Below are positions 1 through 64,000 of a DNA stretch of 64,000 nucleotides, piece after piece. This DNA is from a virus. Within the stretch, counting starts at the first letter, position 1. Every line of letters starts with the position of its first letter. The stretch is taken from positions 52,803-116,802 of the IMG/VR virus record IMGVR_UViG_3300010413_000004; one strand, written 5' to 3'. The position numbers and the translations under genes were made by a program. The notes beneath the pieces were generated by a model. It worked only from the letters and a program-made list of their open reading frames with translations, was not told the DNA's origin and made no database searches.

Positions 1-1
1 T

Positions 2-3000
2 TTGCAAGGATATATAACGAAGCCTAGTTGGTGGGATGCTCAATACTTGAATGATGATTCTAATAAGTGGGGCGATCGTACGTGGAAATACAAACATGGA
101 TTTGAATTGGTATCGACAAATGCCACAGAAGACTATATTGAGATTTTGGGAGACTTCAGAGAAGTATTCGCACCAACTCTAACAGTCCCTGCAGAGATGA
201 CAGGAAGTCCAAGTTCCTTCACTTTTACAGCAACGACTACAGATACCATCACTGGTGTTACGATCGGTGGTGTTGGAACGGCTGTATTGAATGTAAGTGG
301 AAACGTTACTAACAAATATGCAGTGGGCCGTAAACTGTCTGTGGTATCTTCATCGAATACAGTAACGAAGTTGGTAACCGTTAAGAGTAGAAGTTTCTCG
401 TCCACTCTAAACACAACTTACATTGTTGTTGAAGAAGCAATCGATTCTTCAACTGGAATTGATTTCGTTGGTACAATTTACGATCCTACAACAAATCGCC
501 TACGTGTAGATGTTACACAAAACCTAACAACGTCAGGTTGGACAGGTCGAGTATTAATCGCATATGGTATGTGGGAAAATATTCGTGTCGGTATTATCCC
601 AGCAGGAGAAACTTATTCCAATGGTATAACGAGCATCACTGGTAATCCTGCAACCGATAGTGCAACGTATAATCTACCAGTACCAATAATTCCAACTTAT
701 AATTACTTCAGTGTTAATGTGAGTAATGGCTCAGTGAGTTCTGATGGTGGTACAACAATATATTATTCAGATGATGTTCTTCCTCCTTACTGGGACTATA
801 CTGTGCAGTATGGTATTACTCCTCTGGCTATCGATTTAGTTGTTCGTTCTGTATTCCTTGCTTATGCTACCGAAATCGTTTCACCTGGTGCTGCATTTGT
901 ATTCGGTGATGCGGGCACAGTCGAATGGGAATGGAGAAATTCATCTCAGTACCTATACGATTTGCTGACTGTGTCATTCAGACTGGATCCTATTGCCTTC
1001 ATGTCTGATACGTTTGGTGCTGAAATAATTACTGTCAATGGACTGGAAGTTGACTTGGATAAAGAAAACGTTCCAAGTCACACAAGAACAACCTTCCATG
1101 GTGAAATTATTAATGATGCGCCTTATTTGACAGATAGTATTAATCAGTGGTATGTTGATTACAACAGATTCTCTGGATTGGACGTAAGCTCCTCAGATTT
1201 CCGTAACATGTGGACGCAGTGGACTGCTCCACTAACATATCAGTTTTCTTCTTTCATTGACACACCTTCATTGAGTGTCGGTCATCGTTACATTGATATA
1301 ACCAGTAATGATTACTCGCTAATAGCTAAAAAGTCTCCTGGTACAGAAGATTATTGGTTGGATGCATTCAATATATCATTTGCGAACGTTCCTCCAAAAG
1401 TGGTTCGTTACAATAATCAGTTGGATTGGAGAGTATCCATCAACACGAACTTGGATATTAGTAGAACAATAGAGTATTACGATGTTCGTAATTATCAATT
1501 CTACGCCGATCCTACCACTGACATATGTACGTTATACACATGGGAAATTGTAGACGCCTCTCTAATTAACAAGACATTTTCCGTCTCAGGTGACCAAACA
1601 CTTGTGTTTGCTGCGGGTCGCACATTTGCAGTAACAAATTCAACAGACAACGATGGTACATATACTGTAAAATCATCATCATATGATGTAGTATCTGATG
1701 CTACGATCATCGAGGTAGATGAGTCTTTGACGAGTTCATTCGTAACAGGATTTATTACTGCAAACTATAGAACTATTCCATGGTCAACAGGTGACGGAAT
1801 TTATCTATCGTCAACAGAAACTCTACCGATCCCTTTACTTGGTGACACTGTTAACGGTTTGACAAAATACTTCATCATTGTTGAGAGTGATACAACATTT
1901 AAGTTAGCTAGAACTTACCAAGACGCAATTGACGGTACAGCTATCGATCTTCTAACACCTGGTAAACGAGATCACTATATTGGGCAGGTTATCAATACAT
2001 TTAATGTAATAGATGGTCAGCAAAATATATTGTGGCGCCACTACGAGCTTGATACACAAAACGTACTTTCGTTTAATACACCCCATGATGTTCAAGGATT
2101 GCAAACAGTAATCAACATCATTGATGGTTACAGCAAGAAGAGATATGAAGAGGGTTGGAGAATCAACGATGAAAATAGCCAACTCGATCCTGTGTCTGGC
2201 CAAATCGTAACATGGCAGAGTGAAATAGAGCGATTTCTAACGAATGCGTTTAATCAGCGTGATCGTCGGTATGTTGTCACTAATCGTCACGAAGCAACAG
2301 TTGACGTTTTAACAAACGAGTGGACATTCGTTGATACGTCGGCTCAATATGTAACAGGCGATCGTGTGACAGTATTCTCCTCGAATGGTGCATACCCAAC
2401 CCCTATCGTTCGAGGCGTGTGGTATTACATTATTCGTGATACAGCCGATACGTTTAGATTAGCAGCATCATTGAGCGATGCTAACTCAGGAATTGAAATT
2501 AACGTTACAGATGCAACAAGTGTTGATAAGTTGTACATTACTTCGGCTTCTGAGAGTACTCCAATTTCATCACATGAGATTAATCCAATCAGACATGCTA
2601 TCTGGTTTAAACCTGCTCGTGGCATTGTGTCAAATGTCGTTGAGGGTCCAACCGAAGATGTAAGAGCGACTCAATTAATTTTCGATCAGTATGGTCGTCG
2701 TCTAGGTTCTGATACTTTACGAATCTTCCGTGAAGACACAAGAACTGCAATTAAGATGTTAGACAATATCGCAAATGATGTAAAACCATATAGCACCGAC
2801 CCACGTGATAATATTCATATGGGAGGGGCACATTTGTTTGTTGATTCATACGAGCAAGTGTTGAAGTTCGAAGATTACACAAGCGATGGTACTCTCATTT
2901 ACGATCCATTTATTGGTTTGAATCTAACCAAGTTTGAAATGTTGTTCAACCGCGATCTCAACTTTACGGGACGACCAAATGTTGGTGGTTACTACTTGGA

Positions 3001-6000
3001 AACGTTCCACAACCAAGAGCTAGAACTCAAGCGTAACATCGAGGCGGGGGTTGAAGACTTGCGTACAATGTACGATACGTATAGCGTACTAGAATCTTCT
3101 GACTTAGTATCACAAGCTCGAAAAGTATTGGGGTATGAAGGGCCAGCGGATTACCTACGAGACATTAACGTTAATGATAAATCGCAGTTCCTATTCTGGA
3201 AGGGAATGATACAACACAAAGGTTCCATAAATGCTGTTAACGCATTTATAAATTCTCATCGTTTTATTGAAGCTAACGTTGACGAATATTGGGCGTATAA
3301 AGTTGCATCATTTGGTTCGGCCAAGGAGAAAGAATATCCTGAACTGTATGTCACAGCTAACGATACGTTGGCGAATGACATTCGTCTTCAATTTACTAGT
3401 GATTTGGAGTCTCCTGATAGCACATTTATTGCTATCAGTGCATATGACGATCAACGTTGGTTCAACCAACCAGATCAGCTCCAGACACTATCTGACAATA
3501 ACAACACGCTATACTTTGATATTGTAGCGGACAACATGATTCCCGTCACAGTATCTTCGATTACGGGCTCTCCTGTTACACCAACTTCACCAGTAGACAA
3601 TCAGGGATTGGTGCTGGATGGCAACTTGTATGGAAGTCCACAAGCTGATGGAAACCATTATTTCTATCGTTGGAATAGTGTGTCGTCTGTGTGGGATCAG
3701 CACGGTTCGTGGGTAGCAGGTAACAATCCAGTTATCCGACATGACTTTGATGCAGATACTGTTTCATTGACGGTTCGTCGTTATGCAGAAGGTACGAAAA
3801 AATCGTATGCTGCTGCAGCTATAATAACATTAGCAGAAGAGTACATTCCGTTTACAAATAGTATTGAAGTGTTTAGACAGGGTCAGAAGTTGATCGCTGG
3901 AGTAGATTATAACGAAGTCCCTCCAGTAAGTGGATCGTTAACGTCTAGTAGCATTACATTAACTAACCCAACATCTTTGGGATCTCCTGATAATGTTGAA
4001 ATTGTATACACTACAGCAACGCTGATCAGAGGTATACACTTTGAGATGATTAACTCAAACATAATTCGTATTCTATTCCCAGCTCTTGTGAGTAGTACTT
4101 ACATCGACTTGAAAGTGTGGGGCTTGGATATTGATAAGGGAGCATTAGCTCCAGCTAAACTTATCGATAAGAAAGCTGAAGTAGTATTAACGACCATCCC
4201 AATGTGGGATCCAGCGCGAGGTTATCACTATCCTACAGCGTTCCAAAACGTTGATTTGGCGAATGACGTCGATCCAGCGAGGTATTCAGTTACGCCTCAG
4301 CAGAAGCAATCTGCGACGTTAGGTCATCCAGTGTTTGATCCATGGGGCAGCAAACAAGTCGGCAATACATGGTTGAATACATTTGATTTGAGTTACGTAC
4401 CTTATTATGATGAGCACATTATAACCAGTGTCGAAGATAGATTGCGCCAGTGGGGCCGACTATCAGATTGGTCCGACGTTGAGTTGTATGAGTGGATTAA
4501 ATCAGACGTACCCCCTGATCAATACGATACGATTGCTGCAATAGAAGAAGGTGATGCAACTATTGCTGAAAGTAAGCGTAAGTCAGGTAGAGCAAAGCAG
4601 ACACTATTTAAGAATGGTGGTGCATCTACTGAGGTACGAGCATTGACTAATACTGCGACTACTGGTCAAACAATAACTGGAAGTACGTCATTCAAAGATA
4701 CGAATGCTACGTTTATCAGTGATGAAGTTACTGTTGGTGACATTATTCGATTAACTGGTAGCAATACTGGCGATTGGAGAATAACAAGTGTGAGCGACAC
4801 AGAAGTAGTGTTGGATGCTACCGTACCGTTAGTTGGTGATACAAACATTTCTTACACAATATACAAGCCTATATGGACAATGATGCAAAATGTGTATGAT
4901 AAGCATGATGTTGTCATTTCGGGAACATTTGTCAGCAACGGGGTATATTCTTTTGTTACGAATATACCTGTTGGTGAGACGGTGAATGTATACGTGAACG
5001 GAATATTGTCACAAGAGAATGTTGTGGTGACTTCATCTCCTATTTCAGTAACATGCACAGAGAATGATATAGTGATATTTGCCAATCTACTACCAACCGA
5101 AGCTGAAATTACAGCTGGAGAGGCTGATGGTACTTTACTATATGACTACGAGTACACGACAGATATTGAAATTGACAAATTTGGAACATCACAAACAGTA
5201 TACTACTTCTGGGTTCGTCAAAAGAGCACTAAGGTTCAAGGCAAAAATCGAACGATGTCAAGCAAAGATACTGAAGCTGCTCTCAAGATAATTCCTTCGC
5301 CTTATATGTTCTTCCAGAAGACTATGGACAGCAACTGGCATCAGTATACGCAATCGTTTACATATGCTCCATCAGTATCGCCTTTGCCTGCATCAACTAC
5401 GTTTACAGTTGACCACATCATCCTATCGAATGTTGTTACAGTAACTATTGATGGGGTGGCTGTACCTGCTAATATCATCACAGTAGATGTTGACAACTAC
5501 ACGTTTAGTCTACCAACATCTCAACTATCTGTTGGTCAAATAGTTAAAATCGAGTATACTGGTTTGAATTATACTGAAAATAAAGATTTGCCAAGCAGAT
5601 TTGTACAGTCCGTCGTTCGAGGATTGCGTGGTTGGATAGATGATGACCGCCGATACACTGTACGGTTTACACGCGATTTTACTCTTCGTGATGATCTGAA
5701 TAAAGGAACATCATCTCTTGATCTCAAGAATAAACACGAAGAGTGGATAATGTTCCGGGAGCGTCAGCCATATCACATCGATCGTGTGCTTTGGGATAAA
5801 GTCACTGAAGCTATGGTTGGTTACAAAACATTGATAGATGGAACTATAGAACGAGTGCCATCATATGAAAGAGAACTGTATGATAGCAAATATGGTACTG
5901 ATACGCGTTATGGCTTAGGTGACAACCAAGCGATTGTTGATGGAAGTATGGCTCTAGACACTATTATTGCTGATTTGGAAAATCCAGATAATGTGTTCCA

Positions 6001-6238
6001 CCCAGTTGATATCAACACGTTCTTTGAGCAGCACAATTTTGATACAGATGCAGCAATAATTGAATCAATGGATGTGATTTACAACACGTTTGCGTACACT
6101 CATGTTAATAGAATGATGTTTTCTGTGCTACACGATGCTTTGTCACTCAAAACTAAATACCCCGACATACTGAAAACGTCGATGGTTTCGTTAAACGGCA
6201 TTAAGCCACTCCAAATATCAGGTATTTTTGATGACTAG
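2..6238 (+). CDS. Very large virion/tail structural protein (5'-truncated)
   Basis: The reading frame is open to the left window edge, so the TTG at base 2 is probably not the true start and the protein is longer than the 2078 residues seen. The sequence is beta-rich, Thr/Ser/Asp-rich and Cys-poor, as in phage tail or baseplate proteins. At least one segment (about residues 520-590) carries the same repeat found many times in the next gene: GDQT, then AGRTF, then NDGTYTV. Similar but more diverged stretches occur near residues 80-165 and 1555-1620. It ends in TAG followed directly by TAA, and overlaps the next gene by 8 bases. I do not recognise a named family; a virion role is inferred from size, composition and neighbours. 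Confidence 0.75.
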   Translation: MQGYITKPSWWDAQYLNDDSNKWGDRTWKYKHGFELVSTNATEDYIEILGDFREVFAPTLTVPAEMTGSPSSFTFTATTTDTITGVTIGGVGTAVLNVSGNVTNKYAVGRKLSVVSSSNTVTKLVTVKSRSFSSTLNTTYIVVEEAIDSSTGIDFVGTIYDPTTNRLRVDVTQNLTTSGWTGRVLIAYGMWENIRVGIIPAGETYSNGITSITGNPATDSATYNLPVPIIPTYNYFSVNVSNGSVSSDGGTTIYYSDDVLPPYWDYTVQYGITPLAIDLVVRSVFLAYATEIVSPGAAFVFGDAGTVEWEWRNSSQYLYDLLTVSFRLDPIAFMSDTFGAEIITVNGLEVDLDKENVPSHTRTTFHGEIINDAPYLTDSINQWYVDYNRFSGLDVSSSDFRNMWTQWTAPLTYQFSSFIDTPSLSVGHRYIDITSNDYSLIAKKSPGTEDYWLDAFNISFANVPPKVVRYNNQLDWRVSINTNLDISRTIEYYDVRNYQFYADPTTDICTLYTWEIVDASLINKTFSVSGDQTLVFAAGRTFAVTNSTDNDGTYTVKSSSYDVVSDATIIEVDESLTSSFVTGFITANYRTIPWSTGDGIYLSSTETLPIPLLGDTVNGLTKYFIIVESDTTFKLARTYQDAIDGTAIDLLTPGKRDHYIGQVINTFNVIDGQQNILWRHYELDTQNVLSFNTPHDVQGLQTVINIIDGYSKKRYEEGWRINDENSQLDPVSGQIVTWQSEIERFLTNAFNQRDRRYVVTNRHEATVDVLTNEWTFVDTSAQYVTGDRVTVFSSNGAYPTPIVRGVWYYIIRDTADTFRLAASLSDANSGIEINVTDATSVDKLYITSASESTPISSHEINPIRHAIWFKPARGIVSNVVEGPTEDVRATQLIFDQYGRRLGSDTLRIFREDTRTAIKMLDNIANDVKPYSTDPRDNIHMGGAHLFVDSYEQVLKFEDYTSDGTLIYDPFIGLNLTKFEMLFNRDLNFTGRPNVGGYYLETFHNQELELKRNIEAGVEDLRTMYDTYSVLESSDLVSQARKVLGYEGPADYLRDINVNDKSQFLFWKGMIQHKGSINAVNAFINSHRFIEANVDEYWAYKVASFGSAKEKEYPELYVTANDTLANDIRLQFTSDLESPDSTFIAISAYDDQRWFNQPDQLQTLSDNNNTLYFDIVADNMIPVTVSSITGSPVTPTSPVDNQGLVLDGNLYGSPQADGNHYFYRWNSVSSVWDQHGSWVAGNNPVIRHDFDADTVSLTVRRYAEGTKKSYAAAAIITLAEEYIPFTNSIEVFRQGQKLIAGVDYNEVPPVSGSLTSSSITLTNPTSLGSPDNVEIVYTTATLIRGIHFEMINSNIIRILFPALVSSTYIDLKVWGLDIDKGALAPAKLIDKKAEVVLTTIPMWDPARGYHYPTAFQNVDLANDVDPARYSVTPQQKQSATLGHPVFDPWGSKQVGNTWLNTFDLSYVPYYDEHIITSVEDRLRQWGRLSDWSDVELYEWIKSDVPPDQYDTIAAIEEGDATIAESKRKSGRAKQTLFKNGGASTEVRALTNTATTGQTITGSTSFKDTNATFISDEVTVGDIIRLTGSNTGDWRITSVSDTEVVLDATVPLVGDTNISYTIYKPIWTMMQNVYDKHDVVISGTFVSNGVYSFVTNIPVGETVNVYVNGILSQENVVVTSSPISVTCTENDIVIFANLLPTEAEITAGEADGTLLYDYEYTTDIEIDKFGTSQTVYYFWVRQKSTKVQGKNRTMSSKDTEAALKIIPSPYMFFQKTMDSNWHQYTQSFTYAPSVSPLPASTTFTVDHIILSNVVTVTIDGVAVPANIITVDVDNYTFSLPTSQLSVGQIVKIEYTGLNYTENKDLPSRFVQSVVRGLRGWIDDDRRYTVRFTRDFTLRDDLNKGTSSLDLKNKHEEWIMFRERQPYHIDRVLWDKVTEAMVGYKTLIDGTIERVPSYERELYDSKYGTDTRYGLGDNQAIVDGSMALDTIIADLENPDNVFHPVDINTFFEQHNFDTDAAIIESMDVIYNTFAYTHVNRMMFSVLHDALSLKTKYPDILKTSMVSLNGIKPLQISGIFDD

Positions 6239-9200
6239 TAACATAAAGACGATCGATCCCGTACAGGGATTGATCGACTATGTCTTAGATATAAAACCAT
6301 ATCATACCAAAATCGTTGAGGTGTTGATAGATCACGTCGGTAGTGATACTGTAAATGTTATCATAGAAGATAGGCAGCAGTTAGATGTTGATATTTTATT
6401 CTTAGACGATTTTTATGAAGTACCACTGTGTGATGATGGTTACGGTACGCGATCGTTTGGAAGCTCGCGTAATTTTCCTATAACGTCTCCAAATCCAGGC
6501 ATATCCATCGAAAACTACCCAGCAATCAATACGACTACAAATGCTGTTATTATTCCTGGAGATGCTTCAGACGATCTTCTAATTGGAGCGTCGATGTATA
6601 TCGTGACGCAATTTGAGGACGCGATTCAAGGTGTTATCATTGGATCTTCAGGAAGTGGTGCTTTCATCTTATCTGGTGATAGAACTGTTGAGTTTAGCGG
6701 TGGATCTCCAACCAAGACGTTTACAGTAACTGACTCCTCGTCAAATGATGGTAGCTATGTAATATCTCACTCTGTTTACAGCCCAGGAACAGATACAACA
6801 GCAATATATGTAACTCAAACTGTATCAGCTTCTTATGATAGTGGGTTCATCATAACAAACGGTAACAATACAGGAACGTTTACAATATCGGCCGTGGAGT
6901 ATTCAGGTGGATCAATCGATTCGTGGTCTGATGTTACTGATCCGACAACTTTTTTGTTAGGAGATAACCCTTACACCACCGTTACCGTAAATGAAACACT
7001 AAATGCTATTCCTACACTATTTGCAAACCAATCTTATGTTGCATTTGCTTCTGTTGATGCCATCGAAATTATTGGTTCGTTATCCTATAGTAACTTTTTA
7101 GCGCGTTACACTTCAAGCCCTGTGGCTTACGAGCAGACGCCTGATGAAGGATATCTAACCAAAACTGTTGTTGGTATTACCCAATCTCAACTAGACGGAG
7201 CGAACGAGCCAATTCCAGGAACAGGAGCCTTTGTTGTACCTGGAAGTGTAAACGACAGTAACGTTTTTGTCGGTCAGACTTTTGAAGTAGTTAATTCACT
7301 CGAAAACAACGGTACATATACGATTGTTGATATAACATATGATTCAGTATTGGACACAACTGAATTTGTTGTAAATGAACCAGTTGGTAACTTAGTTGAT
7401 GGAGAAATCCGACTAAACATACCCGCAAACGTTTTAATAGTTAATGGTGACCACTCTTCCCAGTTTGTACAGGGAACGATTTTTGATATTGTTAGTGGTT
7501 CAATGATTGGAACTTATACTACCATAAAGTCGGAGTACATTCCTCTTGAAGATGTTACGTGGATACGTACACTAGAAGATGTGTTTGGTGGAGATTTTGG
7601 AGATAGTATTCTTGGTGTTACAAGTGGAGGTTCACCATTATTAAGCACGTTTACGGTTGGTGGGGACAAGACGTCCAAATATTATGCAGGCAGCAAATTT
7701 AACATTATTGGATCATCATTCAATGATGGAAAATATACTGTCGCAGCTGCAGGACCAACGTACGATATAATTACAAATACCACCGCCGTTCCTGTTACTG
7801 ATCTAATTAGCTTAACTGCTGATGGTTTCATTTATCCGTTTACATCTGGTTTCATCAAGTATCACGTAATGGGGTATGGTGATACTAGAGGAGTATGTCA
7901 ATATGTCCCAGGTACCACTGTCGCCGTTCAATTTAATGAGAAATTGACGTTCTCTGGTCTGGGATTGGATCTATCTGATGACATTATCGCATACAATTTA
8001 GAAAATTCAGATACATGGGGATTTGATTTACCTGCAAATACGATCTTTGGTTCAACATACCCACTGATTCCTGAGCAGACAACTGCTCCTTCGGCACCAG
8101 AGATAACAGATCTGTGGTTTGATACAACTACTAATACGTTTAGACAATGGAATGGTCGATCCTGGGACCGTGTAGTTCGAGTTTATTGGCACGATACAGT
8201 AAATTCATTATTATACTATCGAACAAAAAATGCTTACGTGGATACTGGGTGGGTACTAGATTTCCCTTCAGTGCCAGGTTATTCGGATGTTATTCCTGCG
8301 TCTAGTTCTATCGGTATTCTTGATTCAAAAGTATATTCAGCCACAGGTGATCCAAATGAAGTGTTCACACTTCCCACGCCAATTCCTTCAGTTGGTTCTC
8401 CTGCAGTATTTGATGCAGGCAATTTGGTAGTTAGAGTCAATGGTTTATCTGCAGCTGCTAACGCGTTAAATTCATCGGAGTTTACTGTAACCAGCCCCAT
8501 ACTTCAAAATGGTGATCTAGTATCAGCATATGTGTATGGTGATGTTGGACCTCGGACGAATGCATTTGTTGGAGTATATAATGCCGTTCCTCATGTAGTG
8601 TATCATCAAAACGTTACAATCGATACAGTTAATAACGCTTTTGTTGTCAATGGTGGTAACTTCATTGATAGATTTGTTCCAGCAAATACATTTACTGGAA
8701 TGGACGCCGACTATGGTCAAATTAAAGGTGAGTGGTTTGCCGATCGTATCGAAATCATCGATGTTAATGGTACGACTGGCGAAATAACTATTCCTGGTGA
8801 TTATGCGTGGCTGTTTACAAATGGGCGCGTATTTAGAGTTCAAAATACCACAACAAACAATAATGATTTTATTGTACAGTCTTCTGTTGCTGGTGGATCT
8901 CCAGTTACGACAACAATCACTGTAAGCAATCCTACTGTGACGGAATCGATTTTTTATAACAGAGGATTGCCTGTTATATCAATTGATAGTGCTACCGATT
9001 CGTTCGTTGTTAATGGTAATGTCGCTCAAGAATTCACATTAGGTCTTATAGTTGCAATATCAAATTCGGCAGTTGGCAACAATGGAAGTTGGGAAGTTGT
9101 GTCAGCGACGTATTCGGATATAAGTGGTCACACAACTGTAACAGTTGCTGGAGACATTCCTGCTGATGATGTTACAGGAAATGCGTTAGTCCAAACACCT

Positions 9201-11120
9201 ATTCCACAAATAATGTCTAGAGATTTGGGATCAATCATAGCAGCAGTATATGATCCAAGTGCAACATCTGGAACCTCAGCATATAATACAGGACAGCCAA
9301 AGACTGTTGTAGTTCCTGATCCAAGTACGTTACCTATCGATCCTACTGTGAACGGAATAACATACGACTGGCTCGGACCGCTCCGTATTGATACAAATAT
9401 GTTGCCTGTTGAAATAACAGACATGACTGTGTTGGATAGATTCGGAGCGTCAAATGAGTTGTTATCTGTTCCGAATAGAATTGCAATCTTGGATACGGAT
9501 GCTACAGCCAATACTTTTACTGTTAATTATACCGATCCAGTAACGGGTGTTCCCATTGATCTTGGTGATACGTTTGGACCAGGATATGTCTTTACTGTGG
9601 TGGACTCATACGCTGATAACAATGCTGACTCTTTCGAATCAAATGATGCGAAGTATGTTGTAACATCAACATATTTTGATTGGTCAGGCTCTCCTGTAAC
9701 AGGGACTGGTAACACAATAATTACTGTTAGCTCAGCCTTTACTGATATTCCACCATTCAGTAGTTTTGATATTGTCGGTATGACAATAGGAGCTGGTAGT
9801 CCGTTTAATGGTAATACAATAACGCTCTTAGGTGATCAGGTAGCGACAATATCCGCATTTCCAAATGGTTTGTTTAAACTAGATCAGCCAATAATTTCAA
9901 CAGATCCACGGTACAACATAATAACAGTAACGAACGTTTCGTTGGTAGGAGGGAACACTGTTCTCACCATTGATGAAAATATTATTGCACCATTGTACAC
10001 GGGAACAATTAATTTTGCTGACGCATCTTATAATGTGGGAATCCCATACGATGAAACCAACATTGGTGGATCGCCTCTGCGCGCGTGGTCTCATGGTGAT
10101 ATTCTTAGAGAAGTATTTGTCATTAACCAATCTTCTGCTGAGAATACAACATCTGCAGCAATAACAGACACCATTGATTTTGGTTGGGGGTCATATTATG
10201 ACATGGTTATTATTGGTACAAATTCTTTAGCTAGTACTGTGTATGTTGCAGGAGATACAACAGCAGTTGTCAACGTGAATGATGTTAGTAGCATAATTGG
10301 CTCTGCTGGCAACGATGGAACTTACGGTATCGTATCCGCGACATACGAAATCGCTTACAACCGAACTGCAATCGTATTGACGCCCACGTTACCTACTGAC
10401 CCAATTGGTTCGCCTGGACTGTATGGCATATTACGAATAGATAATATTGACGTAACAAGTTGGTTCCAGTATCTAATCAAAGAAATGAATGCATCTTCCA
10501 ACACAATTTTGGTTCTTGGTGATGCTACAACGGATATACAGGTGGGCCAGCAAGTTCGAGTTTTGGGAACTAAAGTGAACGATGGTATGTTTACAGTTTC
10601 CGGTGCTCCTGTTTTCGATAACGTTAATGAACAAACAACATTGCCAGTCACAGAATTGGTTAAATATAACGAGAGCACAATTACTGCAATTATAGGAACG
10701 GATACAATTCGAGTACAAGGCAATGCAGCACAGTCACTCGAAGGATCTGATGTCGTGTTCATTTCTTCATCTTTATTTAATGATGGTGTGTATATTGTAG
10801 TTGGTGTATCTTATGATAGCTATTACGATACCAGTGACATTACTGTTAGTGGAGGATCACCACTGTTGAATCCAACAGCCGATGGAACACTGATGTATTA
10901 TCAGCGTGGTGGTTGGACAGAAGCTTGGAGATATCAAGGAATTCATTTGGTATTTGAAGACGCACTTGGTCTTGAGGCAATCGAGAATGTGAGTGCAACC
11001 ATCGTGGCGGACGGTGGGGTGCTATCTAGCTCTTACGACTACCAATTCTGGGACGTTGGTTCATTTGACGAATCATTAGCTACGGTCATTCGACTATACA
11101 GTGGTACATTTTCAGCATAA
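6231..11120 (+). CDS. Very large repeat-containing virion/tail structural protein
   Basis: About 1629 residues. The ATG at 6231 overlaps the upstream stop (ATGACTAG), which favours it over the TTG one codon earlier. From about residue 140 to the C-terminus the protein holds around ten copies of a loose 60-residue beta repeat: a V-x-G-D-x-T opening, an aromatic/Gly turn (for example AGSKF), then N-D-G-x-Y-T-V and a strand ending in a Thr-rich stretch. A WFDTTTNTFRQWNGRSW stretch near residue 630 resembles surface or carbohydrate-contact modules in tail proteins. The repeats are shared with the preceding gene, so both probably belong to one tail or baseplate assembly. No enzymatic motif was seen. 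Confidence 0.75.
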   Translation: MTSNIKTIDPVQGLIDYVLDIKPYHTKIVEVLIDHVGSDTVNVIIEDRQQLDVDILFLDDFYEVPLCDDGYGTRSFGSSRNFPITSPNPGISIENYPAINTTTNAVIIPGDASDDLLIGASMYIVTQFEDAIQGVIIGSSGSGAFILSGDRTVEFSGGSPTKTFTVTDSSSNDGSYVISHSVYSPGTDTTAIYVTQTVSASYDSGFIITNGNNTGTFTISAVEYSGGSIDSWSDVTDPTTFLLGDNPYTTVTVNETLNAIPTLFANQSYVAFASVDAIEIIGSLSYSNFLARYTSSPVAYEQTPDEGYLTKTVVGITQSQLDGANEPIPGTGAFVVPGSVNDSNVFVGQTFEVVNSLENNGTYTIVDITYDSVLDTTEFVVNEPVGNLVDGEIRLNIPANVLIVNGDHSSQFVQGTIFDIVSGSMIGTYTTIKSEYIPLEDVTWIRTLEDVFGGDFGDSILGVTSGGSPLLSTFTVGGDKTSKYYAGSKFNIIGSSFNDGKYTVAAAGPTYDIITNTTAVPVTDLISLTADGFIYPFTSGFIKYHVMGYGDTRGVCQYVPGTTVAVQFNEKLTFSGLGLDLSDDIIAYNLENSDTWGFDLPANTIFGSTYPLIPEQTTAPSAPEITDLWFDTTTNTFRQWNGRSWDRVVRVYWHDTVNSLLYYRTKNAYVDTGWVLDFPSVPGYSDVIPASSSIGILDSKVYSATGDPNEVFTLPTPIPSVGSPAVFDAGNLVVRVNGLSAAANALNSSEFTVTSPILQNGDLVSAYVYGDVGPRTNAFVGVYNAVPHVVYHQNVTIDTVNNAFVVNGGNFIDRFVPANTFTGMDADYGQIKGEWFADRIEIIDVNGTTGEITIPGDYAWLFTNGRVFRVQNTTTNNNDFIVQSSVAGGSPVTTTITVSNPTVTESIFYNRGLPVISIDSATDSFVVNGNVAQEFTLGLIVAISNSAVGNNGSWEVVSATYSDISGHTTVTVAGDIPADDVTGNALVQTPIPQIMSRDLGSIIAAVYDPSATSGTSAYNTGQPKTVVVPDPSTLPIDPTVNGITYDWLGPLRIDTNMLPVEITDMTVLDRFGASNELLSVPNRIAILDTDATANTFTVNYTDPVTGVPIDLGDTFGPGYVFTVVDSYADNNADSFESNDAKYVVTSTYFDWSGSPVTGTGNTIITVSSAFTDIPPFSSFDIVGMTIGAGSPFNGNTITLLGDQVATISAFPNGLFKLDQPIISTDPRYNIITVTNVSLVGGNTVLTIDENIIAPLYTGTINFADASYNVGIPYDETNIGGSPLRAWSHGDILREVFVINQSSAENTTSAAITDTIDFGWGSYYDMVIIGTNSLASTVYVAGDTTAVVNVNDVSSIIGSAGNDGTYGIVSATYEIAYNRTAIVLTPTLPTDPIGSPGLYGILRIDNIDVTSWFQYLIKEMNASSNTILVLGDATTDIQVGQQVRVLGTKVNDGMFTVSGAPVFDNVNEQTTLPVTELVKYNESTITAIIGTDTIRVQGNAAQSLEGSDVVFISSSLFNDGVYIVVGVSYDSYYDTSDITVSGGSPLLNPTADGTLMYYQRGGWTEAWRYQGIHLVFEDALGLEAIENVSATIVADGGVLSSSYDYQFWDVGSFDESLATVIRLYSGTFSA

Positions 11121-11134
11121 TTAACAGCTTAAAA

Positions 11135-11142
11135 TATAAATA
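11135..11142 (+). promoter_or_regulatory. T4-like late promoter box TATAAATA
   Basis: An exact TATAAATA octamer lies just after the stop of the large structural gene and about 35 bases before the GTG of the next gene. It matches the gp55-dependent late promoter consensus of T4-type phages and would drive the small protein at 11178 and the structural gene at 11451. Confidence 0.6.
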
Positions 11143-11177
11143 CAGCCAACAATTTAGTTTTCGAGGTAGAAGTAACA

Positions 11178-11414
11178 GTGGAAAAGTTTAGGACATCTGA
11201 TATCGTTTTAGCAGCATGTTTGCGTTTGAAAGAGATCGAAATGATCGACATTGAGCTAATCGGCAACAAGGGAACATTCGTGTTTGCTAACGTTGATCCA
11301 AATGTTATTAATGAATATGACCTTGGTCGGAGCTCAGTTGAGCCAGTATCGTTTAATAATGCGATCAAGCAATTAACAACAAGCGTTAAGAGAATGACTC
11401 AACGCACCAGGTAA
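11178..11414 (+). CDS. Small DUF5659-like protein
   Basis: A 78-residue protein starting with GTG behind a GAGGTAG ribosome-binding site. The pattern TSDIVLAACL, a second strand IDIELIGNKGTFVFAN and a C-terminal helix resembles small phage and bacterial proteins of the DUF5659 type as I remember them. No function is known for that family. It lies between two virion genes, under a late promoter box, so a structural or assembly role is possible. The family link is from memory of the pattern only. Confidence 0.6.
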   Translation: MEKFRTSDIVLAACLRLKEIEMIDIELIGNKGTFVFANVDPNVINEYDLGRSSVEPVSFNNAIKQLTTSVKRMTQRTR

Positions 11415-11450
11415 CATAAGTACTAGAGCAATATAATAGGGAGTTAATCC

Positions 11451-12662
11451 ATGCCACAAGATTCATTACCAATCGACATGAAAGGCCATGTCGTAATCAC
11501 AGACGACCTGGGCAACACGTTAGTCAATAAGTGCAACGCTGTTCACCCGCAAAATATGGCGCGTGTAATTGCTAGAGCGCTTTCAAATGAAAGCAACTAC
11601 GAGATTTACCGAATCGCATTTGGTAACGGTGGTACTACAATTGACGCAGCTTCTACGATTACATATCGTACCCCAAATGATGGTCAGCCACCTGATGTTA
11701 GAACTTGGGACTCGCGTCTGTACAACGAAACGTATTCTGAGATTATCGATGAAGGTTCCGTAACTGTTAACCCACTACTTGGTACTGACCCTGGATCTTC
11801 TGGACCAAACGTAGGTACACGTCCTGGTGGCGGTTCCGTTCCTTCATCTGATCCAACTTCAACCCCTCACATTTCTGGCCCAGGTGTTCGCAGTAATGAG
11901 TTAGGTTTGACATCGGAAGTTGTCATCACTTCAGTTCTAAACCCACAAGAACCAACAGGTCAGTACTCATCAGATGGAAGTATCACGAACACTGAAACAT
12001 CATTCTCATTTGATGAACTTGGATTGTATACGGCAGGTGCTCCTGCTAGCGATTCAAACGGTTCTCAAGATATTGACGTTGGCAATCGCACGTCTCAGAG
12101 TGATACCACTCTACTTGCAAACACTGCATACAGTTTCCACATTTCAATTGATGGTGGTACCGTTCAAGAGATTACATTCACAACACCAGCAGCTGGTGGA
12201 TCTGGTACAAGCGGCGAAATCTTGTATGGTGACCTATGTGAAGCTATCAACACTGGTGACGTTAACTGGAACGTGGCTTGGGGTGGTGTAAGTCCACTAC
12301 CTGGTGGTGCCACAATTTCCATCACTGACACCACAGTGAATTTCCCATCCATTACTGGGGCACAAACTTACGGATATCTACGTTTCACTAGCGCATCAAC
12401 AGGTGCCACGTCTACAGTTGCTTTAACTGCCGGTACGACTGGCTTGGATCTGTTTGCTTCATTGAACTCTCCAGCAGGTGGAACCATTATGACTGCTGTA
12501 GATGGTCTGAATGCTGGTGTACAAAATGATCCTGTGAATCCAACAACAGAACGTGAACGTCTGCTAACGCACTTGATCTTCTCGCCTGTTTTGAAGTCAG
12601 CAAACCGTACGCTAACAATCACTTACACTCTCACAATTTCTGTTGCGAGGACACAAGTGTAA
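11451..12662 (+). CDS. Putative virion structural protein
   Basis: 403 residues, ATG behind GGGAG. The N-terminus (MKGHVVITDDLGN, then NMARVIARAL) looks like a conserved structural-protein head found in large myoviruses; the rest is Gly/Ser/Thr/Pro-rich and beta-rich with low Cys. A Gly-Pro-Ser-rich linker lies at about residues 105-150. It closes the rightward structural cluster and is followed 19 bases later by a strong terminator. The family is not identified; the virion assignment is inferred from composition and position. Confidence 0.65.
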   Translation: MPQDSLPIDMKGHVVITDDLGNTLVNKCNAVHPQNMARVIARALSNESNYEIYRIAFGNGGTTIDAASTITYRTPNDGQPPDVRTWDSRLYNETYSEIIDEGSVTVNPLLGTDPGSSGPNVGTRPGGGSVPSSDPTSTPHISGPGVRSNELGLTSEVVITSVLNPQEPTGQYSSDGSITNTETSFSFDELGLYTAGAPASDSNGSQDIDVGNRTSQSDTTLLANTAYSFHISIDGGTVQEITFTTPAAGGSGTSGEILYGDLCEAINTGDVNWNVAWGGVSPLPGGATISITDTTVNFPSITGAQTYGYLRFTSASTGATSTVALTAGTTGLDLFASLNSPAGGTIMTAVDGLNAGVQNDPVNPTTERERLLTHLIFSPVLKSANRTLTITYTLTISVARTQV

Positions 12663-12681
12663 CATACATCTTGTATACAAT

Positions 12682-12708
12682 AAAAAACCCGGCATTGCCG
12701 GGTTTTTT
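12682..12708. terminator. Bidirectional rho-independent terminator
   Basis: Perfect stem AAAAAACCCGGC / GCCGGGTTTTTT with a 3-base ATT loop. A/T runs on both arms make it work on both strands, ending the rightward structural operon and the leftward gene that stops at 12731. Confidence 0.9.
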
Positions 12709-12730
12709 ATTTTCCGATACTCAGAGAAGT

Positions 12731-13117
12731 TTATTTGCTTTCTGCACTTCCAGCAGATGCTCCCGTTGCGGGCGCTTTAACTCGACCAGTACCCACCACA
12801 CCTTGACGTGGATTCATGACTACACCATCTGGAGAAATTACTTTTACCAACTGGTGGAAATACTCAAGAGCGTTAATGCCATTGTTTAGAGTAATCTGAC
12901 TCATAAGATCCCATAATTCAAACGTTGGAGCGTTTCTGTTGGTCAAGATACGCGCAAGACGTTGTTTATCAATACTATCAAGAATAGGAACTTCAATATA
13001 GTGAATGTTTCCAAATCCGTCAGTTTTAAGAACGGCACACTCTGTAAGAACACCGTCTCCCTTTAGTTCAAGCCATTTAATGTGCGGAAGATTTCCAGCG
13101 TGTTGTTGAATAGCCAT
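12731..13117 (-). CDS. Conserved hypothetical phage protein
   Basis: 128 residues, preceded by AGGAGATAAT. It begins MAIQQHAGNLPHIKWLELKG and has a beta-rich core, a helical middle (SIDKQRLARIL), and an Ala/Gly/Ser-rich tail. The first residues look like phage proteins encoded near tail genes, but I do not recognise a named family. It is the last gene of a leftward group with the PAAR protein, so a tail-associated role is an inference from position. Confidence 0.6.
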   Translation of the reverse strand: MAIQQHAGNLPHIKWLELKGDGVLTECAVLKTDGFGNIHYIEVPILDSIDKQRLARILTNRNAPTFELWDLMSQITLNNGINALEYFHQLVKVISPDGVVMNPRQGVVGTGRVKAPATGASAGSAESK

Positions 13118-13208
13118 TTTTTATTATCTCCTAAATGTTATTTTTGTTTGTGGTTTGAAGTATTTACGGTCAAAAATTTAGAAGTTCCCACTCAAAATGA
13201 GTTAAGGG

Positions 13209-13931
13209 TCAACTAGCACACTCTTGGGCTAATGAATATCCAGTACACACTGGAGCTGGAGGAGATCCAGCGTACGTTGCACAGTTATTTGCAGTTGGAT
13301 CGAAAAGTTTCCAACATTGGCCATTGTAATATCTCGTTTCGTGGAGTGGAGCTAGTGTACCATCGGTAGTGTTAATTTCCGAACTAGAAATATACACAAG
13401 AGCTAATATAGGACCAGTACGAATTCCAGCAGCATCTGGATCTAGTGGCGCACCAGTACCTCCAACCATGTTAGTTGTTGAGAAACTTGTCAGGTAATCA
13501 CCATCGGTCACAAGACCATTATCAGATGTTGGCATATCTATAACTGAATTCACATCACCGTTTATTTGACTTCTCAAGTTAGGAATAGCCGAAGACCAGG
13601 TACCAGTTCCCGAATCATATGATTGGTTTGCGAGATAATCTTGAGTGTATGCTCCATACGTTACTGTTAACTTTACTTGTGCAACATCCGAAGCAACTAT
13701 CGGTGATCCAATGGACGCAGGACCACCGATAGAATTTAGCCATTGGCATGCAATTGTTATATTGTTAACTTCATATCCAACGTTCCTACTTCTAAACAGT
13801 GTGTCGATACTTAGCCTTGATTTAGTTTCATTCACTGAAAGTAGGGTACATGGTGTTGGTCCATTGATAAAATTTGGTGTATAAGCGGTATCGCCTAAAC
13901 AAGCAATATGTTTTGGTACGCAAAAACTCAT
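13209..13931 (-). CDS. Hypothetical protein downstream of PAAR tip gene
   Basis: 240 residues, ATG 7 bases after AGGA and four bases after the PAAR stop, so almost certainly co-translated with it. It starts MSFCVPKHIACLGD and ends with several Cys (NNCATY, APVCTGY, QECAS). The middle is beta-rich with Gly/Asp/Thr loops. No family recognised. The tight linkage to the spike tip suggests a tail or spike partner, but that is inference. Confidence 0.65.
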   Translation of the reverse strand: MSFCVPKHIACLGDTAYTPNFINGPTPCTLLSVNETKSRLSIDTLFRSRNVGYEVNNITIACQWLNSIGGPASIGSPIVASDVAQVKLTVTYGAYTQDYLANQSYDSGTGTWSSAIPNLRSQINGDVNSVIDMPTSDNGLVTDGDYLTSFSTTNMVGGTGAPLDPDAAGIRTGPILALVYISSSEINTTDGTLAPLHETRYYNGQCWKLFDPTANNCATYAGSPPAPVCTGYSLAQECAS

Positions 13932-13935
13932 TATA

Positions 13936-14232
13936 TTATCCTATAAAAACGCTTCCGGATCCGGATGCAATCGCAGCGTCGTGACACGAAGCATCACAAC
14001 AATGCACAGCGTGTGTGTCGGCCAAACGAGCTGCTGGACGGTTGTTGATGAAAACGCTACCTGAACCTGAATTAATAACAGTTGGTGGCCATGTACATGA
14101 TCCTGAGCTATGTCCTGTAGTAACATCGGCCAGTCTGGCCGCAGACAAGTTATCAATGAATACGTCGCCTGAACCAGATGCGATTACGTCTGTGTCCGTA
14201 AAAACATCAGATAATCGTGCAGCAGGTAGCAT
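13936..14232 (-). CDS. PAAR-repeat tail spike tip protein
   Basis: 98 residues with three PAAR-type units: MLPAARLSDV, LSAARLADVTTGH and RPAARLADTHAVH, each followed by a SGSGxVFI strand. Cys and His residues (HCCDASCHD) could bind the metal seen in PAAR cones. PAAR proteins cap the needle of contractile injection machines; T4 gp5.4 is the phage example. The start has AAGGAG at good spacing and lies just downstream of a late promoter box. The three-unit layout and length fit the family well. Confidence 0.88.
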   Translation of the reverse strand: MLPAARLSDVFTDTDVIASGSGDVFIDNLSAARLADVTTGHSSGSCTWPPTVINSGSGSVFINNRPAARLADTHAVHCCDASCHDAAIASGSGSVFIG

Positions 14233-14258
14233 ATGTTTCTCCTTTATTTGTGTATTTT

Positions 14259-14272
14259 CATAAATATTTATG
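14259..14272. promoter_or_regulatory. Palindromic divergent late promoter
   Basis: The sequence CATAAATATTTATG contains CATAAATA on both strands, overlapping by two bases. One copy faces the PAAR gene, the other the membrane-protein gene at 14289. Each box lies about 23-33 bases from its start codon. It reads as one compact bidirectional late promoter. Confidence 0.6.
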
Positions 14273-14288
14273 TTTAAAGGAGATAAAG

Positions 14289-14630
14289 ATGAACGTTGAC
14301 AAAATTAGAAAAATCCACTTATCTGTGGCTGAATGGATGGACGCTTGGAGAGTGATTCCACGAGCTATCGTCGGATGTTACATGTATCTACTGTATCGGA
14401 CGATTACATGGTACATGAGTTTGCATCCATATATGCTTGATGGGTGCAAATCAGATGTGATTAAGGATTGCATAGTTCAAGCCCCGTCAACACAGCACGC
14501 TGCATTGATTACAGCGGTTGTGTCAATGGGAGCTGCTATATTTGGCTTCTACACTAATACGGGTAGAAAGTGGGACAATAAATTTATCGAATGGGATAAA
14601 AATAAGACTACAGACTCAACATCGGAGTAA
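14289..14630 (+). CDS. Two-helix membrane protein, possible holin-like
   Basis: 113 residues from the ATG at 14289, chosen because AAAGGAG precedes it by 6 bases. An N-terminal amphipathic segment (AEWMDAWRVIPR) is followed by a hydrophobic helix (VGCYMYLLYRTITWYM) and a second one (AALITAVVSMGAAIFGFY), then a charged tail. Proteins of this plan (WRxxPR, two helices, STQHAALI...FGFYxNTG) are common in large phages and sometimes labelled holin-like; I cannot confirm that. It runs alone against its neighbours from a divergent late promoter, and its end overlaps the exonuclease gene by 23 bases, tail to tail. Confidence 0.65.
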   Translation: MNVDKIRKIHLSVAEWMDAWRVIPRAIVGCYMYLLYRTITWYMSLHPYMLDGCKSDVIKDCIVQAPSTQHAALITAVVSMGAAIFGFYTNTGRKWDNKFIEWDKNKTTDSTSE

Positions 14631-15585
14631 AGGTTTCAATCTGAGCACTAATCTTCTTGAGTTCATACTTACCCAGATATTTCATGAAGTCAAAATAGGA
14701 GAATTTCCCAGGATTGCGCATGCCCTCCAATATTGTGGTGACCATTAACTCTTGGATTTCTGGTGGTTGACATCTCAAATCCATGAGTTTTTGGTTTTCT
14801 TTAAACAAATCTTTAACCAACATTTCCTTCTTATCATCAGGCCGAATCCAAGTTTCATGCATTAAGTTAACACGTTTCATCGTGTCTTTGTATGCCTCGA
14901 GAATCTTGGTACGTCTGCACCGTGGTAGAGCACTCTGCACGTTATCGCCACGATCCCCACGAATGCATTTTTCAAATAAGAACAATTCAGCATCTCCGTC
15001 CCACTCATCCAACGATCTTCCTTTTCCGTTCATCGGATCAATTAGTTGGACATTTGGATATGCTAGAACTTGAATCAAGTCTTTATCCCCACTAACTACA
15101 ACAATGCTCGGTTTGGCTCCAGTTGCCTCATCCACTTTCATTGATAGGATTTCAGCAGCTCCTGCGATTAGGTCATCTGCCTCTAACTTATCAGCAGCTA
15201 ATACTACTGCTGTTGTGTGATCACGCATCATGTCTTCGAATTCACTCAGGTGACTTAAGAACAACTCATACTTTTGCTTTTCTCTCGGAGTCATCTGTTG
15301 CCGTCGATTGCCTTTGTACACTTTTCCAGAAATACACTCGTCAGATTTAGTGTACTCCTTTCTCCAGTTGGGCCGATCGAAACACATGAGGATCTTCTTT
15401 CTTGGTTGGAACGCTTTAAAATACTTGTTTAGTGTCATCAAAGCAGAATGAGAAGCAATACCTGCAACTGTTAAATCATCTTCATTTTTATGAGCGAAGA
15501 ACGTACGATATAACAAGTTTGACATGTCTACAATTAAGTAATCACACCGTTCCTTTTCTTTGCGGGCAAATCGTGAATTACTCAA
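14608..15585 (-). CDS. rnh: RNase H / 5'-3' exonuclease (FEN-like)
   Basis: 325 residues, similar in length to T4 RNase H (305). Family acid clusters are visible: LIVDMSNLLYR near the N-terminus, LMCFDRPNWRKEY, LEADDLIAGAA and VVSGDKDLIQVL. These are metal-binding positions of the FEN/5'-nuclease fold that removes RNA primers from lagging strands. The start is TTG, supported by AAGGAGGG about 8 bases upstream, and overlaps the preceding gene. It ends with TAG; the next in-frame stop is seven codons on. It heads toward the same replication group as clamp and polymerase. Confidence 0.88.
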   Translation of the reverse strand: MSNSRFARKEKERCDYLIVDMSNLLYRTFFAHKNEDDLTVAGIASHSALMTLNKYFKAFQPRKKILMCFDRPNWRKEYTKSDECISGKVYKGNRRQQMTPREKQKYELFLSHLSEFEDMMRDHTTAVVLAADKLEADDLIAGAAEILSMKVDEATGAKPSIVVVSGDKDLIQVLAYPNVQLIDPMNGKGRSLDEWDGDAELFLFEKCIRGDRGDNVQSALPRCRRTKILEAYKDTMKRVNLMHETWIRPDDKKEMLVKDLFKENQKLMDLRCQPPEIQELMVTTILEGMRNPGKFSYFDFMKYLGKYELKKISAQIETFTPMLSL

Positions 15586-16006
15586 AAGTACTCCCTCCTT
15601 CTTCGGATTCGTCTACGATTTGATCAGCCATATCTCGCAGCAAAATAGTAATCCATTTTTGAACAACTTGTTCATCATCGCTTCCAGTGATTCCTTGAAC
15701 GCGAAGATAGTCAGCAAAGGCATCATTCCATTCTAATTCAACCTTTACGCCTTCATCTGTTCTAACCCATCCGATAATGTCTACCCACGGATCAGGAGAC
15801 TCTTTCATTGTCTCGATATATTTTTGTTGTTCTTGTTTTTCTTTCTCGCGACGCATTGCTTGCTCTTCGCGTTTACGAGTCTCTTCGTTTTTGAGTTCCT
15901 CTAACACTTGTTGTTTGAGTTGATCTTTAATCGTATTGAGCTCATCCAAAGAAAGGCTTACGTGTTGTTGATTTGCTTGTGGATCTTTTGTGTTATTTGT
16001 TGTCAT
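15578..16006 (-). CDS. Hypothetical protein between clamp and RNase H
   Basis: 142 residues. The N-terminal half is a strongly charged helix or coiled coil (about residues 20-70, many E/K/R/Q), the C-terminal half a small mixed domain containing PWVDIIGWVRTDEG and an acidic tail. It sits two bases from the clamp stop and overlaps the RNase H start, so it belongs to the replication operon. I do not recognise the family; a replisome accessory role is suggested only by position. Confidence 0.65.
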   Translation of the reverse strand: MTTNNTKDPQANQQHVSLSLDELNTIKDQLKQQVLEELKNEETRKREEQAMRREKEKQEQQKYIETMKESPDPWVDIIGWVRTDEGVKVELEWNDAFADYLRVQGITGSDDEQVVQKWITILLRDMADQIVDESEEGGSTFE

Positions 16007-16008
16007 TG

Positions 16009-16716
16009 TTATACCCTCGGTAGTACGTAAACTTTAAATCCGTTTACAGAAATGGATAATATTCCTTTTTGACCAACTTCGAAGTTACCATCTGCTCCCT
16101 GTTTAAAAAGCGATAATAATGTTTTAATAGGGTACCTGTAAGCGAATCTAGTATCGGCACCACTGTTTCCAATTGGTTGAGCGGTGTCCGCAAATGTATG
16201 TTTAAAGATATCATTATTTACATCGACAAATTCGAAGGATACCCCATCATCATTACTAATGATGGTAATATCATCAGCCCCCATTGCAGACTGTCCACGC
16301 TGCATTAGTAGTACTGCTTCGTCAGGCAACGCAACTCGACGAACCATTTCATCCATTACACGTTTTGGTGCTTGAATTGAAGCAGGATTGGCACATTTAA
16401 AACCAATGTTCGTGCCAGTTGCTTTCATCGCCAATGCGAGTACTGTGTTGTCTTGATCATCTAGTTTTGCGTCAACGCTAAAGTTTTTCTGAGTCTTTGC
16501 GATTTCTAATCTGGACAAGAACAAATCAATAACACCGATTCCAATAGAATCAAATGGAAGTTGAGGAATGTTATTCGTCTCATTAATGACAACAGTTTTG
16601 TCACTATCCATAGCTCGTACGCAATCAGTTTCGATTATGATTTTCTCGATGCCTACTAGCTTGGCTGTTTTAACAGCACGTTGAATAAAATTCACAACGT
16701 CATCTGTAAGTTTCAT
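16009..16716 (-). CDS. 45: DNA polymerase sliding clamp (gp45-like)
   Basis: 235 residues, near T4 gp45 (228). It begins MKLTDDVVNFIQRAVKTA, shows the repeated beta-alpha-beta pattern of clamps and contains a mid-protein segment of the type DLFLSRLEIAK. The C-terminal region (FAYRYPIKTLLSLFK and GILSISVNGFKVYVLPR) resembles the end of gp45 subunits, which form a trimeric ring that tethers the polymerase and, in T4, also activates late promoters. AAGGAAC precedes the ATG. Position near polymerase and RNase H supports the call. Confidence 0.8.
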   Translation of the reverse strand: MKLTDDVVNFIQRAVKTAKLVGIEKIIIETDCVRAMDSDKTVVINETNNIPQLPFDSIGIGVIDLFLSRLEIAKTQKNFSVDAKLDDQDNTVLALAMKATGTNIGFKCANPASIQAPKRVMDEMVRRVALPDEAVLLMQRGQSAMGADDITIISNDDGVSFEFVDVNNDIFKHTFADTAQPIGNSGADTRFAYRYPIKTLLSLFKQGADGNFEVGQKGILSISVNGFKVYVLPRV

Positions 16717-16750
16717 CTTTGTTCCTTATAATTATAGTTATGGTGGAAGA

Positions 16751-17170
16751 TTACTCGAAATCGAGAAGAGTGTCAACCAGTTGGTTATATTGGTTTTGTT
16801 CGATTTCTTCTTCGCTGAGAATCTCTGGTATGATAATGCCCGTCTCATTCTCGAGCCACGTGGTGAACACACGTCGGTGACAAAATTCACCGACGGTTTC
16901 GTAACACAACAGTATTGCATTCTCAGGAATCGCATCATAAAGGTCCTGAGCGGTTTCACCATTACGAGTAATGTGTGCTAGGTATTGAACAACATACTCT
17001 TTTTCAGTTATTCTGCCTTTCTTATAATCCATGACTGTTTTACGTGGTGGTGCCAATAAAGATAATGACTTTCCTTCGTACCAATCAGGACCATAAACGC
17101 TTATTGCATAAGCATCTTTGAGAGTACCACTTCTAGCGTAATATGATGTGGATATATTTCGAGGATTCAC
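16751..17170 (-). CDS. DUF488-family protein
   Basis: 139 residues. The motif LLCYE followed by GEFCHRR is the hallmark of DUF488 proteins, which are found widely in bacteria and phages; biochemical function is unknown. An earlier stretch (ISVYGPDWYEGKSLSLLAPP) also fits the family. The start is GTG inside the polymerase stop (TAGTGA), so translation is coupled to the polymerase. Why a DUF488 protein sits between polymerase and clamp is unclear. Confidence 0.8.
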   Translation of the reverse strand: MNPRNISTSYYARSGTLKDAYAISVYGPDWYEGKSLSLLAPPRKTVMDYKKGRITEKEYVVQYLAHITRNGETAQDLYDAIPENAILLCYETVGEFCHRRVFTTWLENETGIIIPEILSEEEIEQNQYNQLVDTLLDFE

Positions 17171-19797
17171 TAGAATTCTAGTACCAAACTAGTAAACAAA
17201 CTTTGTTTGGAAGGTACATCCATTCCAACCGCCTTGATGATATTTCCCAGAGGCTTGTCTACTAATCGTTCAATGTGCATATCGCGATTAATAGTGAATT
17301 CAGTTTCAAACCAACTCGGAACTTGCTCGATGTCAACAGGGATAGCTATACTTTTAAACTTTCCATATTTACGATTGAGGTAGAACACTTTGATTTTCAT
17401 TCCTGATACAATCGGAAGACTTTGCTTATCTTTAAAGTGCTCAAGACACAAGTTATAGAAAATGCTAGCTGCCACATGACCAGGTAGTCTTGTTCCCTCA
17501 CCATACACTTCATAATTCCTCGTGTACTCTTCTACTTTCTTCACACCTTTTGGTAGCCCAATTGACATAAGATCTGTAGTAGTTCTAATTTGTTCCTTGA
17601 AATCAACTATGTCATTTGAAATATCATTCCAACCTTCACCTTTAAGGAATCGCTCAATGTATGAGTTGAGTACTTTTGATACTTCTTTAGGAAGAGTTGT
17701 CTTTTTTGTATCAAGTCCCATTACCTTGATTTTATCAACGGTATCACCATCATCGTCGATGATGTGAAGGAAGTATCGTTTTTTATCAACAAATATACCA
17801 CGATCAGATACAATTTCTCTTCCTGTTTGAATAATGTCATCAAACTCTTCATTGCACAAGAACGTGTCTCTCATGAATTTTGGGAAAGACTTATTGACTA
17901 ATTCACCAACCCGATCTGCAACTCTAATAGCATCAGCAACGTTATCCGTGTGAGTCTTGAAATATGTGGAATCCGTATCACCATATATAACGGACCATTT
18001 ATTGGAATAACCAAAATGAAGGTTATCGTCCTTATCTGTGATAGTGACATCTGTCTTTTTGTATTGACCATCTAACACACTACACACTTCAGCACATTGG
18101 TGGAGTAGAATCATTCTACCAGTACCAGTTGTACTTTCACCCATTCTCAGATCGTAGAAACGGAAATACTTATTAGTTAAAGCACCATAGAAAGAGTTGA
18201 GTTTGATCTTATACACATACTGGAGTTTGTCATAATATGTGGTTTTAAGTTTATCGCCTTTTTCTTTTGCTTCATTTTTGAGACGTTGAAATTTCTTTCT
18301 TGTAGCATACCAACTCTCGAGAATGGATGGAATTATTCCCTTCATATTCTGGTCAAATACGGTTCCGTATCCACTTACAGCCCACTTAAGTTTTTTGAGT
18401 TCTTGTCTCCACTTTTTAGCACTAAGTGTAAGAGCTTCTCCATTCTCTTCTAGTACTAATGTCAACATTGCATCTGAATTGGCTGCAATTTCTTCACAAG
18501 CAGCCACTTTTTCAACAAACTGTCCTCGTAATGTTTCGGGACTAATGTTTAGCGATCGAATCGCTGATGGATATAGTGAGTTAATGTCAACTGAGCCAAC
18601 GTTTTCATGTAATCCAATTTGTGGAAGTAGAACGGTCGCACCTTGAATCTTACCATTTTCATCTTCGTCTACGTGTAGGTCATTTACTACAGTACCATCG
18701 AGTTCATGGTGACAGAAGTTGATAGTAGCAAGTTCAGCTAATTTTAGCGTACCAGTTACATGATCAAAGAGACCAGTTGATAGGTGATACATTTGGTTTG
18801 CAAGATCGACATATCCTAGTCTGTCTTCAAATCCTTTTAGGATCTCAGTATCTCGAAGGTTGTATCGAATAAAGTATAAGAAATCGTTGCGATAAAGTTC
18901 AGCAAGAGACCCTTCATATTCCAACTTGGGCAGATCAGGTAGCATCTCATCTGCTATTGCTTCCAACTTATATGACGGGCGTTCAGCCATTTCATACTTT
19001 TTGAACAGTACCATGTAGTCAACACTTGATCTTCCTGAGATGTCCAGTGTTGTCATTTCACGGTTATATGCCTCAACAACTCTCCATCTTGGATTGTTTG
19101 CACCATCGAAAGAAAGTTTCTGCAAGTATTTCTTGCCAAGCAATTCTAGACGTTTCCCGATATATGGCACGTCGAAGAAATCTGAGTTCCATCCACTAAT
19201 AACATCGCTATCTTTAATCTCTTCTAATACATACATGAGAAGTTGTTTCTCGTGCTTACAGAAATGGATTTCAATTTCAATATCATCTGGCAGTGGTGCC
19301 ATTTCATGTAGTTGGCGTTTGATCTCTTCTACGTCACGAGTCCCAGTGTATTCTTTTGGAGGAATTGCGTATACAACCATTCGATTTGACCAATTGTGGT
19401 ACAAAGCAATGGAGTTAATTGGTGCGTACGGGTTGTCTACAGACGAGAAACCAAGGTCCAAGTTGTAATCCACCTCGATATCGAGAAATGTTACGTGAAG
19501 GTTTGGAGCTTCAACGTTGTAGTATTTTTCGGATAGTAGTTTAAGTTCTGGTGGAATACCAGCTTCGAACATTTCAATGCCACGACTGTCGCATTGGTTT
19601 CTTGCTTGATTAAATTCGTCAGCAGTATCAAAATCCAGTCTAGTTAGAGCATCACCATAAATGCTACGATATTCGCCTTTAGGATCTTTGATATAAAAGT
19701 AATATGGTGCTCGAAAAAGTTTTAGTTCGCGTCCTGCTTTGCTACGCTCCCAAACTAAAACATCATTATGTTTTCTTATTGCAGATATGTAACTCAT
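17170..19797 (-). CDS. 43: Family B DNA polymerase (gp43-like)
   Basis: 875 residues from the ATG at 19797, which follows AAGGAC; an upstream in-frame ATG at 19845 lies in the terminator stem and is rejected. The 3'-5' exonuclease motif LDIEVDY is near residue 105 and YNLRDTEIL near 316. Polymerase motif A (DINSLYPS) is near 404, motif B (KLNSFYG) near 534 and motif C (YGDTDS) near 605. T4 gp43 is 898 residues. It is the replicative polymerase of the phage. It ends TAG TGA in frame. No inteins or insertions were noticed. Confidence 0.97.
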   Translation of the reverse strand: MSYISAIRKHNDVLVWERSKAGRELKLFRAPYYFYIKDPKGEYRSIYGDALTRLDFDTADEFNQARNQCDSRGIEMFEAGIPPELKLLSEKYYNVEAPNLHVTFLDIEVDYNLDLGFSSVDNPYAPINSIALYHNWSNRMVVYAIPPKEYTGTRDVEEIKRQLHEMAPLPDDIEIEIHFCKHEKQLLMYVLEEIKDSDVISGWNSDFFDVPYIGKRLELLGKKYLQKLSFDGANNPRWRVVEAYNREMTTLDISGRSSVDYMVLFKKYEMAERPSYKLEAIADEMLPDLPKLEYEGSLAELYRNDFLYFIRYNLRDTEILKGFEDRLGYVDLANQMYHLSTGLFDHVTGTLKLAELATINFCHHELDGTVVNDLHVDEDENGKIQGATVLLPQIGLHENVGSVDINSLYPSAIRSLNISPETLRGQFVEKVAACEEIAANSDAMLTLVLEENGEALTLSAKKWRQELKKLKWAVSGYGTVFDQNMKGIIPSILESWYATRKKFQRLKNEAKEKGDKLKTTYYDKLQYVYKIKLNSFYGALTNKYFRFYDLRMGESTTGTGRMILLHQCAEVCSVLDGQYKKTDVTITDKDDNLHFGYSNKWSVIYGDTDSTYFKTHTDNVADAIRVADRVGELVNKSFPKFMRDTFLCNEEFDDIIQTGREIVSDRGIFVDKKRYFLHIIDDDGDTVDKIKVMGLDTKKTTLPKEVSKVLNSYIERFLKGEGWNDISNDIVDFKEQIRTTTDLMSIGLPKGVKKVEEYTRNYEVYGEGTRLPGHVAASIFYNLCLEHFKDKQSLPIVSGMKIKVFYLNRKYGKFKSIAIPVDIEQVPSWFETEFTINRDMHIERLVDKPLGNIIKAVGMDVPSKQSLFTSLVLEF

Positions 19798-19822
19798 GTT
19801 GTCCTTGTTGTTATTATAAAAG

Positions 19823-19849
19823 AAAAATGGGGCATAGTGCCCCATTTTT
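19823..19849 (-). terminator. Rho-independent terminator between groES-like gene and polymerase
   Basis: Stem AAAAATGGGGC / GCCCCATTTTT with a five-base loop, overlapping the stop codon of the GroES-like gene by one base. It should separate the chaperonin/DsbA unit from the polymerase unit. Confidence 0.85.
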
Positions 19850-20133
19850 TATGAATTGACCACAGCGATAATATTTGTTTCGGGCATTAAAAGCAATGTT
19901 TCACCGTTGTATTCAATTGTCTCGCAGGTTGAGGTTTGTTTGCTAAACAAAACTTGGTCCTCGGGTTTGACGGTAGTTTCAATGAACTCACCAGTTGGAG
20001 TATGAACACCAGGACCAACAAGTACAATTGTTCCTTGATTACTCTTTTCCGTTTTGACCAACTGAATGCCACCTGCAGAAACGTCCGAAGCTACATCTTC
20101 ACGAATAGCAACTAGATTGTGTAATAGTCTCAT
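19849..20133 (-). CDS. GroES-type co-chaperonin
   Basis: 94 residues, the usual Cpn10 length (E. coli GroES is 97). It starts MRLLHNLVAIRED, has a GGIQLV segment at the mobile-loop position, then KSNQGTIVLVGPG, DQVLFSK and a C-terminal LLLMPETNIIAVV strand, all in family order. T4 makes gp31, and related phages make GroES-like proteins, to let host GroEL fold the large capsid protein. The ATG overlaps the previous stop (GAATGA), so it is translated with the DsbA-like gene and then terminated. Confidence 0.93.
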   Translation of the reverse strand: MRLLHNLVAIREDVASDVSAGGIQLVKTEKSNQGTIVLVGPGVHTPTGEFIETTVKPEDQVLFSKQTSTCETIEYNGETLLLMPETNIIAVVNS

Positions 20134-20414
20134 TCTGCTACTCCTGTTTTTCTGCCTTCTGCAATTGCCTCATACAAAAATTCGAAGTGTTCATTCTCGG
20201 ACTGAATGTCTGCATAGTTGTGCTTGTACATGGTCCGTGCAATTTTATTAATTAACTTCTTCTTGATGTTAAATTCATCTTCGATTGCTTCAGCAGCTTC
20301 TTTAAGCTCCTCACGTTTATTGTCAATTTCTTGTAGAATGTTGGTCATGGTAACAATTCTTGGCTTGAGTTCTTTAAGCTCGTTGGAATTGATAGCAATG
20401 TTTTCTTCGCTCAT
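20130..20414 (-). CDS. dsbA: DsbA-like dsDNA-binding protein (late transcription)
   Basis: 94 residues, mostly helical. The C-terminal half (IEDEFNIKKKLINKIARTMY then FLYEAIAEG) matches the T4 DsbA pattern from memory (a DELGVDGKMFNRL-type segment followed by VVELYDA). T4 DsbA is 89 residues and binds double-stranded DNA near late promoters. The assignment rests on pattern and length, not a search. AGGAG precedes the start. Its presence fits the late promoter boxes found in this window. Confidence 0.7.
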   Translation of the reverse strand: MSEENIAINSNELKELKPRIVTMTNILQEIDNKREELKEAAEAIEDEFNIKKKLINKIARTMYKHNYADIQSENEHFEFLYEAIAEGRKTGVAE

Positions 20415-20489
20415 TGGAGACTCCTATTATTATGGTTATTATTGGATGAGATTATCCAAGATTCGGTTGTTGGAACACAACCAAAAATT

Positions 20490-21107
20490 TTAATTATTGT
20501 AGAATGCGTGGTCGCCGATTGTCACAACGCGTATCATGGTTTTACTCCAATCAGGAGATACATATAACGCATGATAGTACATAGCACCATTTGTGAAGTC
20601 GTAGAAATTGTTTAAGCTGCCTTCGCTTAGAAATGTATCCGACAACTCATATGCCTCGGTCCACGCAGTTCCATCTTTTGGAATATCAGCCTTCCCATCT
20701 AGCGTCCACGAGAATTGAGCAACTTCTTTACCAGATGTGTTCTTTTTGTGTTGCCATACTACATCGCAAATATTATTCGGATATTTGGATGACTTAACGC
20801 GATTGATAGTAACTAACGCAACAGCGATTTGTCCTTTAATCGGTTGATTCCTGGCTTCAAAGTAAAGGTTCTTCGCTAGGCACAGTTTCTCTTGTTTCAG
20901 AGAAGTGTATTTCCATGTAGCTTGATCATCTTCGTATACGCCAGGATATGGATATGTATATAACTGAGCTACTGGAACGATCCGAACATCAGCAGGCGTA
21001 ATGTCTTCCGTTATTGTATAGTTATGCACTGGCCGTACTAATAGAGAATAGTACACCAGAGTTATCATAAACAATATTAGGTTGCGAGTTTGCGTATAGT
21101 TCTTCAT
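20490..21107 (-). CDS. Cell wall hydrolase, SleB/CwlJ type
   Basis: 205 residues. An N-terminal hydrophobic segment (about residues 10-28) may be a signal anchor. The catalytic domain starts around residue 75: CLAKNLYFEARNQPIKGQIAV is the SleB/Hydrolase_2 signature, with Glu of FEAR the likely catalytic acid, followed by VTINRVKSSKYPNNIC and CQFSW-like AQFSW. These enzymes cleave peptidoglycan; in phages they act as endolysins or virion lysins. The membrane anchor suggests export or a signal-arrest-release type of endolysin. Confidence 0.85.
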   Translation of the reverse strand: MKNYTQTRNLILFMITLVYYSLLVRPVHNYTITEDITPADVRIVPVAQLYTYPYPGVYEDDQATWKYTSLKQEKLCLAKNLYFEARNQPIKGQIAVALVTINRVKSSKYPNNICDVVWQHKKNTSGKEVAQFSWTLDGKADIPKDGTAWTEAYELSDTFLSEGSLNNFYDFTNGAMYYHALYVSPDWSKTMIRVVTIGDHAFYNN

Positions 21108-21162
21108 GGCTTTTTACATACAGTGAAGAACTCATTTTACGCCAAGTTTAGTTAAATTCCAA

Positions 21163-21786
21163 CTAAAACAGTCCAGAAAACCAACTACTGAAATCACCAG
21201 GGAAGTTTGCTGGATTGTATAAGTATGGAGATGCAGCTGCTATGTGAAACTTAGCGATCAATAGTTCTCCAGCTTCAATCTCTGAGAAAGCATTTATAAA
21301 GTGTGGTCCACTAGGGTAGACTACCATTGTTCCTCGTTGTGGATTGAATCCAAAATTGTGCTGAAGAAATTCAAGTTTCCCACCGTATACTTCAAATTCA
21401 TCATCGAAAGGAATATTATCTTGGTAGTCACTCAAAAAGATAACAACAGAAAGATCACGATCTTTTGTTCGTACCCATTGTTTCTTGATCCAACTACTAC
21501 TCTCACATGAAGGAGTTGAAGTTGTACCTTCGCCACGATACTCAAAGACTACTCTTTCTGTGGCTCGATAATCAAAGTCATAGTATTCTTCTAGTTCAGG
21601 TGCAATGCTAACAAACTTGTCGTATATTAATTGCTCAGCCCAATCGTTGTGTTTCTTCATCTCAATTGGATTGCCTTCAGAATCAACATCTGGATCAAGA
21701 AAATCTAAACGGTTCGCGATAGCTTCGCACTGCTTTGGTGTTAAAAAGCCATCAACGACAAAAAACGGTGACTTTGACGTTGCCAT
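21163..21786 (-). CDS. 2OG-Fe(II) oxygenase-like protein with altered metal site
   Basis: 207 residues. The fold order resembles prolyl-4-hydroxylase-like phage proteins: N-terminal FFVVDGFLTPKQCEAI, the core strand LSVVIFLSDYQDN, YGGKLEF and RGTMVVYPSGPHFIN, which carries the distal His (H162). The proximal iron motif HxD, expected just before the RTKDRDLSVVIFL strand, reads S93-C-E95 here. The only HxD in the protein is H46-N-D48, much earlier. It may be inactive, use another residue, or have a changed role. It ends with TAG, then TAA five codons on. Confidence 0.75.
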   Translation of the reverse strand: MATSKSPFFVVDGFLTPKQCEAIANRLDFLDPDVDSEGNPIEMKKHNDWAEQLIYDKFVSIAPELEEYYDFDYRATERVVFEYRGEGTTSTPSCESSSWIKKQWVRTKDRDLSVVIFLSDYQDNIPFDDEFEVYGGKLEFLQHNFGFNPQRGTMVVYPSGPHFINAFSEIEAGELLIAKFHIAAASPYLYNPANFPGDFSSWFSGLF

Positions 21787-21787
21787 A

Positions 21788-22645
21788 TTATCTCTTATAT
21801 TTGGTTTGAATTGTGTTTATAATATCATCAATTAAGTACTCATCTTCAGCGACTGAAGTACTTTTTGTTGTTTCATGAATAAGATCCCAGTTAATATCAA
21901 CATCCAGACCTTCGTCCATTGAAGGGTCGATTTTGAAGTTACCTGAAGATAGAGCATTGCGACCAACCAAAATAGGAAATTCCATCTTTCCTCGATCATT
22001 TAGGTTGAAAAGCACGTTGTTCAATAACTTACCATTTATCTTCACGTTAAGTTCAATTACAGGTCGATACTCTGTTCTACCATCTGATGTTCTAACTGAT
22101 TGGGTGTCAACTAAACTTGCAGTGATAACATTGTTAGATAGTTCTGGACACGAAAACTGAACCGAATCATTCATAACTTTCCAGCCATCAGCGTGCAATG
22201 AACATATATCAGCACCAGTGTCTACTTTTCCTTTCATTGGAGAGCTTCCAGGGATATTAGTAATCTTAATTTCAACTGTACTACCAATGAAGTTATCATT
22301 ACCGTTGCCAACTTGATCTTCTTTGATTGGAATGTTCCCTCTAGCAACATTCATCGATCGAACATCATAAGGAACCATGCGATTCTTTGGTGTGAACCCC
22401 CATAAGAATAATATCCAGTGGTTTAGACCGACTTCGTTGATATTATCTCCCAGTTGTTTCAACAAGGCAGGAGACGTAGAATACACTACAACCGCTTTAT
22501 AATTGCGCTTGATCATGTCCTCAATGGAGTACTGAGATGATGATCTAATTTTGTATGGGATACCGGAAACAGTAAAACTTTCAGGAAAGTCAAAATTGCC
22601 TCCAATAAAATCATGTTTGATATCGTCGAGTGTTTCGTATTCCAT
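21788..22645 (-). CDS. Retropepsin-like aspartic protease (RimK-associated type)
   Basis: 285 residues. The second half has the pepsin-retropepsin pattern: KVDTGADICSL with catalytic D142-T-G-A, and FPILVGRNALSSGNFKIDPS near 223-242, as in the putative ATP-dependent zinc protease family linked to RimK. The family works as a homodimer with one DTGA per subunit. The N-terminal 110 residues hold a domain I do not recognise. A prohead or regulatory target is possible. It overlaps the next gene at TTTAATGG, so both are co-translated. Confidence 0.75.
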   Translation of the reverse strand: MEYETLDDIKHDFIGGNFDFPESFTVSGIPYKIRSSSQYSIEDMIKRNYKAVVVYSTSPALLKQLGDNINEVGLNHWILFLWGFTPKNRMVPYDVRSMNVARGNIPIKEDQVGNGNDNFIGSTVEIKITNIPGSSPMKGKVDTGADICSLHADGWKVMNDSVQFSCPELSNNVITASLVDTQSVRTSDGRTEYRPVIELNVKINGKLLNNVLFNLNDRGKMEFPILVGRNALSSGNFKIDPSMDEGLDVDINWDLIHETTKSTSVAEDEYLIDDIINTIQTKYKR

Positions 22646-23307
22646 TAAATGCTCCGATTAAATTCGTCAATCCGCTGAAGTAGAGGTTTGATATACTTAT
22701 CGATTTTTTCCTTAAAAACGAGAGGAACCATACCATTCTCCACATACATAAGAATCACAATATCTTCGATTGACTCACCAGTAAGCTCGTGCCACATAAT
22801 AGCGTATGCTGTACACTGTAAGAAATAATCTTCAATATTTTCGCGTTTTTTGTTGTTGTTTGAAGTCTTAAAGTCAACAATGGACAATACTCCTTCATAT
22901 TCCCCAATAAGGTCAACGCGACCCGCAACTCCAAGCGTGTCACTCCACAAAGCAACTTCTTGTCTACGTATGTTGGATATGTGGTTTAGGCGAAATTTGA
23001 GTTGATTGAAGCCACGAACATACTCCGATTTATATCCTCTCGTGAAGTCTTGTTCATTGTTGAGGTAGCGCTCAATCAACTCATGAATTGCGGTGCCTCT
23101 GTCAGCACACCGTTTTTGTTCCTGTTTGGCTTTTTTATCTCCTAGCATGTTCCGCCAATTTTCTAGCCACGGTTTATCTTTGTGGCCTAGAACTGTTGTG
23201 ATTGACGGATACTCTTCCCCTTCGGGCGTCGTATAATAACGCTTTCCAGCGGGCGTTTGCCTAGAGCTAATTTCTGCGATTTTCGGGGTATCTACGTGAT
23301 TGAACAT
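22645..23307 (-). CDS. PD-(D/E)XK exonuclease (RecB/MGME1-like)
   Basis: 220 residues from the ATG at 23307; it has AAGGA 10 bases upstream, whereas a TTG at 23331 lacks a site. Motifs in order: YPSITTVLGHKDKPWLENWR, RGTAIHELIERYL, the metal core GRVDLIGEYEGVLSIVDFKTS (D...DFK) and QCTAYAIMW. This is the layout of phage RecB-like single-domain nucleases related to mitochondrial MGME1. A role in DNA processing or recombination is likely. A GATAAATA octamer lies in the leader and could be a weak late box. Confidence 0.85.
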   Translation of the reverse strand: MFNHVDTPKIAEISSRQTPAGKRYYTTPEGEEYPSITTVLGHKDKPWLENWRNMLGDKKAKQEQKRCADRGTAIHELIERYLNNEQDFTRGYKSEYVRGFNQLKFRLNHISNIRRQEVALWSDTLGVAGRVDLIGEYEGVLSIVDFKTSNNNKKRENIEDYFLQCTAYAIMWHELTGESIEDIVILMYVENGMVPLVFKEKIDKYIKPLLQRIDEFNRSI

Positions 23308-23354
23308 GTAGTATTTATCCTTCTTAGACAAGGAGGATAAGATAAACGACTAGG

Positions 23355-23681
23355 TTATTTGCCAGCTAGTCGCTTATTCATACGGGCAACCATTCTTGAG
23401 GCCGATGTCTTTTTTGTGATCTTCGATTGGCGAGCAATTGATCCTTTTTTCGCACGCATCACTTTACGTCCAATTCGTACACGCTTTGGGTCTTTGCGTG
23501 CAGCACAATCACCAGGGTTGGCTACCAACTTACCTTCTTTAGAACCTGCTAAGCAACGGTATTTTTGTTTGAGCGTGTCGCCTACTCGTTTCCATTGACG
23601 AATTGACGCTTCGCTTAGAGGGATTCCATCATCGCCAACGTATACAATTTCACATTCACAGAAAATTTCATCTAACGTCAC
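23355..23681 (-). CDS. Small basic conserved phage protein
   Basis: 108 residues, very basic in the second half (ARKDPKRVRIGRKVMRAKKG). GTG start overlapping the upstream TGA, with GGAGCG before it. Proteins of this pattern (YRCLAGSKEGKLVANPGDC then a K/R-rich tail) occur in other large myoviruses, where they are unnamed. Nucleic-acid binding or internal head packaging would fit the charge. It lies in a three-gene unit with two acidic or helical proteins under a late box. Confidence 0.65.
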   Translation of the reverse strand: MTLDEIFCECEIVYVGDDGIPLSEASIRQWKRVGDTLKQKYRCLAGSKEGKLVANPGDCAARKDPKRVRIGRKVMRAKKGSIARQSKITKKTSASRMVARMNKRLAGK

Positions 23682-24298
23682 TGCGCTCCTCCCCCACTTG
23701 TTTGGGCCATTTTTGCGCGACGATCTTCAAGTTGTTTGATCTGCATTCGTAATGCTGCGATTTTTGCAGTGATTGGATCACCTTCCTTTTGTGCGATCTC
23801 GCGTTCTTTTCGAGCATCAATCATCTCTTGACGTCCTGCACGCTGAGGATCGCGTTTTACAGCTGCAATCTCTTGCTTTGTCTTCGTCGGATCTTCAGGG
23901 TCAATCGCTATTGTTACTTCACGTTCGGTAATCAGAAAATCTTTGAATGTTAGCGATTCGTTGGTTTGGTGATTTGTTTGTTTGCGTTCCTTTTCTTGCT
24001 TTTGTTGCTCAGGCTCAAGATCCGGTTCTTTTTGCATGTCTCTTTCTGTTTCCGTTTCATGCTTTTCGGTTCCTTCGTGACGTGCAATTTCAATAGCGTT
24101 TCTCAAATACTTGATAGCCCTAGCGCCAACACGTGTGCGAATATTAACAGTCTTAACATCTGCAGCATCTTCAGTACCTTTGATGACACGAATAACACGA
24201 GCAATCGTATTTGGTTCCAGTCCAAACACAACACGCAGAGTTTCTTTCATTAAACCAATGTTCGCTTCGCCAGCATTCTCATCTAGTTGATATTCCAT
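23678..24298 (-). CDS. Helical, charged hypothetical protein
   Basis: 206 residues, with an N-terminal domain (GLMKETLRVVFGL...TRVGARAIKYLRNAIEIA), a low-complexity E/K/Q middle (about 80-115) and a C-terminal coiled coil (ITAKIAALRMQIKQLEDRRAKM). Overlaps both neighbours by 1-4 bases. No family recognised. Composition and position between an acidic and a basic protein under a late promoter suggest head or scaffold-type proteins, as an inference. Confidence 0.65.
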   Translation of the reverse strand: MEYQLDENAGEANIGLMKETLRVVFGLEPNTIARVIRVIKGTEDAADVKTVNIRTRVGARAIKYLRNAIEIARHEGTEKHETETERDMQKEPDLEPEQQKQEKERKQTNHQTNESLTFKDFLITEREVTIAIDPEDPTKTKQEIAAVKRDPQRAGRQEMIDARKEREIAQKEGDPITAKIAALRMQIKQLEDRRAKMAQTSGGGAQ

Positions 24299-25320
24299 TA
24301 ATTTGCTCTCAGTCTATTAAAGATGAGCTCTGCAAGCTCGTCAGTGGTGATAGTATCATCATCCTCTTCTTCGTCATCCTTTTCTTCTTTTGCGTCAGCT
24401 GATTCCATGGACAGAGAAGCATTTGCATCCTTTGCCAAATCATGTTTGTATTTTGCAAGTTTTGCTAATTGTTTTGCCTCTTTTTCCTGGTCGGCTTTAT
24501 CTTTGTAGTATGCTTCCATGTCAAGAACTTCCTCTTCTTGACTAACTTTCGAAGCAGCAGCTTGAGCAGCATATTCAGCCTCTTTGGCGTTGGCTTCAGC
24601 TTCTTTTGCTCTTGCCTCAGCTGTTTTTGATTCTGCGTCTGCTTTCAGTAAGTCAATTACTTGCTGTAGAGCAGATTTAGCCGCTTCTTCATCAGAAGCA
24701 CCTTGATCTTCACCTTCTCCATCAAGTCCTAACTCATCCTCACCACCAAGGTCAGCTTCAGCACCAAGATCACCCTCATCGTCCATACCAGTCTCATCAC
24801 CGACGACTTCTTGTTCCTCTTCTTCATCACCCTCGATTGTTGGCCATTCCACATTCACAATTTCGAATTTATCTTTGAGCTTGAAGATTACTTCAGCAAT
24901 TTCAGCAGCACTATTCTCATCGTCGTCGTTTTCGTCATTACCTGCTAGCATATCAGAAAGAGCGTGTTCAAAATCATCTGCTTGTTCAGATTTTACATAT
25001 ACCTTGACCAAGTTTCCATCTTCATCCTCTAGACCAAAGGCAGTAGTATCTTTGTCAATCTTCGACTTCTTCTCAGCATCATCGAGTTTTGAAATTACAT
25101 CAGCGGGACTGTAGTCATTCTTTCCAAGATCCACGCCCAACCCCTCGCCAATTATGTGATAATTTGCAATGCGTCGCATTAATTTGAGTTGGCGTTTTCT
25201 TGCTTGCTTGAGGTCGATTATGCCTCCACCAAAAAGAGACCCTCGAGTATTAGCAATTGCTCCAGCGCCGGTCGCTCCAGATGCAGCTGCTTCTTTCATG
25301 AGATATTCGATTAACGACAT
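24298..25320 (-). CDS. Acidic coiled-coil protein, possible internal head/scaffold protein
   Basis: 340 residues. After a basic N-terminal part (ARKRQLKLMRRIANYH) it is extremely acidic (residues about 130-215, long E/D/G stretches) and then forms an Ala/Glu/Lys-rich coiled coil with repeated AKEAEANAKEAEYAAQ-like heptads, ending in another acidic run. Composition resembles scaffolding or internal head proteins. The gene starts 30 bases after a CATAAATA late box with TGAGGAAT as ribosome-binding site, which supports late expression. Confidence 0.65.
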   Translation of the reverse strand: MSLIEYLMKEAAASGATGAGAIANTRGSLFGGGIIDLKQARKRQLKLMRRIANYHIIGEGLGVDLGKNDYSPADVISKLDDAEKKSKIDKDTTAFGLEDEDGNLVKVYVKSEQADDFEHALSDMLAGNDENDDDENSAAEIAEVIFKLKDKFEIVNVEWPTIEGDEEEEQEVVGDETGMDDEGDLGAEADLGGEDELGLDGEGEDQGASDEEAAKSALQQVIDLLKADAESKTAEARAKEAEANAKEAEYAAQAAASKVSQEEEVLDMEAYYKDKADQEKEAKQLAKLAKYKHDLAKDANASLSMESADAKEEKDDEEEDDDTITTDELAELIFNRLRAN

Positions 25321-25350
25321 GTATTGTATTCCTCATTAATATTTTGAGGT

Positions 25351-25358
25351 ATTTATGG
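25351..25358 (-). promoter_or_regulatory. Late promoter box CATAAATA
   Basis: CATAAATA on the minus strand, overlapping the stop codon of the ligase gene and 30 bases upstream of the acidic protein gene. It would start the late unit 25320-23355. Confidence 0.55.
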
Positions 25359-26798
25359 CTGGTGGATTGCTTTTAACTGTTTTTCGTAGAGAATACCCAA
25401 AATATCTTGAATCGTATCAGCTTCTTTGCTAATTCGAGTGACCAACTGCATCAAGAACGCGTGATAATTGGCAAACGATTCGTTGGTTCTTATGTATATC
25501 TCTTCGGTGTGTCTAATAGTAACACCATTTTCTAGAGTGTGATTGAGCATTTGCCACAAATCATTGTAGTTAAGTCGAAGATATCGCAAGTGAACTATAG
25601 CATCAGCTAATGCTGAAAACACTTGTTGTTTAGCATCATCAAAACTGATATCAATGTTCGCAACGATATTGTTCAGCGTGTCCTGCTCTGAATCACCTTT
25701 ATGTTTCATGATTGCTTGCCTGATTGTCATTATATGACCCAATTTTTCATTGCGAAAGTGCTGGGCTATATTGGATAACATTTTGTTGTGAATATCACCT
25801 TCGAATCGATTTTTGATTCCAAACGTTTCTCGGTTGCGCACTGTGTTTTTGATTAAATTCCGCACAGAGTGGTTAAACTGATTGATAATGGTGAAGGTTT
25901 GCTTATCCACAATTTTAACCATGTCGCCGCTAACGTTATGTCGTAACACAACGCCCTCTATTCCAATATCCTCATGTGGTTCTATGTCAACAGTTTGGAA
26001 AGTTGGTTTCTGTGTCTGCAATACGTGAGTTACTAGTAGGTTCTTGATTGGTAGCATGAAACGTTCTTTTGCAACGGTACGTGCTTCTTCTCTAGCAATT
26101 TGATGCTGTTTACGGTTTGCAACAGGAATGCAATTCAACTTAACGTTGATAACATCTTCGTTTGTAACACTCTCAACTTTTGATGGTTGTGAGAGCCATT
26201 CCTCAAACTCATCTAATAATGTGTATAGAGGTACTTGCTCAATCACACCACTTTGCAATGTTGGGACTTCATTAAATCTCCATGTTGTTGTCTCTGAAAT
26301 AGTATGGAATTTCAGTGAGGCATCAGGGTCGAGTCTAATCATATCTGTGACGACATACAACCTTACGTTTCTGAGCATTGTTGCTAACAATTCGATTTTT
26401 GAGGTAGCTGGAATCGTTTTAGCGTCTCCAAGAAGATGTCGCAACATTACCATTCGATTATCGCCATATACAATAGCATTTGGTTGTCGACCAAATAAAA
26501 CCTCTATCTCGATGGCTTCACCTTTATCAAGGACACGTTTAATAATGTCTTGAGCACGCACAATTGCAGCATGTGCACTTTTAAACCCATTCATGCTAGC
26601 AGTGTCTGGGAAATCAGAAACGTCATAGAATCGTTCGCCAAGTTTACCCTCACGACTAGTGTATACTTCACCATTAAGATCCACACCGAAGGCAAATTGT
26701 GCACCATCTAACTTTTCTGAAATTGTGTATTCATTGATATTACGCAGCGTCTGTACAAATGCTGTAGGTGTAAGGTCTTCTATATGTTTTATACTCAT
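25353..26798 (-). CDS. ATP-dependent nucleic acid ligase (nucleotidyltransferase fold)
   Basis: 481 residues. Motif I is EKLDGAQ (Lys would be adenylylated), followed by YTSREGK, IEIEVLFG (motif III/IIIa region), EGVVLRH (motif IV) and MVKIV (motif V). This order fits covalent nucleotidyltransferases, either RNA or DNA ligase. The C-terminal 200 residues are helical and unlike the OB domain I would expect of a DNA ligase, so an RNA-ligase-type enzyme is favoured but not proven. It follows a terminator, so it should have its own promoter or depend on read-through. Confidence 0.8.
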   Translation of the reverse strand: MSIKHIEDLTPTAFVQTLRNINEYTISEKLDGAQFAFGVDLNGEVYTSREGKLGERFYDVSDFPDTASMNGFKSAHAAIVRAQDIIKRVLDKGEAIEIEVLFGRQPNAIVYGDNRMVMLRHLLGDAKTIPATSKIELLATMLRNVRLYVVTDMIRLDPDASLKFHTISETTTWRFNEVPTLQSGVIEQVPLYTLLDEFEEWLSQPSKVESVTNEDVINVKLNCIPVANRKQHQIAREEARTVAKERFMLPIKNLLVTHVLQTQKPTFQTVDIEPHEDIGIEGVVLRHNVSGDMVKIVDKQTFTIINQFNHSVRNLIKNTVRNRETFGIKNRFEGDIHNKMLSNIAQHFRNEKLGHIMTIRQAIMKHKGDSEQDTLNNIVANIDISFDDAKQQVFSALADAIVHLRYLRLNYNDLWQMLNHTLENGVTIRHTEEIYIRTNESFANYHAFLMQLVTRISKEADTIQDILGILYEKQLKAIHQP

Positions 26799-26810
26799 AT
26801 TATCACCAAT

Positions 26811-26835
26811 AAAAAAGCCCCAGTGGGGCTTTTTT
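26811..26835 (-). terminator. Rho-independent terminator
   Basis: Stem AAAAAAGCCCC / GGGGCTTTTTT with a three-base loop, at the stop codon of the 26835 gene and before the ligase gene. Confidence 0.88.
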
Positions 26836-27137
26836 CATTTTTCAACTAGATTGTCTAGTTTGAATGTTCGCCACTTTAAAAGTGACTTATCTGTTGCTGG
26901 AGACGTTTGTTCGAGCCAGTCACCAAAACTATAAATGCGAGATTGCATCAGTTCATAGTATTCTGCATATTGAGCAAGCAATGCTTCCAACTCTTTCTGG
27001 TCTGATTCAGAAAGAGTTGTGACGTCCAACGCTTTTACATTCTTGGATGGAACAAAGGTAGGAATAATAACTCGCTCCGATACTTCTCCACTGGCTTTGG
27101 TATATTCGACCTTGGTGGCCTTACTCTGCATCAGCAT
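26835..27137 (-). CDS. Small hypothetical protein with SH3/WYL-like N-terminus
   Basis: 100 residues. An N-terminal strand pair (KVEYTKASGEVSERVIIPTFVPSKNVKALDV) resembles WYL-type ligand-binding barrels in small phage proteins; a helix follows (DQKELEALLAQYAEYYELMQ). Two in-frame ATGs (27137, 27131) overlap the end of the upstream gene. Function unknown. Confidence 0.6.
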   Translation of the reverse strand: MLMQSKATKVEYTKASGEVSERVIIPTFVPSKNVKALDVTTLSESDQKELEALLAQYAEYYELMQSRIYSFGDWLEQTSPATDKSLLKWRTFKLDNLVEK

Positions 27138-27402
27138 CGGCTTTCTCTGTCACAGTTTCATCAACAATATCCACTTCCTTCGCATTCTCTTGAGCAAGTT
27201 CCGCACGAATTTGGTTAATGATTTGGCGCGACAAATTTTCCTTTGCTGATTGCAGGATAAACAGATTATCTCTGGCGTCAGCTTCTTTCTGATTCCATTC
27301 GTTGTACGTGGCAACCAAATGCTTGCAAGCATCTGAAAGATCGTCGACTGCATACTCGACGTTGTCAACATTCAAAATTTTAATATCGTTTACTTTTGGC
27401 AT
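27121..27402 (-). CDS. Small helical phage protein (DUF6447-like pattern)
   Basis: 93 residues. It reads ILNVDNVEYAVDDLSDACKHLV, then a long helix with LFILQSAKENLSRQII and an acidic tail. The order 'short strand, YxxDDLS, helix with LQxA' resembles small phage proteins of the DUF6447 kind, which have no known function. It is just downstream of the helicase gene start order on the same strand and overlaps the next gene by 17 bases. Confidence 0.6.
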   Translation of the reverse strand: MPKVNDIKILNVDNVEYAVDDLSDACKHLVATYNEWNQKEADARDNLFILQSAKENLSRQIINQIRAELAQENAKEVDIVDETVTEKADADAE

Positions 27403-27428
27403 GTAATTCTCCTGTTAATTATAGTATT

Positions 27429-28751
27429 TTAATTTGTTCCTGATAATAAGTCAAGGAGTCCCGAGCCAGAAGGCTTATCCATTTCGATGGTTTCGGGTAT
27501 TGTGTTTCCTTTTCCTGAATTGAACATTTTTGGTTTGTTGTTATCTTCTCTATCTAGTATTCGTAGGTGTTTGCTATCCCATCTGAGATAAATGGTTGCA
27601 CCAACACCATCACTATTTCTGGTTTTTTGTAGAATGAATACGATTTCTCCTGCTGCTCGCATTTGTTCAGTCATAATAATTGACCAGTATACGTCTGCTA
27701 CGTTAATCTTACTAATACCACCAGCAATTTGACTATGATCGTGTTGTGTTGCTCCAACAGCACTTCTATTGAGCTGTGATGCTGTAGCGCCAAACATGTT
27801 GTAATCGACCAGGATGTCACGCAGTTGCTCCGAACAACGCTTATCTTTTTCGAATACATTATCTGCCGATACCCGCTCATTTGGAGACATGTTATCGAGG
27901 TAATCCACAATTAATAGATCAGGCATCATGTCATAGTGCAGATAGAATTCTTTGAGATATGCACGAATTTGATTTGCTGATGTGCCAGAAGGCATTTGAA
28001 TGATATCCAAAATACCACTCTCATCTCGTTTCGATCTCAGAGTTGTCGACAGTTCACTGACGTGTTGCTTCCAGTCTCGCCGGCTTATACCTGTGAACAT
28101 AGTATCGAATCGTTGTGCCACAACGTCTTCAGAAAGCTCAAGAGATATGTATAGTACATTCTTGCCCTTATTTACAAAGTTAAATGCAATGTTTGCAAGG
28201 GTAATTGATTTACCACCACCAGAGTTAGCAGATACCAATAGCAGTTCTTTCCGAGAGATGCCACCGAATAGTTTTTCATCCACTTCAGCCCACCCTAGAC
28301 TTTCAGTGTGGTTTTCTGTTAACATTCTTTCGAAACGACCGTCAATATCATCGAAATAACGCAGACCAAGATCTCGGTTAAGAGAAACCATGATCGCATC
28401 AACTATTTTCTTCTGTACCGTTCCATAATCGCCTTTGTTTATTAACTCTGGTGAGGCTAGAATAGCTTTCTCTAATGCTCTACGTTTACAAAACGTTTCG
28501 ATCTCATCAGCACAGTAAGATACTTGGTCGGGACTAATTGGTTGAATAGATAAGTCAACACCTGTCTCAGCCGCTACTTGTTTTGCGCTGGGAGTGGTAT
28601 GATATGACTCATAATAGTCTTTGACAAAATCGACAGTTTGGCGAAACTCTGGATCAAAGTAATCTGATTGAACTATACCTTGACACAATGCAAACGTATC
28701 TGTGGATGACAAGAGATACTCGAGTAGTAGCTTTTGCTTCTCGCTAGTCAT
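27429..28751 (-). CDS. 41: Replicative DNA helicase (DnaB-type, gp41-like)
   Basis: 440 residues (T4 gp41 is 475). A helical N-terminal domain precedes the RecA-like motor. Walker A is SANSGGGKS near 174-182, Walker B is LLIVDYLDN near 270, with ISLELSEDVV and ATASQLNRSA (motifs H2/H3) and a C-terminal KTRNSDGVG arginine-finger region. It is the hexameric helicase that works with the primase at 42497. AAGGAA precedes the ATG. Confidence 0.95.
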   Translation of the reverse strand: MTSEKQKLLLEYLLSSTDTFALCQGIVQSDYFDPEFRQTVDFVKDYYESYHTTPSAKQVAAETGVDLSIQPISPDQVSYCADEIETFCKRRALEKAILASPELINKGDYGTVQKKIVDAIMVSLNRDLGLRYFDDIDGRFERMLTENHTESLGWAEVDEKLFGGISRKELLLVSANSGGGKSITLANIAFNFVNKGKNVLYISLELSEDVVAQRFDTMFTGISRRDWKQHVSELSTTLRSKRDESGILDIIQMPSGTSANQIRAYLKEFYLHYDMMPDLLIVDYLDNMSPNERVSADNVFEKDKRCSEQLRDILVDYNMFGATASQLNRSAVGATQHDHSQIAGGISKINVADVYWSIIMTEQMRAAGEIVFILQKTRNSDGVGATIYLRWDSKHLRILDREDNNKPKMFNSGKGNTIPETIEMDKPSGSGLLDLLSGTN

Positions 28752-28775
28752 GCATATTCCTTATTGTTATTATTT

Positions 28776-29774
28776 TTATGTTGTTCGTATTGGTGGGTAT
28801 ACGGACTGGACTGCACTATCTACAACATAGAATTCACCACTATCATAGTATAACGCAAATGGATCTGTTACAACTGCAACGTCCACAAATCGTGTAGTTA
28901 TTTTGTCTACAGTTTCATGAGGTGAGGACGATAGCAACAATATAACTTCACTTGGCTGAATATCTCGATATCCAGTACTACCGCCATCAGTCGGGTTGAG
29001 ATGACTAAAGGTAAAGGTTGAACCAGTACTAATATCACCAGAAGTCATATCAGCTGTTACTCCATCAAAGCTTCTAACAGTATAGACTTTGCCCTTAACC
29101 ACAACTTTGTCGTAGTCAGACCAAGCTGAGTTAATAGATGGTTGGTTATCTACTGCGTACGACAAAATTTTTGTGTCGCCCTGAGTAGTGCTGTATGTGA
29201 GCTCAATTCCAACATAATTTGTCGCCGAACGCGTGGCTATTGTTATTTCGCCATTGTTCGATACTTGTAGTGGAGGGACAATAGTCGTTTCAGTGACCAC
29301 GATAGGTTGCAATAAATGTGGATCGGATTGTCTTGCGACTAATTGTGCAACTCCTGACCACGCGCGATCGAACACAACTGTTATAGTGTTCACGTCATTA
29401 ACGATGATATCTTGGGGGGTAATTTCTTCGAGGTGGTTAGGATCATCCAGAGTTGGACGCTTAACATAGACGAACACGGTTGGGAGTGTGCCTAAGTTGT
29501 GCGTGATAGTCCAGGATGTACGTTCAATAGTTTGTTCATGATCATACAGAACACGGCGTTGTTGCCAATTGTCTAGCCCAACTATATCAGGAGGAATTGA
29601 TCCTCTAACGTAATCTGGTAGTACTTTGGTCTGGTATAACTTTCCTCTGCAGCCGTGCGTGATAGTGCAGCGTTGAATTCGCTCAATGCCTTTTTCATTG
29701 CGTTGAATTTCAATTTCTCGCTTACACACATCACACTTATATACGACTATCGACATGTTATTGGACCAATGCAA
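28776..29774 (-). CDS. Zinc-ribbon virion-type protein
   Basis: 332 residues from the ATG at 29774, which has AGGA five bases upstream; a second ATG at 29756 gives 326 residues and avoids overlap with the previous gene. The N-terminus is a zinc ribbon (YKCDVCKREIEI then QRCTITHGCRG). The rest is beta-rich (IERTSWTITHNLGTLPTVFVYV, typical of phage receptor-binding or tail proteins). The combination suggests a structural protein with a metal-binding head; family not identified. Confidence 0.65.
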   Translation of the reverse strand: MHWSNNMSIVVYKCDVCKREIEIQRNEKGIERIQRCTITHGCRGKLYQTKVLPDYVRGSIPPDIVGLDNWQQRRVLYDHEQTIERTSWTITHNLGTLPTVFVYVKRPTLDDPNHLEEITPQDIIVNDVNTITVVFDRAWSGVAQLVARQSDPHLLQPIVVTETTIVPPLQVSNNGEITIATRSATNYVGIELTYSTTQGDTKILSYAVDNQPSINSAWSDYDKVVVKGKVYTVRSFDGVTADMTSGDISTGSTFTFSHLNPTDGGSTGYRDIQPSEVILLLSSSPHETVDKITTRFVDVAVVTDPFALYYDSGEFYVVDSAVQSVYPPIRTT

Positions 29775-30060
29775 TTCCTGATGTTTTTGAACGATAATAA
29801 TTGATCAAATCTTCTGGAACATCAACAACCTCGCCCATGATATGAAGCTTTTCCAGAGTTACGAAGCTTTCGAATTCGCCATCAGCAGCGGATGCTGACA
29901 CGATCCACGGCATTAGTTCTTGGCTAACTTGACCACCCGCCTGCATCAACACGAGTGAACGTGGACGCTTGAGGATGAATGTATCTTCGAGTTCTTCTTC
30001 GACTTCTGCAACGATTTCTTCGCTTGTTACCAACTTGAATACTTTAATGTTATCACTCAT
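29758..30060 (-). CDS. Sm-like small conserved phage protein
   Basis: 100 residues, beginning with strands VFKLVTSEEIVAEVEEE and FILKRPRSLVLMQ, then PWIVSAS, and ending INYYRSKTSGIALV. The strand order (gene product that 'stores a value, then strand, PW, then YY...TSGI') is the small Sm/LSM-like protein common in marine myoviruses, as far as I recall. RNA binding is possible but unproven. A TATAAATA box precedes it and the stop of the upstream gene lies inside that box. Confidence 0.6.
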   Translation of the reverse strand: MSDNIKVFKLVTSEEIVAEVEEELEDTFILKRPRSLVLMQAGGQVSQELMPWIVSASAADGEFESFVTLEKLHIMGEVVDVPEDLINYYRSKTSGIALVQ

Positions 30061-30078
30061 TGTAATTTCCTGTTATTA

Positions 30079-30086
30079 TATTTATA
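30079..30086 (-). promoter_or_regulatory. Late promoter box TATAAATA
   Basis: Exact TATAAATA on the minus strand, 18 bases from the ATG of the Sm-like gene, with CAGGAAAT as its ribosome-binding site between them. It overlaps the stop codon of the membrane protein at 30082. Confidence 0.6.
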
Positions 30087-30312
30087 GTCTGATACCTATT
30101 GCATAGACATCCACAAAAATGAATCCAGTATTCAATACTATTAGTGGAAGGTCTCGTGTGCGTATAGCTACAACTGCCCACAGCAAGTGGCCCAAGAGAA
30201 ACCCAATGAATGCCCATGGATTAGCAGCAAGTGTAACTGATACTGACACCAATACGGCACTTACAAACATTGAAGTGGTGCCTATCCATTTCTGAATTGG
30301 TTGAATATGCAT
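30082..30312 (-). CDS. Small membrane protein
   Basis: 76 residues with about three hydrophobic segments (MFVSAVLVSVSVTLA, AFIGFLLGHLLWAVVAI, LIVLNTGFIFVDVYAIGI). The last has the N-GFIFVD-YAIG pattern seen in small transporter-like or YgjV-like inner-membrane proteins. No clear ribosome-binding site precedes the ATG. Function unknown. Confidence 0.6.
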   Translation of the reverse strand: MHIQPIQKWIGTTSMFVSAVLVSVSVTLAANPWAFIGFLLGHLLWAVVAIRTRDLPLIVLNTGFIFVDVYAIGIRL

Positions 30313-30344
30313 AGTATGTTGTTTTTGTTGTGGCGTGTATGATA

Positions 30345-30923
30345 CTACACGGTGGTAATGGTTGTCAACAAGTCTGAGTATTCTTCGTGAGCACTCGTGC
30401 GGACTGCATAGTAGTATGGTATGTTATATATGATGATTTCGGAACCTTTTTCAATTCCCTCAGACAAGTCTGTTGATGTATATGAAAATCTAAGGAGATC
30501 AGTTAGCACTTCGTTTCCTTTCTCGTCCCCAAGTTGCGCGAATACTGATTCGAACACTTGTTGATAGTCGTTGCTAGAATGCTGTACTTCGCTACTATAC
30601 ATATATTTGAATCCATCAACTGGAAATACATAAAAGGGTTCTAGCGACTGATCTGAGGAAGGTTCATATGACACGACTCCGTTAGCAAAGATCGCTCGCT
30701 GTCTTAGATCATAATGTTGTTTATCGAATGCCTCATTGAATGTTTCTGAGATGATATCAGGCTTACGCTTACGTACCTTCACCTTGTGGATATCAGCGTA
30801 ATCTTTTGGGAGATTGCGAATAATGGGTAACCCTCCAGATTCTGCTATGAATCTGGAACAGTGCAATCGTAGAGTGCGAAAGTCTTCTTGAGACTTTGAG
30901 TGGTATAATTCATTGAAGCGCAT
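30345..30923 (-). CDS. Conserved hypothetical phage protein
   Basis: 192 residues: MRFNELYHSKSQEDFRTLRLHC-type opening, a basic stretch KVRKRKPDII, and a beta-rich middle (EPFYVFPVDGFKYMYSSEV). The start codon lies only five bases after a CATAAATA late box, so the mRNA from that promoter should be leaderless. No family recognised. It ends with TAG. Confidence 0.65.
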   Translation of the reverse strand: MRFNELYHSKSQEDFRTLRLHCSRFIAESGGLPIIRNLPKDYADIHKVKVRKRKPDIISETFNEAFDKQHYDLRQRAIFANGVVSYEPSSDQSLEPFYVFPVDGFKYMYSSEVQHSSNDYQQVFESVFAQLGDEKGNEVLTDLLRFSYTSTDLSEGIEKGSEIIIYNIPYYYAVRTSAHEEYSDLLTTITTV

Positions 30924-30928
30924 ACAGG

Positions 30929-30936
30929 TATTTATG
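30929..30936 (-). promoter_or_regulatory. Late promoter box CATAAATA, leaderless start
   Basis: CATAAATA followed by CCTGT and then the ATG at 30923. In T4 the late start point is about six bases after the box, so transcription should begin at the A of the start codon. Confidence 0.6.
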
Positions 30937-30951
30937 CGCTAGGTTTTAAAG

Positions 30952-30974
30952 AAAAGGGGGCATAGCCCCTTTTT
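30952..30974 (-). terminator. Rho-independent terminator
   Basis: Stem AAAAGGGGGC / GCCCCTTTT with an ATA loop, directly after the stop of the 30975 gene on the minus strand. Confidence 0.82.
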
Positions 30975-31250
30975 CTATTTTGACGCCATCGCTTCGATGT
31001 CCGAGATGAATTCATTCGCTTGTTGAATGTATTTCGGAACGATGTACTTCGGTGAGCGCTGGATGTTGTCAACCAGGTAGCAGAATTCGACCTGTAGCTG
31101 GTACAGTGCCGTGGATTCTGTCTGCCCGTTCTTGTGCTTGACACGAACAGCTTTGTTGCCGAGAGCGTTGGAAGCCTTATTGGTGGCTTTTGCAAAGGCG
31201 CGAGTGAGATAGTTAACAACATCTACGACGTTAATGTCATTATCAGCCAT
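30975..31250 (-). CDS. Small helical hypothetical protein
   Basis: 91 residues from the ATG at 31250 (MADNDINVV), with GGAG 10 bases upstream; a GTG farther up (31304) has no such site. Helical, with VDVVNYLTRAFAKATNKA and YIVPKYIQQANEFISDIEAM. The family is not recognised. It ends with TAG inside the start of a terminator. Confidence 0.65.
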   Translation of the reverse strand: MADNDINVVDVVNYLTRAFAKATNKASNALGNKAVRVKHKNGQTESTALYQLQVEFCYLVDNIQRSPKYIVPKYIQQANEFISDIEAMASK

Positions 31251-31350
31251 AATGATATTTCTCCAAATTGGATTTAAAAAGTTGAGAATTCGTCTCAACA
31301 CCACTGTATCAACGATACGAATCCTATTCTCAACGGATTGAATTGGGTCG

Positions 31351-31539
31351 TCAACGTTTTTCTTGTGACGTATTGTTGGTCACAATGATAGAAGAGTCTA
31401 TATCTTGAAGTATTTTGAAAGCATTGATGTACACATCGTTCACATTATGGTGATCGATCAGTGGTTCTATTTGCTCACAAAACGTCAGCAGATGAAATTC
31501 TAAGTAGTTGACCAGCGCGTCTTTTTCTGATGATGTCAT
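31351..31539 (-). CDS. Very small hypothetical protein with leaderless-type start
   Basis: 62 residues, helical (DALVNYLEFHLLTFCEQI and NAFKILQDID). Its ATG lies five bases after a TATAAATA box, the same arrangement as the gene at 30923. No family recognised. Confidence 0.55.
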   Translation of the reverse strand: MTSSEKDALVNYLEFHLLTFCEQIEPLIDHHNVNDVYINAFKILQDIDSSIIVTNNTSQEKR

Positions 31540-31544
31540 GCAAG

Positions 31545-31552
31545 TATTTATA
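31545..31552 (-). promoter_or_regulatory. Late promoter box TATAAATA, leaderless start
   Basis: TATAAATA, then CTTGC, then the ATG at 31539. The spacing to the start codon is identical to that at 30929-30936. Confidence 0.6.
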
Positions 31553-31588
31553 CTAAAATTTTAACTACAAAAAACGCTACACAACTTG

Positions 31589-31617
31589 TTGACTTCCGTG
31601 GCTCATTTCCGTATTGT
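31589..31617 (+). promoter_or_regulatory. Sigma-70-like promoter for the nrd operon
   Basis: A TTGACT -35 box and a TATTGT -10 box are separated by 17 bases, the ideal spacing. It would transcribe a leader of roughly 200 bases before nrdA. Confidence 0.5.
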
Positions 31618-31637
31618 CGCGCCCACAAAATGATAAT

Positions 31638-31645
31638 TATAAATA
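31638..31645 (+). promoter_or_regulatory. Late promoter box TATAAATA upstream of nrdA
   Basis: An exact TATAAATA on the plus strand within the 280-base gap before nrdA. Late expression of nucleotide reductase would be unusual, so it may be chance or may extend expression late in infection. Confidence 0.4.
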
Positions 31646-31653
31646 GAAGTCGT

Positions 31654-31787
31654 CACTCAACGAAAATCAAATGAGCTTACATTCCGTCGCGAATTGTACG
31701 TGTACTGCACTTCATATCTCCGCATCCGCAGATCTGTGCGCATAGTGACATTATATAAAAACCACACGTTGAGTGTTTCAACTCAAC
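31654..31787 (+). promoter_or_regulatory. nrdA leader with mutually exclusive stems
   Basis: The segment CACTCAACG (31654-31662) is fully complementary to CGTTGAGTG (31767-31775). The latter can instead pair with ACTCAAC (31781-31787) to form a local hairpin 35 bases before the nrdA start. The two pairings exclude each other, as in attenuators. A 24-codon reading frame (31671-31745) lies between them but has no ribosome-binding site. Confidence 0.35.
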
Positions 31788-31821
31788 CCTTTGATTCTAT
31801 TAATATTGGAGAATAACAATA

Positions 31822-34173
31822 ATGCTGACAACCGTTCGAATGGTCACCAAACGTACTGGTGAACTTGAAGAAATCGACTTCGACAAAATCCATCGTGTGC
31901 TCTTCTGGGCGACAGAAAACATATCAGGAGTGTCGGTTTCTGAAATCGAAGTAAGAACACATCTTCAACTATACGATAAAATTCCAACAAAAGAGATTCA
32001 TGAGACCCTTATCAGATCAACTGCTGATTTGATATCTGAAGAAAGTCCAAACTACCAATACGTTGCAGCTCGATTGGTTAACATCCAACTCCGCAAGATG
32101 GTTTATGGTCAATATATTCCACCTGATCTATTATCTCATGTTGAGAAGAACGTGGAGCGTGGTGTTTATGATAAAGAACTACTAGAACAATACGATGAGC
32201 AAGAGTGGGAACGTCTCAACAAGATGGTTCGACACGATCGAGACAATCTGTTGTCGTACGCTGCTATTGAACAATTTCGAGGGAAGTATTTGGTCCAAGA
32301 TCGAACAACTCACGAATACTATGAAACGCCACAGATGTCATATATCTTAATCGCTGCAACGTTGTTTAGTCGGTATCCAAAAGAAACTCGTTTGCAATAC
32401 GTGAAAGAGTATTATGATTCAATCTCAAAAGGTCCAAAGTCATCTATCACAATTCCTACGCCAATACTATCTGGTGTTCGTACAACAACGAGACAGTTTA
32501 GCTCATGTGTATTAATTGAAACAGGCGATAGTCTTGACTCAATCAACGAGACAGCAAGCGCAATTGTTGATTATGCATCACGTCGTGCAGGCATTGGCAT
32601 TAACGCTGGCCGCATTCGTGCTAAGGGTTCTTCAGTTCGCAAAGGTGAGATTTTCCATACTGGGAATGTTCCGTTCTACAAATATTTTCAACATGCGTTA
32701 AAGAGTTGTTCACAAGGGGGCGTTCGAGGAGCATCAGCGACAACATACTATCCCATTTGGCACCTTGAAGTTGAGGATCTCATCGTACTGAAAAACAATA
32801 AAGGCACGGAAGAGAATCGAGCTCGTCACATGGATTATGGTGTCCAGCTGAATGGATACCTGTATCAACGTTTGCTAGAAAACAAAGAAATAACTTTGTT
32901 CAGTCCAAATGAAGTGCCCGATTTATATGAGGCGTTTTATGAAGACCAAAAGACATTCACTGAATTATACGAAAAGTATGAAAGGTCGCGATCAATTCGA
33001 AAGAAATCCGTTCCAGCATTGGATTTATTCTCACAGGTATTGATTGAACGTAACAATACTGGACGAATCTACATTCAGAATGTTGACCATTCAAATATGC
33101 ATAGTGCTTTCATTGAAGAACTTGCACCGGTTCGCATGTCCAACCTGTGTGTAGAGATTACACTTCCAACTAGTCCGTTGACCCGTAAAGGAAGAATTCC
33201 TTTTACTGCTTCAAGATATGAACAATACAAAGACGTTTCGTCGAAAGATTTTCGTGATGAGTTTGGTGAAATCGCACTGTGCACATTAAGTTCAATTAAC
33301 TGGGGAACAATAACTTCTCCAGAGGATTTTGAAAAACCTTGCGAGTTGGCTGTTCGAGCTCTAGATGAGCTATTGGATTATCAAGATTATCCAATGATGG
33401 CAGCAGGTGTCCCCGCTAAGAACAGGCGAGCGTTGGGAATTGGTGTGTCTAACTTGGCCTATTTTATCGCTAAGCGAGGTGCTAAGTACTCAGATAGTTC
33501 AGCAAACGAGATAGTTAATGAGTATGCTGAGGCGATGTCTTATTACTTAATTAAGGCATCAATTAAACTAGCGAAAGAAAAAGGTCCTTGTAAGTGGTTC
33601 AGTGACACAAAATACTCACAAGGTATTTTGCCTGTTGACACATTTAAGAAAGATGTTGACTATAACATCAAAGTTTCGTCTCATTTGGATTGGAATCAAC
33701 TTCGTCATGATCTCATTCAATATGGTATGCGAAACTCCACTCTGCTCGCACTAATGCCAGTAGAGTCAAGCTCACAGATTATTAATGCTACGAATGGTAT
33801 TGAACCTCCACGCAGTCCAGTGTCTGTTAAAACATCCAAAGATGGTGCACTAAAACAAGTTGTTCCAGAAATTCACCGCTTGAAAAACAAGTATGAATAT
33901 TTGTGGGATATGCCACATACTCGTGGTTATCTTGAAATTGCGGCATTATTCCAGAAGTGGGCTGATCAATCAGTTTCAACTAACACATCATATAATCCAT
34001 CGAACTACAACGAAGGAAAGGTTCCAATGTCTGAGTTGCTTCGAGATGTTATATATGCATACAAGCTGGGCATTAAAACATTATATTATCAAAACACAAG
34101 TGATGGTGCAGGCGAATATGAGTTGGTAGAAGAAAAAGAAGCTGAAGAAGATTGTGAAGCTTGTAAGCTATAA
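31822..34173 (+). CDS. nrdA: Ribonucleotide reductase class Ia, large subunit
   Basis: 783 residues. An N-terminal ATP cone (VTKRTGELEEIDFDKIHRVL) is followed by the ten-stranded barrel with FSSCVLIETGDSLDSI (Cys), GRIRAKGSSVRKGEI, NLCVEITLPT and ALMPVESSSQI. The C-terminus CEACKL carries the Cys pair that takes electrons from glutaredoxin. It converts ribonucleotide diphosphates to deoxy forms for phage replication. GGAG precedes the ATG. No intron or intein was seen. nrdB and a glutaredoxin follow in the same direction. Confidence 0.97.
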   Translation: MLTTVRMVTKRTGELEEIDFDKIHRVLFWATENISGVSVSEIEVRTHLQLYDKIPTKEIHETLIRSTADLISEESPNYQYVAARLVNIQLRKMVYGQYIPPDLLSHVEKNVERGVYDKELLEQYDEQEWERLNKMVRHDRDNLLSYAAIEQFRGKYLVQDRTTHEYYETPQMSYILIAATLFSRYPKETRLQYVKEYYDSISKGPKSSITIPTPILSGVRTTTRQFSSCVLIETGDSLDSINETASAIVDYASRRAGIGINAGRIRAKGSSVRKGEIFHTGNVPFYKYFQHALKSCSQGGVRGASATTYYPIWHLEVEDLIVLKNNKGTEENRARHMDYGVQLNGYLYQRLLENKEITLFSPNEVPDLYEAFYEDQKTFTELYEKYERSRSIRKKSVPALDLFSQVLIERNNTGRIYIQNVDHSNMHSAFIEELAPVRMSNLCVEITLPTSPLTRKGRIPFTASRYEQYKDVSSKDFRDEFGEIALCTLSSINWGTITSPEDFEKPCELAVRALDELLDYQDYPMMAAGVPAKNRRALGIGVSNLAYFIAKRGAKYSDSSANEIVNEYAEAMSYYLIKASIKLAKEKGPCKWFSDTKYSQGILPVDTFKKDVDYNIKVSSHLDWNQLRHDLIQYGMRNSTLLALMPVESSSQIINATNGIEPPRSPVSVKTSKDGALKQVVPEIHRLKNKYEYLWDMPHTRGYLEIAALFQKWADQSVSTNTSYNPSNYNEGKVPMSELLRDVIYAYKLGIKTLYYQNTSDGAGEYELVEEKEAEEDCEACKL

Positions 34174-34234
34174 TATAATAAAAACGTGGCCGTACTCTTA
34201 GTGCGGTCATCAATATAATAAGAAGGAACCCAAA

Positions 34235-35386
34235 GTGTCGGAAAATAAAACAACACAGAACCAACGTAGTAAAGTATTTAATCAAGATGCTACCAATCAT
34301 CTTAAAGCAAAAATGTTTTTTGATGCAAACGGTGGTCCAAAAATTGCTCGGTATGATATGGTTCGATATCCACAATTTGAGAACTTTACTGAAAAGCAGT
34401 TATCATTTTTTTGGCGACCCGAAGAGATAGATTTATCCAAAGATAAACGGGACTTCAGTGACTTGCCACCTGAGCAACAACACATCTTTACAAGTAATCT
34501 TTTCCGTCAAATTGTACTTGATAGTGTACAAGGCCGTGGTGTTAATCTTATGCTACTTCCTGCAGCATCTTTACCTGAAGTTGAGGTGTGGATTGAGACG
34601 TGGGGAGCGAATGAAACCATCCACAGTCGCGCGTACACTCATATCATCCGAAACATTTATCCAGATCCGTCAGCAGTATTCGATAAGATTACTGAAGTTG
34701 AAGAGATACTAGATTGTGCGCGTAGCGTTTCGAAGTATTATGATGAGATGGGCAAGTGGAATGCTCTCAGGGAGGTTCACCTTAATGGAGGTGAAACGAT
34801 TGGAATTGCGTACGATGAGTACCAACATAAGAAAGCGTTTTGGTTATGCTTAAATAGCATTAATGCGTTGGAAGGTTTACGATTCTATGTTAGCTTTGCG
34901 TGTAGTTGGAACTTTGCTGAACAAAAGAAGATGGAAGGAAACGCAAAAGAGATCAAACTGATCTGCCGCGACGAGAACCTACATCTTGGGTCCACTCAGT
35001 ATATGCTTCGGACACTACCAAAAGATGATCCAATCTATAATACGATCGCTGAAGAGTGTAAAGACGAAGTGGTGCAGATCTTTCTTGAAACTATTCAGCA
35101 AGAGAAAGACTGGGCGAAGTACTTATTCCAACAAGGATCTATGATTGGACTGAGCGAGGACATCCTTTGCCAGTACGTAGATTACTTAGGCAGCCGTAGA
35201 ATGAGAGCGATGGGATTAGACATTCCATTCACATATCCAACATCTGATCCATTACCTTGGACCAAAAATTGGATTAGTGGGAAAGAAGTTCAGGTTGCTC
35301 CACAAGAAGCAGAAATCTCATCGTACTTGGTGAGTGACATTAAACAAGATGTCGACACAGACATATTAAAAGGATTCAGTTTATAA
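34235..35386 (+). CDS. nrdB: Ribonucleotide reductase class Ia, small subunit
   Basis: 383 residues, GTG start behind AAGGAA. Diiron ligands of the family are in place: SFFWRPEEIDLSKD, EVWIETWGANETIHSRAY, ALEGLRFYVSF and CRDENLHLGS. The Tyr-radical subunit pairs with NrdA. A 60-base gap to nrdA contains an imperfect hairpin near 34180 but no T-run. The genes form one operon ending in the terminator at 35405. Confidence 0.96.
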   Translation: MSENKTTQNQRSKVFNQDATNHLKAKMFFDANGGPKIARYDMVRYPQFENFTEKQLSFFWRPEEIDLSKDKRDFSDLPPEQQHIFTSNLFRQIVLDSVQGRGVNLMLLPAASLPEVEVWIETWGANETIHSRAYTHIIRNIYPDPSAVFDKITEVEEILDCARSVSKYYDEMGKWNALREVHLNGGETIGIAYDEYQHKKAFWLCLNSINALEGLRFYVSFACSWNFAEQKKMEGNAKEIKLICRDENLHLGSTQYMLRTLPKDDPIYNTIAEECKDEVVQIFLETIQQEKDWAKYLFQQGSMIGLSEDILCQYVDYLGSRRMRAMGLDIPFTYPTSDPLPWTKNWISGKEVQVAPQEAEISSYLVSDIKQDVDTDILKGFSL

Positions 35387-35404
35387 CTGAAACAATTACA
35401 ACAA

Positions 35405-35426
35405 AAAGACCACTGAGGTGGTCTTT
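35405..35426 (+). terminator. Rho-independent terminator after nrdB
   Basis: Stem AAAGACCAC / GTGGTCTTT with a TGAG loop, then ATTTTT. It would reduce read-through into the glutaredoxin gene. Confidence 0.85.
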
Positions 35427-35443
35427 ATTTTTAGGAGAAATAA

Positions 35444-35713
35444 ATGACTATTATAGTATATGGAACCCCAACATGCCCTAATTGCGATGAGATTAAGAAA
35501 TTTCTGAGCGAATATGACATTCCATTCGCCTACCAGGAAGTGGGAAAGGATATCGTCCGCGAGGAGCTTGAACTCGTTGTAAGCCGTCCAGTCCGGTCAG
35601 TCCCTGTTATCACATTAATGGGAGAGGAAATTAGTGCTGATGGTTTGAAAGAGAAAATTCTAAAAGAAAATGAAAGAGTGGAAGCTGCCGATTTGCTAAG
35701 CATTCGGATATAA
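35444..35713 (+). CDS. Glutaredoxin
   Basis: 89 residues with the redox motif CPNC at positions 11-14, then SVPVITLMGEEI where the cis-Pro sits (VPV). This is the thioredoxin-fold glutaredoxin plan and likely the electron donor for the NrdAB enzyme just upstream. AGGAGA precedes the ATG. The C-terminus (AADLLSIRI) is short and unremarkable. Confidence 0.9.
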   Translation: MTIIVYGTPTCPNCDEIKKFLSEYDIPFAYQEVGKDIVREELELVVSRPVRSVPVITLMGEEISADGLKEKILKENERVEAADLLSIRI

Positions 35714-35738
35714 AAAAGGGGCCTACGGCCCCTTTTTT
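35712..35738. terminator. Bidirectional terminator between convergent genes
   Basis: Stem AAAAAAGGGGCC / GGCCCCTTTTTT with a three-base loop, placed between the rightward glutaredoxin gene and the leftward 2H-type gene and overlapping both stop codons. Confidence 0.92.
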
Positions 35739-36105
35739 AGTTTAGTACGGCTGGTTCAACTTCGATATCGATCGGTAGTTTTAACGTGTACTCTTTGCGT
35801 TCGATAAGATCGTTTGAATCTTTTGGACTAAATTTGTCACGATCAAGCGACCACGTAATGTGGTAGGTCTTCCCGTCATCACGTTTCGTACTACCGTTAA
35901 CACATACAATAAGTGCCTCCAGTCCTTCCCTATCTTCCACATAGCCAAGCACACGAATGCGCTCTGGAACATCAGGCTTCTCAGCTGTTTTTGGAACGCC
36001 AAATTGAACCGTGACATGGTGGCCGATAAAGTCATCGTACTTTGGAGGGAAAATCATCTTCAATTTCTCCCTACTGTCATCGTGTAACACGTATGCTGTA
36101 TACAT
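35737..36105 (-). CDS. 2H phosphoesterase-like protein
   Basis: 122 residues with two HxT motifs, HVTV (H30-x-T32) and HITW (H82-x-T84), the signature of the 2H phosphoesterase superfamily, which cleaves 2',3'-cyclic or 2'-5' phosphodiester bonds. It is shorter than, and different in sequence from, the Acb1-like protein at 44635. It could act on cyclic nucleotide signals or on RNA ends; the substrate cannot be read from sequence. It sits next to a HAD-type nucleotidase. Confidence 0.65.
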   Translation of the reverse strand: MYTAYVLHDDSREKLKMIFPPKYDDFIGHHVTVQFGVPKTAEKPDVPERIRVLGYVEDREGLEALIVCVNGSTKRDDGKTYHITWSLDRDKFSPKDSNDLIERKEYTLKLPIDIEVEPAVLN

Positions 36106-36106
36106 T

Positions 36107-36643
36107 TTAAAGTCCTAGTTTCTTGAGTTCTTTAATAGTGAGATCCGCACTTTTGTGAAGAATGCCAATCCCTCCTGCCTTGATCCAAGGATCAATTGCT
36201 TTCTTGCGGTCATCTATTAGAATACGGTCAGGTTGAGCAAACTTAGCTTTGTCGGCGGTATTCCTGACCAAGTTTACTTTGACCGAACCGAAGTGCTTTT
36301 TGACTGCTCGTTCCTTTTGCTCGCCTGATTTGAAATGAGGCTGTCCAGTGGCTGTCAGAATTTCATGTGGATACTTACTAACATAATTCCACAATTCTTT
36401 CGCGTCACTCATCAACGGTAGTGACTCCCAGAATCCTGTATGGTCTTTCTGGAACTTCGCTATCGATGACCACATCTTGCTACGATAATTGGAATCTGTA
36501 TTATACCGTTGCTGACTGTGAGTTTTATTAATGTGTAGTGCCTTGAACATGTTATTGACGCCAGCATCAAAGTCAAAAAGCACACCATCGAGATCAACAA
36601 AAATCTCATACTTGTTGTCGTTTTTCAATTCTTGTGCTTTCAT
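36107..36643 (-). CDS. HAD-family 5'(3')-deoxyribonucleotidase-like protein
   Basis: 178 residues. The HAD motifs are FVDLDGVLFDFD (motif 1, catalytic Asp pair), ILTATGQ (motif 2) and RILIDDRKKAIDPW (motif 4), the pattern of 5'(3')-deoxyribonucleotidases. It may balance nucleotide pools. The stop is directly followed by the start of the 2H-type gene. Confidence 0.85.
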   Translation of the reverse strand: MKAQELKNDNKYEIFVDLDGVLFDFDAGVNNMFKALHINKTHSQQRYNTDSNYRSKMWSSIAKFQKDHTGFWESLPLMSDAKELWNYVSKYPHEILTATGQPHFKSGEQKERAVKKHFGSVKVNLVRNTADKAKFAQPDRILIDDRKKAIDPWIKAGGIGILHKSADLTIKELKKLGL

Positions 36644-36705
36644 ATTGTAGTTACCAAGTGTTTTCGATATTCCACCATACTGGGGTATCCTTGTAGAGAC
36701 AAGGA

Positions 36706-38031
36706 TTAATGTGAATATTTCCCATTTTTATAGTTTTTTAATACTTCTTGTAGCTCTGAGATGTACACCTGCTTCCTAGCATCTTCAGAAGATATCAGCG
36801 AGTTGTATTCTTCCAATGTTTTGAGCGCGTCCTTTAGTTTATCCTCAATCTTACGTTTCTCATCTTCGGTCAACCGGTATATCGGCAAGTCAGCGATGTA
36901 ATCCACATGAATAATCTTTAACGTCTTGAGATAATCTTTTAAGTCTGCTCTCGTTTGTGTCTTTTTTAATTTGCTGCCAACGTTTTTGTCAATTGCTATT
37001 AGAATGTCTCTGTATCGTTGTATCTTTTCTTCAAGAAGTGCAGCTAATCGTTCATAACGTGGTTTATACCAACCAAGTCGCCACATAGTAAATTCAGCAA
37101 TAAGCGTTTCGTAAGGTGTGGACCATACTCGTGAGCCTTCAAAATCGATCACGTTAAGATTCTCAGTAACAGCTCGTTCAAGATTCAACGTTTTGATTAT
37201 CTTTTCATCAGACAATTTCTGCAATTCGCCACGTTTGAATTTGACGAAAATACTAAACTTGTCTTTTGATCTGTCTGTTACATCTACCAACGCTCCATTC
37301 TCTTCCATGTCATATAGGCGTTCCATAACCTTTTCATGAACAGCACCATATGGTAAGTTTGTGATTTCAATGGTTGTTGTGTTGATACGTTTGAATGTTC
37401 CGCGAAATACCCAACGGTCGCCATTCTTACCGACAGCACGTTGATTTGTTGGATTGAAAGTTGGATTCGGTTCTTTGAATCCTTTATCTTGAAGAACTGC
37501 AATTTGGTGTTTAATAATATCACCAAGATCTCTAGGAAGAATACTTGCAGCGAAGCCAACGGCAATGCCTGATTGTGGGTTGATTAGTGCTACAGGTACC
37601 AATGGTAAAAAGTACACTGGTTCGTCAAGAGAGTCGTCATAGTTGAGCGTCATTGGTATGATTTCAATATCACGAAAGACTACATCTTTTGTGAACTCAG
37701 ATACTGTGACCGAAGTGTATCTTGCAGCACCATATGCTGTTGGATTGAGAATAGTTCCAAATGCACCGATTCCTGTCAGTAAAGGAATATTATTACCATA
37801 AGGTGCTGCCAATGTATTAATTGCACCTTCTGGTCCAGTGTGTGGATGGATGGGCATCGTTGCTCCAGCCAGCGCAGCACTTTTGTACTTTTTTCCATCT
37901 CTAGCTGTCCATAGCACGCGTCTGGCTGCCGCTTTAAGCCCATCAGCTGAGTATGGAATAGCACGAGAAGTTATTGTGTATAGAGAATAAAGTTTTCGTT
38001 GTTCTTCGATATATTGAGAGCTTGTTGTCAT
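36706..38031 (-). CDS. 52: DNA topoisomerase II, medium subunit (gp52-like, GyrA family)
   Basis: 441 residues from the ATG at 38031, matching T4 gp52 (442). It starts MTTSSQYIEEQ, then YTITSRAIPYSADGLKAAARRVLW as in the family. The catalytic Tyr lies in GAARYTSV. A Gly-rich segment (GIAVGFAASILPRDL) and a C-terminal coiled coil follow. No clear ribosome-binding site precedes this ATG; a TTG 30 bases up is the alternative. It works with the ATPase subunit at 40612. Confidence 0.92.
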   Translation of the reverse strand: MTTSSQYIEEQRKLYSLYTITSRAIPYSADGLKAAARRVLWTARDGKKYKSAALAGATMPIHPHTGPEGAINTLAAPYGNNIPLLTGIGAFGTILNPTAYGAARYTSVTVSEFTKDVVFRDIEIIPMTLNYDDSLDEPVYFLPLVPVALINPQSGIAVGFAASILPRDLGDIIKHQIAVLQDKGFKEPNPTFNPTNQRAVGKNGDRWVFRGTFKRINTTTIEITNLPYGAVHEKVMERLYDMEENGALVDVTDRSKDKFSIFVKFKRGELQKLSDEKIIKTLNLERAVTENLNVIDFEGSRVWSTPYETLIAEFTMWRLGWYKPRYERLAALLEEKIQRYRDILIAIDKNVGSKLKKTQTRADLKDYLKTLKIIHVDYIADLPIYRLTEDEKRKIEDKLKDALKTLEEYNSLISSEDARKQVYISELQEVLKNYKNGKYSH

Positions 38032-38051
38032 TTTTATTGTTTTTATATTTG

Positions 38052-38813
38052 TTATGACCAATAGGAGTAGATCATTGGCTGAAGCTGCCAGATAGTACTA
38101 TCATCTCGAAACACTTTTCCGAACCGCAACAATTCAACAAGTTCATGTGGAATTGCTGGAGTGTATTTTTCATTCCAATGCTTTTCGCAACCAAGTTTTC
38201 CAAGAATATCTGTTAGCGTATCTTCTAATTTTTTGTTTCTTGTTTGATCGTTAATCGTATCTTTAAACGCTTCTAGTGATCGGTAATGATCAATGAGACC
38301 GTTGATGCCTGAAGGAGCTTCGCCTGTCGTTTTATCTATATATCCTGAATAAGGATAGAAAGGAAAGTTCATCGTTTGGCACCAACTCATCGAATCATTA
38401 CAAGTCGTGGACTCAATGAATCCTTTATCTCGTAGCAGACTATGTAGATAGTAATCTACAGTATTGTCATATTGGTACCACTCGTTGATGTGGCTTAGAG
38501 GCGTAAAACAGATGACATCCGCTAATCCAAACTCTCCATCGTAGGTAATGGTTCTACCAAACTCAATCTCCAATTTACCATTTTGTAGTGCAGACATTGT
38601 CATATACAAGTCAATTGCAAGATCCCCATCGGACTTCTTTTCGTTGAATATAGTTTCGATGTGTTGCTTGTATGCATCATATGAATATCTGTCATCGTCG
38701 TAGCTAGCAAATATTACACTATCTGGATTGAAGCGATTGTCTATTATTTCACCATCGTGATTTTTTACATCAACTAGCCCATACCCCAGAACGTTGTGTA
38801 TTCGTATTCCCAT
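38052..38813 (-). CDS. Hypothetical protein in the topoisomerase region
   Basis: 253 residues, GGAGTG before the ATG and overlap with the preceding gene's stop. It contains many aromatic residues (NEWYQYDNTVDYYLHSLL, FPFYPYSGYID) and no catalytic motif I recognise. No family assigned. Confidence 0.6.
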   Translation of the reverse strand: MGIRIHNVLGYGLVDVKNHDGEIIDNRFNPDSVIFASYDDDRYSYDAYKQHIETIFNEKKSDGDLAIDLYMTMSALQNGKLEIEFGRTITYDGEFGLADVICFTPLSHINEWYQYDNTVDYYLHSLLRDKGFIESTTCNDSMSWCQTMNFPFYPYSGYIDKTTGEAPSGINGLIDHYRSLEAFKDTINDQTRNKKLEDTLTDILGKLGCEKHWNEKYTPAIPHELVELLRFGKVFRDDSTIWQLQPMIYSYWS

Positions 38814-38814
38814 A

Positions 38815-39516
38815 TTACACTCCTTCGCTAATTAAGCGCGCATTTGCAATTCGGATAATATCTTTTAAGTTGACGGGCTTGTAATCGTGCAACTCGCAGC
38901 AAATATTGTAGTGCAGAGGATTACCAGTGTACGGGTTAGGATATGCATGTAAGTGACCATGAACGTTAAACCATGGCAACTTGATGTTGTTCATCGGATA
39001 GTGCGTAAAGACTAAACCGCCTTCGGGTAGGTCAATCTTATAGATCAAGTGAGTTTCGTCAAACTTCAACTTACGCAGATGCTTCCCGTCAAAGTCATGA
39101 TTACCAACAACAAGAATCTTGTATCCGTTGCATTTGTCTAGCAATTCATTAATGAATCCAGTACCCTTAAATCCAATATCTCCAACCCAAATGCTAACAT
39201 CATTAGGACCAACGTATTCGTTAAAGTTGGCTACCAGATGCTCATTCATTTCAGCCGTTGTCGTAAATGGTCGGTTGCTAAACTCGATAATATTTTTGTG
39301 AAAGAAGTGAAGATCGCTCCACACCCAAATGTTTCTGTCATTATCGAGAAGTGGTAGTTCAATCGGTTTCCCAGCACTTTCAGTAAGTGCAATTTGTGTA
39401 GGCAGTGCCTCCCACTTCCCTGGGTGACGAACACGCGTTCGTTTAACTCCATTATACACAACTTCAGATCGAAGCTCTTCCATATACAGCTTACGTAGTT
39501 CTTCAAGTTCATTCAT
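38815..39516 (-). CDS. Metallophosphoesterase
   Basis: 233 residues. Calcineurin-like motifs occur in order: WSDLHFFHKN, GDIGFKG, VVGNHDFDG, VFTHYPMN and VHGHLHAY. These bind the two metals. An extra N-terminal segment of about 65 residues precedes the core. In phages such enzymes act on nucleotides or protein/RNA phosphates; the substrate is unknown. Its ATG overlaps the end of the small gene upstream by eight bases. Confidence 0.88.
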   Translation of the reverse strand: MNELEELRKLYMEELRSEVVYNGVKRTRVRHPGKWEALPTQIALTESAGKPIELPLLDNDRNIWVWSDLHFFHKNIIEFSNRPFTTTAEMNEHLVANFNEYVGPNDVSIWVGDIGFKGTGFINELLDKCNGYKILVVGNHDFDGKHLRKLKFDETHLIYKIDLPEGGLVFTHYPMNNIKLPWFNVHGHLHAYPNPYTGNPLHYNICCELHDYKPVNLKDIIRIANARLISEGV

Positions 39517-39682
39517 AATATTTGCTCATGTCTTCAGATGGCTCCATAAAGCCTTCGGTATTTGTTTCGATATCAACGTAATAGGTTCCCAGTTTGGAAT
39601 CTAAAAGATAAGCTTCAATATCAAAATAATATCCCCCTTTATGGGGTTCTGATTTTTGTTCATTCTTCGCTGTCTGGGTCAT
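39509..39682 (-). CDS. Small hypothetical protein (57 aa)
   Basis: A 57-codon gene fitting exactly between two genes: its ATG lies in the end of the MazG-like gene (GGAG 10 bases upstream) and its stop overlaps the ATG of the metallophosphoesterase gene. It reads MTQTAKNEQKSEPHKGGYYF and then an acidic, aromatic part with YYVDIETNTEGFMEPSED. No family is recognised. Tight packing and the ribosome-binding site make it a likely real gene. Confidence 0.6.
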   Translation of the reverse strand: MTQTAKNEQKSEPHKGGYYFDIEAYLLDSKLGTYYVDIETNTEGFMEPSEDMSKYYE

Positions 39683-40619
39683 AGTTTAACCACTCCGCAT
39701 CATGACTAATTTTTGTATCATAGATAGAAAATTCTGTTATAACCTTTTCCATTTTAAATCTGCTAACTCTCAAACTTTCTTGAAGACGTCGTGATCGCTC
39801 CTCAAATGCTTGGAAAGATTCACTGTAGGAACGAAGAGTAATCATTATGGTATAGGTATCATTACCGTAACGCTTGAATACATTGCGAGATAAATGAGCA
39901 CCGTGAGCCTTACATATGCCTTCGAGTTCCATTTGTCTTTTATCTGAAGATTTTACATTAATATGCGTTTCAAAGTAACAGTTGGGCGGCATCTCTTCAT
40001 CAATATGAAAAATGTTTAGACGTGGAGCTGCTGGATGCCAAGGCACTGTTTCAATTTTTTCGCGGGCGACATCAAAACCTGCATCACTTAATCCGTTTGA
40101 AATTCGTTTCATCTCCTCATATGCACCTCGATTATTACCGAAGTATACGGACGACGTCATAACGTCTTCAAATTTGACTTTTCCGTCAGTGGATTGCAAG
40201 TCTAAGATAATGGGCTTAACATCCAACTGCTTACATGCAGCGATGAAGTCTTCTTTAACTACATCTTTTACAGTAATGTGAATCTCGTAAGGAATGGTCT
40301 TATCTTCAACTTTAAGCGATCGTTCCTGTCGCTCTGCCCACTTCGTTAGTTTCTTGACTACCATTTGTTCAATGTCATCGTCTGAAAAATCCAAGTCATA
40401 GGCGATGGAGATGCTTGCTAGGTAAACATCGACAACCTCTTCCAAAATTTGTTCCTTAGAGATAAATCGGTGAGTGGTACCTTGGGCATTATCAAAAGGT
40501 AGCACAACTTTTGCCAACTCTCCTGTTTCCTCGCTTACTTTGAGTGCCTTTTGAGATATGTTTTTGGTGTCTTGCTGCGACAACTTTTTAATATATTCTG
40601 TCGTATTTTTACTAATCAT
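39660..40619 (-). CDS. MazG-like NTP pyrophosphatase with extra C-terminal domain
   Basis: About 319 residues from the ATG at 40619, which overlaps the topoisomerase stop (ATGATTAG); an ATG at 40655 is possible. The first 95 residues are MazG-like (KALKVSEETGELAKVV with EExxE, then EEVVDVYLASISIAYD). A further 200 residues form a separate domain with YEIHITVKD and FETHINVK, each strand bearing a His. I do not know this domain. MazG enzymes hydrolyse nucleoside triphosphates, sometimes ppGpp-related or modified ones. Confidence 0.78.
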   Translation of the reverse strand: MISKNTTEYIKKLSQQDTKNISQKALKVSEETGELAKVVLPFDNAQGTTHRFISKEQILEEVVDVYLASISIAYDLDFSDDDIEQMVVKKLTKWAERQERSLKVEDKTIPYEIHITVKDVVKEDFIAACKQLDVKPIILDLQSTDGKVKFEDVMTSSVYFGNNRGAYEEMKRISNGLSDAGFDVAREKIETVPWHPAAPRLNIFHIDEEMPPNCYFETHINVKSSDKRQMELEGICKAHGAHLSRNVFKRYGNDTYTIMITLRSYSESFQAFEERSRRLQESLRVSRFKMEKVITEFSIYDTKISHDAEWLNYDPDSEE

Positions 40620-42495
40620 GTTGTAACCATTCTTTTCGTTTGTCAGCGTCATCACTAAAAAGTAATGCTAGCGTTTCTTTCATATTCCCATCATCTATGA
40701 TTGGGATCATCGTATCTGTCTCTCCTGTTAAGATCATTTCCCAGTCTTCGCGGACCATGCTTCCCAACCCTTTGTAGTAAGTCACAGTCCACCCTGTTTT
40801 GTATTTGCGTTGTTTCTCATAATCCATGCGAGTAGTGAAATGTATTCGTTGTTTGCTTTTTGTCAAACAAACATTCGGAGCTACTAACCGATAGATGAAT
40901 GGTTCATAATCAGGATCAAACAATTCTGGCCAGAACTGATAAAACAGATTAACAAATAGAGTAAAAATATCGCCACCATCAACATCAGCATCTGTTGCAA
41001 TAACAACTCTTCCGTATCGTAAATTACTTCTAACAGCTCGTTCTCCTGGAACGAGACCTATAGCAGTTAAGATGTCGGTTATCTTACCCATTTTCAATAG
41101 TTGAGCAACAGTCTTGCCGTAAACGTTGTTGAATTTGCCTCTTGCAGGCAAGACACCTGTAAAGTCTGGATCTCTCGCATCAGTAATCATACTAGCAGCA
41201 GAGTCACCTTCTGTGATTAGAAGTTGACACTTGTGTCGCATTTTGCTGGTAGCATCCATCAAGCCTTCCACTTTCTTTACGTTTTTCTTCTTGTGTTCTT
41301 TTGCCGCTTTCTTATCAGCAGTAGCATGGTGCCGTAAAGTAGCTCGTTCGATAATTACGTCAAACCAATCTTTGTGTTTCTTAGCAAATGTGGACCATTG
41401 GGTTGCAATCATTTCATCCATTTCTTTACGAAGACTTGGTCCTGTCATTCTGGTTTTTGACTGAGCATCATATTCCGGATCGGAGATTTTTAAGTTGCCA
41501 AATATTAACAGATCGCGCCTGATGTCATTTCTGGTTATGATACAATTCTCTTTTTTTGCTCGCTTTTCAAGATGAAAACCTACTTTTGAGCAAAATGCAT
41601 TGAGGAACTGCGTATTACAACTTCCACCATCAAAAAGGAATGAGCTGTTAACCCATGAGAACATCTTTTCATCTACTCCACTATTGAAATCAAATATGAC
41701 GTAGAACTCAATGTTGTCTATTTCAAATTTGAAATAGTTTTTTGAAATTTTTCGTACAACATCATCGAATCCCTTTTTGAATTTGAACTTCTTTTTGTTG
41801 TATTCAGCTGTTACACCAGGATTTGTGAGAGCAATTTCTACTGCTCTATTTTCCATTAGCTCTGCTGGCAGCGTTACATCTGAGAACACTTCTCCATCTA
41901 GCTGAAACCCAATTGATGTTCCTGTTTTATTTTTAGAAGTCGCCGATCGTATGGAAGGACGCGATACGTTTAGTGCTCCGTCAGTAAATTTTTGACGGTA
42001 ACGCTTTCCATCACGATGGATATCAACAGCAAATTCAGTACTGCAGAAACATGTGATGGAGGACCCCATACCATTCATACCAATAACACCAGCACTTTTA
42101 TCTGATACGAAGTTTCTACCTGATCGCAAAGAGCCGAACACTACTTCGGGAGTATATTTTCCCGTTTCGTGTTTCCCAATTGGTACTCCTCTACCATTAT
42201 CGGAGATTGTGTACGTCCCCAACAACGGTTGAGCTTCAATGGTAATGTGTTTATTAGCTGACGTTGTTTGAGCAAACTCGTCGATACAGTTATCAATGAT
42301 CTCACCAACACACTTATATGCTGCAGGAACAAATGAAACAGTCTGCAGATGAAAGTCGCCATTGGAGAAAATTGGAATCTCATATTCATGAACAGCTGTA
42401 CTGCCAGCATATACCGGTAGTCGCAACCTTACGTGGTCACGATCGGACAGGACTTGAATATCTTTTTCTGTGTATTCTTTTTTCTTTCTTACCAT
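40612..42495 (-). CDS. 39: DNA topoisomerase II, large subunit (gp39/gp60 fused, GyrB family)
   Basis: 627 residues in one frame, so gp39 and gp60 are fused, unlike in T4. GHKL ATPase motifs: GEIIDNCIDEF, DNGRGVPIG and GVIGMNGMGSS. The TOPRIM part has LITEGDSAASMI and TDADVDGG, with PARGKFNNVYG between. It relaxes DNA with the gp52-like subunit. It ends in TAG, directly followed in frame by TAA. Confidence 0.94.
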   Translation of the reverse strand: MVRKKKEYTEKDIQVLSDRDHVRLRLPVYAGSTAVHEYEIPIFSNGDFHLQTVSFVPAAYKCVGEIIDNCIDEFAQTTSANKHITIEAQPLLGTYTISDNGRGVPIGKHETGKYTPEVVFGSLRSGRNFVSDKSAGVIGMNGMGSSITCFCSTEFAVDIHRDGKRYRQKFTDGALNVSRPSIRSATSKNKTGTSIGFQLDGEVFSDVTLPAELMENRAVEIALTNPGVTAEYNKKKFKFKKGFDDVVRKISKNYFKFEIDNIEFYVIFDFNSGVDEKMFSWVNSSFLFDGGSCNTQFLNAFCSKVGFHLEKRAKKENCIITRNDIRRDLLIFGNLKISDPEYDAQSKTRMTGPSLRKEMDEMIATQWSTFAKKHKDWFDVIIERATLRHHATADKKAAKEHKKKNVKKVEGLMDATSKMRHKCQLLITEGDSAASMITDARDPDFTGVLPARGKFNNVYGKTVAQLLKMGKITDILTAIGLVPGERAVRSNLRYGRVVIATDADVDGGDIFTLFVNLFYQFWPELFDPDYEPFIYRLVAPNVCLTKSKQRIHFTTRMDYEKQRKYKTGWTVTYYKGLGSMVREDWEMILTGETDTMIPIIDDGNMKETLALLFSDDADKRKEWLQHD

Positions 42496-42496
42496 A

Positions 42497-43537
42497 TTAG
42501 TTCTTATTTTTACAGTAAATGCTTACGTTAGTTTGTGCTGTAAATCCATCGGCTGTATTATCAGCCAACGTCTTCATAACATACAATAGACCGTATTTGT
42601 TAACAGCCTCATTCATATCTTTACAGTTGCCAATATCTGGTGTACTAACATTCCAACCAGCTTTAATAGCTCGTTTCGCAGCTATTTGACCATCCCCAAA
42701 CTGGTCAGGAATGTATACTTTTTTGCGTCTCGATCGGTTGAGCCACATTTGTTGAGCTTTCGATATGTCATTGCCCAGAAGAGCAACTCCTCCGATACTT
42801 TTTGCATCAAAGAAACCTTCACACACATATAGTGGTTCGTCAGTGTCTTTAAAAAGTTCACCGAACCCATAAAGTACTTTATCTTTGTCAACTGGAGGAC
42901 TCTCATACTTTTTTGTTTTGGTCCCAACAAGATCGCGCCCTTGATAAAAGATAAGTTTCTGGTCTTTATATATTGGAATGATTAATCGACCCAACCACTT
43001 CCTCATCTTCGGGTCAGAAGGAATTGAGGAAAGCATAAATGGATAACTAGACGGATCAATTTTTCGATCGTGAATCAAGTAATCTCTTGCTATGATTGCC
43101 CATTTATCATTCTCGCCCGCTTCACTCAGGAGATAGAATGATTCAGGGACAGGTAAGTCTTTTGGTTCAATGTTGATTGGTGCAGCAGTTTTGGAACTTT
43201 TATTTTTTCCATCCTGCCGATTTTTGAGATTAGTGAATAGTACTTGTTGCCATTCTTCTTTTGGAACACCAAAATCATTTAGCACTGTTATCATGCTTGG
43301 TGATAACTCACTATCCACAGCTGGATCGTATGTGGCTTTGTGACCGCAGTTGAAGCAGTTGTAACCTACTGCTTCACCTTCAAACTTAAACCCTCCTCGA
43401 TTGCCCTTGCGGCCATGATCGTTGCACACTTTGCATAATACATGATACCATCCTTTGCTGCTTGGTATGGCTGGGAGAGGGATATAATTTCTGATAACTT
43501 GTTCTAATGTGACGGATTCCATTTCTATATTATCCAC
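42497..43537 (-). CDS. 61: DNA primase (gp61-like, zinc ribbon plus TOPRIM)
   Basis: 346 residues with GTG at 43537, or 341 from the ATG at 43522. The N-terminal zinc ribbon has CKVCNDHGRKG and YNCFNCGHKA. A TOPRIM core follows: PLYVCEGFFDAKSI with the catalytic Glu, then a VYIPDQFGDGQIAAKRAIKA motif. It makes RNA primers for lagging-strand synthesis with the helicase at 27429. T4 gp61 is 342 residues. Confidence 0.9.
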   Translation of the reverse strand: MDNIEMESVTLEQVIRNYIPLPAIPSSKGWYHVLCKVCNDHGRKGNRGGFKFEGEAVGYNCFNCGHKATYDPAVDSELSPSMITVLNDFGVPKEEWQQVLFTNLKNRQDGKNKSSKTAAPINIEPKDLPVPESFYLLSEAGENDKWAIIARDYLIHDRKIDPSSYPFMLSSIPSDPKMRKWLGRLIIPIYKDQKLIFYQGRDLVGTKTKKYESPPVDKDKVLYGFGELFKDTDEPLYVCEGFFDAKSIGGVALLGNDISKAQQMWLNRSRRKKVYIPDQFGDGQIAAKRAIKAGWNVSTPDIGNCKDMNEAVNKYGLLYVMKTLADNTADGFTAQTNVSIYCKNKN

Positions 43538-43567
43538 GAAATCCGCACATTAGACAACGTTAGATGG

Positions 43568-44224
43568 TTAGGAAGTCGCCCGTCTTGCTCGTTTCTTCGG
43601 AGCAGCTTTTTTGGTTTTAGCCTTTTCTTCACGTTCCTTTTCTAGCTCTTTTTCTTCGTGCTCTTGCTTGATAATCTCTACCATGTTTTCCAGTCTTGAA
43701 CGGATTTCGGTAGAGTGGATCCACAGATCATCACCACGTAGAATTCCTTCTAGTTCATCTTCGGTAAGGAACGGTACATAAATGTCTTGAGCAAGGTCAT
43801 TGAACCATTTAATTGTTGCACTTAGTTGTGCGATTTGTTCATTGCCTTTGCCCCATGTACCTCCACTATAATTGTGGAACATCATCATGCAGTTATCGTG
43901 AACAATAAACTCATCTGCAGCAAGGAAAATTAGTGTTCCGAGCGAATGTGCTTCTGATTCCAAACTACAAACCACATGAGCTTCCGATGCACGCATTGCG
44001 TTTACCAATTGAACGCCCGTGTCTAATCGACCACCAGGAGTGTTGAGGTGAATATGTACAATGTCGTGAGGTGCTGCGGATCTAATTTGGTGAATCATTG
44101 CAATGTAATGAGTTGGGTCTGCAATGCTTTGGCTTAGGTAATAATGGTGAATCTTGCTCGTGATTTGTTGCTCGTAATACTCGTAGGGTTTACTTTCTTC
44201 AATATCGTTCTCAATTGCAGACAT
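43568..44224 (-). CDS. ClpP-like serine protease
   Basis: 218 residues. The ClpP fold is visible: HLNTPGGRLDTGVQLVNAM, the nucleophile S94 in EAHSLGTL, H117 in MMFHNYSGG and Asp in RGDDLWI near 166, close to E. coli ClpP spacing. A Lys/Ala/Arg-rich C-terminal tail of 25 residues is extra. In phages such proteins can be prohead proteases, but no head genes are near. It lies directly downstream of the tmRNA, facing the same way, which suggests a link to tagged proteins. Confidence 0.85.
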   Translation of the reverse strand: MSAIENDIEESKPYEYYEQQITSKIHHYYLSQSIADPTHYIAMIHQIRSAAPHDIVHIHLNTPGGRLDTGVQLVNAMRASEAHVVCSLESEAHSLGTLIFLAADEFIVHDNCMMMFHNYSGGTWGKGNEQIAQLSATIKWFNDLAQDIYVPFLTEDELEGILRGDDLWIHSTEIRSRLENMVEIIKQEHEEKELEKEREEKAKTKKAAPKKRARRATS

Positions 44225-44260
44225 ATAGCTTCTCTTATGATTATAATGTTGGAAAGTCTA

Positions 44261-44602
44261 GGGAGTCTTTCGACTCCCACGACTAAATTGCGATCGTTTT
44301 GTTATAAGGTGATCAACCTCAATGGATTAAGCTGCGAGAGCAACATCTCCATAGAATGCATTGTCGTTTGCATTTGTGTTTAGTTTAGTGTTAACGTCTT
44401 CTGTGACGCATTGTCCGGTCATCTTTCGCTACCCTGTCGAAACCGGGACATCCCCATCATAAGCATATTAACTCACTAAGAATTTTTGTGATTTAAAGTA
44501 GATAACTATACCTTCCTTCTACTTATTAATACGCTTATGGTGGAGATGGCGGGAATCGAACCCGCGTCCACGGCATTTACTCAATTTCCTTCACACAATG
44601 AT
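44261..44602 (-). ncRNA. ssrA: Circularly permuted two-piece tmRNA
   Basis: On the minus strand the acceptor piece comes first. Its T-arm GCGGG-TTCGATT-CCCGC (44549-44565) is followed by CATCTCC, A and CCA ending at 44538. After an 82-base intervening segment the coding piece begins at 44455 with GGGGATG, which pairs over seven bases with CATCTCC; then comes GGTTTCGACAGGG, the tmRNA 5' signature. The intervening segment's ends pair over 12 bases, extending the acceptor stem. The tag frame (44371-44327) reads ANDNAFYGDVALAA then TAA. ACAATG after the acceptor half can pair with CATTGT in the acceptor piece. A GGGAGTC-GAAA-GACTCCC hairpin closes the 3' end. The 5' and 3' ends are estimates. Confidence 0.92.
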
Positions 44603-44607
44603 AGTTA

Positions 44608-44615
44608 TATTTATA
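44608..44615 (-). promoter_or_regulatory. Late promoter box TATAAATA for the tmRNA
   Basis: TATAAATA on the minus strand, with the expected start near 44602, right before the acceptor piece of the tmRNA and after the stop of the Acb1-like gene. Confidence 0.6.
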
Positions 44616-44634
44616 CTATTTTATCGAAAAGTTA

Positions 44635-45132
44635 TCAACTGTTATCTTTTGCCCAGTTGAGGTTCAGATCTTCAGAATATTCCCCGTTGATTTGAATGTC
44701 CTTTTCGAAATCTGGTAAATCAGACACCTTCAAGTTTCCGACGTCATAAGAAAGCGTGATATGCGGCTTATATTTGTCGTAATCGTACGTTGCATTATGC
44801 TCTTTCATGAGATAATCGTGACGTTCGGATAATTCGGGGCACTCATATAGTAAAACTAGACACATCGATACTTTACCATCTTCATCAGGTTGAGATGGCC
44901 ACTTTTCCATTTTAACAGGAGTCCCTTTAAAAAGGGGAACGTATTCTTTTTTAGGTTCATACTTTGGCAGATATTTGCGGCTGTACAATAGCGTAGTGTG
45001 CAATTTATCCGAATCTACGGGGTTCGGAATATCAGCAGTTTTAATGTAATCGCTTATATCTTTAACTGTATCGTCACTGAATGTCACGCCAGCATATGTT
45101 CCTTTTTGGTTGTTTACTTCTGATAACATCAT
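44635..45132 (-). CDS. acb1: Acb1-like anti-CBASS 2H phosphoesterase
   Basis: 165 residues. Two HxT motifs, LHTTLLYSRKY (H45, T47) and KPHITLSYDVG (H124, T126), sit at spacing close to the catalytic residues of T4 Acb1 (gp57B; H44/T46/H113/T115 as I recall). Other matches to the family pattern include KGTYAGVTF, IPNPV, CLVLLYECPELSERH and EYSEDLNLNW. Acb1 enzymes cut cyclic oligonucleotide signals and so disable CBASS defence. AGGAAG precedes the ATG. It lies between the DHFR gene and the tmRNA promoter. Confidence 0.88.
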   Translation of the reverse strand: MMLSEVNNQKGTYAGVTFSDDTVKDISDYIKTADIPNPVDSDKLHTTLLYSRKYLPKYEPKKEYVPLFKGTPVKMEKWPSQPDEDGKVSMCLVLLYECPELSERHDYLMKEHNATYDYDKYKPHITLSYDVGNLKVSDLPDFEKDIQINGEYSEDLNLNWAKDNS

Positions 45133-45141
45133 TTTTACTTC

Positions 45142-45699
45142 CTACATTGAACTGCGCTTATATGTCATAAAGCGTAGGTTTCCTTCTTCTGTTCCTTCAA
45201 CAATACTAAACTTTTTCACAATAGTATTGATCGGAAACGTTATATCACATTGATATTCCTTGTCATCATCGATCACTGTCATGTACACAGTTGTGGCCCA
45301 ATTAAGAGCTTCTACAAACATTCGGTAACCACCAATGACGAACACATCACGCGAATCTTCTTCGTCAAGAGATTGGACGGCCTCTCGTATACTTGAAACG
45401 ACAGTAGCTCCAGGTGCCTTAAACTTTGGATTACTGGTAACCACAAATGATTGGCGACCTGGAAGGATTTCAGTTATTTTACCTTTAGTTTTATTCTTCT
45501 TGCGGCGACGTTTAACCATTGCAAGTATATCATTATAGGTTTTTCGTCCCATGATACAAACACCTCCTTGCGTCACTTCTTTGAAGTGTTTGAGATCTTC
45601 AGGATATGACCAAGGAATTTTTCCATCTTTTCCAAACCCACCATACTTGTCGACAGCCACAATTATGGATAACGGTTGCATGTTGACTCTCAAACTCAT
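45142..45699 (-). CDS. frd: Dihydrofolate reductase
   Basis: 185 residues, or 179 from the internal ATG at 45681. Motifs: LSIIVAVDKYGGFGKDGKIPW, FKEVTQGGVCIMGRKTYNDI and DVFVIGGYRMFVEAL, all classical DHFR segments (substrate and NADPH sites). It restores tetrahydrofolate used by thymidylate synthase at 46042. The ATG overlaps the previous stop by four bases (ATGA). Confidence 0.94.
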   Translation of the reverse strand: MSLRVNMQPLSIIVAVDKYGGFGKDGKIPWSYPEDLKHFKEVTQGGVCIMGRKTYNDILAMVKRRRKKNKTKGKITEILPGRQSFVVTSNPKFKAPGATVVSSIREAVQSLDEEDSRDVFVIGGYRMFVEALNWATTVYMTVIDDDKEYQCDITFPINTIVKKFSIVEGTEEGNLRFMTYKRSSM

Positions 45700-46040
45700 G
45701 ACTTACCTACAGTAATGGTATATTCGAGGCTGGTGGTATTGACACAATTGCGTTGCACATACTTAATCGTCAAGTGAAAGATTCCATTATTCATGTCACT
45801 GAACTTATTGTTACGACGATCACATATGACATCAGCTCGAATGATAGTGCCAGAATCGACTAACATTTTCAGTTCATGGGCAAGCACATACACCATAAAG
45901 TCTGCCGGTCTCGAACTTACTTCCCATTCATTTCCAAATTCACCAAAGGCTTCTTTGGTCATACTGTGTATTTGGTCAGCAAGACGTCTACTACTGACTG
46001 ATTTTGATACTAACTCATACTCAATTGGAAGCACTTTCAT
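45696..46040 (-). CDS. Small hypothetical protein between thymidylate synthase and DHFR
   Basis: 114 residues. An N-terminal helical part (SRRLADQIHSMTKEAFGEFG) is followed by strands (RADVICDRRNNKFSDMNNGIFHLTIKYVQ). No family recognised. It sits one base from the thymidylate synthase gene and overlaps DHFR, so it is co-translated with the nucleotide genes. Confidence 0.6.
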   Translation of the reverse strand: MKVLPIEYELVSKSVSSRRLADQIHSMTKEAFGEFGNEWEVSSRPADFMVYVLAHELKMLVDSGTIIRADVICDRRNNKFSDMNNGIFHLTIKYVQRNCVNTTSLEYTITVGKS

Positions 46041-46041
46041 G

Positions 46042-47034
46042 TTATACGCTCACCGGCATTTTAATTGGAGGGTGACTCTCATAGTTAACGATTTCAAAGT
46101 CGTTGATTGTGAAGTCGTTGATCTCTTTGACGTCTGGTTTTAGCCGAAGAGTAGGTGAAGGATACAGGACTCGCGTTAACTGTTCTTTCAGTTGCTCGGT
46201 GTGGTCATTATAAATGTGAATATCACCTCCCGTCCATACAAATTCACGAGCAACGAGTCCTGTAACTTGAGCAATCATATGCGTCAAGATGCTATATTGT
46301 GCAATATTAAAAGGTACACCAAGACCAACATCTGCCGAGCGTTGGTATAGGTGACACCGCAATTCTTTTCCATCGGACCAGAATTGAACAAATGCGTGAC
46401 ATGGTGGAAGCACCATTTCGTCAATTTGAGCTACGTTCCATGCGTTAAGGATGATCCGTCGGTCAAACGGATTGGTTCGAAGCTGATGGATGATGTTGCC
46501 GATTTGGTCAATCTTTCCTGTCATCATACCAAAAGCATTTGGGTCGAGTACTTCTCCATCCCCATCATCCAAGACGATATGTTTTTCGATGGAACGAGCA
46601 ATATCAGAATCGATTGTTTCAAAAGTTGGAACTGCTCTCCATTGAGCTCCATACCCAGGACCGATCCCGCCCCAGGCTTGTGCAAATTCATCATCGTTTC
46701 GAATTTTTTCGACAAACTCGTCAAGAGAAATATCATTTCCAGTCCTTTTAACGTACTTTGCATGTGGCCACTCATTCCAAATGCCAACGTTATTGTCTAC
46801 GAGGTATTTGATATTTGTGTCACCCGCTAAGAACCAAAGGAGCTCGTGAATAATTCCACGAGTGAATACTTTTTTGGTCGTCAGAAGAGGAATGCTGCTG
46901 TCACTGAGATCAAACCGCATTTGTTGAAATGGCAAACTGCGTGTTCCAGTTCCAGTCCGGTCTCCTTTTGGAATGCCGTGCCGAAAAATATTCTCGACTA
47001 ATGAGAGATATTGTTTATCGTGATAGTGTTGCAT
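46042..47034 (-). CDS. td: Thymidylate synthase (ThyA type)
   Basis: 330 residues from the ATG at 47034, chosen because GAGGA lies five bases upstream; a TTG at 47046 is the longer choice. Catalytic Cys in LPPCHAFVQFW, then QRSADVGLGVPFNIA and FVWTGGDIHIYNDH. It makes dTMP from dUMP with methylene-tetrahydrofolate. About 30-40 residues are inserted before the active site relative to E. coli ThyA (264), as in T4 Td. No intron is seen in the gene. Confidence 0.95.
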   Translation of the reverse strand: MQHYHDKQYLSLVENIFRHGIPKGDRTGTGTRSLPFQQMRFDLSDSSIPLLTTKKVFTRGIIHELLWFLAGDTNIKYLVDNNVGIWNEWPHAKYVKRTGNDISLDEFVEKIRNDDEFAQAWGGIGPGYGAQWRAVPTFETIDSDIARSIEKHIVLDDGDGEVLDPNAFGMMTGKIDQIGNIIHQLRTNPFDRRIILNAWNVAQIDEMVLPPCHAFVQFWSDGKELRCHLYQRSADVGLGVPFNIAQYSILTHMIAQVTGLVAREFVWTGGDIHIYNDHTEQLKEQLTRVLYPSPTLRLKPDVKEINDFTINDFEIVNYESHPPIKMPVSV

Positions 47035-47042
47035 TGCTGTCC

Positions 47043-47365
47043 TCAAACGTGTGGTGGATATAGTATGTCTTTGTATTTAATCAAAAACAAGTAGGGCTTA
47101 AATGTCCTAATTTCAGCATCTGTAAACCTAAATTGTCGCCTACGCTGATACCTATTATAAGAATAATGATATGGTGATCGTTTACTATAATCTTCTAAAA
47201 CCTCATGGAACGCAAGGTTTTTGAGTTGTGAACGATCGACCGCTTTTCGAATGCTTTGTTGTTTTCAACGTACGTTGCAAAACCAAGAGTTGTAGTTTCG
47301 TCTGTTTTAAAATTTTTACGTTCCTGAAACCCAACGTACATTCTATCGGTAATAACAATGGCCAT
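47043..47365 (-). pseudogene. Frameshifted small gene (or programmed -1 frameshift)
   Basis: Frame 1 starts at the ATG at 47365 (overlapping the stop of the upstream gene) and stops at TAG 47195 after 56 codons; it begins MAIVITDRMYVGFQER and holds FATYVENNKAFEKR. The -1 frame, open from about codon 35 onward, reads AVDRSQLKNLAFHEVLEDYSK and runs to TGA at 47043, nine bases from the thymidylate synthase ATG. Joined with one -1 shift near 47250-47220 the product is about 107 residues. The downstream frame looks coding and has no start of its own. It is a broken gene, a sequencing error or real frameshifting. Confidence 0.65.
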
Positions 47366-47562
47366 CAAACTACCTCGTATAAATCAGACATACGTACCCA
47401 CTTAGCCCACGAGCCAAGTTCTCTATCAGTGGGCTTAATTTCAAAAAGCTCATCAATTTTACTGCGCAACTTCTTCTGAGCTTTTCTTCCTGTCAGTTGC
47501 ACCTCAATCCCATCATAGATGTACGTTTTTGGTCGCTGGGCTGTTGATGAGAATTCCGGCAT
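47365..47562 (-). CDS. Small conserved phage protein
   Basis: 65 residues: TYIYDGIEVQLTGRKAQKKL, then EIKPTDRELGSWAKWVRMSDLYEV. This 'GIEVQLTGRKA ... GSW-KWVR' plan occurs as a small unnamed protein in other T4-type phages, to my recollection. AGGTAAC precedes the ATG. It overlaps the MazG-like gene by 50 bases and the next gene at TGATGG. Confidence 0.6.
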   Translation of the reverse strand: MPEFSSTAQRPKTYIYDGIEVQLTGRKAQKKLRSKIDELFEIKPTDRELGSWAKWVRMSDLYEVV

Positions 47563-47890
47563 ATTTGTTACCTTTGACTTGAAGTTGGTTGTATAATTCT
47601 TGCACTAATTGTATAGGTGACATCGCAGGATGCAATTTTGCAAGAACACCCATGACACAATAAATCACGTCAGCTGCCTCACCAAATGGCGATTCGAGCT
47701 CTTTAGTTTTGTGTACGTTATAACCACATTGTGTAAGCACAACCTCCCCAAATTCACCAACTTCCTCGCCCAACTTCGCATAAAGGGCAATGGCTGGCAT
47801 GTCTTCCAAATTTTGGATAATTCTAAACATTGCAGTCATTATGCCATCAACTGTTTCTGCTTGTATGTCTTGGTCAGTTGTGTGTGTCAT
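47513..47890 (-). CDS. MazG-like nucleotide pyrophosphohydrolase
   Basis: 125 residues. The MazG-type helical core is LYAKLGEEVGEFGEVVL (ExxE...E ligands) and GEAADVIYCVMGVLAKL. It is one of three MazG-like genes in the window and overlaps its neighbours at both ends. Function as an NTP/dNTP pyrophosphatase is inferred from the fold. Confidence 0.78.
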   Translation of the reverse strand: MTHTTDQDIQAETVDGIMTAMFRIIQNLEDMPAIALYAKLGEEVGEFGEVVLTQCGYNVHKTKELESPFGEAADVIYCVMGVLAKLHPAMSPIQLVQELYNQLQVKGNKYAGILINSPATKNVHL

Positions 47891-48075
47891 CTTAGTATCT
47901 TTCCGCTTGGAGGTCTAGTATCGCCCCCACCACGTAAAATTGCAACGTTATCGTTTAACTGTTTGGCGAGGCGTTCTGCCACGTCAGTGTCCAGATGAAC
48001 TGTTGTGATTAATCCATCACCAGTACGAAATGACATAAAGATTTTTTCTTCGTCGTAGTCTATTCCAGCTTTCAT
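47887..48075 (-). CDS. Very small hypothetical protein
   Basis: 62 residues, starting MKAGIDYDEEKIFMSFRTGD, with a strand-helix plan (VHLDTDVAERLAKQLND). It overlaps the Thg1-like gene by four bases and the MazG gene by four bases. Family unknown. Confidence 0.55.
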   Translation of the reverse strand: MKAGIDYDEEKIFMSFRTGDGLITTVHLDTDVAERLAKQLNDNVAILRGGGDTRPPSGKILR

Positions 48076-48830
48076 GATTCTTGAGCCTCCAGGTGCTTGT
48101 CAACGTATTCGCGGTCTTGTGTGAAGATCGGAATTTCACGATCAACGCGAACTTCTGTTTCCGGCTCACCATCAGTAACACGAGCCACAACACGCTCAAC
48201 GCAAGTGCCACGACGTTTCCAAGTATCGATGTTGTTCCAATTTACACCGTGGTCCTCCATCAACATATCTTGAATTTGGCTGACATTTTTCTCGTGCATC
48301 TGTTTGTGACTAAAATAGTGTCTTCCAAGCATTTGAACGCTGTTACGACTTGCATCCTGTTGGCGCCAAATGAAATAGTTCGTTACTTCTTCTTTTGGTA
48401 GGTTAAAGACGCGAGCATCGAACATTGCTGGTGTAACATTTCCACTAGCAAAAGTGTTGTTGAAATAGGCAGTGGACATGGATGCAGCAACAGAAGCCAT
48501 CTTTTGAATACTATTGTCAAACCATTGGCTGGTTTCCAATTTTTTCCAGTCATTAATCAGAATAGAAATCTCGTCAGATTGAGTATATCCAAGCACAGCA
48601 TTCTGAACATTCTCAATTAATAAACGAGTGGTTTCGGTCATGGCCACATTCATAATATCACTAAACGGATCGTCTTGGAGTCCAAAATCGATCTTTTTGA
48701 GTTGCTTGGTCCAAGTGTGAAACGCCTTACCATCAATACGAATGATGACAGGTGTGCGCTTCATCAGTTTAGCTTTGGGAATGGCTTCGTATCCCTTCAT
48801 GCGGTCACCCAGTGAATCTTTTTTGCTCAT
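48072..48830 (-). CDS. Thg1-like 3'-5' RNA polymerase (tRNA-His guanylyltransferase family)
   Basis: 252 residues. The palm motifs are VIIRIDGKAFHTW (metal Asp, D33) and GYTQSDEISIL (D86, E87), with SVAASMSTAYFN and FNLPKEEVTNYFIWRQQDASRNS, a highly typical Thg1/TLP signature. These enzymes add nucleotides to the 5' end of RNA in the 3'-5' direction. It could add G to tRNA-His or repair damaged tRNA 5' ends, which could counter tRNA cleavage. It is near the tmRNA and a weak PTH2-like gene. Confidence 0.93.
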   Translation of the reverse strand: MSKKDSLGDRMKGYEAIPKAKLMKRTPVIIRIDGKAFHTWTKQLKKIDFGLQDDPFSDIMNVAMTETTRLLIENVQNAVLGYTQSDEISILINDWKKLETSQWFDNSIQKMASVAASMSTAYFNNTFASGNVTPAMFDARVFNLPKEEVTNYFIWRQQDASRNSVQMLGRHYFSHKQMHEKNVSQIQDMLMEDHGVNWNNIDTWKRRGTCVERVVARVTDGEPETEVRVDREIPIFTQDREYVDKHLEAQES

Positions 48831-49357
48831 TGTGCTAGACCAAATGTGTTGAGTTTTTCACAGAGTTGAACTTCCCAGTCACTGTATTCCCAGACGAGTG
48901 GAACGTCGGTTTCAATTCCCCAGTCATTGTCGGGAGATACTTTCATCGTCCCGAAGTTCTTGATTAAGACTCGAGGAGAGGGTGACTCATCAGTCGATAC
49001 TATCCGTTTACGAAATAGTGCAGCCGTCTCGTAGATCTTTCTTGGAAGAACGATACCGATACTCGTAGGTGATCCCCACAGGGCATCCATTTCTTCGTAA
49101 AAGATTTCCCATGGGTATGGATTACGATCATCACTGAAAAGTTGTCGGAGGTTGTTTATGTTTTTAGCATACCCAGCATTTAACAGAATTATTGTTTTGT
49201 GATTGGTTGCCCAATCCGACAAGATCTCCATTTTGGAATTGAACGTATCACCTTCAACAGGCATGTATTTTACGAACATGTCTGACACTGCGTGTGCAGC
49301 TTGAATTCCTTGTTGGATGCTGGATAGGTACATGTTACCAAAAAAGTAAGCGCGCAT
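48827..49357 (-). CDS. Hypothetical protein with weak peptidyl-tRNA hydrolase 2 resemblance
   Basis: 176 residues. The opening AYFFGNMYLSSIQQGIQAAHAVSDM recalls the GK-x-A-Q-xx-HA core of archaeal/eukaryotic Pth2, with QxxHA conserved, but the rest does not obviously fit and it is longer. I treat Pth2 as a hypothesis. AGGAA precedes the ATG; it overlaps the Thg1-like gene by four bases. Confidence 0.6.
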   Translation of the reverse strand: MRAYFFGNMYLSSIQQGIQAAHAVSDMFVKYMPVEGDTFNSKMEILSDWATNHKTIILLNAGYAKNINNLRQLFSDDRNPYPWEIFYEEMDALWGSPTSIGIVLPRKIYETAALFRKRIVSTDESPSPRVLIKNFGTMKVSPDNDWGIETDVPLVWEYSDWEVQLCEKLNTFGLAQ

Positions 49358-49413
49358 TTAAAATTCCTGTAGTTGTCATTTATAGGGAATTTTACACGCT
49401 TTACGTAGTAATG

Positions 49414-49764
49414 TCAAGGAGAATTGTGATGAACTTTGATGAGTTGAGATAGTTGATACTCTGTTTTTGTAGCTATTTCAGATATGTAAAATAGGTACAC
49501 GGAGTACCACAGTTCTAGCAGGACGAAGGTCGCCATATGGAGAGCAGCGAAGCTGGGAACAAAAAAGAGTAAATGAATTAATAATGTGGTGACAAGGGCT
49601 ACGGCAATCAAGTGAGCAAGATCGACGGTATCTGCGTGGTGATAGTATGAGCGAGAGGCAAATACGATTTTTCCTAAGCACACCGTAGTTTGTATTCCCC
49701 ATGCCACCAAAACGCCTGAGATGATACTAAAAATATATGGCAACATCATAATTAGGTATTCCAT
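49414..49764 (-). CDS. Membrane protein, three helices
   Basis: 116 residues with three hydrophobic segments (LPYIFSIISGVLVAWGI, LAHLIAVALVTTLLIHLLFF and a third ending VYLFYI) and a short polar C-terminus. AGGTAG precedes the ATG. It lies beside another membrane protein and a divergent third one, suggesting lysis or envelope functions, but I recognise no holin family. Confidence 0.6.
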   Translation of the reverse strand: MEYLIMMLPYIFSIISGVLVAWGIQTTVCLGKIVFASRSYYHHADTVDLAHLIAVALVTTLLIHLLFFVPSFAALHMATFVLLELWYSVYLFYISEIATKTEYQLSQLIKVHHNSP

Positions 49765-49781
49765 TATTATCTACCTATATG

Positions 49782-50084
49782 TTAGTGGTTATTTTTTATT
49801 GCAAACTGCTTCTTTACGGTCAATACATCTGATTTGAGTTCGATCACCAAGTCTTCAACGTGATCGATTTTCTGTAACAGAACCTCCGAATTACCGGTCA
49901 TATTATTCTGTTCGTTGAGCAGTATGGAGGCAGGAGGATCTTCGACGACCAGCATTCCAGCTAAACCTATCATTATTCCAGCTATGATTGTAATAGCAAT
50001 TCTAAATCCAAAAAATGATACGCAAGTGCCACAACACTCTTCTTTTCCACCAAAATGCATTTCGCAATCTTCAGCACGTTTCAT
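49782..50084 (-). CDS. Cys-rich membrane-anchored protein
   Basis: 100 residues. A Cys-rich start (DCEMHFGGKEECCGTC) is followed by one long helix (RIAITIIAGIMIGLAGMLVV) and a coiled-coil tail (IDHVEDLVIELKSDVLTV). Excellent ribosome-binding site AAGGAGG. It begins about 25 bases after a CATAAATA box. Function unknown; a spanin or anchor-type role is possible. Confidence 0.65.
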   Translation of the reverse strand: MKRAEDCEMHFGGKEECCGTCVSFFGFRIAITIIAGIMIGLAGMLVVEDPPASILLNEQNNMTGNSEVLLQKIDHVEDLVIELKSDVLTVKKQFAIKNNH

Positions 50085-50108
50085 GAGATAAACCTCCTTA
50101 GCTACGCT

Positions 50109-50116
50109 TATTTATG
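50109..50116 (-). promoter_or_regulatory. Late promoter box CATAAATA (leftward)
   Basis: Minus-strand CATAAATA, 24 bases before the start of the Cys-rich membrane protein gene. A rightward partner box lies 48 bases away. Confidence 0.5.
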
Positions 50117-50163
50117 CCAAGTCGCGATTTTTTGTTACTTTATGGTCAGATTATGTCTGAAAG

Positions 50164-50171
50164 CATAAATA
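50164..50171 (+). promoter_or_regulatory. Late promoter box CATAAATA (rightward)
   Basis: Plus-strand CATAAATA, 26 bases before the ATG at 50198. Confidence 0.5.
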
Positions 50172-50197
50172 AAGGGCGAAACTATGGAGACGACACC

Positions 50198-50524
50198 ATG
50201 AACAATCAGCAACAGCCACAATCTGTCAGCACTCGCAGATCTCCTATAACTTTGCATCTCAGGGACGTGTTTCTTGTTCTAACGGCCGTGGTATCAATTG
50301 TCGCAGCTTGGGGAATGTACGGAACGAGGTTATCTGTGGCTGAAGAAAAGTTAGTATCTATAGGAAATAATTTATCTGATATACGCCAGATGGTCAAAGA
50401 CCTCAAGAAAGAAGGGAAAAGTGATCAAGCGGTGTTCCGCATTGAACTAACAAACCTAGAGACTAGATTGCGCCGGTTAGAAGAGGAGCAGGCGCGAATC
50501 CAAGGTATACTTAAACACCATTAA
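50198..50524 (+). CDS. Membrane-anchored coiled-coil protein
   Basis: 109 residues from the ATG at 50198 with GGAG eight bases upstream; earlier in-frame ATGs (50114, 50153) lie before the late box. A single transmembrane helix (VFLVLTAVVSIVAAWGMYG) leads to a coiled coil (LSDIRQMVKDLKKEGK and LETRLRRLEEEQARIQG). The layout (one anchor, long periplasmic-type coiled coil) resembles inner-membrane spanins, though this is only a plan-level similarity. Confidence 0.65.
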   Translation: MNNQQQPQSVSTRRSPITLHLRDVFLVLTAVVSIVAAWGMYGTRLSVAEEKLVSIGNNLSDIRQMVKDLKKEGKSDQAVFRIELTNLETRLRRLEEEQARIQGILKHH

Positions 50525-50548
50525 AAAAGGGCCTTTAGGCCCTTTTTT
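50523..50548. terminator. Bidirectional terminator
   Basis: Stem AAAAAAGGGCC / GGCCCTTTTTT with a TTTA loop, shared by the rightward coiled-coil gene and the leftward PhoH gene, overlapping both stops. Confidence 0.92.
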
Positions 50549-51302
50549 AATCTTCCTCCGAAGCTACAATCCACGACTTAACGAACTCGCTTCGAACAAT
50601 ATCGTGTCTATTAAACTCGATACAGTCAAACTTTTCCATTCGTCTGAATACATCAATTGCCTTAGCCATTCCTGAAACGTCGCCTCGACGCATGCCCAAG
50701 TCAGACTGTTTAATATCTCCAGTGAATATAATTCTAGTATTTGTACCGATTCGTGTCATTATGGTATTGATTTCGTGAAAAGTCATATTTTGACCTTCGT
50801 CCACTACAACGACCGCATTATCCCATGTCAAACCGCGTAAAAACGTTGTTGACATGAATTCGATCATCCCAGCGTCTTTCATATCATTGTATGTGGAAGC
50901 TCGTCCAAAGAGCTCATACATAGTATCTTTATATGGTAGTTCATATGCAGCTAGCTTTTCTTCAAGTGTTCCAGGAAGATGTCCAACCTCACGTGTTGAT
51001 ACAGCAGAACGAATAATAATGACACGAGTTTGCTGTTGCGTTAGGAGTTCATTCATTGCCAAGTATAGAGCCAAAAATGTTTTTCCTGTGCCAGCTGAAC
51101 CGTGTGCACAAATGTGTTGGTCATTAAACCATGAGTGAAATAGATCTTCTTGTGATCTCGTGAGGGGGTGTACGTCTTTCAAATCTTGAATATTCCAGCT
51201 TTTTCTTTTGCGGCCCTCATCTTGGGCCTTTCCGTTAAGCATCAATGCTGCTGATAGTGCATCGATCTCAGCCTGACGGCTTCGGCGGGCTTTTTTCGCC
51301 AT
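50547..51302 (-). CDS. phoH: PhoH-like ATPase
   Basis: 251 residues. Walker A GSAGTGKTFLALYLA near 68, Walker B AVVVVDEGQN, then TGDIKQSDLG: the PhoH signature. PhoH proteins are frequent in phages and in phosphate-regulated bacterial genes, with an RNA helicase-like role proposed. AGGAGG precedes the ATG, and a CATAAATA box lies 42 bases up. Confidence 0.93.
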   Translation of the reverse strand: MAKKARRSRQAEIDALSAALMLNGKAQDEGRKRKSWNIQDLKDVHPLTRSQEDLFHSWFNDQHICAHGSAGTGKTFLALYLAMNELLTQQQTRVIIIRSAVSTREVGHLPGTLEEKLAAYELPYKDTMYELFGRASTYNDMKDAGMIEFMSTTFLRGLTWDNAVVVVDEGQNMTFHEINTIMTRIGTNTRIIFTGDIKQSDLGMRRGDVSGMAKAIDVFRRMEKFDCIEFNRHDIVRSEFVKSWIVASEED

Positions 51303-51343
51303 TATGAACCTCCTGTTGGTTGGTTTTTGAGAGGATACAAATA

Positions 51344-51351
51344 TATTTATG
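51344..51351 (-). promoter_or_regulatory. Late promoter box CATAAATA upstream of phoH
   Basis: Minus-strand CATAAATA between the terminator at 51363 and the PhoH start. Confidence 0.45.
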
Positions 51352-51362
51352 GCAAATAAAAA

Positions 51363-51389
51363 GAGCGTTAGAGATTAACTCTAACGCTC
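51363..51389 (-). terminator. Rho-independent terminator after the SpoVR gene
   Basis: Eleven-base stem GAGCGTTAGAG / CTCTAACGCTC, then a T-run on the minus strand. It ends the PrkA-YeaH-SpoVR unit 28 bases past its last stop. Confidence 0.88.
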
Positions 51390-51417
51390 TCATATTTAAG
51401 AGATTTTCAATTGATAA

Positions 51418-52959
51418 TTATACGTCTGGTTCATCAGATACATAATAATCATATGTTACCTCTCCATCTTTTAGTCCAATCACTACTTTTACGTCGCCTG
51501 TAATGGAATCAACCGATTCGAGTGTGACATCGTACCCCCACAAAAATGAAATGTAACGTAGCGTATCAACTGCAGTTTCGGTTGAAAGTGGCCTTCCGTT
51601 AACCATATTGTGTTGCAACCCAAGTCGTCGGTCGCCCCATCTATCAACATCATACACTTGGATATCTGGTATCATCATTCCGATATTGTATTGTTGAGCT
51701 AGAGTATCTCGTACTTTCTTGTATCCTGACTGATTGTGAATGCCTGTAACTTCCAACATTGGATCGCGTTCATCATCCTGTATAGCGAACATTCGGAAAT
51801 CTCTCATCACTTTAGGCGATAGAAACTGCTTAATAAAACTCTCATCTTTGAAGTTCTCTACCGCCCATTTGATAGTTCCTAACCAATCTCCACTGCCAAC
51901 CCACTCTTGATTGGAAAACCACTCACGATCCTCATCAGTGGGGTCGGTTGCTACACGCTCGATGTCACAATACATAGCAAAACCAAGTGCGTAAGGATTG
52001 AAACTATCAAACTTGCGTTGAGTGAGAACGTTGGCGTGCGAATGGTAAAATTCTAACATTGCTCCATGATCGAGAATTCCTTCATCGTGCAAGTCATGAA
52101 TGATCTTATAATGGAAGAACGTTGCGCATCCTTCGTTCATCATCTTTGTTTGATATTGTGGATAGAAATACTGAGAAACCTTGCGAACAATTCTCAGCAA
52201 TTCTCGTTTCCACGTTTCCATGCGAGGTGCATTCTTTTCAATAAAGTATATGATGTTTTCCTGTGGTTCCGAAGGAAAACGTTCACGTTCTGCGTCTTTA
52301 GCTTCGACGCTATCCGTTACGGGAATTGTTCGCCAAATGTCGTTGATTTGAGATTGAAGATAACGCTCGCGTTCTTCTTGAAGCTTTTCTTCTTCTGCAG
52401 CAGACAGCTTCGTCGGACGACTATATTTGTCAACGCCATGCATCTCAATTGCGTGCGCTGCATCAAGTACAGCCTCCACTTCACCAATACCATACATCTC
52501 TTCACATTTGCTCACATATCGTTTTGCGAACAGAAGATAGTCGATAATGCCTTCAGCGTCTGTCCATTGTTTGAACAGGTAGTTGTTCTTAAAGAAGAAG
52601 TTGTGACCAAAAGCAGCATGAGCGATAACCAGCGTTTGCATCAACATCGTGTTCTCTTCCATAAGATATGAAATGCAGGGATTGGAGTTGATTACAATCT
52701 CATATGCAAGGCCCATGTAACCACGTTTGTATGCTTCAGTTTGCTTAACAAACTGCTCGCCGTGTGACCAGTGAGGATAGAAAACAGGAAGCCCATGAGA
52801 TGTGTACGCATCCAACATTTGCTCGGAAGAAATAATTTCGAGCTGATTGGGGTACACATCAAGATCGTACTTGGACTTGGCAATTCGTTCGATGTGCTCG
52901 TACACATCCTCAACGTCACCAAACGTCCATTCTTGTCCCGATTTAATTTTAAGTGTCAT
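51418..52959 (-). CDS. spoVR: SpoVR/YcgB-family protein
   Basis: 513 residues from the ATG at 52959, preceded by GAGGAA; E. coli YcgB is 510. SpoVR signatures: YPNQLEIISSEQMLDAY, LPVFYPHWSHGEQF, AYEIVINSNPCISYLMEENT and VIAHAAFGHNFFFKNN, and later GCATFFHYKII. The family occurs with PrkA and YeaH in bacterial stress operons; in Bacillus SpoVR affects spore cortex, in enterics YcgB is a starvation-stage protein. The biochemical role is unknown. Ten bases separate it from yeaH. Confidence 0.93.
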   Translation of the reverse strand: MTLKIKSGQEWTFGDVEDVYEHIERIAKSKYDLDVYPNQLEIISSEQMLDAYTSHGLPVFYPHWSHGEQFVKQTEAYKRGYMGLAYEIVINSNPCISYLMEENTMLMQTLVIAHAAFGHNFFFKNNYLFKQWTDAEGIIDYLLFAKRYVSKCEEMYGIGEVEAVLDAAHAIEMHGVDKYSRPTKLSAAEEEKLQEERERYLQSQINDIWRTIPVTDSVEAKDAERERFPSEPQENIIYFIEKNAPRMETWKRELLRIVRKVSQYFYPQYQTKMMNEGCATFFHYKIIHDLHDEGILDHGAMLEFYHSHANVLTQRKFDSFNPYALGFAMYCDIERVATDPTDEDREWFSNQEWVGSGDWLGTIKWAVENFKDESFIKQFLSPKVMRDFRMFAIQDDERDPMLEVTGIHNQSGYKKVRDTLAQQYNIGMMIPDIQVYDVDRWGDRRLGLQHNMVNGRPLSTETAVDTLRYISFLWGYDVTLESVDSITGDVKVVIGLKDGEVTYDYYVSDEPDV

Positions 52960-52969
52960 GAGATTCCTC

Positions 52970-54274
52970 TTATGCTTTCTTTTCAAAAAGGCTTCTGAAA
53001 ATGGGATAAATGTCTGATACGTCATTTATCATTGACATTTCAAAATGACCAAAGCTGCTACGTAGCTTTTCGTAGTATGGCCACAAGTCACTTTCACCTT
53101 CGTGTTGATGTCGATCGACCTCAACATATGCGAAAAATTGACTTTTTGGAAGGATGCTACTCTTCATGATGTCAATTACTTCCAGGTTGTCTTGGCCCCA
53201 GTTGTCCCCATCAGAAATTTGACACCCAAAGATGTTCCATTGATTAATTGGGTATCGTTCTTTGATAATGTCGCTCATCAACTCAAGTGCTGAAGAAACT
53301 AAAGTGCCACCAGTTTCTTTTGAGTAGAAGAACTCTTCCTCTGATACTTCTGAAGCTCGAGTGTGATGTCGAATCCAAACGATATCAACTTTTTCATAAT
53401 TGCGTTCCAAGAATAGGTATAACAACATGAAGAAACGTTTAGCCATTTCCTTTTCCCATTCGCCCATACTTGCAGAAACGTCCATAATGCCAAACATAAC
53501 AGCTTGGGTGGTTGGGACAGGAGTCTTTTCCCAACGATTGAATCGAAGATCAACATCATCGATGAAAGGAACTGCTTTCATCTTACGTTTGAGAACTTCT
53601 ATTTCCTTTTTGATTTCTTCAATGCGACATATGATCTTGGTATCTTGCTCTTCATCATTAGTTGGCAAACTATCTTCAAGTGATGCCAATTCCTCTTCGA
53701 GTTTTTTGATCTTTTTCTTGAATGGAGATCGCAAGCCAAGTTTACGAGCTTTAGCTTGCTTAAGAGAACGAACAATGTTCATCCGGCTTGGATTTCCATC
53801 GACAGAAAAGCCTGCACGATGGTACTCGAACTCGTTTACTTTGGAAATATCTTTTTTGACTAAGTCAGGAAGTTCTAGATCCTCGAAGAAGATGTCCAAG
53901 AATTCGTCTTTCGTGAGGTGGAAAATGAACTCATCTTCACCTTCACCATCGGGAGATCCTTTCTTTCCACCTCCTCCATCTGCTTCGGGTGGGCGAGATA
54001 CTCTGTCACCTTGGTTGTATTTGTCATTCCCTGGATACGTTCGATCAACGATTCCACCTTTTTTATCATGCGAAAACGTTGGTTGTTCCAACCCTTTGCC
54101 AGGGATGCTAATCTTTTTGCCTTTGTCGCTTGTGATGTCACGTACATTTCCATCACGAATAGCATCCTTGACAGCGTCGCGAACTTGTTGCTTGACTCGT
54201 CGCATGAATCGACGACGATTGTCTGTACTTTTACCCTTGTCGTTCTTGCGTCTGTCTATTACTGTATGGGACAT
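52970..54274 (-). CDS. yeaH: YeaH/DUF444 von Willebrand-type protein
   Basis: 434 residues, near E. coli YeaH (427). The N-terminal basic region reads SHTVIDRRKNDKGKSTDNRRRF, followed by a Gly-rich linker, a coiled coil (about 185-235) and a vWA domain with MIDAS-like IMDVSASMGEWEK (D265-x-S-x-S) and later ETGGTLVSSALE. YeaH is the partner of PrkA (YeaG) in enterobacteria, where the pair affects nitrogen-starvation response. It sits between the kinase and SpoVR genes, with one small gene between. Confidence 0.94.
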   Translation of the reverse strand: MSHTVIDRRKNDKGKSTDNRRRFMRRVKQQVRDAVKDAIRDGNVRDITSDKGKKISIPGKGLEQPTFSHDKKGGIVDRTYPGNDKYNQGDRVSRPPEADGGGGKKGSPDGEGEDEFIFHLTKDEFLDIFFEDLELPDLVKKDISKVNEFEYHRAGFSVDGNPSRMNIVRSLKQAKARKLGLRSPFKKKIKKLEEELASLEDSLPTNDEEQDTKIICRIEEIKKEIEVLKRKMKAVPFIDDVDLRFNRWEKTPVPTTQAVMFGIMDVSASMGEWEKEMAKRFFMLLYLFLERNYEKVDIVWIRHHTRASEVSEEEFFYSKETGGTLVSSALELMSDIIKERYPINQWNIFGCQISDGDNWGQDNLEVIDIMKSSILPKSQFFAYVEVDRHQHEGESDLWPYYEKLRSSFGHFEMSMINDVSDIYPIFRSLFEKKA

Positions 54275-54277
54275 GAA

Positions 54278-54478
54278 TTATCCTTCAATACTGGTTTGGC
54301 CTGTTAGTAGCTCAAACTCTTTTAGTATCTTCTTCTTGGTTCGTTTAAGATTCCGCAGCGGAAAGATACATCGATTGTATAGTCTACTAACTCGCTGGCC
54401 AGTGTTGCTGGTTCCGACGAGCAATTGATGCTCGTCGCCAGCTAAACCGCAGTAAGTATGAAACTTAACTGTAAGCAT
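54278..54478 (-). CDS. Small hypothetical protein inside the PrkA-YeaH cassette
   Basis: 66 residues, basic: MLTVKFHTYCGLAGDEHQLL, then LYNRCIFPLRNLKRTKKKIL. Its ATG overlaps the PrkA stop (TAATG) and yeaH follows after three bases, so all are co-translated. I know no counterpart in bacterial PrkA operons; it may be phage-specific. Confidence 0.6.
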   Translation of the reverse strand: MLTVKFHTYCGLAGDEHQLLVGTSNTGQRVSRLYNRCIFPLRNLKRTKKKILKEFELLTGQTSIEG

Positions 54479-56430
54479 TAGTTGTGCTTACGGTAGCGCA
54501 TGAACCACTCTACAGCCAGTCGAACCTGCTTTTTGGTATAACCCTTGTCGATCATTCGCTGAACGAAGTCGTTGTGCTTCTCTTCCTCTTCTTTCGATGC
54601 TTTCTTGCTGAAGGAAATTACGGGAAGCAGTTCTTCGGTGTTGGCAAACATCTTCTTCTCGATGATTTCAGCCAGCTTGGAGTAAGAAGTCCAAGCTGGA
54701 CTCTTTCCACCATTGGCCGCTTTTGCGCGAAGAACGAAACCGACAACTTCATTTCGGAAGTCTTTTGGATTCATGATGCCAGCAGGCTTTTCGATTTTTT
54801 CCAGTTCAGCATTCAGAGAACTACGATCAAATAGTTCGCCAGTGTCTGGGTCACGGTAATCAGAATCTTGCAGCCAGAAGTCAGCGTACTGAATGTAGCG
54901 GTCGAACAGATTCTGACCATACTCGGCGTAGCTTTCGAGGTACGCTTTCTGGAGTTCATCACCAAGGAACTCAGCATACTTCGGTGCAAGGACACCTTTG
55001 ATGAAGGAGATGCGACGATCTTCCTCTTCGGCAGGCAGTTGCTCTTGCATTACCTGCTTCTCCAGCACATACATTAGGTGGATTGGATTAGCAGCAACTT
55101 CTTCGGAGTCGTAGTTGAACACTTTGGACAGGATCTTGAATGCAAAGCGAGTGGATGAACCTTCCATTCCTTCATTGACCCCAGCTGCATCGCGATACTC
55201 TTCAAGAGATTTCGCTTGTGGATCACGGTCTTTCAGATTCTTGCCGTCATAAATCTCCATCTTAGAGAATAGCTGACTGTTTTCAGGTTCAACCAGACGA
55301 GTCAGCACTGAGTACTGTGCCATCATTTCGATGGTGCCAGGAGCGCAGTTTGCATTTTTCAGTTCAGAACTTGCGACCAGCTTCTTGTAGATTTCTGACT
55401 CTTCGGTAACACGGAGGCAGTAAGGTACTTTAACGATGTTGACACGATCCAAGAACGCTTCGTTGTTCTTGTTGTTACGGAACGTCTGCCACTCAGATTC
55501 GTTTGAGTGAGCAAGAATGATGCCCTGGAACGGGATCGCTCCAAACTGCTCAGTACCGTTGTAGTGGCCTTCTTGTGTTGCAGTTAGAAGAGGGTGCAGC
55601 ATTTTGATTGGAGCCTTGAACATTTCAACAAACTCGAGAATGCCTTGAGTGGTAACATTCAAGCCACCAGCCCAGTTGTAAGCATCTGGATCATGCTGTT
55701 CATACTCTTCGAGTTCACGAATGTTGACTTTACCAACAAGGGATGAAATGTCTTGGTTATTTTCATCACCAGGCTCAACTTTGGTGATGCCTGTTTGTTT
55801 CAGAATGGAAGGCCAGACTTTGACGACCTTAAATTTGGTGATGTCACCATTTGCTTCTTCGAGACGTTTTACGGCCCAAGGAGACATGATGGACTTGAGG
55901 TAACGAGAAGGAATCCCAAACTCCCTTTCGATGTCAGCACCATCTTCTGCTACATCAAACAAACCGAGTGGAGACTCGAGTGCTGGGGAGACTTCCCAGC
56001 GATCACGACCCTTGTTATATGCTTGGATCGTGTAAATAGGAACACGCTGCATCAGCTCTTTGAGTCGCTCTGATAGAGACGACTTACCACCACCTACAGG
56101 ACCAAGCAGATAGAGGATCTGCTTTGATTCTTCAAGACCTTGTGCAGCGTGTTTGAAGAAAGAAACGATCTGTTCGATGGTATCTTCCATTCCATAGAAA
56201 TCATTGAAGGCGGGGTAGATTTTGATCTTTCGATTGGTGAAGATTCGGCTCAGACGTTCGTCTTTGCGAGTGTCAACAACGGTCGGCTCACCAATGGCCT
56301 CGATCATTCGCTCCGCTGCTGTGGCATACATCATTTTGTCGTCAGCACACCCTTGGAGATACTCTTCAATTGTCATCTCTTCGGATTGGCGTGTTTCATA
56401 ACGACTTTGATACTTCGAAAATATACTCAT
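54478..56430 (-). CDS. prkA: PrkA-type serine protein kinase (YeaG)
   Basis: 650 residues; E. coli YeaG is 644. It begins MSIFSKYQSRYETRQSEEMTIEEYL-type, then an AAA-type ATP site LLGPVGGGKSSLSERLK (Walker A near 110-118), GILEFVEMFKAPIKML, and ILAHSNESEWQTF, all characteristic of PrkA. The C-terminal kinase-like half is complete. PrkA is linked to stress and starvation control in bacteria. GAGGAA precedes the ATG. It leads the three-gene cassette. Confidence 0.95.
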   Translation of the reverse strand: MSIFSKYQSRYETRQSEEMTIEEYLQGCADDKMMYATAAERMIEAIGEPTVVDTRKDERLSRIFTNRKIKIYPAFNDFYGMEDTIEQIVSFFKHAAQGLEESKQILYLLGPVGGGKSSLSERLKELMQRVPIYTIQAYNKGRDRWEVSPALESPLGLFDVAEDGADIEREFGIPSRYLKSIMSPWAVKRLEEANGDITKFKVVKVWPSILKQTGITKVEPGDENNQDISSLVGKVNIRELEEYEQHDPDAYNWAGGLNVTTQGILEFVEMFKAPIKMLHPLLTATQEGHYNGTEQFGAIPFQGIILAHSNESEWQTFRNNKNNEAFLDRVNIVKVPYCLRVTEESEIYKKLVASSELKNANCAPGTIEMMAQYSVLTRLVEPENSQLFSKMEIYDGKNLKDRDPQAKSLEEYRDAAGVNEGMEGSSTRFAFKILSKVFNYDSEEVAANPIHLMYVLEKQVMQEQLPAEEEDRRISFIKGVLAPKYAEFLGDELQKAYLESYAEYGQNLFDRYIQYADFWLQDSDYRDPDTGELFDRSSLNAELEKIEKPAGIMNPKDFRNEVVGFVLRAKAANGGKSPAWTSYSKLAEIIEKKMFANTEELLPVISFSKKASKEEEEKHNDFVQRMIDKGYTKKQVRLAVEWFMRYRKHN

Positions 56431-56514
56431 ATGGGCTGTTCCTCTTTGTTTATCCTGTTAGGTGTTTAATAATATACAGAGTTTTTCTCTTAAGTCAACG
56501 TTCATCGATTGTTG

Positions 56515-57291
56515 TCATGTCCACATAGATTCGCGCGCATCGATGATTTTCTTCATCATTTCGGTATCTTCGTTGCGGTAAAACGTTTCAAGAAAATTAA
56601 TATCTTCCAATATCTCTCGAACGTGTTCTTTGTCTTCATCATCGTCGTCATCATCGCCGAAAAGATCTCTTCCTTCGCAGTATTCGGACCATCCTGTAAC
56701 TTCATGGACATCTGGCCGCTTTGGTCGCTGGTCCTTCCACCACAAATACACTTCTTTAACTACTTTTGCTGCATCGGATTGGAGGGAATATTCATCACCC
56801 AATTTTATTTCCCAGTCCAAATAAGCGAGCCCAGCAGCTCTTCGATCTTTGATAATTGGGATTTCTTGAAGGTAACATGCTGTATCATTCCTGTTTGCTT
56901 TTTGGCCTTCTACAAAATCAACAACTACTTGCATGATTCCGTGTAGGAGAACCTCATCAACTTCGTGCCAATCGCCTTTTTTGAGATCAGTCACAATTAA
57001 GTGAGTCTTATCAACGAAGCGGTTAATGATATAACGTCGAACGTTTTTATAAACATCATACGGAAAATATATGAAGTTCTGAACCATGTCAAACCCTTCT
57101 TCAGTAATCCAAAAGATAGATGGATTCACCTTTTTGTTGTGAGCATCAAGCTCTCTCCAACCTTTGGATGTAGCAAATGGTGGTTGTTTCTTCATTCCAA
57201 CCAATTGTTGAATTTTGTGCGAGAGTTTGGAGTTGCTCCAATAGTTTGATCTGATGCGATAACCTACAAGGAATCTATAAAGTTTTTTCAT
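56515..57291 (-). CDS. Conserved hypothetical phage protein
   Basis: 258 residues, with a basic aromatic start (MKKLYRFLVGYRIRSNYW), ITEEGFDMVQNFIYFPYDVYKNVRRY, and an acidic low-complexity run (GDDDDDDEDKEH) near 215. The part ACYLQEIPIIKDRRAAGLAYL is a recognisable conserved patch in T4-type phages, but the family is unnamed as far as I know. It is the last gene upstream of prkA and separated from it by about 80 bases. Confidence 0.6.
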   Translation of the reverse strand: MKKLYRFLVGYRIRSNYWSNSKLSHKIQQLVGMKKQPPFATSKGWRELDAHNKKVNPSIFWITEEGFDMVQNFIYFPYDVYKNVRRYIINRFVDKTHLIVTDLKKGDWHEVDEVLLHGIMQVVVDFVEGQKANRNDTACYLQEIPIIKDRRAAGLAYLDWEIKLGDEYSLQSDAAKVVKEVYLWWKDQRPKRPDVHEVTGWSEYCEGRDLFGDDDDDDEDKEHVREILEDINFLETFYRNEDTEMMKKIIDARESMWT

Positions 57292-57327
57292 GCGGTAAGT
57301 ATACTAGGGAAAAATTAGGAAGTCAAA

Positions 57328-57350
57328 AAAAAGCCGCTAGGCGGCTTTTT
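57328..57350 (-). terminator. Rho-independent terminator
   Basis: Stem AAAAAGCCGC / GCGGCTTTTT with a TAG loop, after the MazG-like gene that stops at 57349 on the minus strand; a T-run follows. Confidence 0.9.
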
Positions 57351-57921
57351 AAGATAGTCCTTTTTCAAGGATGGTTCGTTCATGGTCAGTATCTCGATTA
57401 ATAGCGTCTTCCGAAGTGAATTTATCGGGGAATCTCGCTTTCAGCTTGTTTATAACAGTGTCCAAAACACTTTCCCATTCAAGATCAAGCTCGTCGAGGA
57501 TAATGTTTTCATACCAGTTACAGTCACCAATCTCCTCCCCAACGTTGACCCAATCAATTTCTTTTCCGTCTGCAGCAGATGCTAGTGCTTGAGTCAGCGC
57601 CTCAACGAGTTCTGTCGATTCTGTACACATACCGATGATGCCATGGAACAGTCTTGTGTTGGTATCAATAGCAGTGTGACCTTCTACAGGGCTGAGATCA
57701 TCAAGTTGCGTCAATGCCTGCCTTGCTTTTGCTTTGTGATCAGACCACTTCAACAAATCATATGGTTTCCCGTAATAAGCATTCTTTTTGATCTGATCAA
57801 GCATATTGCCGATGCTAATATATGCTTCTAGCAGGCTATGTAAGGCTTGTTCATTGACACGAACTTCATCGATAACACTTTCGGTCCGAAGACCATTTGG
57901 TTTAAATGTCTTGAGATCCAT
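57349..57921 (-). CDS. MazG-like protein (third copy)
   Basis: 190 residues. A helical core has GMCTESTELVEALTQAL (ExxE), VNVGEEIGDCNWYENIILDEL (EExxD), then VINKLKARFPDKFTSEDAINRD as in iMazG-type pyrophosphatases. The N-terminal 60 residues are extra. The three MazG-like proteins differ greatly in sequence, so they are not recent copies. Confidence 0.78.
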   Translation of the reverse strand: MDLKTFKPNGLRTESVIDEVRVNEQALHSLLEAYISIGNMLDQIKKNAYYGKPYDLLKWSDHKAKARQALTQLDDLSPVEGHTAIDTNTRLFHGIIGMCTESTELVEALTQALASAADGKEIDWVNVGEEIGDCNWYENIILDELDLEWESVLDTVINKLKARFPDKFTSEDAINRDTDHERTILEKGLS

Positions 57922-57929
57922 GATGTTCC

Positions 57930-58247
57930 TTACTTGCGGTTGACACGTCGTGCTACTTTTTGCGCTTTGCGCTTTGCCTTGCGTGTCGCTCGTGTGGGTT
58001 GCTTACGCGTGAAAATCGCCTGAGAAATTCCAAGGTCGGCCCTCATGCGGCCTGCTTGTTCTTTGGTTAGGCTTCCATTAGCAACAGCTGCTGCCAGCGC
58101 CCGTACCATTTCAGATTTGGTTGGTTTAATGGAAGAGGTCGGATCTTGGACTACCTCAGCATCCTCAGTAATGGTAACATCATCTACAAGTACGCCTTCG
58201 ACCGTAGTACCGTCTGTTACATCTGTATCATAAATTTCTGGATTCAT
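57930..58247 (-). CDS. Small hypothetical protein with basic tail
   Basis: 105 residues: an acidic/Thr-rich N-terminal half (DTDVTDGTTVEGVLVDDVTI), a helical SEMVRALAAAVANGSLTKEQ part and a very basic end (TRATRKAKRKAQKVARRVNR). No family recognised. Nucleic-acid contact by the tail is possible. Confidence 0.6.
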   Translation of the reverse strand: MNPEIYDTDVTDGTTVEGVLVDDVTITEDAEVVQDPTSSIKPTKSEMVRALAAAVANGSLTKEQAGRMRADLGISQAIFTRKQPTRATRKAKRKAQKVARRVNRK

Positions 58248-58261
58248 TAAGTGTTCCTATT

Positions 58262-58927
58262 CTAGTTATAGTTTGGATTTTTTGTTATCTTCTTTTTAAT
58301 ACGGGACTTCTTAAATGTAGAAAGTTCATCTACAAACACCTTCCCGTTGAGGTGATCAATTTCGTGTTGGATAGCAAATGCTTCCATTCCTTGAAATTTT
58401 TGTGTAACAGTCTTACCATACGTGTTTTTGTACTCAACGACAACGTGCCTTGGTCGTTCTCGACGTTCAAAGTGGCCTGGGACAGACAAACATCCTTCTT
58501 CGGTGGAAAACTTATCTTCGGTTGATGCTTGAACTATCTTGGGATTGATCATTACCACCGTACGCATCGTTCTCGTAAACGCATACAATTCCACAACGAT
58601 CACATTCAACGATATACCAACTTGAGGCGCTGCCAACCCAAGACCATTGCATTTACGCATTGTAAAAGCCATGTCCATAATCAGTTGGCCCAAATCATCA
58701 TCAAATGTTGTGACGTCTTCACACTGTTGCGACAATACTTTATTTGGCCAAATAACAATTGGTCGTTGCTTTGCTTTGAGATGGCGAGAAACACCAAGCA
58801 CATCTGGGTTGGGAGTTGCTGCAGGTGGAGCTGTGTTCACAGTTGGATAGGCCGTTGTAGGTTCCTGGAACGAAATAGTGGCGGAAGTATCCGCCACTAT
58901 TTCTGGAACTATTGATGAATTCTTCAT
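58262..58927 (-). CDS. def: Peptide deformylase
   Basis: 221 residues. All three active-site motifs are present: GLGLAAPQVG, EEGCLSVPG (Cys metal ligand) and QHEIDHLNG (HExxH). It removes the formyl group from nascent proteins. An N-terminal Pro/Thr/Ala-rich extension of about 50 residues precedes the domain. The ATG overlaps the HNH gene stop (ATGA). Ends with TAG. Confidence 0.95.
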   Translation of the reverse strand: MKNSSIVPEIVADTSATISFQEPTTAYPTVNTAPPAATPNPDVLGVSRHLKAKQRPIVIWPNKVLSQQCEDVTTFDDDLGQLIMDMAFTMRKCNGLGLAAPQVGISLNVIVVELYAFTRTMRTVVMINPKIVQASTEDKFSTEEGCLSVPGHFERRERPRHVVVEYKNTYGKTVTQKFQGMEAFAIQHEIDHLNGKVFVDELSTFKKSRIKKKITKNPNYN

Positions 58928-59499
58928 TGCAACAGTCTACTATCTTTTGGAACTTGTTTCAACAAGAATTCCATTTGATCAGATAGAATTTTTTTGTTCT
59001 GAAGAATCAACCACTCAGCTCGATTTGGAACATAAGGAAGATACAACAATTCCATTCCAGCTTCGGTCAGCAGTTTGTTGTCCTTCACTTTGTTGCACGA
59101 ACTGCAAGCTGTCACAACGTTCATCCACGTGTTCTTTCCACCACGTGATGTTGGGTGGATGTGATCACGTGTCAATTGAGACGCTGAGAACGTGTGTCCA
59201 CAGTATGCGCACATATTTTGGTCACGACGAAACAGAGTTCTGTTGTTCAAAGGTACGCGATTGTAGTGTAACATTGCTTTTGGGCTTAATTTACCATTGA
59301 CGGCGATGATCGTATTGATCGTCAATTTGGACTGTTCTCCAGTAGCAGCACATGTACCGCCAAAAACGTCAAATTCTACGGCACCCATTGACCAAATAAC
59401 ATTACCTTTTGCTTCATGGTAACAAGCATCCTCATATGAAATCCATTGTTGCGGAATACCTGAAATATCAAGTTGCAATACTAGTGGAAATTCTCTCAT
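58924..59499 (-). CDS. HNH endonuclease
   Basis: 191 residues. The HNH core is MCAYCGHTF, TRDHIHPTSRGGKNTWMN and ACSSCNKVKDNK, with two CxxC pairs for zinc. A long N-terminal part includes FDVFGGTCAATG. It may be a homing-type or host-degrading nuclease, coupled here to the deformylase gene. AAGGAAT precedes the ATG. Confidence 0.85.
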   Translation of the reverse strand: MREFPLVLQLDISGIPQQWISYEDACYHEAKGNVIWSMGAVEFDVFGGTCAATGEQSKLTINTIIAVNGKLSPKAMLHYNRVPLNNRTLFRRDQNMCAYCGHTFSASQLTRDHIHPTSRGGKNTWMNVVTACSSCNKVKDNKLLTEAGMELLYLPYVPNRAEWLILQNKKILSDQMEFLLKQVPKDSRLLQ

Positions 59500-59554
59500 G
59501 TTATATTCCTTTTAATAAAATCTAAAATTTTCCCGCAGTTGAACGCTTAACTAT

Positions 59555-59569
59555 TAAAAGTATATATGT
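59555..59569 (-). repeat. 15-base repeat, copy 1 (upstream of HNH gene)
   Basis: ACATATATACTTTTA on the minus strand, identical to the copy at 60313-60327. Both copies lie upstream of a ribosome-binding site, 55 and 20 bases from the next start, so they may be promoter elements. Confidence 0.45.
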
Positions 59570-59662
59570 CCTTTGAACTGGAACATATAGCTTGAATACT
59601 ATAACACAATACTGCATGATAAGTCAACGTGTAACTACAGGAAATCAAATCAGCCAACCGCT

Positions 59663-60178
59663 TTACATAAACTCGGCAACATCTTCAAACGTCTTAATTT
59701 TCTCACCGCTTCGAATGCGCGTTGCGATCTCTTTTCCAATGGTGTAATCTGCACACCAATATGTTGGAGCGATAAACTTGAGGGCTGCCAACATTTCGAT
59801 TGTGATCGTTTTATTAAACGGTTCGAGGAATCTTTGCACAGATCGGACCGCGTAATCAGGTAATTGATTTTCTGGATCGACGATTTTTTTGGCACATCTG
59901 ATCATATGCCCCAGTTGTTTCCCTGCCCTGGCGTATCCATGGTTGATCGTCGCTCCATTGACAAGACAGTTGTATTTTGTCTTGAGGCTGAATCCCCGAT
60001 ACGCAGGGCGACCGCGAAGTAGATTGTATAGGATGAAGTGTTCTGCCTGTACCCAGCCGACGAAACGTTCGCCGGAAGAACCAGTGGTGGTTTTAGCTTT
60101 GTTGCTGTTGACTGCAGCAGACCAAGCTGCACGGAAGTTAAGATATTGTTCTTTAGTTTCAAAAAATGTATTAGTCAT
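59663..60178 (-). CDS. Hypothetical protein
   Basis: 171 residues, with a clear ribosome-binding site (CAGGAGAAACATC) before the ATG. It contains ERFVGWVQAEHFILYNLLRGR, NCLVNGATINHGYARAGKQL and APTYWCADYTIGK. No family recognised. It is preceded by the gap with the tRNA and the amber-containing mini-ORF. Confidence 0.6.
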   Translation of the reverse strand: MTNTFFETKEQYLNFRAAWSAAVNSNKAKTTTGSSGERFVGWVQAEHFILYNLLRGRPAYRGFSLKTKYNCLVNGATINHGYARAGKQLGHMIRCAKKIVDPENQLPDYAVRSVQRFLEPFNKTITIEMLAALKFIAPTYWCADYTIGKEIATRIRSGEKIKTFEDVAEFM

Positions 60179-60211
60179 GATGTTTCTCCTGTTTTGTAAT
60201 GTATTGTGAAA

Positions 60212-60292
60212 TTAAAATAAGGGTGGGATTTCACACACAGGAGGTCCACGACTGAGGCAAACCTAATCTTCGGAAGTTTTCATCTTTTTCAT
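60212..60292 (-). other. Mini-ORF with in-frame amber codon
   Basis: After AAGGAG, an ATG at 60292 opens a nine-codon frame (MKKMKTSED) that stops at TAG (60265-60263). If TAG were read, it would go on 16 codons (VCLSRGPPVCEIPPLF) to TAA at 60212. It lies 108 bases from the amber-suppressor-type tRNA gene, downstream of it on the same strand. May be a leader peptide or chance. Confidence 0.3.
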
Positions 60293-60312
60293 TTTTATGT
60301 TCTCCTTTGTTA

Positions 60313-60327
60313 TAAAAGTATATATGT
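60313..60327 (-). repeat. 15-base repeat, copy 2 (upstream of mini-ORF)
   Basis: Identical to 59555-59569. Here it is followed by TATAACAAAGGAG, so the ribosome-binding site comes soon after. Confidence 0.45.
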
Positions 60328-60399
60328 TAAAGATCACCGATGTTAAGTCTGATTATGGTTTTCGGTAATCGACCATTTTTGATATTGGAAGGAAAATTA

Positions 60400-60473
60400 T
60401 GGTGGTGCGTGCCAGACTCGAACTGACATCCTGGAATTTAGAATTCCGTGAGCAACCTTTACCCCAACGCACC
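60400..60473 (-). tRNA. tRNA with CUA anticodon (amber-suppressor type)
   Basis: 74 bases including an encoded CCA. Acceptor GGTGCGT pairs fully with ACGCACC; discriminator A. D-stem GGGT/GCTC with loop AAAGGTT; T-stem GTCAG/CTGGC with loop TTCGAGT. The anticodon arm CGGAA-TTCTAAA-TTCCA has four pairs and one C-A mismatch, placing CTA at positions 34-36. That decodes UAG. A one-base shift to TCT (Arg) would destroy the stem. Neighbours end in ordinary stops, several of them TAG. Confidence 0.82.
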
Positions 60474-60513
60474 TCTTTTACTCCATGTGAAGAATTATAC
60501 AGGAAGGAAGATA

Positions 60514-60546
60514 AAAGTCAACGCCCGAAATTCGGGCGTTGACTTT
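60514..60546 (-). terminator. Perfect 16-bp inverted repeat / terminator
   Basis: AAAGTCAACGCCCGAA and its exact complement, separated by one base, followed on the minus strand by TTTTAT. It lies between the DUF1353 gene and the tRNA. In practice the loop will open to about seven bases (GAAATTC). Confidence 0.8.
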
Positions 60547-60589
60547 GGTACTGCTTGTTATTTTTAACTATAATAAGGGGGCTAACTGT

Positions 60590-61000
60590 TTATTCTGTAA
60601 CTTTTTCGATAACCTTAACGACCTTTTTATTACGATGAACAACATCTTCAGACTTCCTATATGATGATCTTCCGAATATCTTAACCGCATAATACATAGC
60701 GTATCTCCTGATTACACCTACGCCGTTATGTTTCATCATTTCGAGGAAGAACTTATCAGCCTCACTCTTTGACAATCTATGCGATGCGTATAGCCCGTCG
60801 TGAATAATTGCGCTACCAACGTACTTTCCTCTTAATGGGCAACCGATAATACCCCAGAATAATCTTGGAATTGACGCACCGTCTGTTACAAAGCCTTGGG
60901 CAACAACAACCTTGTACTTATCATTCTCAAATGATAGTGTACTTCTCATCTGATACTCTTTTGTGTTCAATCTTTCTAGAATTGTTTTACCTTCAAACAT
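60590..61000 (-). CDS. DUF1353-family protein
   Basis: 136 residues. The DUF1353 signature is VVAQGFVTDGASIPRLFWGIIG, then GKYVGSAIIHDGLYASHRLS. Such proteins are common in tailed phages, often near lysis or tail genes, with unknown biochemical function. AGAGAGG precedes the ATG. Confidence 0.88.
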   Translation of the reverse strand: MFEGKTILERLNTKEYQMRSTLSFENDKYKVVVAQGFVTDGASIPRLFWGIIGCPLRGKYVGSAIIHDGLYASHRLSKSEADKFFLEMMKHNGVGVIRRYAMYYAVKIFGRSSYRKSEDVVHRNKKVVKVIEKVTE

Positions 61001-61041
61001 TGATCTGTACCTCTCTCTGAAATTACTATTTCTCTATTCTG

Positions 61042-61635
61042 TTAACCCCATATCGCAGCCTCAACATCTGCAATCGTCGTTGCAGCATTGATGTATACAA
61101 GTTTCGACTGTTTTTTGCTGAGTGAACTTTGGTATGATGTGGCAATTGAGGTAATCACATCATTCGCCTCAGCGATAGTAAGGATATGACTGAAGTTACC
61201 AATATCGTAGAACGTGACACTCGTATGTCCTGTGAGTTCAGCAAGACGTTTTGCACCATCAAGCTTTAGAGCTGAGTCGTACCCACCGTTATATGTTACG
61301 CCGGCAACAGTCACTGGTGCATTAGCAGAGATCTCAAAAGCTGTGCGAATAATTGCTTTCTGTTTCTTTTTTGCAGCATCAAGTGCAGCCTTGTCAGCCT
61401 CCGCTTGGTTTGCCTCAACCCACACCATGGCTGCCGGGTCTGCTTGTAACATTACCTCCCAATCAACGAGAAGCATAGGTGTGTGTATACCATCTGGAAT
61501 AGGTGGGGCATCTTCAACAAAGATATCAGTATCAAGAATATCAATAGGGCATGATGGATCACGAGCTGTAGTCTCATCAACCGACACCATATTCTTGAGT
61601 GTCATATCTGAATTAAGTATTACGTTATAGTTCAT
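61042..61635 (-). CDS. Tail fibre assembly/tail protein with DUF4376-like C-terminus
   Basis: 197 residues. The C-terminal half reads VTYNGGYDSALKLDGAKRLA, TSVTFYDIGN and AEANDVITSIATSYQ, a DUF4376-type pattern seen at the ends of tail-fibre or fibre-assembly proteins. The N-terminal half is different and has an ADKAALDAAKKKQKA helix before it. It follows the tail fibre gene by four bases and probably helps fold or attach it. Confidence 0.75.
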   Translation of the reverse strand: MNYNVILNSDMTLKNMVSVDETTARDPSCPIDILDTDIFVEDAPPIPDGIHTPMLLVDWEVMLQADPAAMVWVEANQAEADKAALDAAKKKQKAIIRTAFEISANAPVTVAGVTYNGGYDSALKLDGAKRLAELTGHTSVTFYDIGNFSHILTIAEANDVITSIATSYQSSLSKKQSKLVYINAATTIADVEAAIWG

Positions 61636-61639
61636 ATCA

Positions 61640-63067
61640 TTACTCCGGGATCATAATAGAGAATTGCAATATTCCACTTGCACTCATGTTTGCAACTTGT
61701 GATTGTGTTGCTCCAGCATTGTCATTTATGTACCAAATTTGCAAAACTGATTGACCTGGATCTAATATACCTACTAGTTGATGTTCTGTATTATTATCAA
61801 TTCCGCTAACATAACCAAAAGTGCAAGATGCAGCTGGTGTTGATGCATTATCGGATACTGGTAATTGTATTTGTACAGCACCCGTTCCGCTGGCAGCGGT
61901 CCATGCCAAAGTCGCCGAAACGTAAATAAAACCATCTTTTTTACGAACAAACCCATTCTGTGTACTATACGTAAATGTTCCATTAACAAATGTTGGTGCG
62001 AATGTACTTGTTCCTGCCCATTCACTTGCAATAGTTGTAGCACCAGTAGGGGCTGATGCTTGCCACGCTGCACCATCATTATAAGTTACTGTTGTTACAT
62101 CTTCATACTGCTGAGCATTAACCTCAATAAGATTAAAATATTGATATGCAGTATCTTTTCGAACCCATAATTCGATTGGACTTGTTCGTGATGCAGCAGC
62201 TTGTACCAACATAAAGCTGTTATAAGTTATTGCAGGCGTACTACTTTGTAATACTTGCACAGAAGATGCTGTTGAAGTTATTCCTGAAGAAATAGATGCA
62301 AATGAGACATGAATCGAAGCCTCGCCTAAATCAAGCAAGTTGTAATAACTTGATGTCAGTTTGTAAGAAGCAGTAAATCGACTGACAATTCCAGAAGCAG
62401 CAGTTGGAGTAAATGTAGCTAATTTAGTCCAATATCCAGAATCTCCAGAAGTACCAGCCGCAGTAGTCATGACTAATCTTGAAACATTCTCATTTGCTTG
62501 TATCCAATTACTTAGTACAGTAACAGCACCAGTAGGGGCTGATGCTTGCCATGCTGCACTATCATTATAAGCTATAGTAAAAAAGTTCTCATAAGTGGAT
62601 TTAGATACTTCATATACCTCAAGAATATTGTATTGCAGATTCTTCTTAGCCCATAACTCTATAGGTTGCCCAGCAGCTGCAGTACCTTGAACAAGCATGA
62701 AGGAATCTTCTGAAAATAAATGATTTTGATTTTGATTTATAGTAATCTTTGAGAAGTTTGGTGTTAATCCAGAAGTACTATCATCATATATTTGAACAGT
62801 GATCTCGGCATAACCAAGAAAGCCAAATGGTGCACACTGTAATTTATATGTAGCTGAGAATCTTGAAGATGCACCAGTACCAGTGAACGTCGCTATTTTT
62901 GCCCAAGTATTTGCACCGTCTGCGGAAGTTGCTCCACCTGGTGCTGTGGACATCACTAATCTTGACACGTTTCCAGAACTATTAGGAGGAACTGTAATAT
63001 CTGGAAGATTCAACGTACTACTTGAAGTATTTATTGTATCATTCGTATGATTTATATTAATTGCCAT
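61640..63067 (-). CDS. Tail fibre protein with internal duplication
   Basis: 475 residues. Two copies of a roughly 150-residue beta module are seen: NVSRLVMSTAPGG...WAKIATFTG...RFSATYKL and NVSRLVMTTAAGT...WTKLATFTP...RFTASYKL, each ending near YNDxAAWQASAPTGA. A distinct C-terminal region (about 350-475) follows. Beta-rich, low-Cys, as in receptor-binding fibres. A TATAAATA box lies 20 bases before the start. Confidence 0.75.
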   Translation of the reverse strand: MAININHTNDTINTSSSTLNLPDITVPPNSSGNVSRLVMSTAPGGATSADGANTWAKIATFTGTGASSRFSATYKLQCAPFGFLGYAEITVQIYDDSTSGLTPNFSKITINQNQNHLFSEDSFMLVQGTAAAGQPIELWAKKNLQYNILEVYEVSKSTYENFFTIAYNDSAAWQASAPTGAVTVLSNWIQANENVSRLVMTTAAGTSGDSGYWTKLATFTPTAASGIVSRFTASYKLTSSYYNLLDLGEASIHVSFASISSGITSTASSVQVLQSSTPAITYNSFMLVQAAASRTSPIELWVRKDTAYQYFNLIEVNAQQYEDVTTVTYNDGAAWQASAPTGATTIASEWAGTSTFAPTFVNGTFTYSTQNGFVRKKDGFIYVSATLAWTAASGTGAVQIQLPVSDNASTPAASCTFGYVSGIDNNTEHQLVGILDPGQSVLQIWYINDNAGATQSQVANMSASGILQFSIMIPE

Positions 63068-63087
63068 GATTTACTCGTAGTTGTATT

Positions 63088-63095
63088 TATTTATA
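63088..63095 (-). promoter_or_regulatory. Late promoter box TATAAATA for the tail fibre gene
   Basis: Exact TATAAATA on the minus strand, 20 bases before the ATG at 63067. Confidence 0.6.
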
Positions 63096-63108
63096 TGACT
63101 TAAGTATC

Positions 63109-63591
63109 TTATACAGGTAATGATAGAATGCAATTTGTATCTAACTCTAACAGAAACTCGTCAACAGTTGGTCTTGTTCTTGCACCGGTTGTGACTAAAT
63201 CAAGTTGTGTATAACAATACTCCCACACCGCAGATCTCCATTGACCAAATGCTATAGCTTCACTTTGAAATGAATTAGGGTATCCAGCATATGAGCAGGC
63301 TGAAAGAATATTATCATATCCCATATCTTTTGCTGCTCTATCAAGCTTATCCTGTATAGCAACTTCATAGTCTTTTTGTGTAAGAGGTTTTAATGGGGGC
63401 GTGTAAGGTATGATGACAACACTGTTTAGCTTTGTTAAATCACGTTGCCTTTTGCCTTGATTATTTATCATATCTTCCCATTGCAAATCCGTTACAGCTA
63501 TTGCCTCTGGAGGAATAGTATCTCCATGAATATCAAGATCGTAATGAGCAGTTGGAAGACCGTTTGAATCAAATGTTGTATACTTTGGCAT
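63109..63591 (-). CDS. Tail fibre assembly-type protein
   Basis: 160 residues. LTQKDYEVAIQDKLDRAAKDMGYDNILSA-like and FQSEAIAFGQWRSAVWEY are hallmarks of small proteins encoded next to tail fibres (fibre assembly or fibre-tip type). AAGGA lies upstream of the ATG. It sits between two fibre genes. Confidence 0.72.
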   Translation of the reverse strand: MPKYTTFDSNGLPTAHYDLDIHGDTIPPEAIAVTDLQWEDMINNQGKRQRDLTKLNSVVIIPYTPPLKPLTQKDYEVAIQDKLDRAAKDMGYDNILSACSYAGYPNSFQSEAIAFGQWRSAVWEYCYTQLDLVTTGARTRPTVDEFLLELDTNCILSLPV

Positions 63592-63602
63592 TTATAAAAT
63601 CC

Positions 63603-64000
63603 TTAATAACCTATTGCTATCCAAGTCCAAGAGATTGCAACATTAACACAACAAACATCCATAGCTACATAGAAGTTTGATGTTGTTCTACTTGTTGCTC
63701 TAGCCTGATGACCTGAACCACTGTTTGCACCTGATAAAACAACAGCTGTACATGCAGTCGGAAACGTTATTGGATATGTGACTGTTGTTCCTGATGTTGT
63801 TGCTATAGTACCCCATTGAATAATTAATCCAGTACTAAGTTTTTGGTAACCATTCGTTGCTAATGATTTTCCTGTATCTGTAACAAATGATGACGCATGT
63901 AAACCATCAACAGTATCAGCATCTAAACCAGAACCCGTTCCATCATTACCTGCGTGCCAGATTCTATACTTATTTGCACCTTTGCTCCAACCACCAACAA
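63603..64000 (-). CDS. Tail fibre C-terminal part (gene cut by window edge)
   Basis: 132 codons with no start in the window; the gene continues beyond 64000. It contains GLDADTVDGLHASSF, a well-known fibre repeat, and KLSTGLIIQWGTI followed by PITFPTACTAVVLS, a common fibre-tip domain. It ends in TAA 11 bases before the next gene's ATG. A receptor-binding role is inferred. Confidence 0.85.
   Translation of the reverse strand, partial: VGGWSKGANKYRIWHAGNDGTGSGLDADTVDGLHASSFVTDTGKSLATNGYQKLSTGLIIQWGTIATTSGTTVTYPITFPTACTAVVLSGANSGSGHQARATSRTTSNFYVAMDVCCVNVAISWTWIAIGY

What the first reader, a model, noticed from the sequence alone, without database searches (positions are those of the whole stretch)
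44261..44602. Phage-encoded circularly permuted two-piece tmRNA
The minus strand carries, in order, the tmRNA 3' half (T-arm, acceptor strand, encoded CCA), an 82-base segment whose ends pair over 12 bases, and the 5' half beginning GGGGATG with GGTTTCGACAGGG. The seven-base acceptor halves pair across the two pieces. The tag frame reads ANDNAFYGDVALAA and ends in TAA, the classical tag plan (AN...ALAA). One-piece tmRNAs are known in a few phages; permuted ones are known in some bacterial lineages. A permuted tmRNA in a T4-type phage is rare or undescribed to my knowledge.
Basis: partly seen in the sequence, partly recalled or inferred. Interest (0 to 1): 0.93.

Follow-up and report, generated by a model that had tools for sequence, protein, structure and literature searches.

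The report
Phage two-piece tmRNA beside clpP
A T4-type phage carries its own split (two-piece) version of the bacterial RNA that frees stalled ribosomes and tags their unfinished proteins for destruction; such phage RNAs were already known, but here, and in many related phages, it sits right behind its own promoter and right in front of a ClpP-like protease gene, hinting at a phage-run tag-and-shred unit.

Summary
Window 44600-44261 (-) is a circularly permuted tmRNA gene: Rfam RF04321 126 bits (cut-off 47), RF01850 95 bits, ARAGORN permuted call, tag ANDNAFYGDVALAA. In 16 relatives the acceptor and T stems pair at 100%, with two-sided changes in 8 of 12 pairs, while G3:U70, the alanine identity pair, never changes. 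The record has T4-type gp23 and gp21. The claim 'rare or undescribed' fails: 53 of 133 distinct phage tmRNAs were already called two-piece, including T4-type Melnitz (PMC9004378). What I did not find described is the setting. A TTGATA-N17-TATAAATA promoter (sigma70-like spacing plus T4 late element) ends 8 bases before the RNA, and a ClpP-like protease gene follows 37 bases after it. Of 31 related viral records with this ClpP family and a permuted tmRNA, 24 have the tmRNA just upstream on the same strand (0.5 expected at random), in two separate ClpP clades. No SmpB or Clp ATPase was found, so host partners are needed. Most likely function: trans-translation during infection, with phage ClpP as an inferred partner. 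Processing and any functional ClpP link are untested.

The parts
44608..44638 (-). Promoter-like element TTGATA-N17-TATAAATA: sigma70-like -35 at 44638-44633, T4 late-type TATAAATA at 44615-44608
   Evidence: Only match in the window; 0.02 expected. Same layout before the tmRNA of relatives: -35 match of 5/6 or better in 8 of 11 TATAAATA sites against 0 of 21 control sites, Fisher p 1.6e-5
44538..44600 (-). tRNA-like 3' half of the tmRNA: pre-T-arm segment, T-arm, acceptor 3' strand CATCTCC, A73, encoded CCA
   Evidence: RF04321 model positions 1 onward; stem covariation
44456..44537 (-). Intervening sequence of 82 bases closed by a 12-13 bp helix
   Evidence: comparable terminal helices in many relatives
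44261..44455 (-). 5' half / mRNA-like piece: acceptor GGGGATG, GGTTTCGAC, tag frame, terminal hairpin 44278-44261
44327..44371 (-). Tag reading frame ANDNAFYGDVALAA plus TAA
   Evidence: ARAGORN, RF04321 ends at this stop
43568..44224 (-). ClpP-like serine protease gene, 218 aa, phrog_1827; Ser94, His117, Asp166 kept
   Evidence: Pfam PF00574 3.5e-10, PHROG 1e-58, catalytic residues invariant in the 38-sequence alignment, AlphaFold pLDDT 94.6, best PDB match ClpP in a ClpX-ClpP complex
44635..45132 (-). Upstream neighbour: Acb1-like 2H phosphoesterase (anti-CBASS family); part of the conserved gene order, not of the tmRNA
   Evidence: PF23474 1.8e-37; homologues in 13 of 25 linked loci

Best explanation
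This is a genuine circularly permuted (two-piece) tmRNA gene of a T4-type phage. It is transcribed from its own promoter, which can be read both as a sigma70 promoter and as a T4-type late promoter. Host tRNA-processing enzymes remove the 82-base hairpin and leave two RNAs held together by the acceptor stem. Host alanyl-tRNA synthetase charges it through G3:U70 and A73. With host SmpB and EF-Tu it frees ribosomes stalled on broken mRNAs during infection and appends ANDNAFYGDVALAA, which host Clp proteases can recognise. The clpP-like gene 37 bases downstream is probably co-expressed and supplies a phage protease that acts in the same protein-turnover step. Shown by sequence: the gene, its folding constraint, the alanine identity pair, the tag frame, and the conserved promoter-tmRNA-clpP order. 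Inferred: transcription timing, processing, charging, tagging. Weakest step: that the phage ClpP itself degrades the tagged proteins.
For: RF04321 and RF01850 above cut-off and ARAGORN permuted call. In 16 relatives 100% of stem cells pair and 43 cells carry two-sided changes against 13.4 in shuffles, with G3:U70 in 16 of 16 and in all 25 loci. All 25 keep A73; most encode ACCA. Tag frames stay open; nearly all begin AND, and most end in a hydrophobic residue plus AA. Promoter element unique in the window and conserved before relatives' tmRNAs. TATAAATA also stands before the gene between gp21 and gp23 of this record. tmRNA directly upstream of clpP in 24 of 31 records, 0.47 expected at random, in two ClpP clades, and in L067/L089 and L081 without the other shared neighbours. 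A separate gp21 protease makes a prohead role for ClpP unlikely.
Against: No expression or processing data. Much of the linkage can be inherited synteny (thyA, DHFR, Acb1, tmRNA, clpP, primase, gp39). Cultured phages with this ClpP family that I checked (ICP1, Erwinia KEY) have no tmRNA annotated beside it, and cultured phages with permuted tmRNAs that I checked have no clpP annotated beside it. Positions equivalent to E. coli ClpP Tyr62, Ile90 and Met92, part of the hydrophobic pocket that binds ClpX/ClpA (my knowledge), are His59, Ser87 and Glu89 here (alignment), so normal docking of a host Clp ATPase may not happen. No phage SmpB or Clp ATPase C-domain found.
Confidence: 0.88

Rival explanations
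1. The tmRNA and clpP are neighbours only because both belong to an old conserved block of T4-type genes; there is no functional connection, and ClpP serves another purpose.
For: Shared order of thyA, DHFR, Acb1, tmRNA, clpP, primase and gp39 in many linked loci; this ClpP family occurs without an annotated tmRNA next to it in ICP1 and Demerecviridae; the likely ClpX-docking residues are changed.
Against: The pair persists at 36-58% ClpP identity, in two supported ClpP clades, and in loci sharing nothing else around it (L067/L089, L081). In another marine T4-type group a very different ClpP lies about 1 kb downstream of the tmRNA on the same strand.
Confidence: 0.45
2. The phage tmRNA acts as a decoy or competitor that blocks host trans-translation rather than performing it, as reported for the tag-less DS6A phage RNA.
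For: A phage tmRNA-like RNA without a tag frame inhibits endogenous tmRNA when expressed in E. coli (PMC11915505).
Against: Here the tag frame, stop codon, resume region, CCA, A73 and G3:U70 are all kept, also in diverged relatives, which a simple decoy would not need.
Confidence: 0.08
3. The gene is a recent accidental capture from a host or prophage and is not functional in the phage.
For: The T-arm/acceptor 32-mer also occurs exactly in many bacterial genomes.
Against: Compensatory changes across 16 phage sequences, open tags and a dedicated conserved promoter show selection inside the phage lineage. The 32-mer occurs in many unrelated phyla, so it says nothing about a recent source.
Confidence: 0.03
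4. The ClpP-like protein is the phage's head maturation protease and its position is incidental.
For: ClpP-like head proteases are common in other phages; weaker PHROG head-protease matches exist.
Against: Best family is phrog_1827 'ATP-dependent protease'; the record has its own T4-type gp21 protease near gp23, outside the window, far from clpP.
Confidence: 0.03

Closest known systems
Two-piece tmRNA of phage Melnitz and other phages (PMC9004378)
   Same: Phage-encoded permuted tmRNA in a T4-type myophage; 53 two-piece forms among 133 distinct phage tmRNAs in that survey
   Different: Melnitz ssrA is said to be controlled by a glutamine riboswitch and to lie in an operon directly upstream of the late transcription coactivator; Clp is not mentioned in that paper. 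Here the next gene is a phrog_1827 ClpP and the promoter is TTGATA-N17-TATAAATA
Rfam RF04321 tmRNA_permuted / RF01850 beta_tmRNA (bacterial two-piece tmRNA)
   Same: Whole model covered, above cut-off, same order of pieces, G3:U70, CCA, tag frame
   Different: Phage location; longer intervening hairpin than either model's consensus (insertions in both alignments); 14-residue tag
Permuted ssrA of Stenotrophomonas Menderavirus, DLP_6, Alcaligenes QDWS595 and Xanthomonas Rb1 phages
   Same: Permuted tmRNA in cultured phages
   Different: Not annotated next to clpP; mostly in tRNA clusters; unannotated in several of the records
phrog_1827 ClpP of ICP1, rv5-like and T5-like phages
   Same: Related ClpP family and catalytic residues
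   Different: 35-38% identity; no tmRNA annotated beside it in the records opened

Membership tests
Circularly permuted (two-piece) tmRNA | 3' tRNA-like half precedes 5' half in the gene | tested here: met
   RF04321 126 bits full length, ARAGORN permuted call; RF00023 only 31 bits
Circularly permuted (two-piece) tmRNA | Acceptor and T stems under pairing constraint | tested here: met
   100% paired, 8 of 12 pairs with two-sided changes
Circularly permuted (two-piece) tmRNA | Alanine identity G3:U70 with A73 and CCA | tested here: met
   Window and all 25 loci have G3:U70 and A73; window encodes CCA
Circularly permuted (two-piece) tmRNA | Tag reading frame with resume codon and stop | tested here: met
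   ANDNAFYGDVALAA then TAA
Circularly permuted (two-piece) tmRNA | Intervening segment removed to give two RNAs | not testable with these tools
   Only the closing helix of the 82-base segment is seen
Trans-translation system | Phage-encoded SmpB partner (not required if the host supplies it) | tested here: not met
   No PF01668 match in the phage record or 49 relatives, records being partial; a host SmpB would be needed
T4-type phage | gp23 capsid protein and gp21 protease | tested here: met
ClpP peptidase | ClpP fold with Ser-His-Asp triad | tested here: met
ClpP peptidase | Hydrophobic pocket for Clp ATPase loops | tested here: inconclusive
   Equivalent positions are His59, Ser87, Glu89 by profile alignment; no complex was modelled

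The most novel reading that the evidence does not exclude
Promoter, permuted tmRNA and clpP form a phage-encoded tag-and-degrade unit: the phage tags proteins from stalled ribosomes with its own degron and degrades them with its own ClpP, driven by a promoter usable both early and late, to recycle ribosomes and amino acids or to clear host or defence proteins.
Probability: 0.3. Interest if true: 0.8.

Novelty: new variant of a known kind. Interest (0 to 1): 0.55.

Why it matters
Phage tmRNAs have no settled function. A recurrent tmRNA-clpP pair with a conserved dedicated promoter gives a concrete, testable idea: some large phages bring both the tagging RNA and a protease. It also shows that phage two-piece tmRNAs are under strong selection for charging and tagging, not passive captures.

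Tried and rejected
One-piece tmRNA: rejected by model scores. ClpP as prohead protease: rejected because gp21 is present separately. Phage-encoded SmpB or Clp ATPase: none found. Host identification from the exact T-arm/acceptor 32-mer: useless, the string occurs in many phyla. My first two-motif regex missed diverged tmRNAs and was replaced by RF04321. Near-identity search for cultured relatives found only the T-arm string. Searches for a paper on phage tmRNA together with ClpP gave none describing the pair; the library is incomplete.

Full report
The observation. The minus strand at 44600-44261 reads exactly as described. ARAGORN calls a permuted tmRNA with tag ANDNAFYGDVALAA. Rfam gives RF04321 tmRNA_permuted at 126.3 bits (cut-off 47, full model) and RF01850 beta_tmRNA at 94.6 bits (cut-off 84). 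The standard model RF00023 gives only 31 bits. The strand folds better than all 100 shuffles, z -5.6. The 82-base intervening segment is closed by a 12-13 bp helix.

Where it lies. The window is positions 52803-116802 of a 116.8-kb virus record that may be a fragment. The record holds T4-type gp23 (318 bits) and gp21/S77 protease (92 bits), both outside the window, and the window holds topoisomerase, DnaB, DNA polymerase, PhoH and ribonucleotide reductase genes. 'T4-type' is therefore right.

Constraint. I took 24 relatives whose tmRNA lies within about 1.3 kb upstream of a related clpP, plus the window. All 25 have seven acceptor pairs, five T-stem pairs, G3:U70 and A73, and most encode ACCA. 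The extraction chose the best-pairing register, so I also counted on a fixed 39-column alignment of 16 of them: 100% of cells pair, 8 of 12 pairs have two-sided changes, 43 such cells against 13.4 in shuffles, and slides of one to three columns drop pairing to 50-64%. Positions 4 to 6 of the acceptor change freely in pairs while G3:U70 never does. This is what alanine charging requires (established knowledge of AlaRS). One low-scoring member (L030, 73 bits) has an unusual tag end and may be decayed.

Promoter. TTGATA-N17-TATAAATA occurs once in the window, ending 8 bases before the tmRNA; 0.02 expected. TATAAAT(A) is the T4 late element (used as such in PMC9004378). In the linked loci TATAAATA or GATAAATA lies mostly 12-17 bases before the tmRNA start. 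Of 11 TATAAATA sites, 8 have a -35 match of at least 5/6 at 17 bases, against 0 of 21 other TATAAATA sites in the same DNA (Fisher p 1.6e-5; sites are not fully independent because the phages are related). TATAAATA also stands directly before the gene between gp21 and gp23 in this record. The dual early/late reading is an inference from these motifs.

The neighbour. The gene 37 bases downstream encodes a ClpP-like protease with invariant Ser94, His117 and Asp166 and a confident ClpP fold whose best solved match is ClpP in a ClpX-ClpP complex with an ssrA-tagged substrate. Searching viral contigs with its profile gave 80 loci. Of 49 representative records, 31 had RF04321 above cut-off; in 24 the tmRNA is 120-1240 bases upstream on the same strand, 0.47 expected if placed at random. 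The random-placement figure ignores common descent. Against pure synteny, the linked loci fall into two supported ClpP clades, and L067/L089 and L081 share no other neighbour with the window's block. In the other direction, most permuted tmRNAs found by an exact T-arm string have no ClpP of this family nearby, so the link belongs to certain lineages. A marine group (L118 and others) has a different ClpP about 1 kb downstream of the tmRNA, next to the late coactivator gene.

Mechanism. No SmpB or Clp ATPase C-domain was found in 50 partial records, so host SmpB, EF-Tu, AlaRS, processing enzymes and Clp ATPases must serve. Whether phage ClpP docks host ClpX is doubtful: residues equivalent to Tyr62, Ile90 and Met92 of E. 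coli ClpP are His59, Ser87 and Glu89 (alignment; pocket residues from my own knowledge). I therefore hold the tmRNA function at high confidence and the ClpP partnership as a plausible inference only.

Known or new. Two-piece phage tmRNAs are published (PMC9004378) and in databases (PMC11915505: 79 phage tmRNA sequences of all forms); SmpB and tmRNA in huge phages were also noted (PMC7162821). I found no paper on the tmRNA-clpP pair. I rate it a new variant of a known kind, by its gene setting and not by its RNA architecture.

The confidence of 0.88 in the best explanation applies to the tmRNA reading; the rival 'ClpP is only a syntenic neighbour' is compatible with that reading and is scored separately at 0.45.

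Noticed in passing
window 60400-60473 (-): A well-formed tRNA with a CUA anticodon and encoded CCA (ARAGORN label tRNA-Pyl, Rfam tRNA 48.8 bits), that is a candidate amber suppressor; 7 of 38 checked large ORFs end in TAG, so TAG is also used as a stop.
   Followed up: partly
window 45142-44635 (-): The DHFR gene ends in TAG and its frame continues into the Acb1-like gene (open through the 300 bases checked), so reading of TAG by the CUA tRNA would give a DHFR-Acb1 fusion.
   Followed up: no
window 51418-56430 (-): PrkA/YeaG serine kinase, DUF444/YeaH and SpoVR genes in a row, a bacterial stress cassette in a phage; the kinase has 57-68% identity to Enterobacter phage LAU1 and uncultured phages of about 640 kb.
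   Followed up: partly
window 48072-48830 (-): Thg1-like tRNA-His guanylyltransferase gene (PF04446 2.6e-24) in the phage.
   Followed up: no
L168 5941-6317; L167 5940-6283; L169 5940-6368: Unannotated permuted tmRNAs in cultured Alcaligenes QDWS595, Stenotrophomonas DLP_6 and Xanthomonas Rb1 phages; L168 also has a tRNA with a UUA (stop-reading) anticodon overlapping the called tmRNA end.
   Followed up: partly
L118 4562-6731 and L109, L112, L144, L161: Marine T4-type contigs with a permuted tmRNA, tRNA(s), small genes, a ClpP of another subfamily and, in L118, the late coactivator gp33 in a row on one strand.
   Followed up: partly
L034 1656-1909: Unusually long predicted tag of about 29 residues (ANDNVYGDNVVFADFGRKNAAVAPLAMAA) in a clpP-linked permuted tmRNA.
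   Followed up: no
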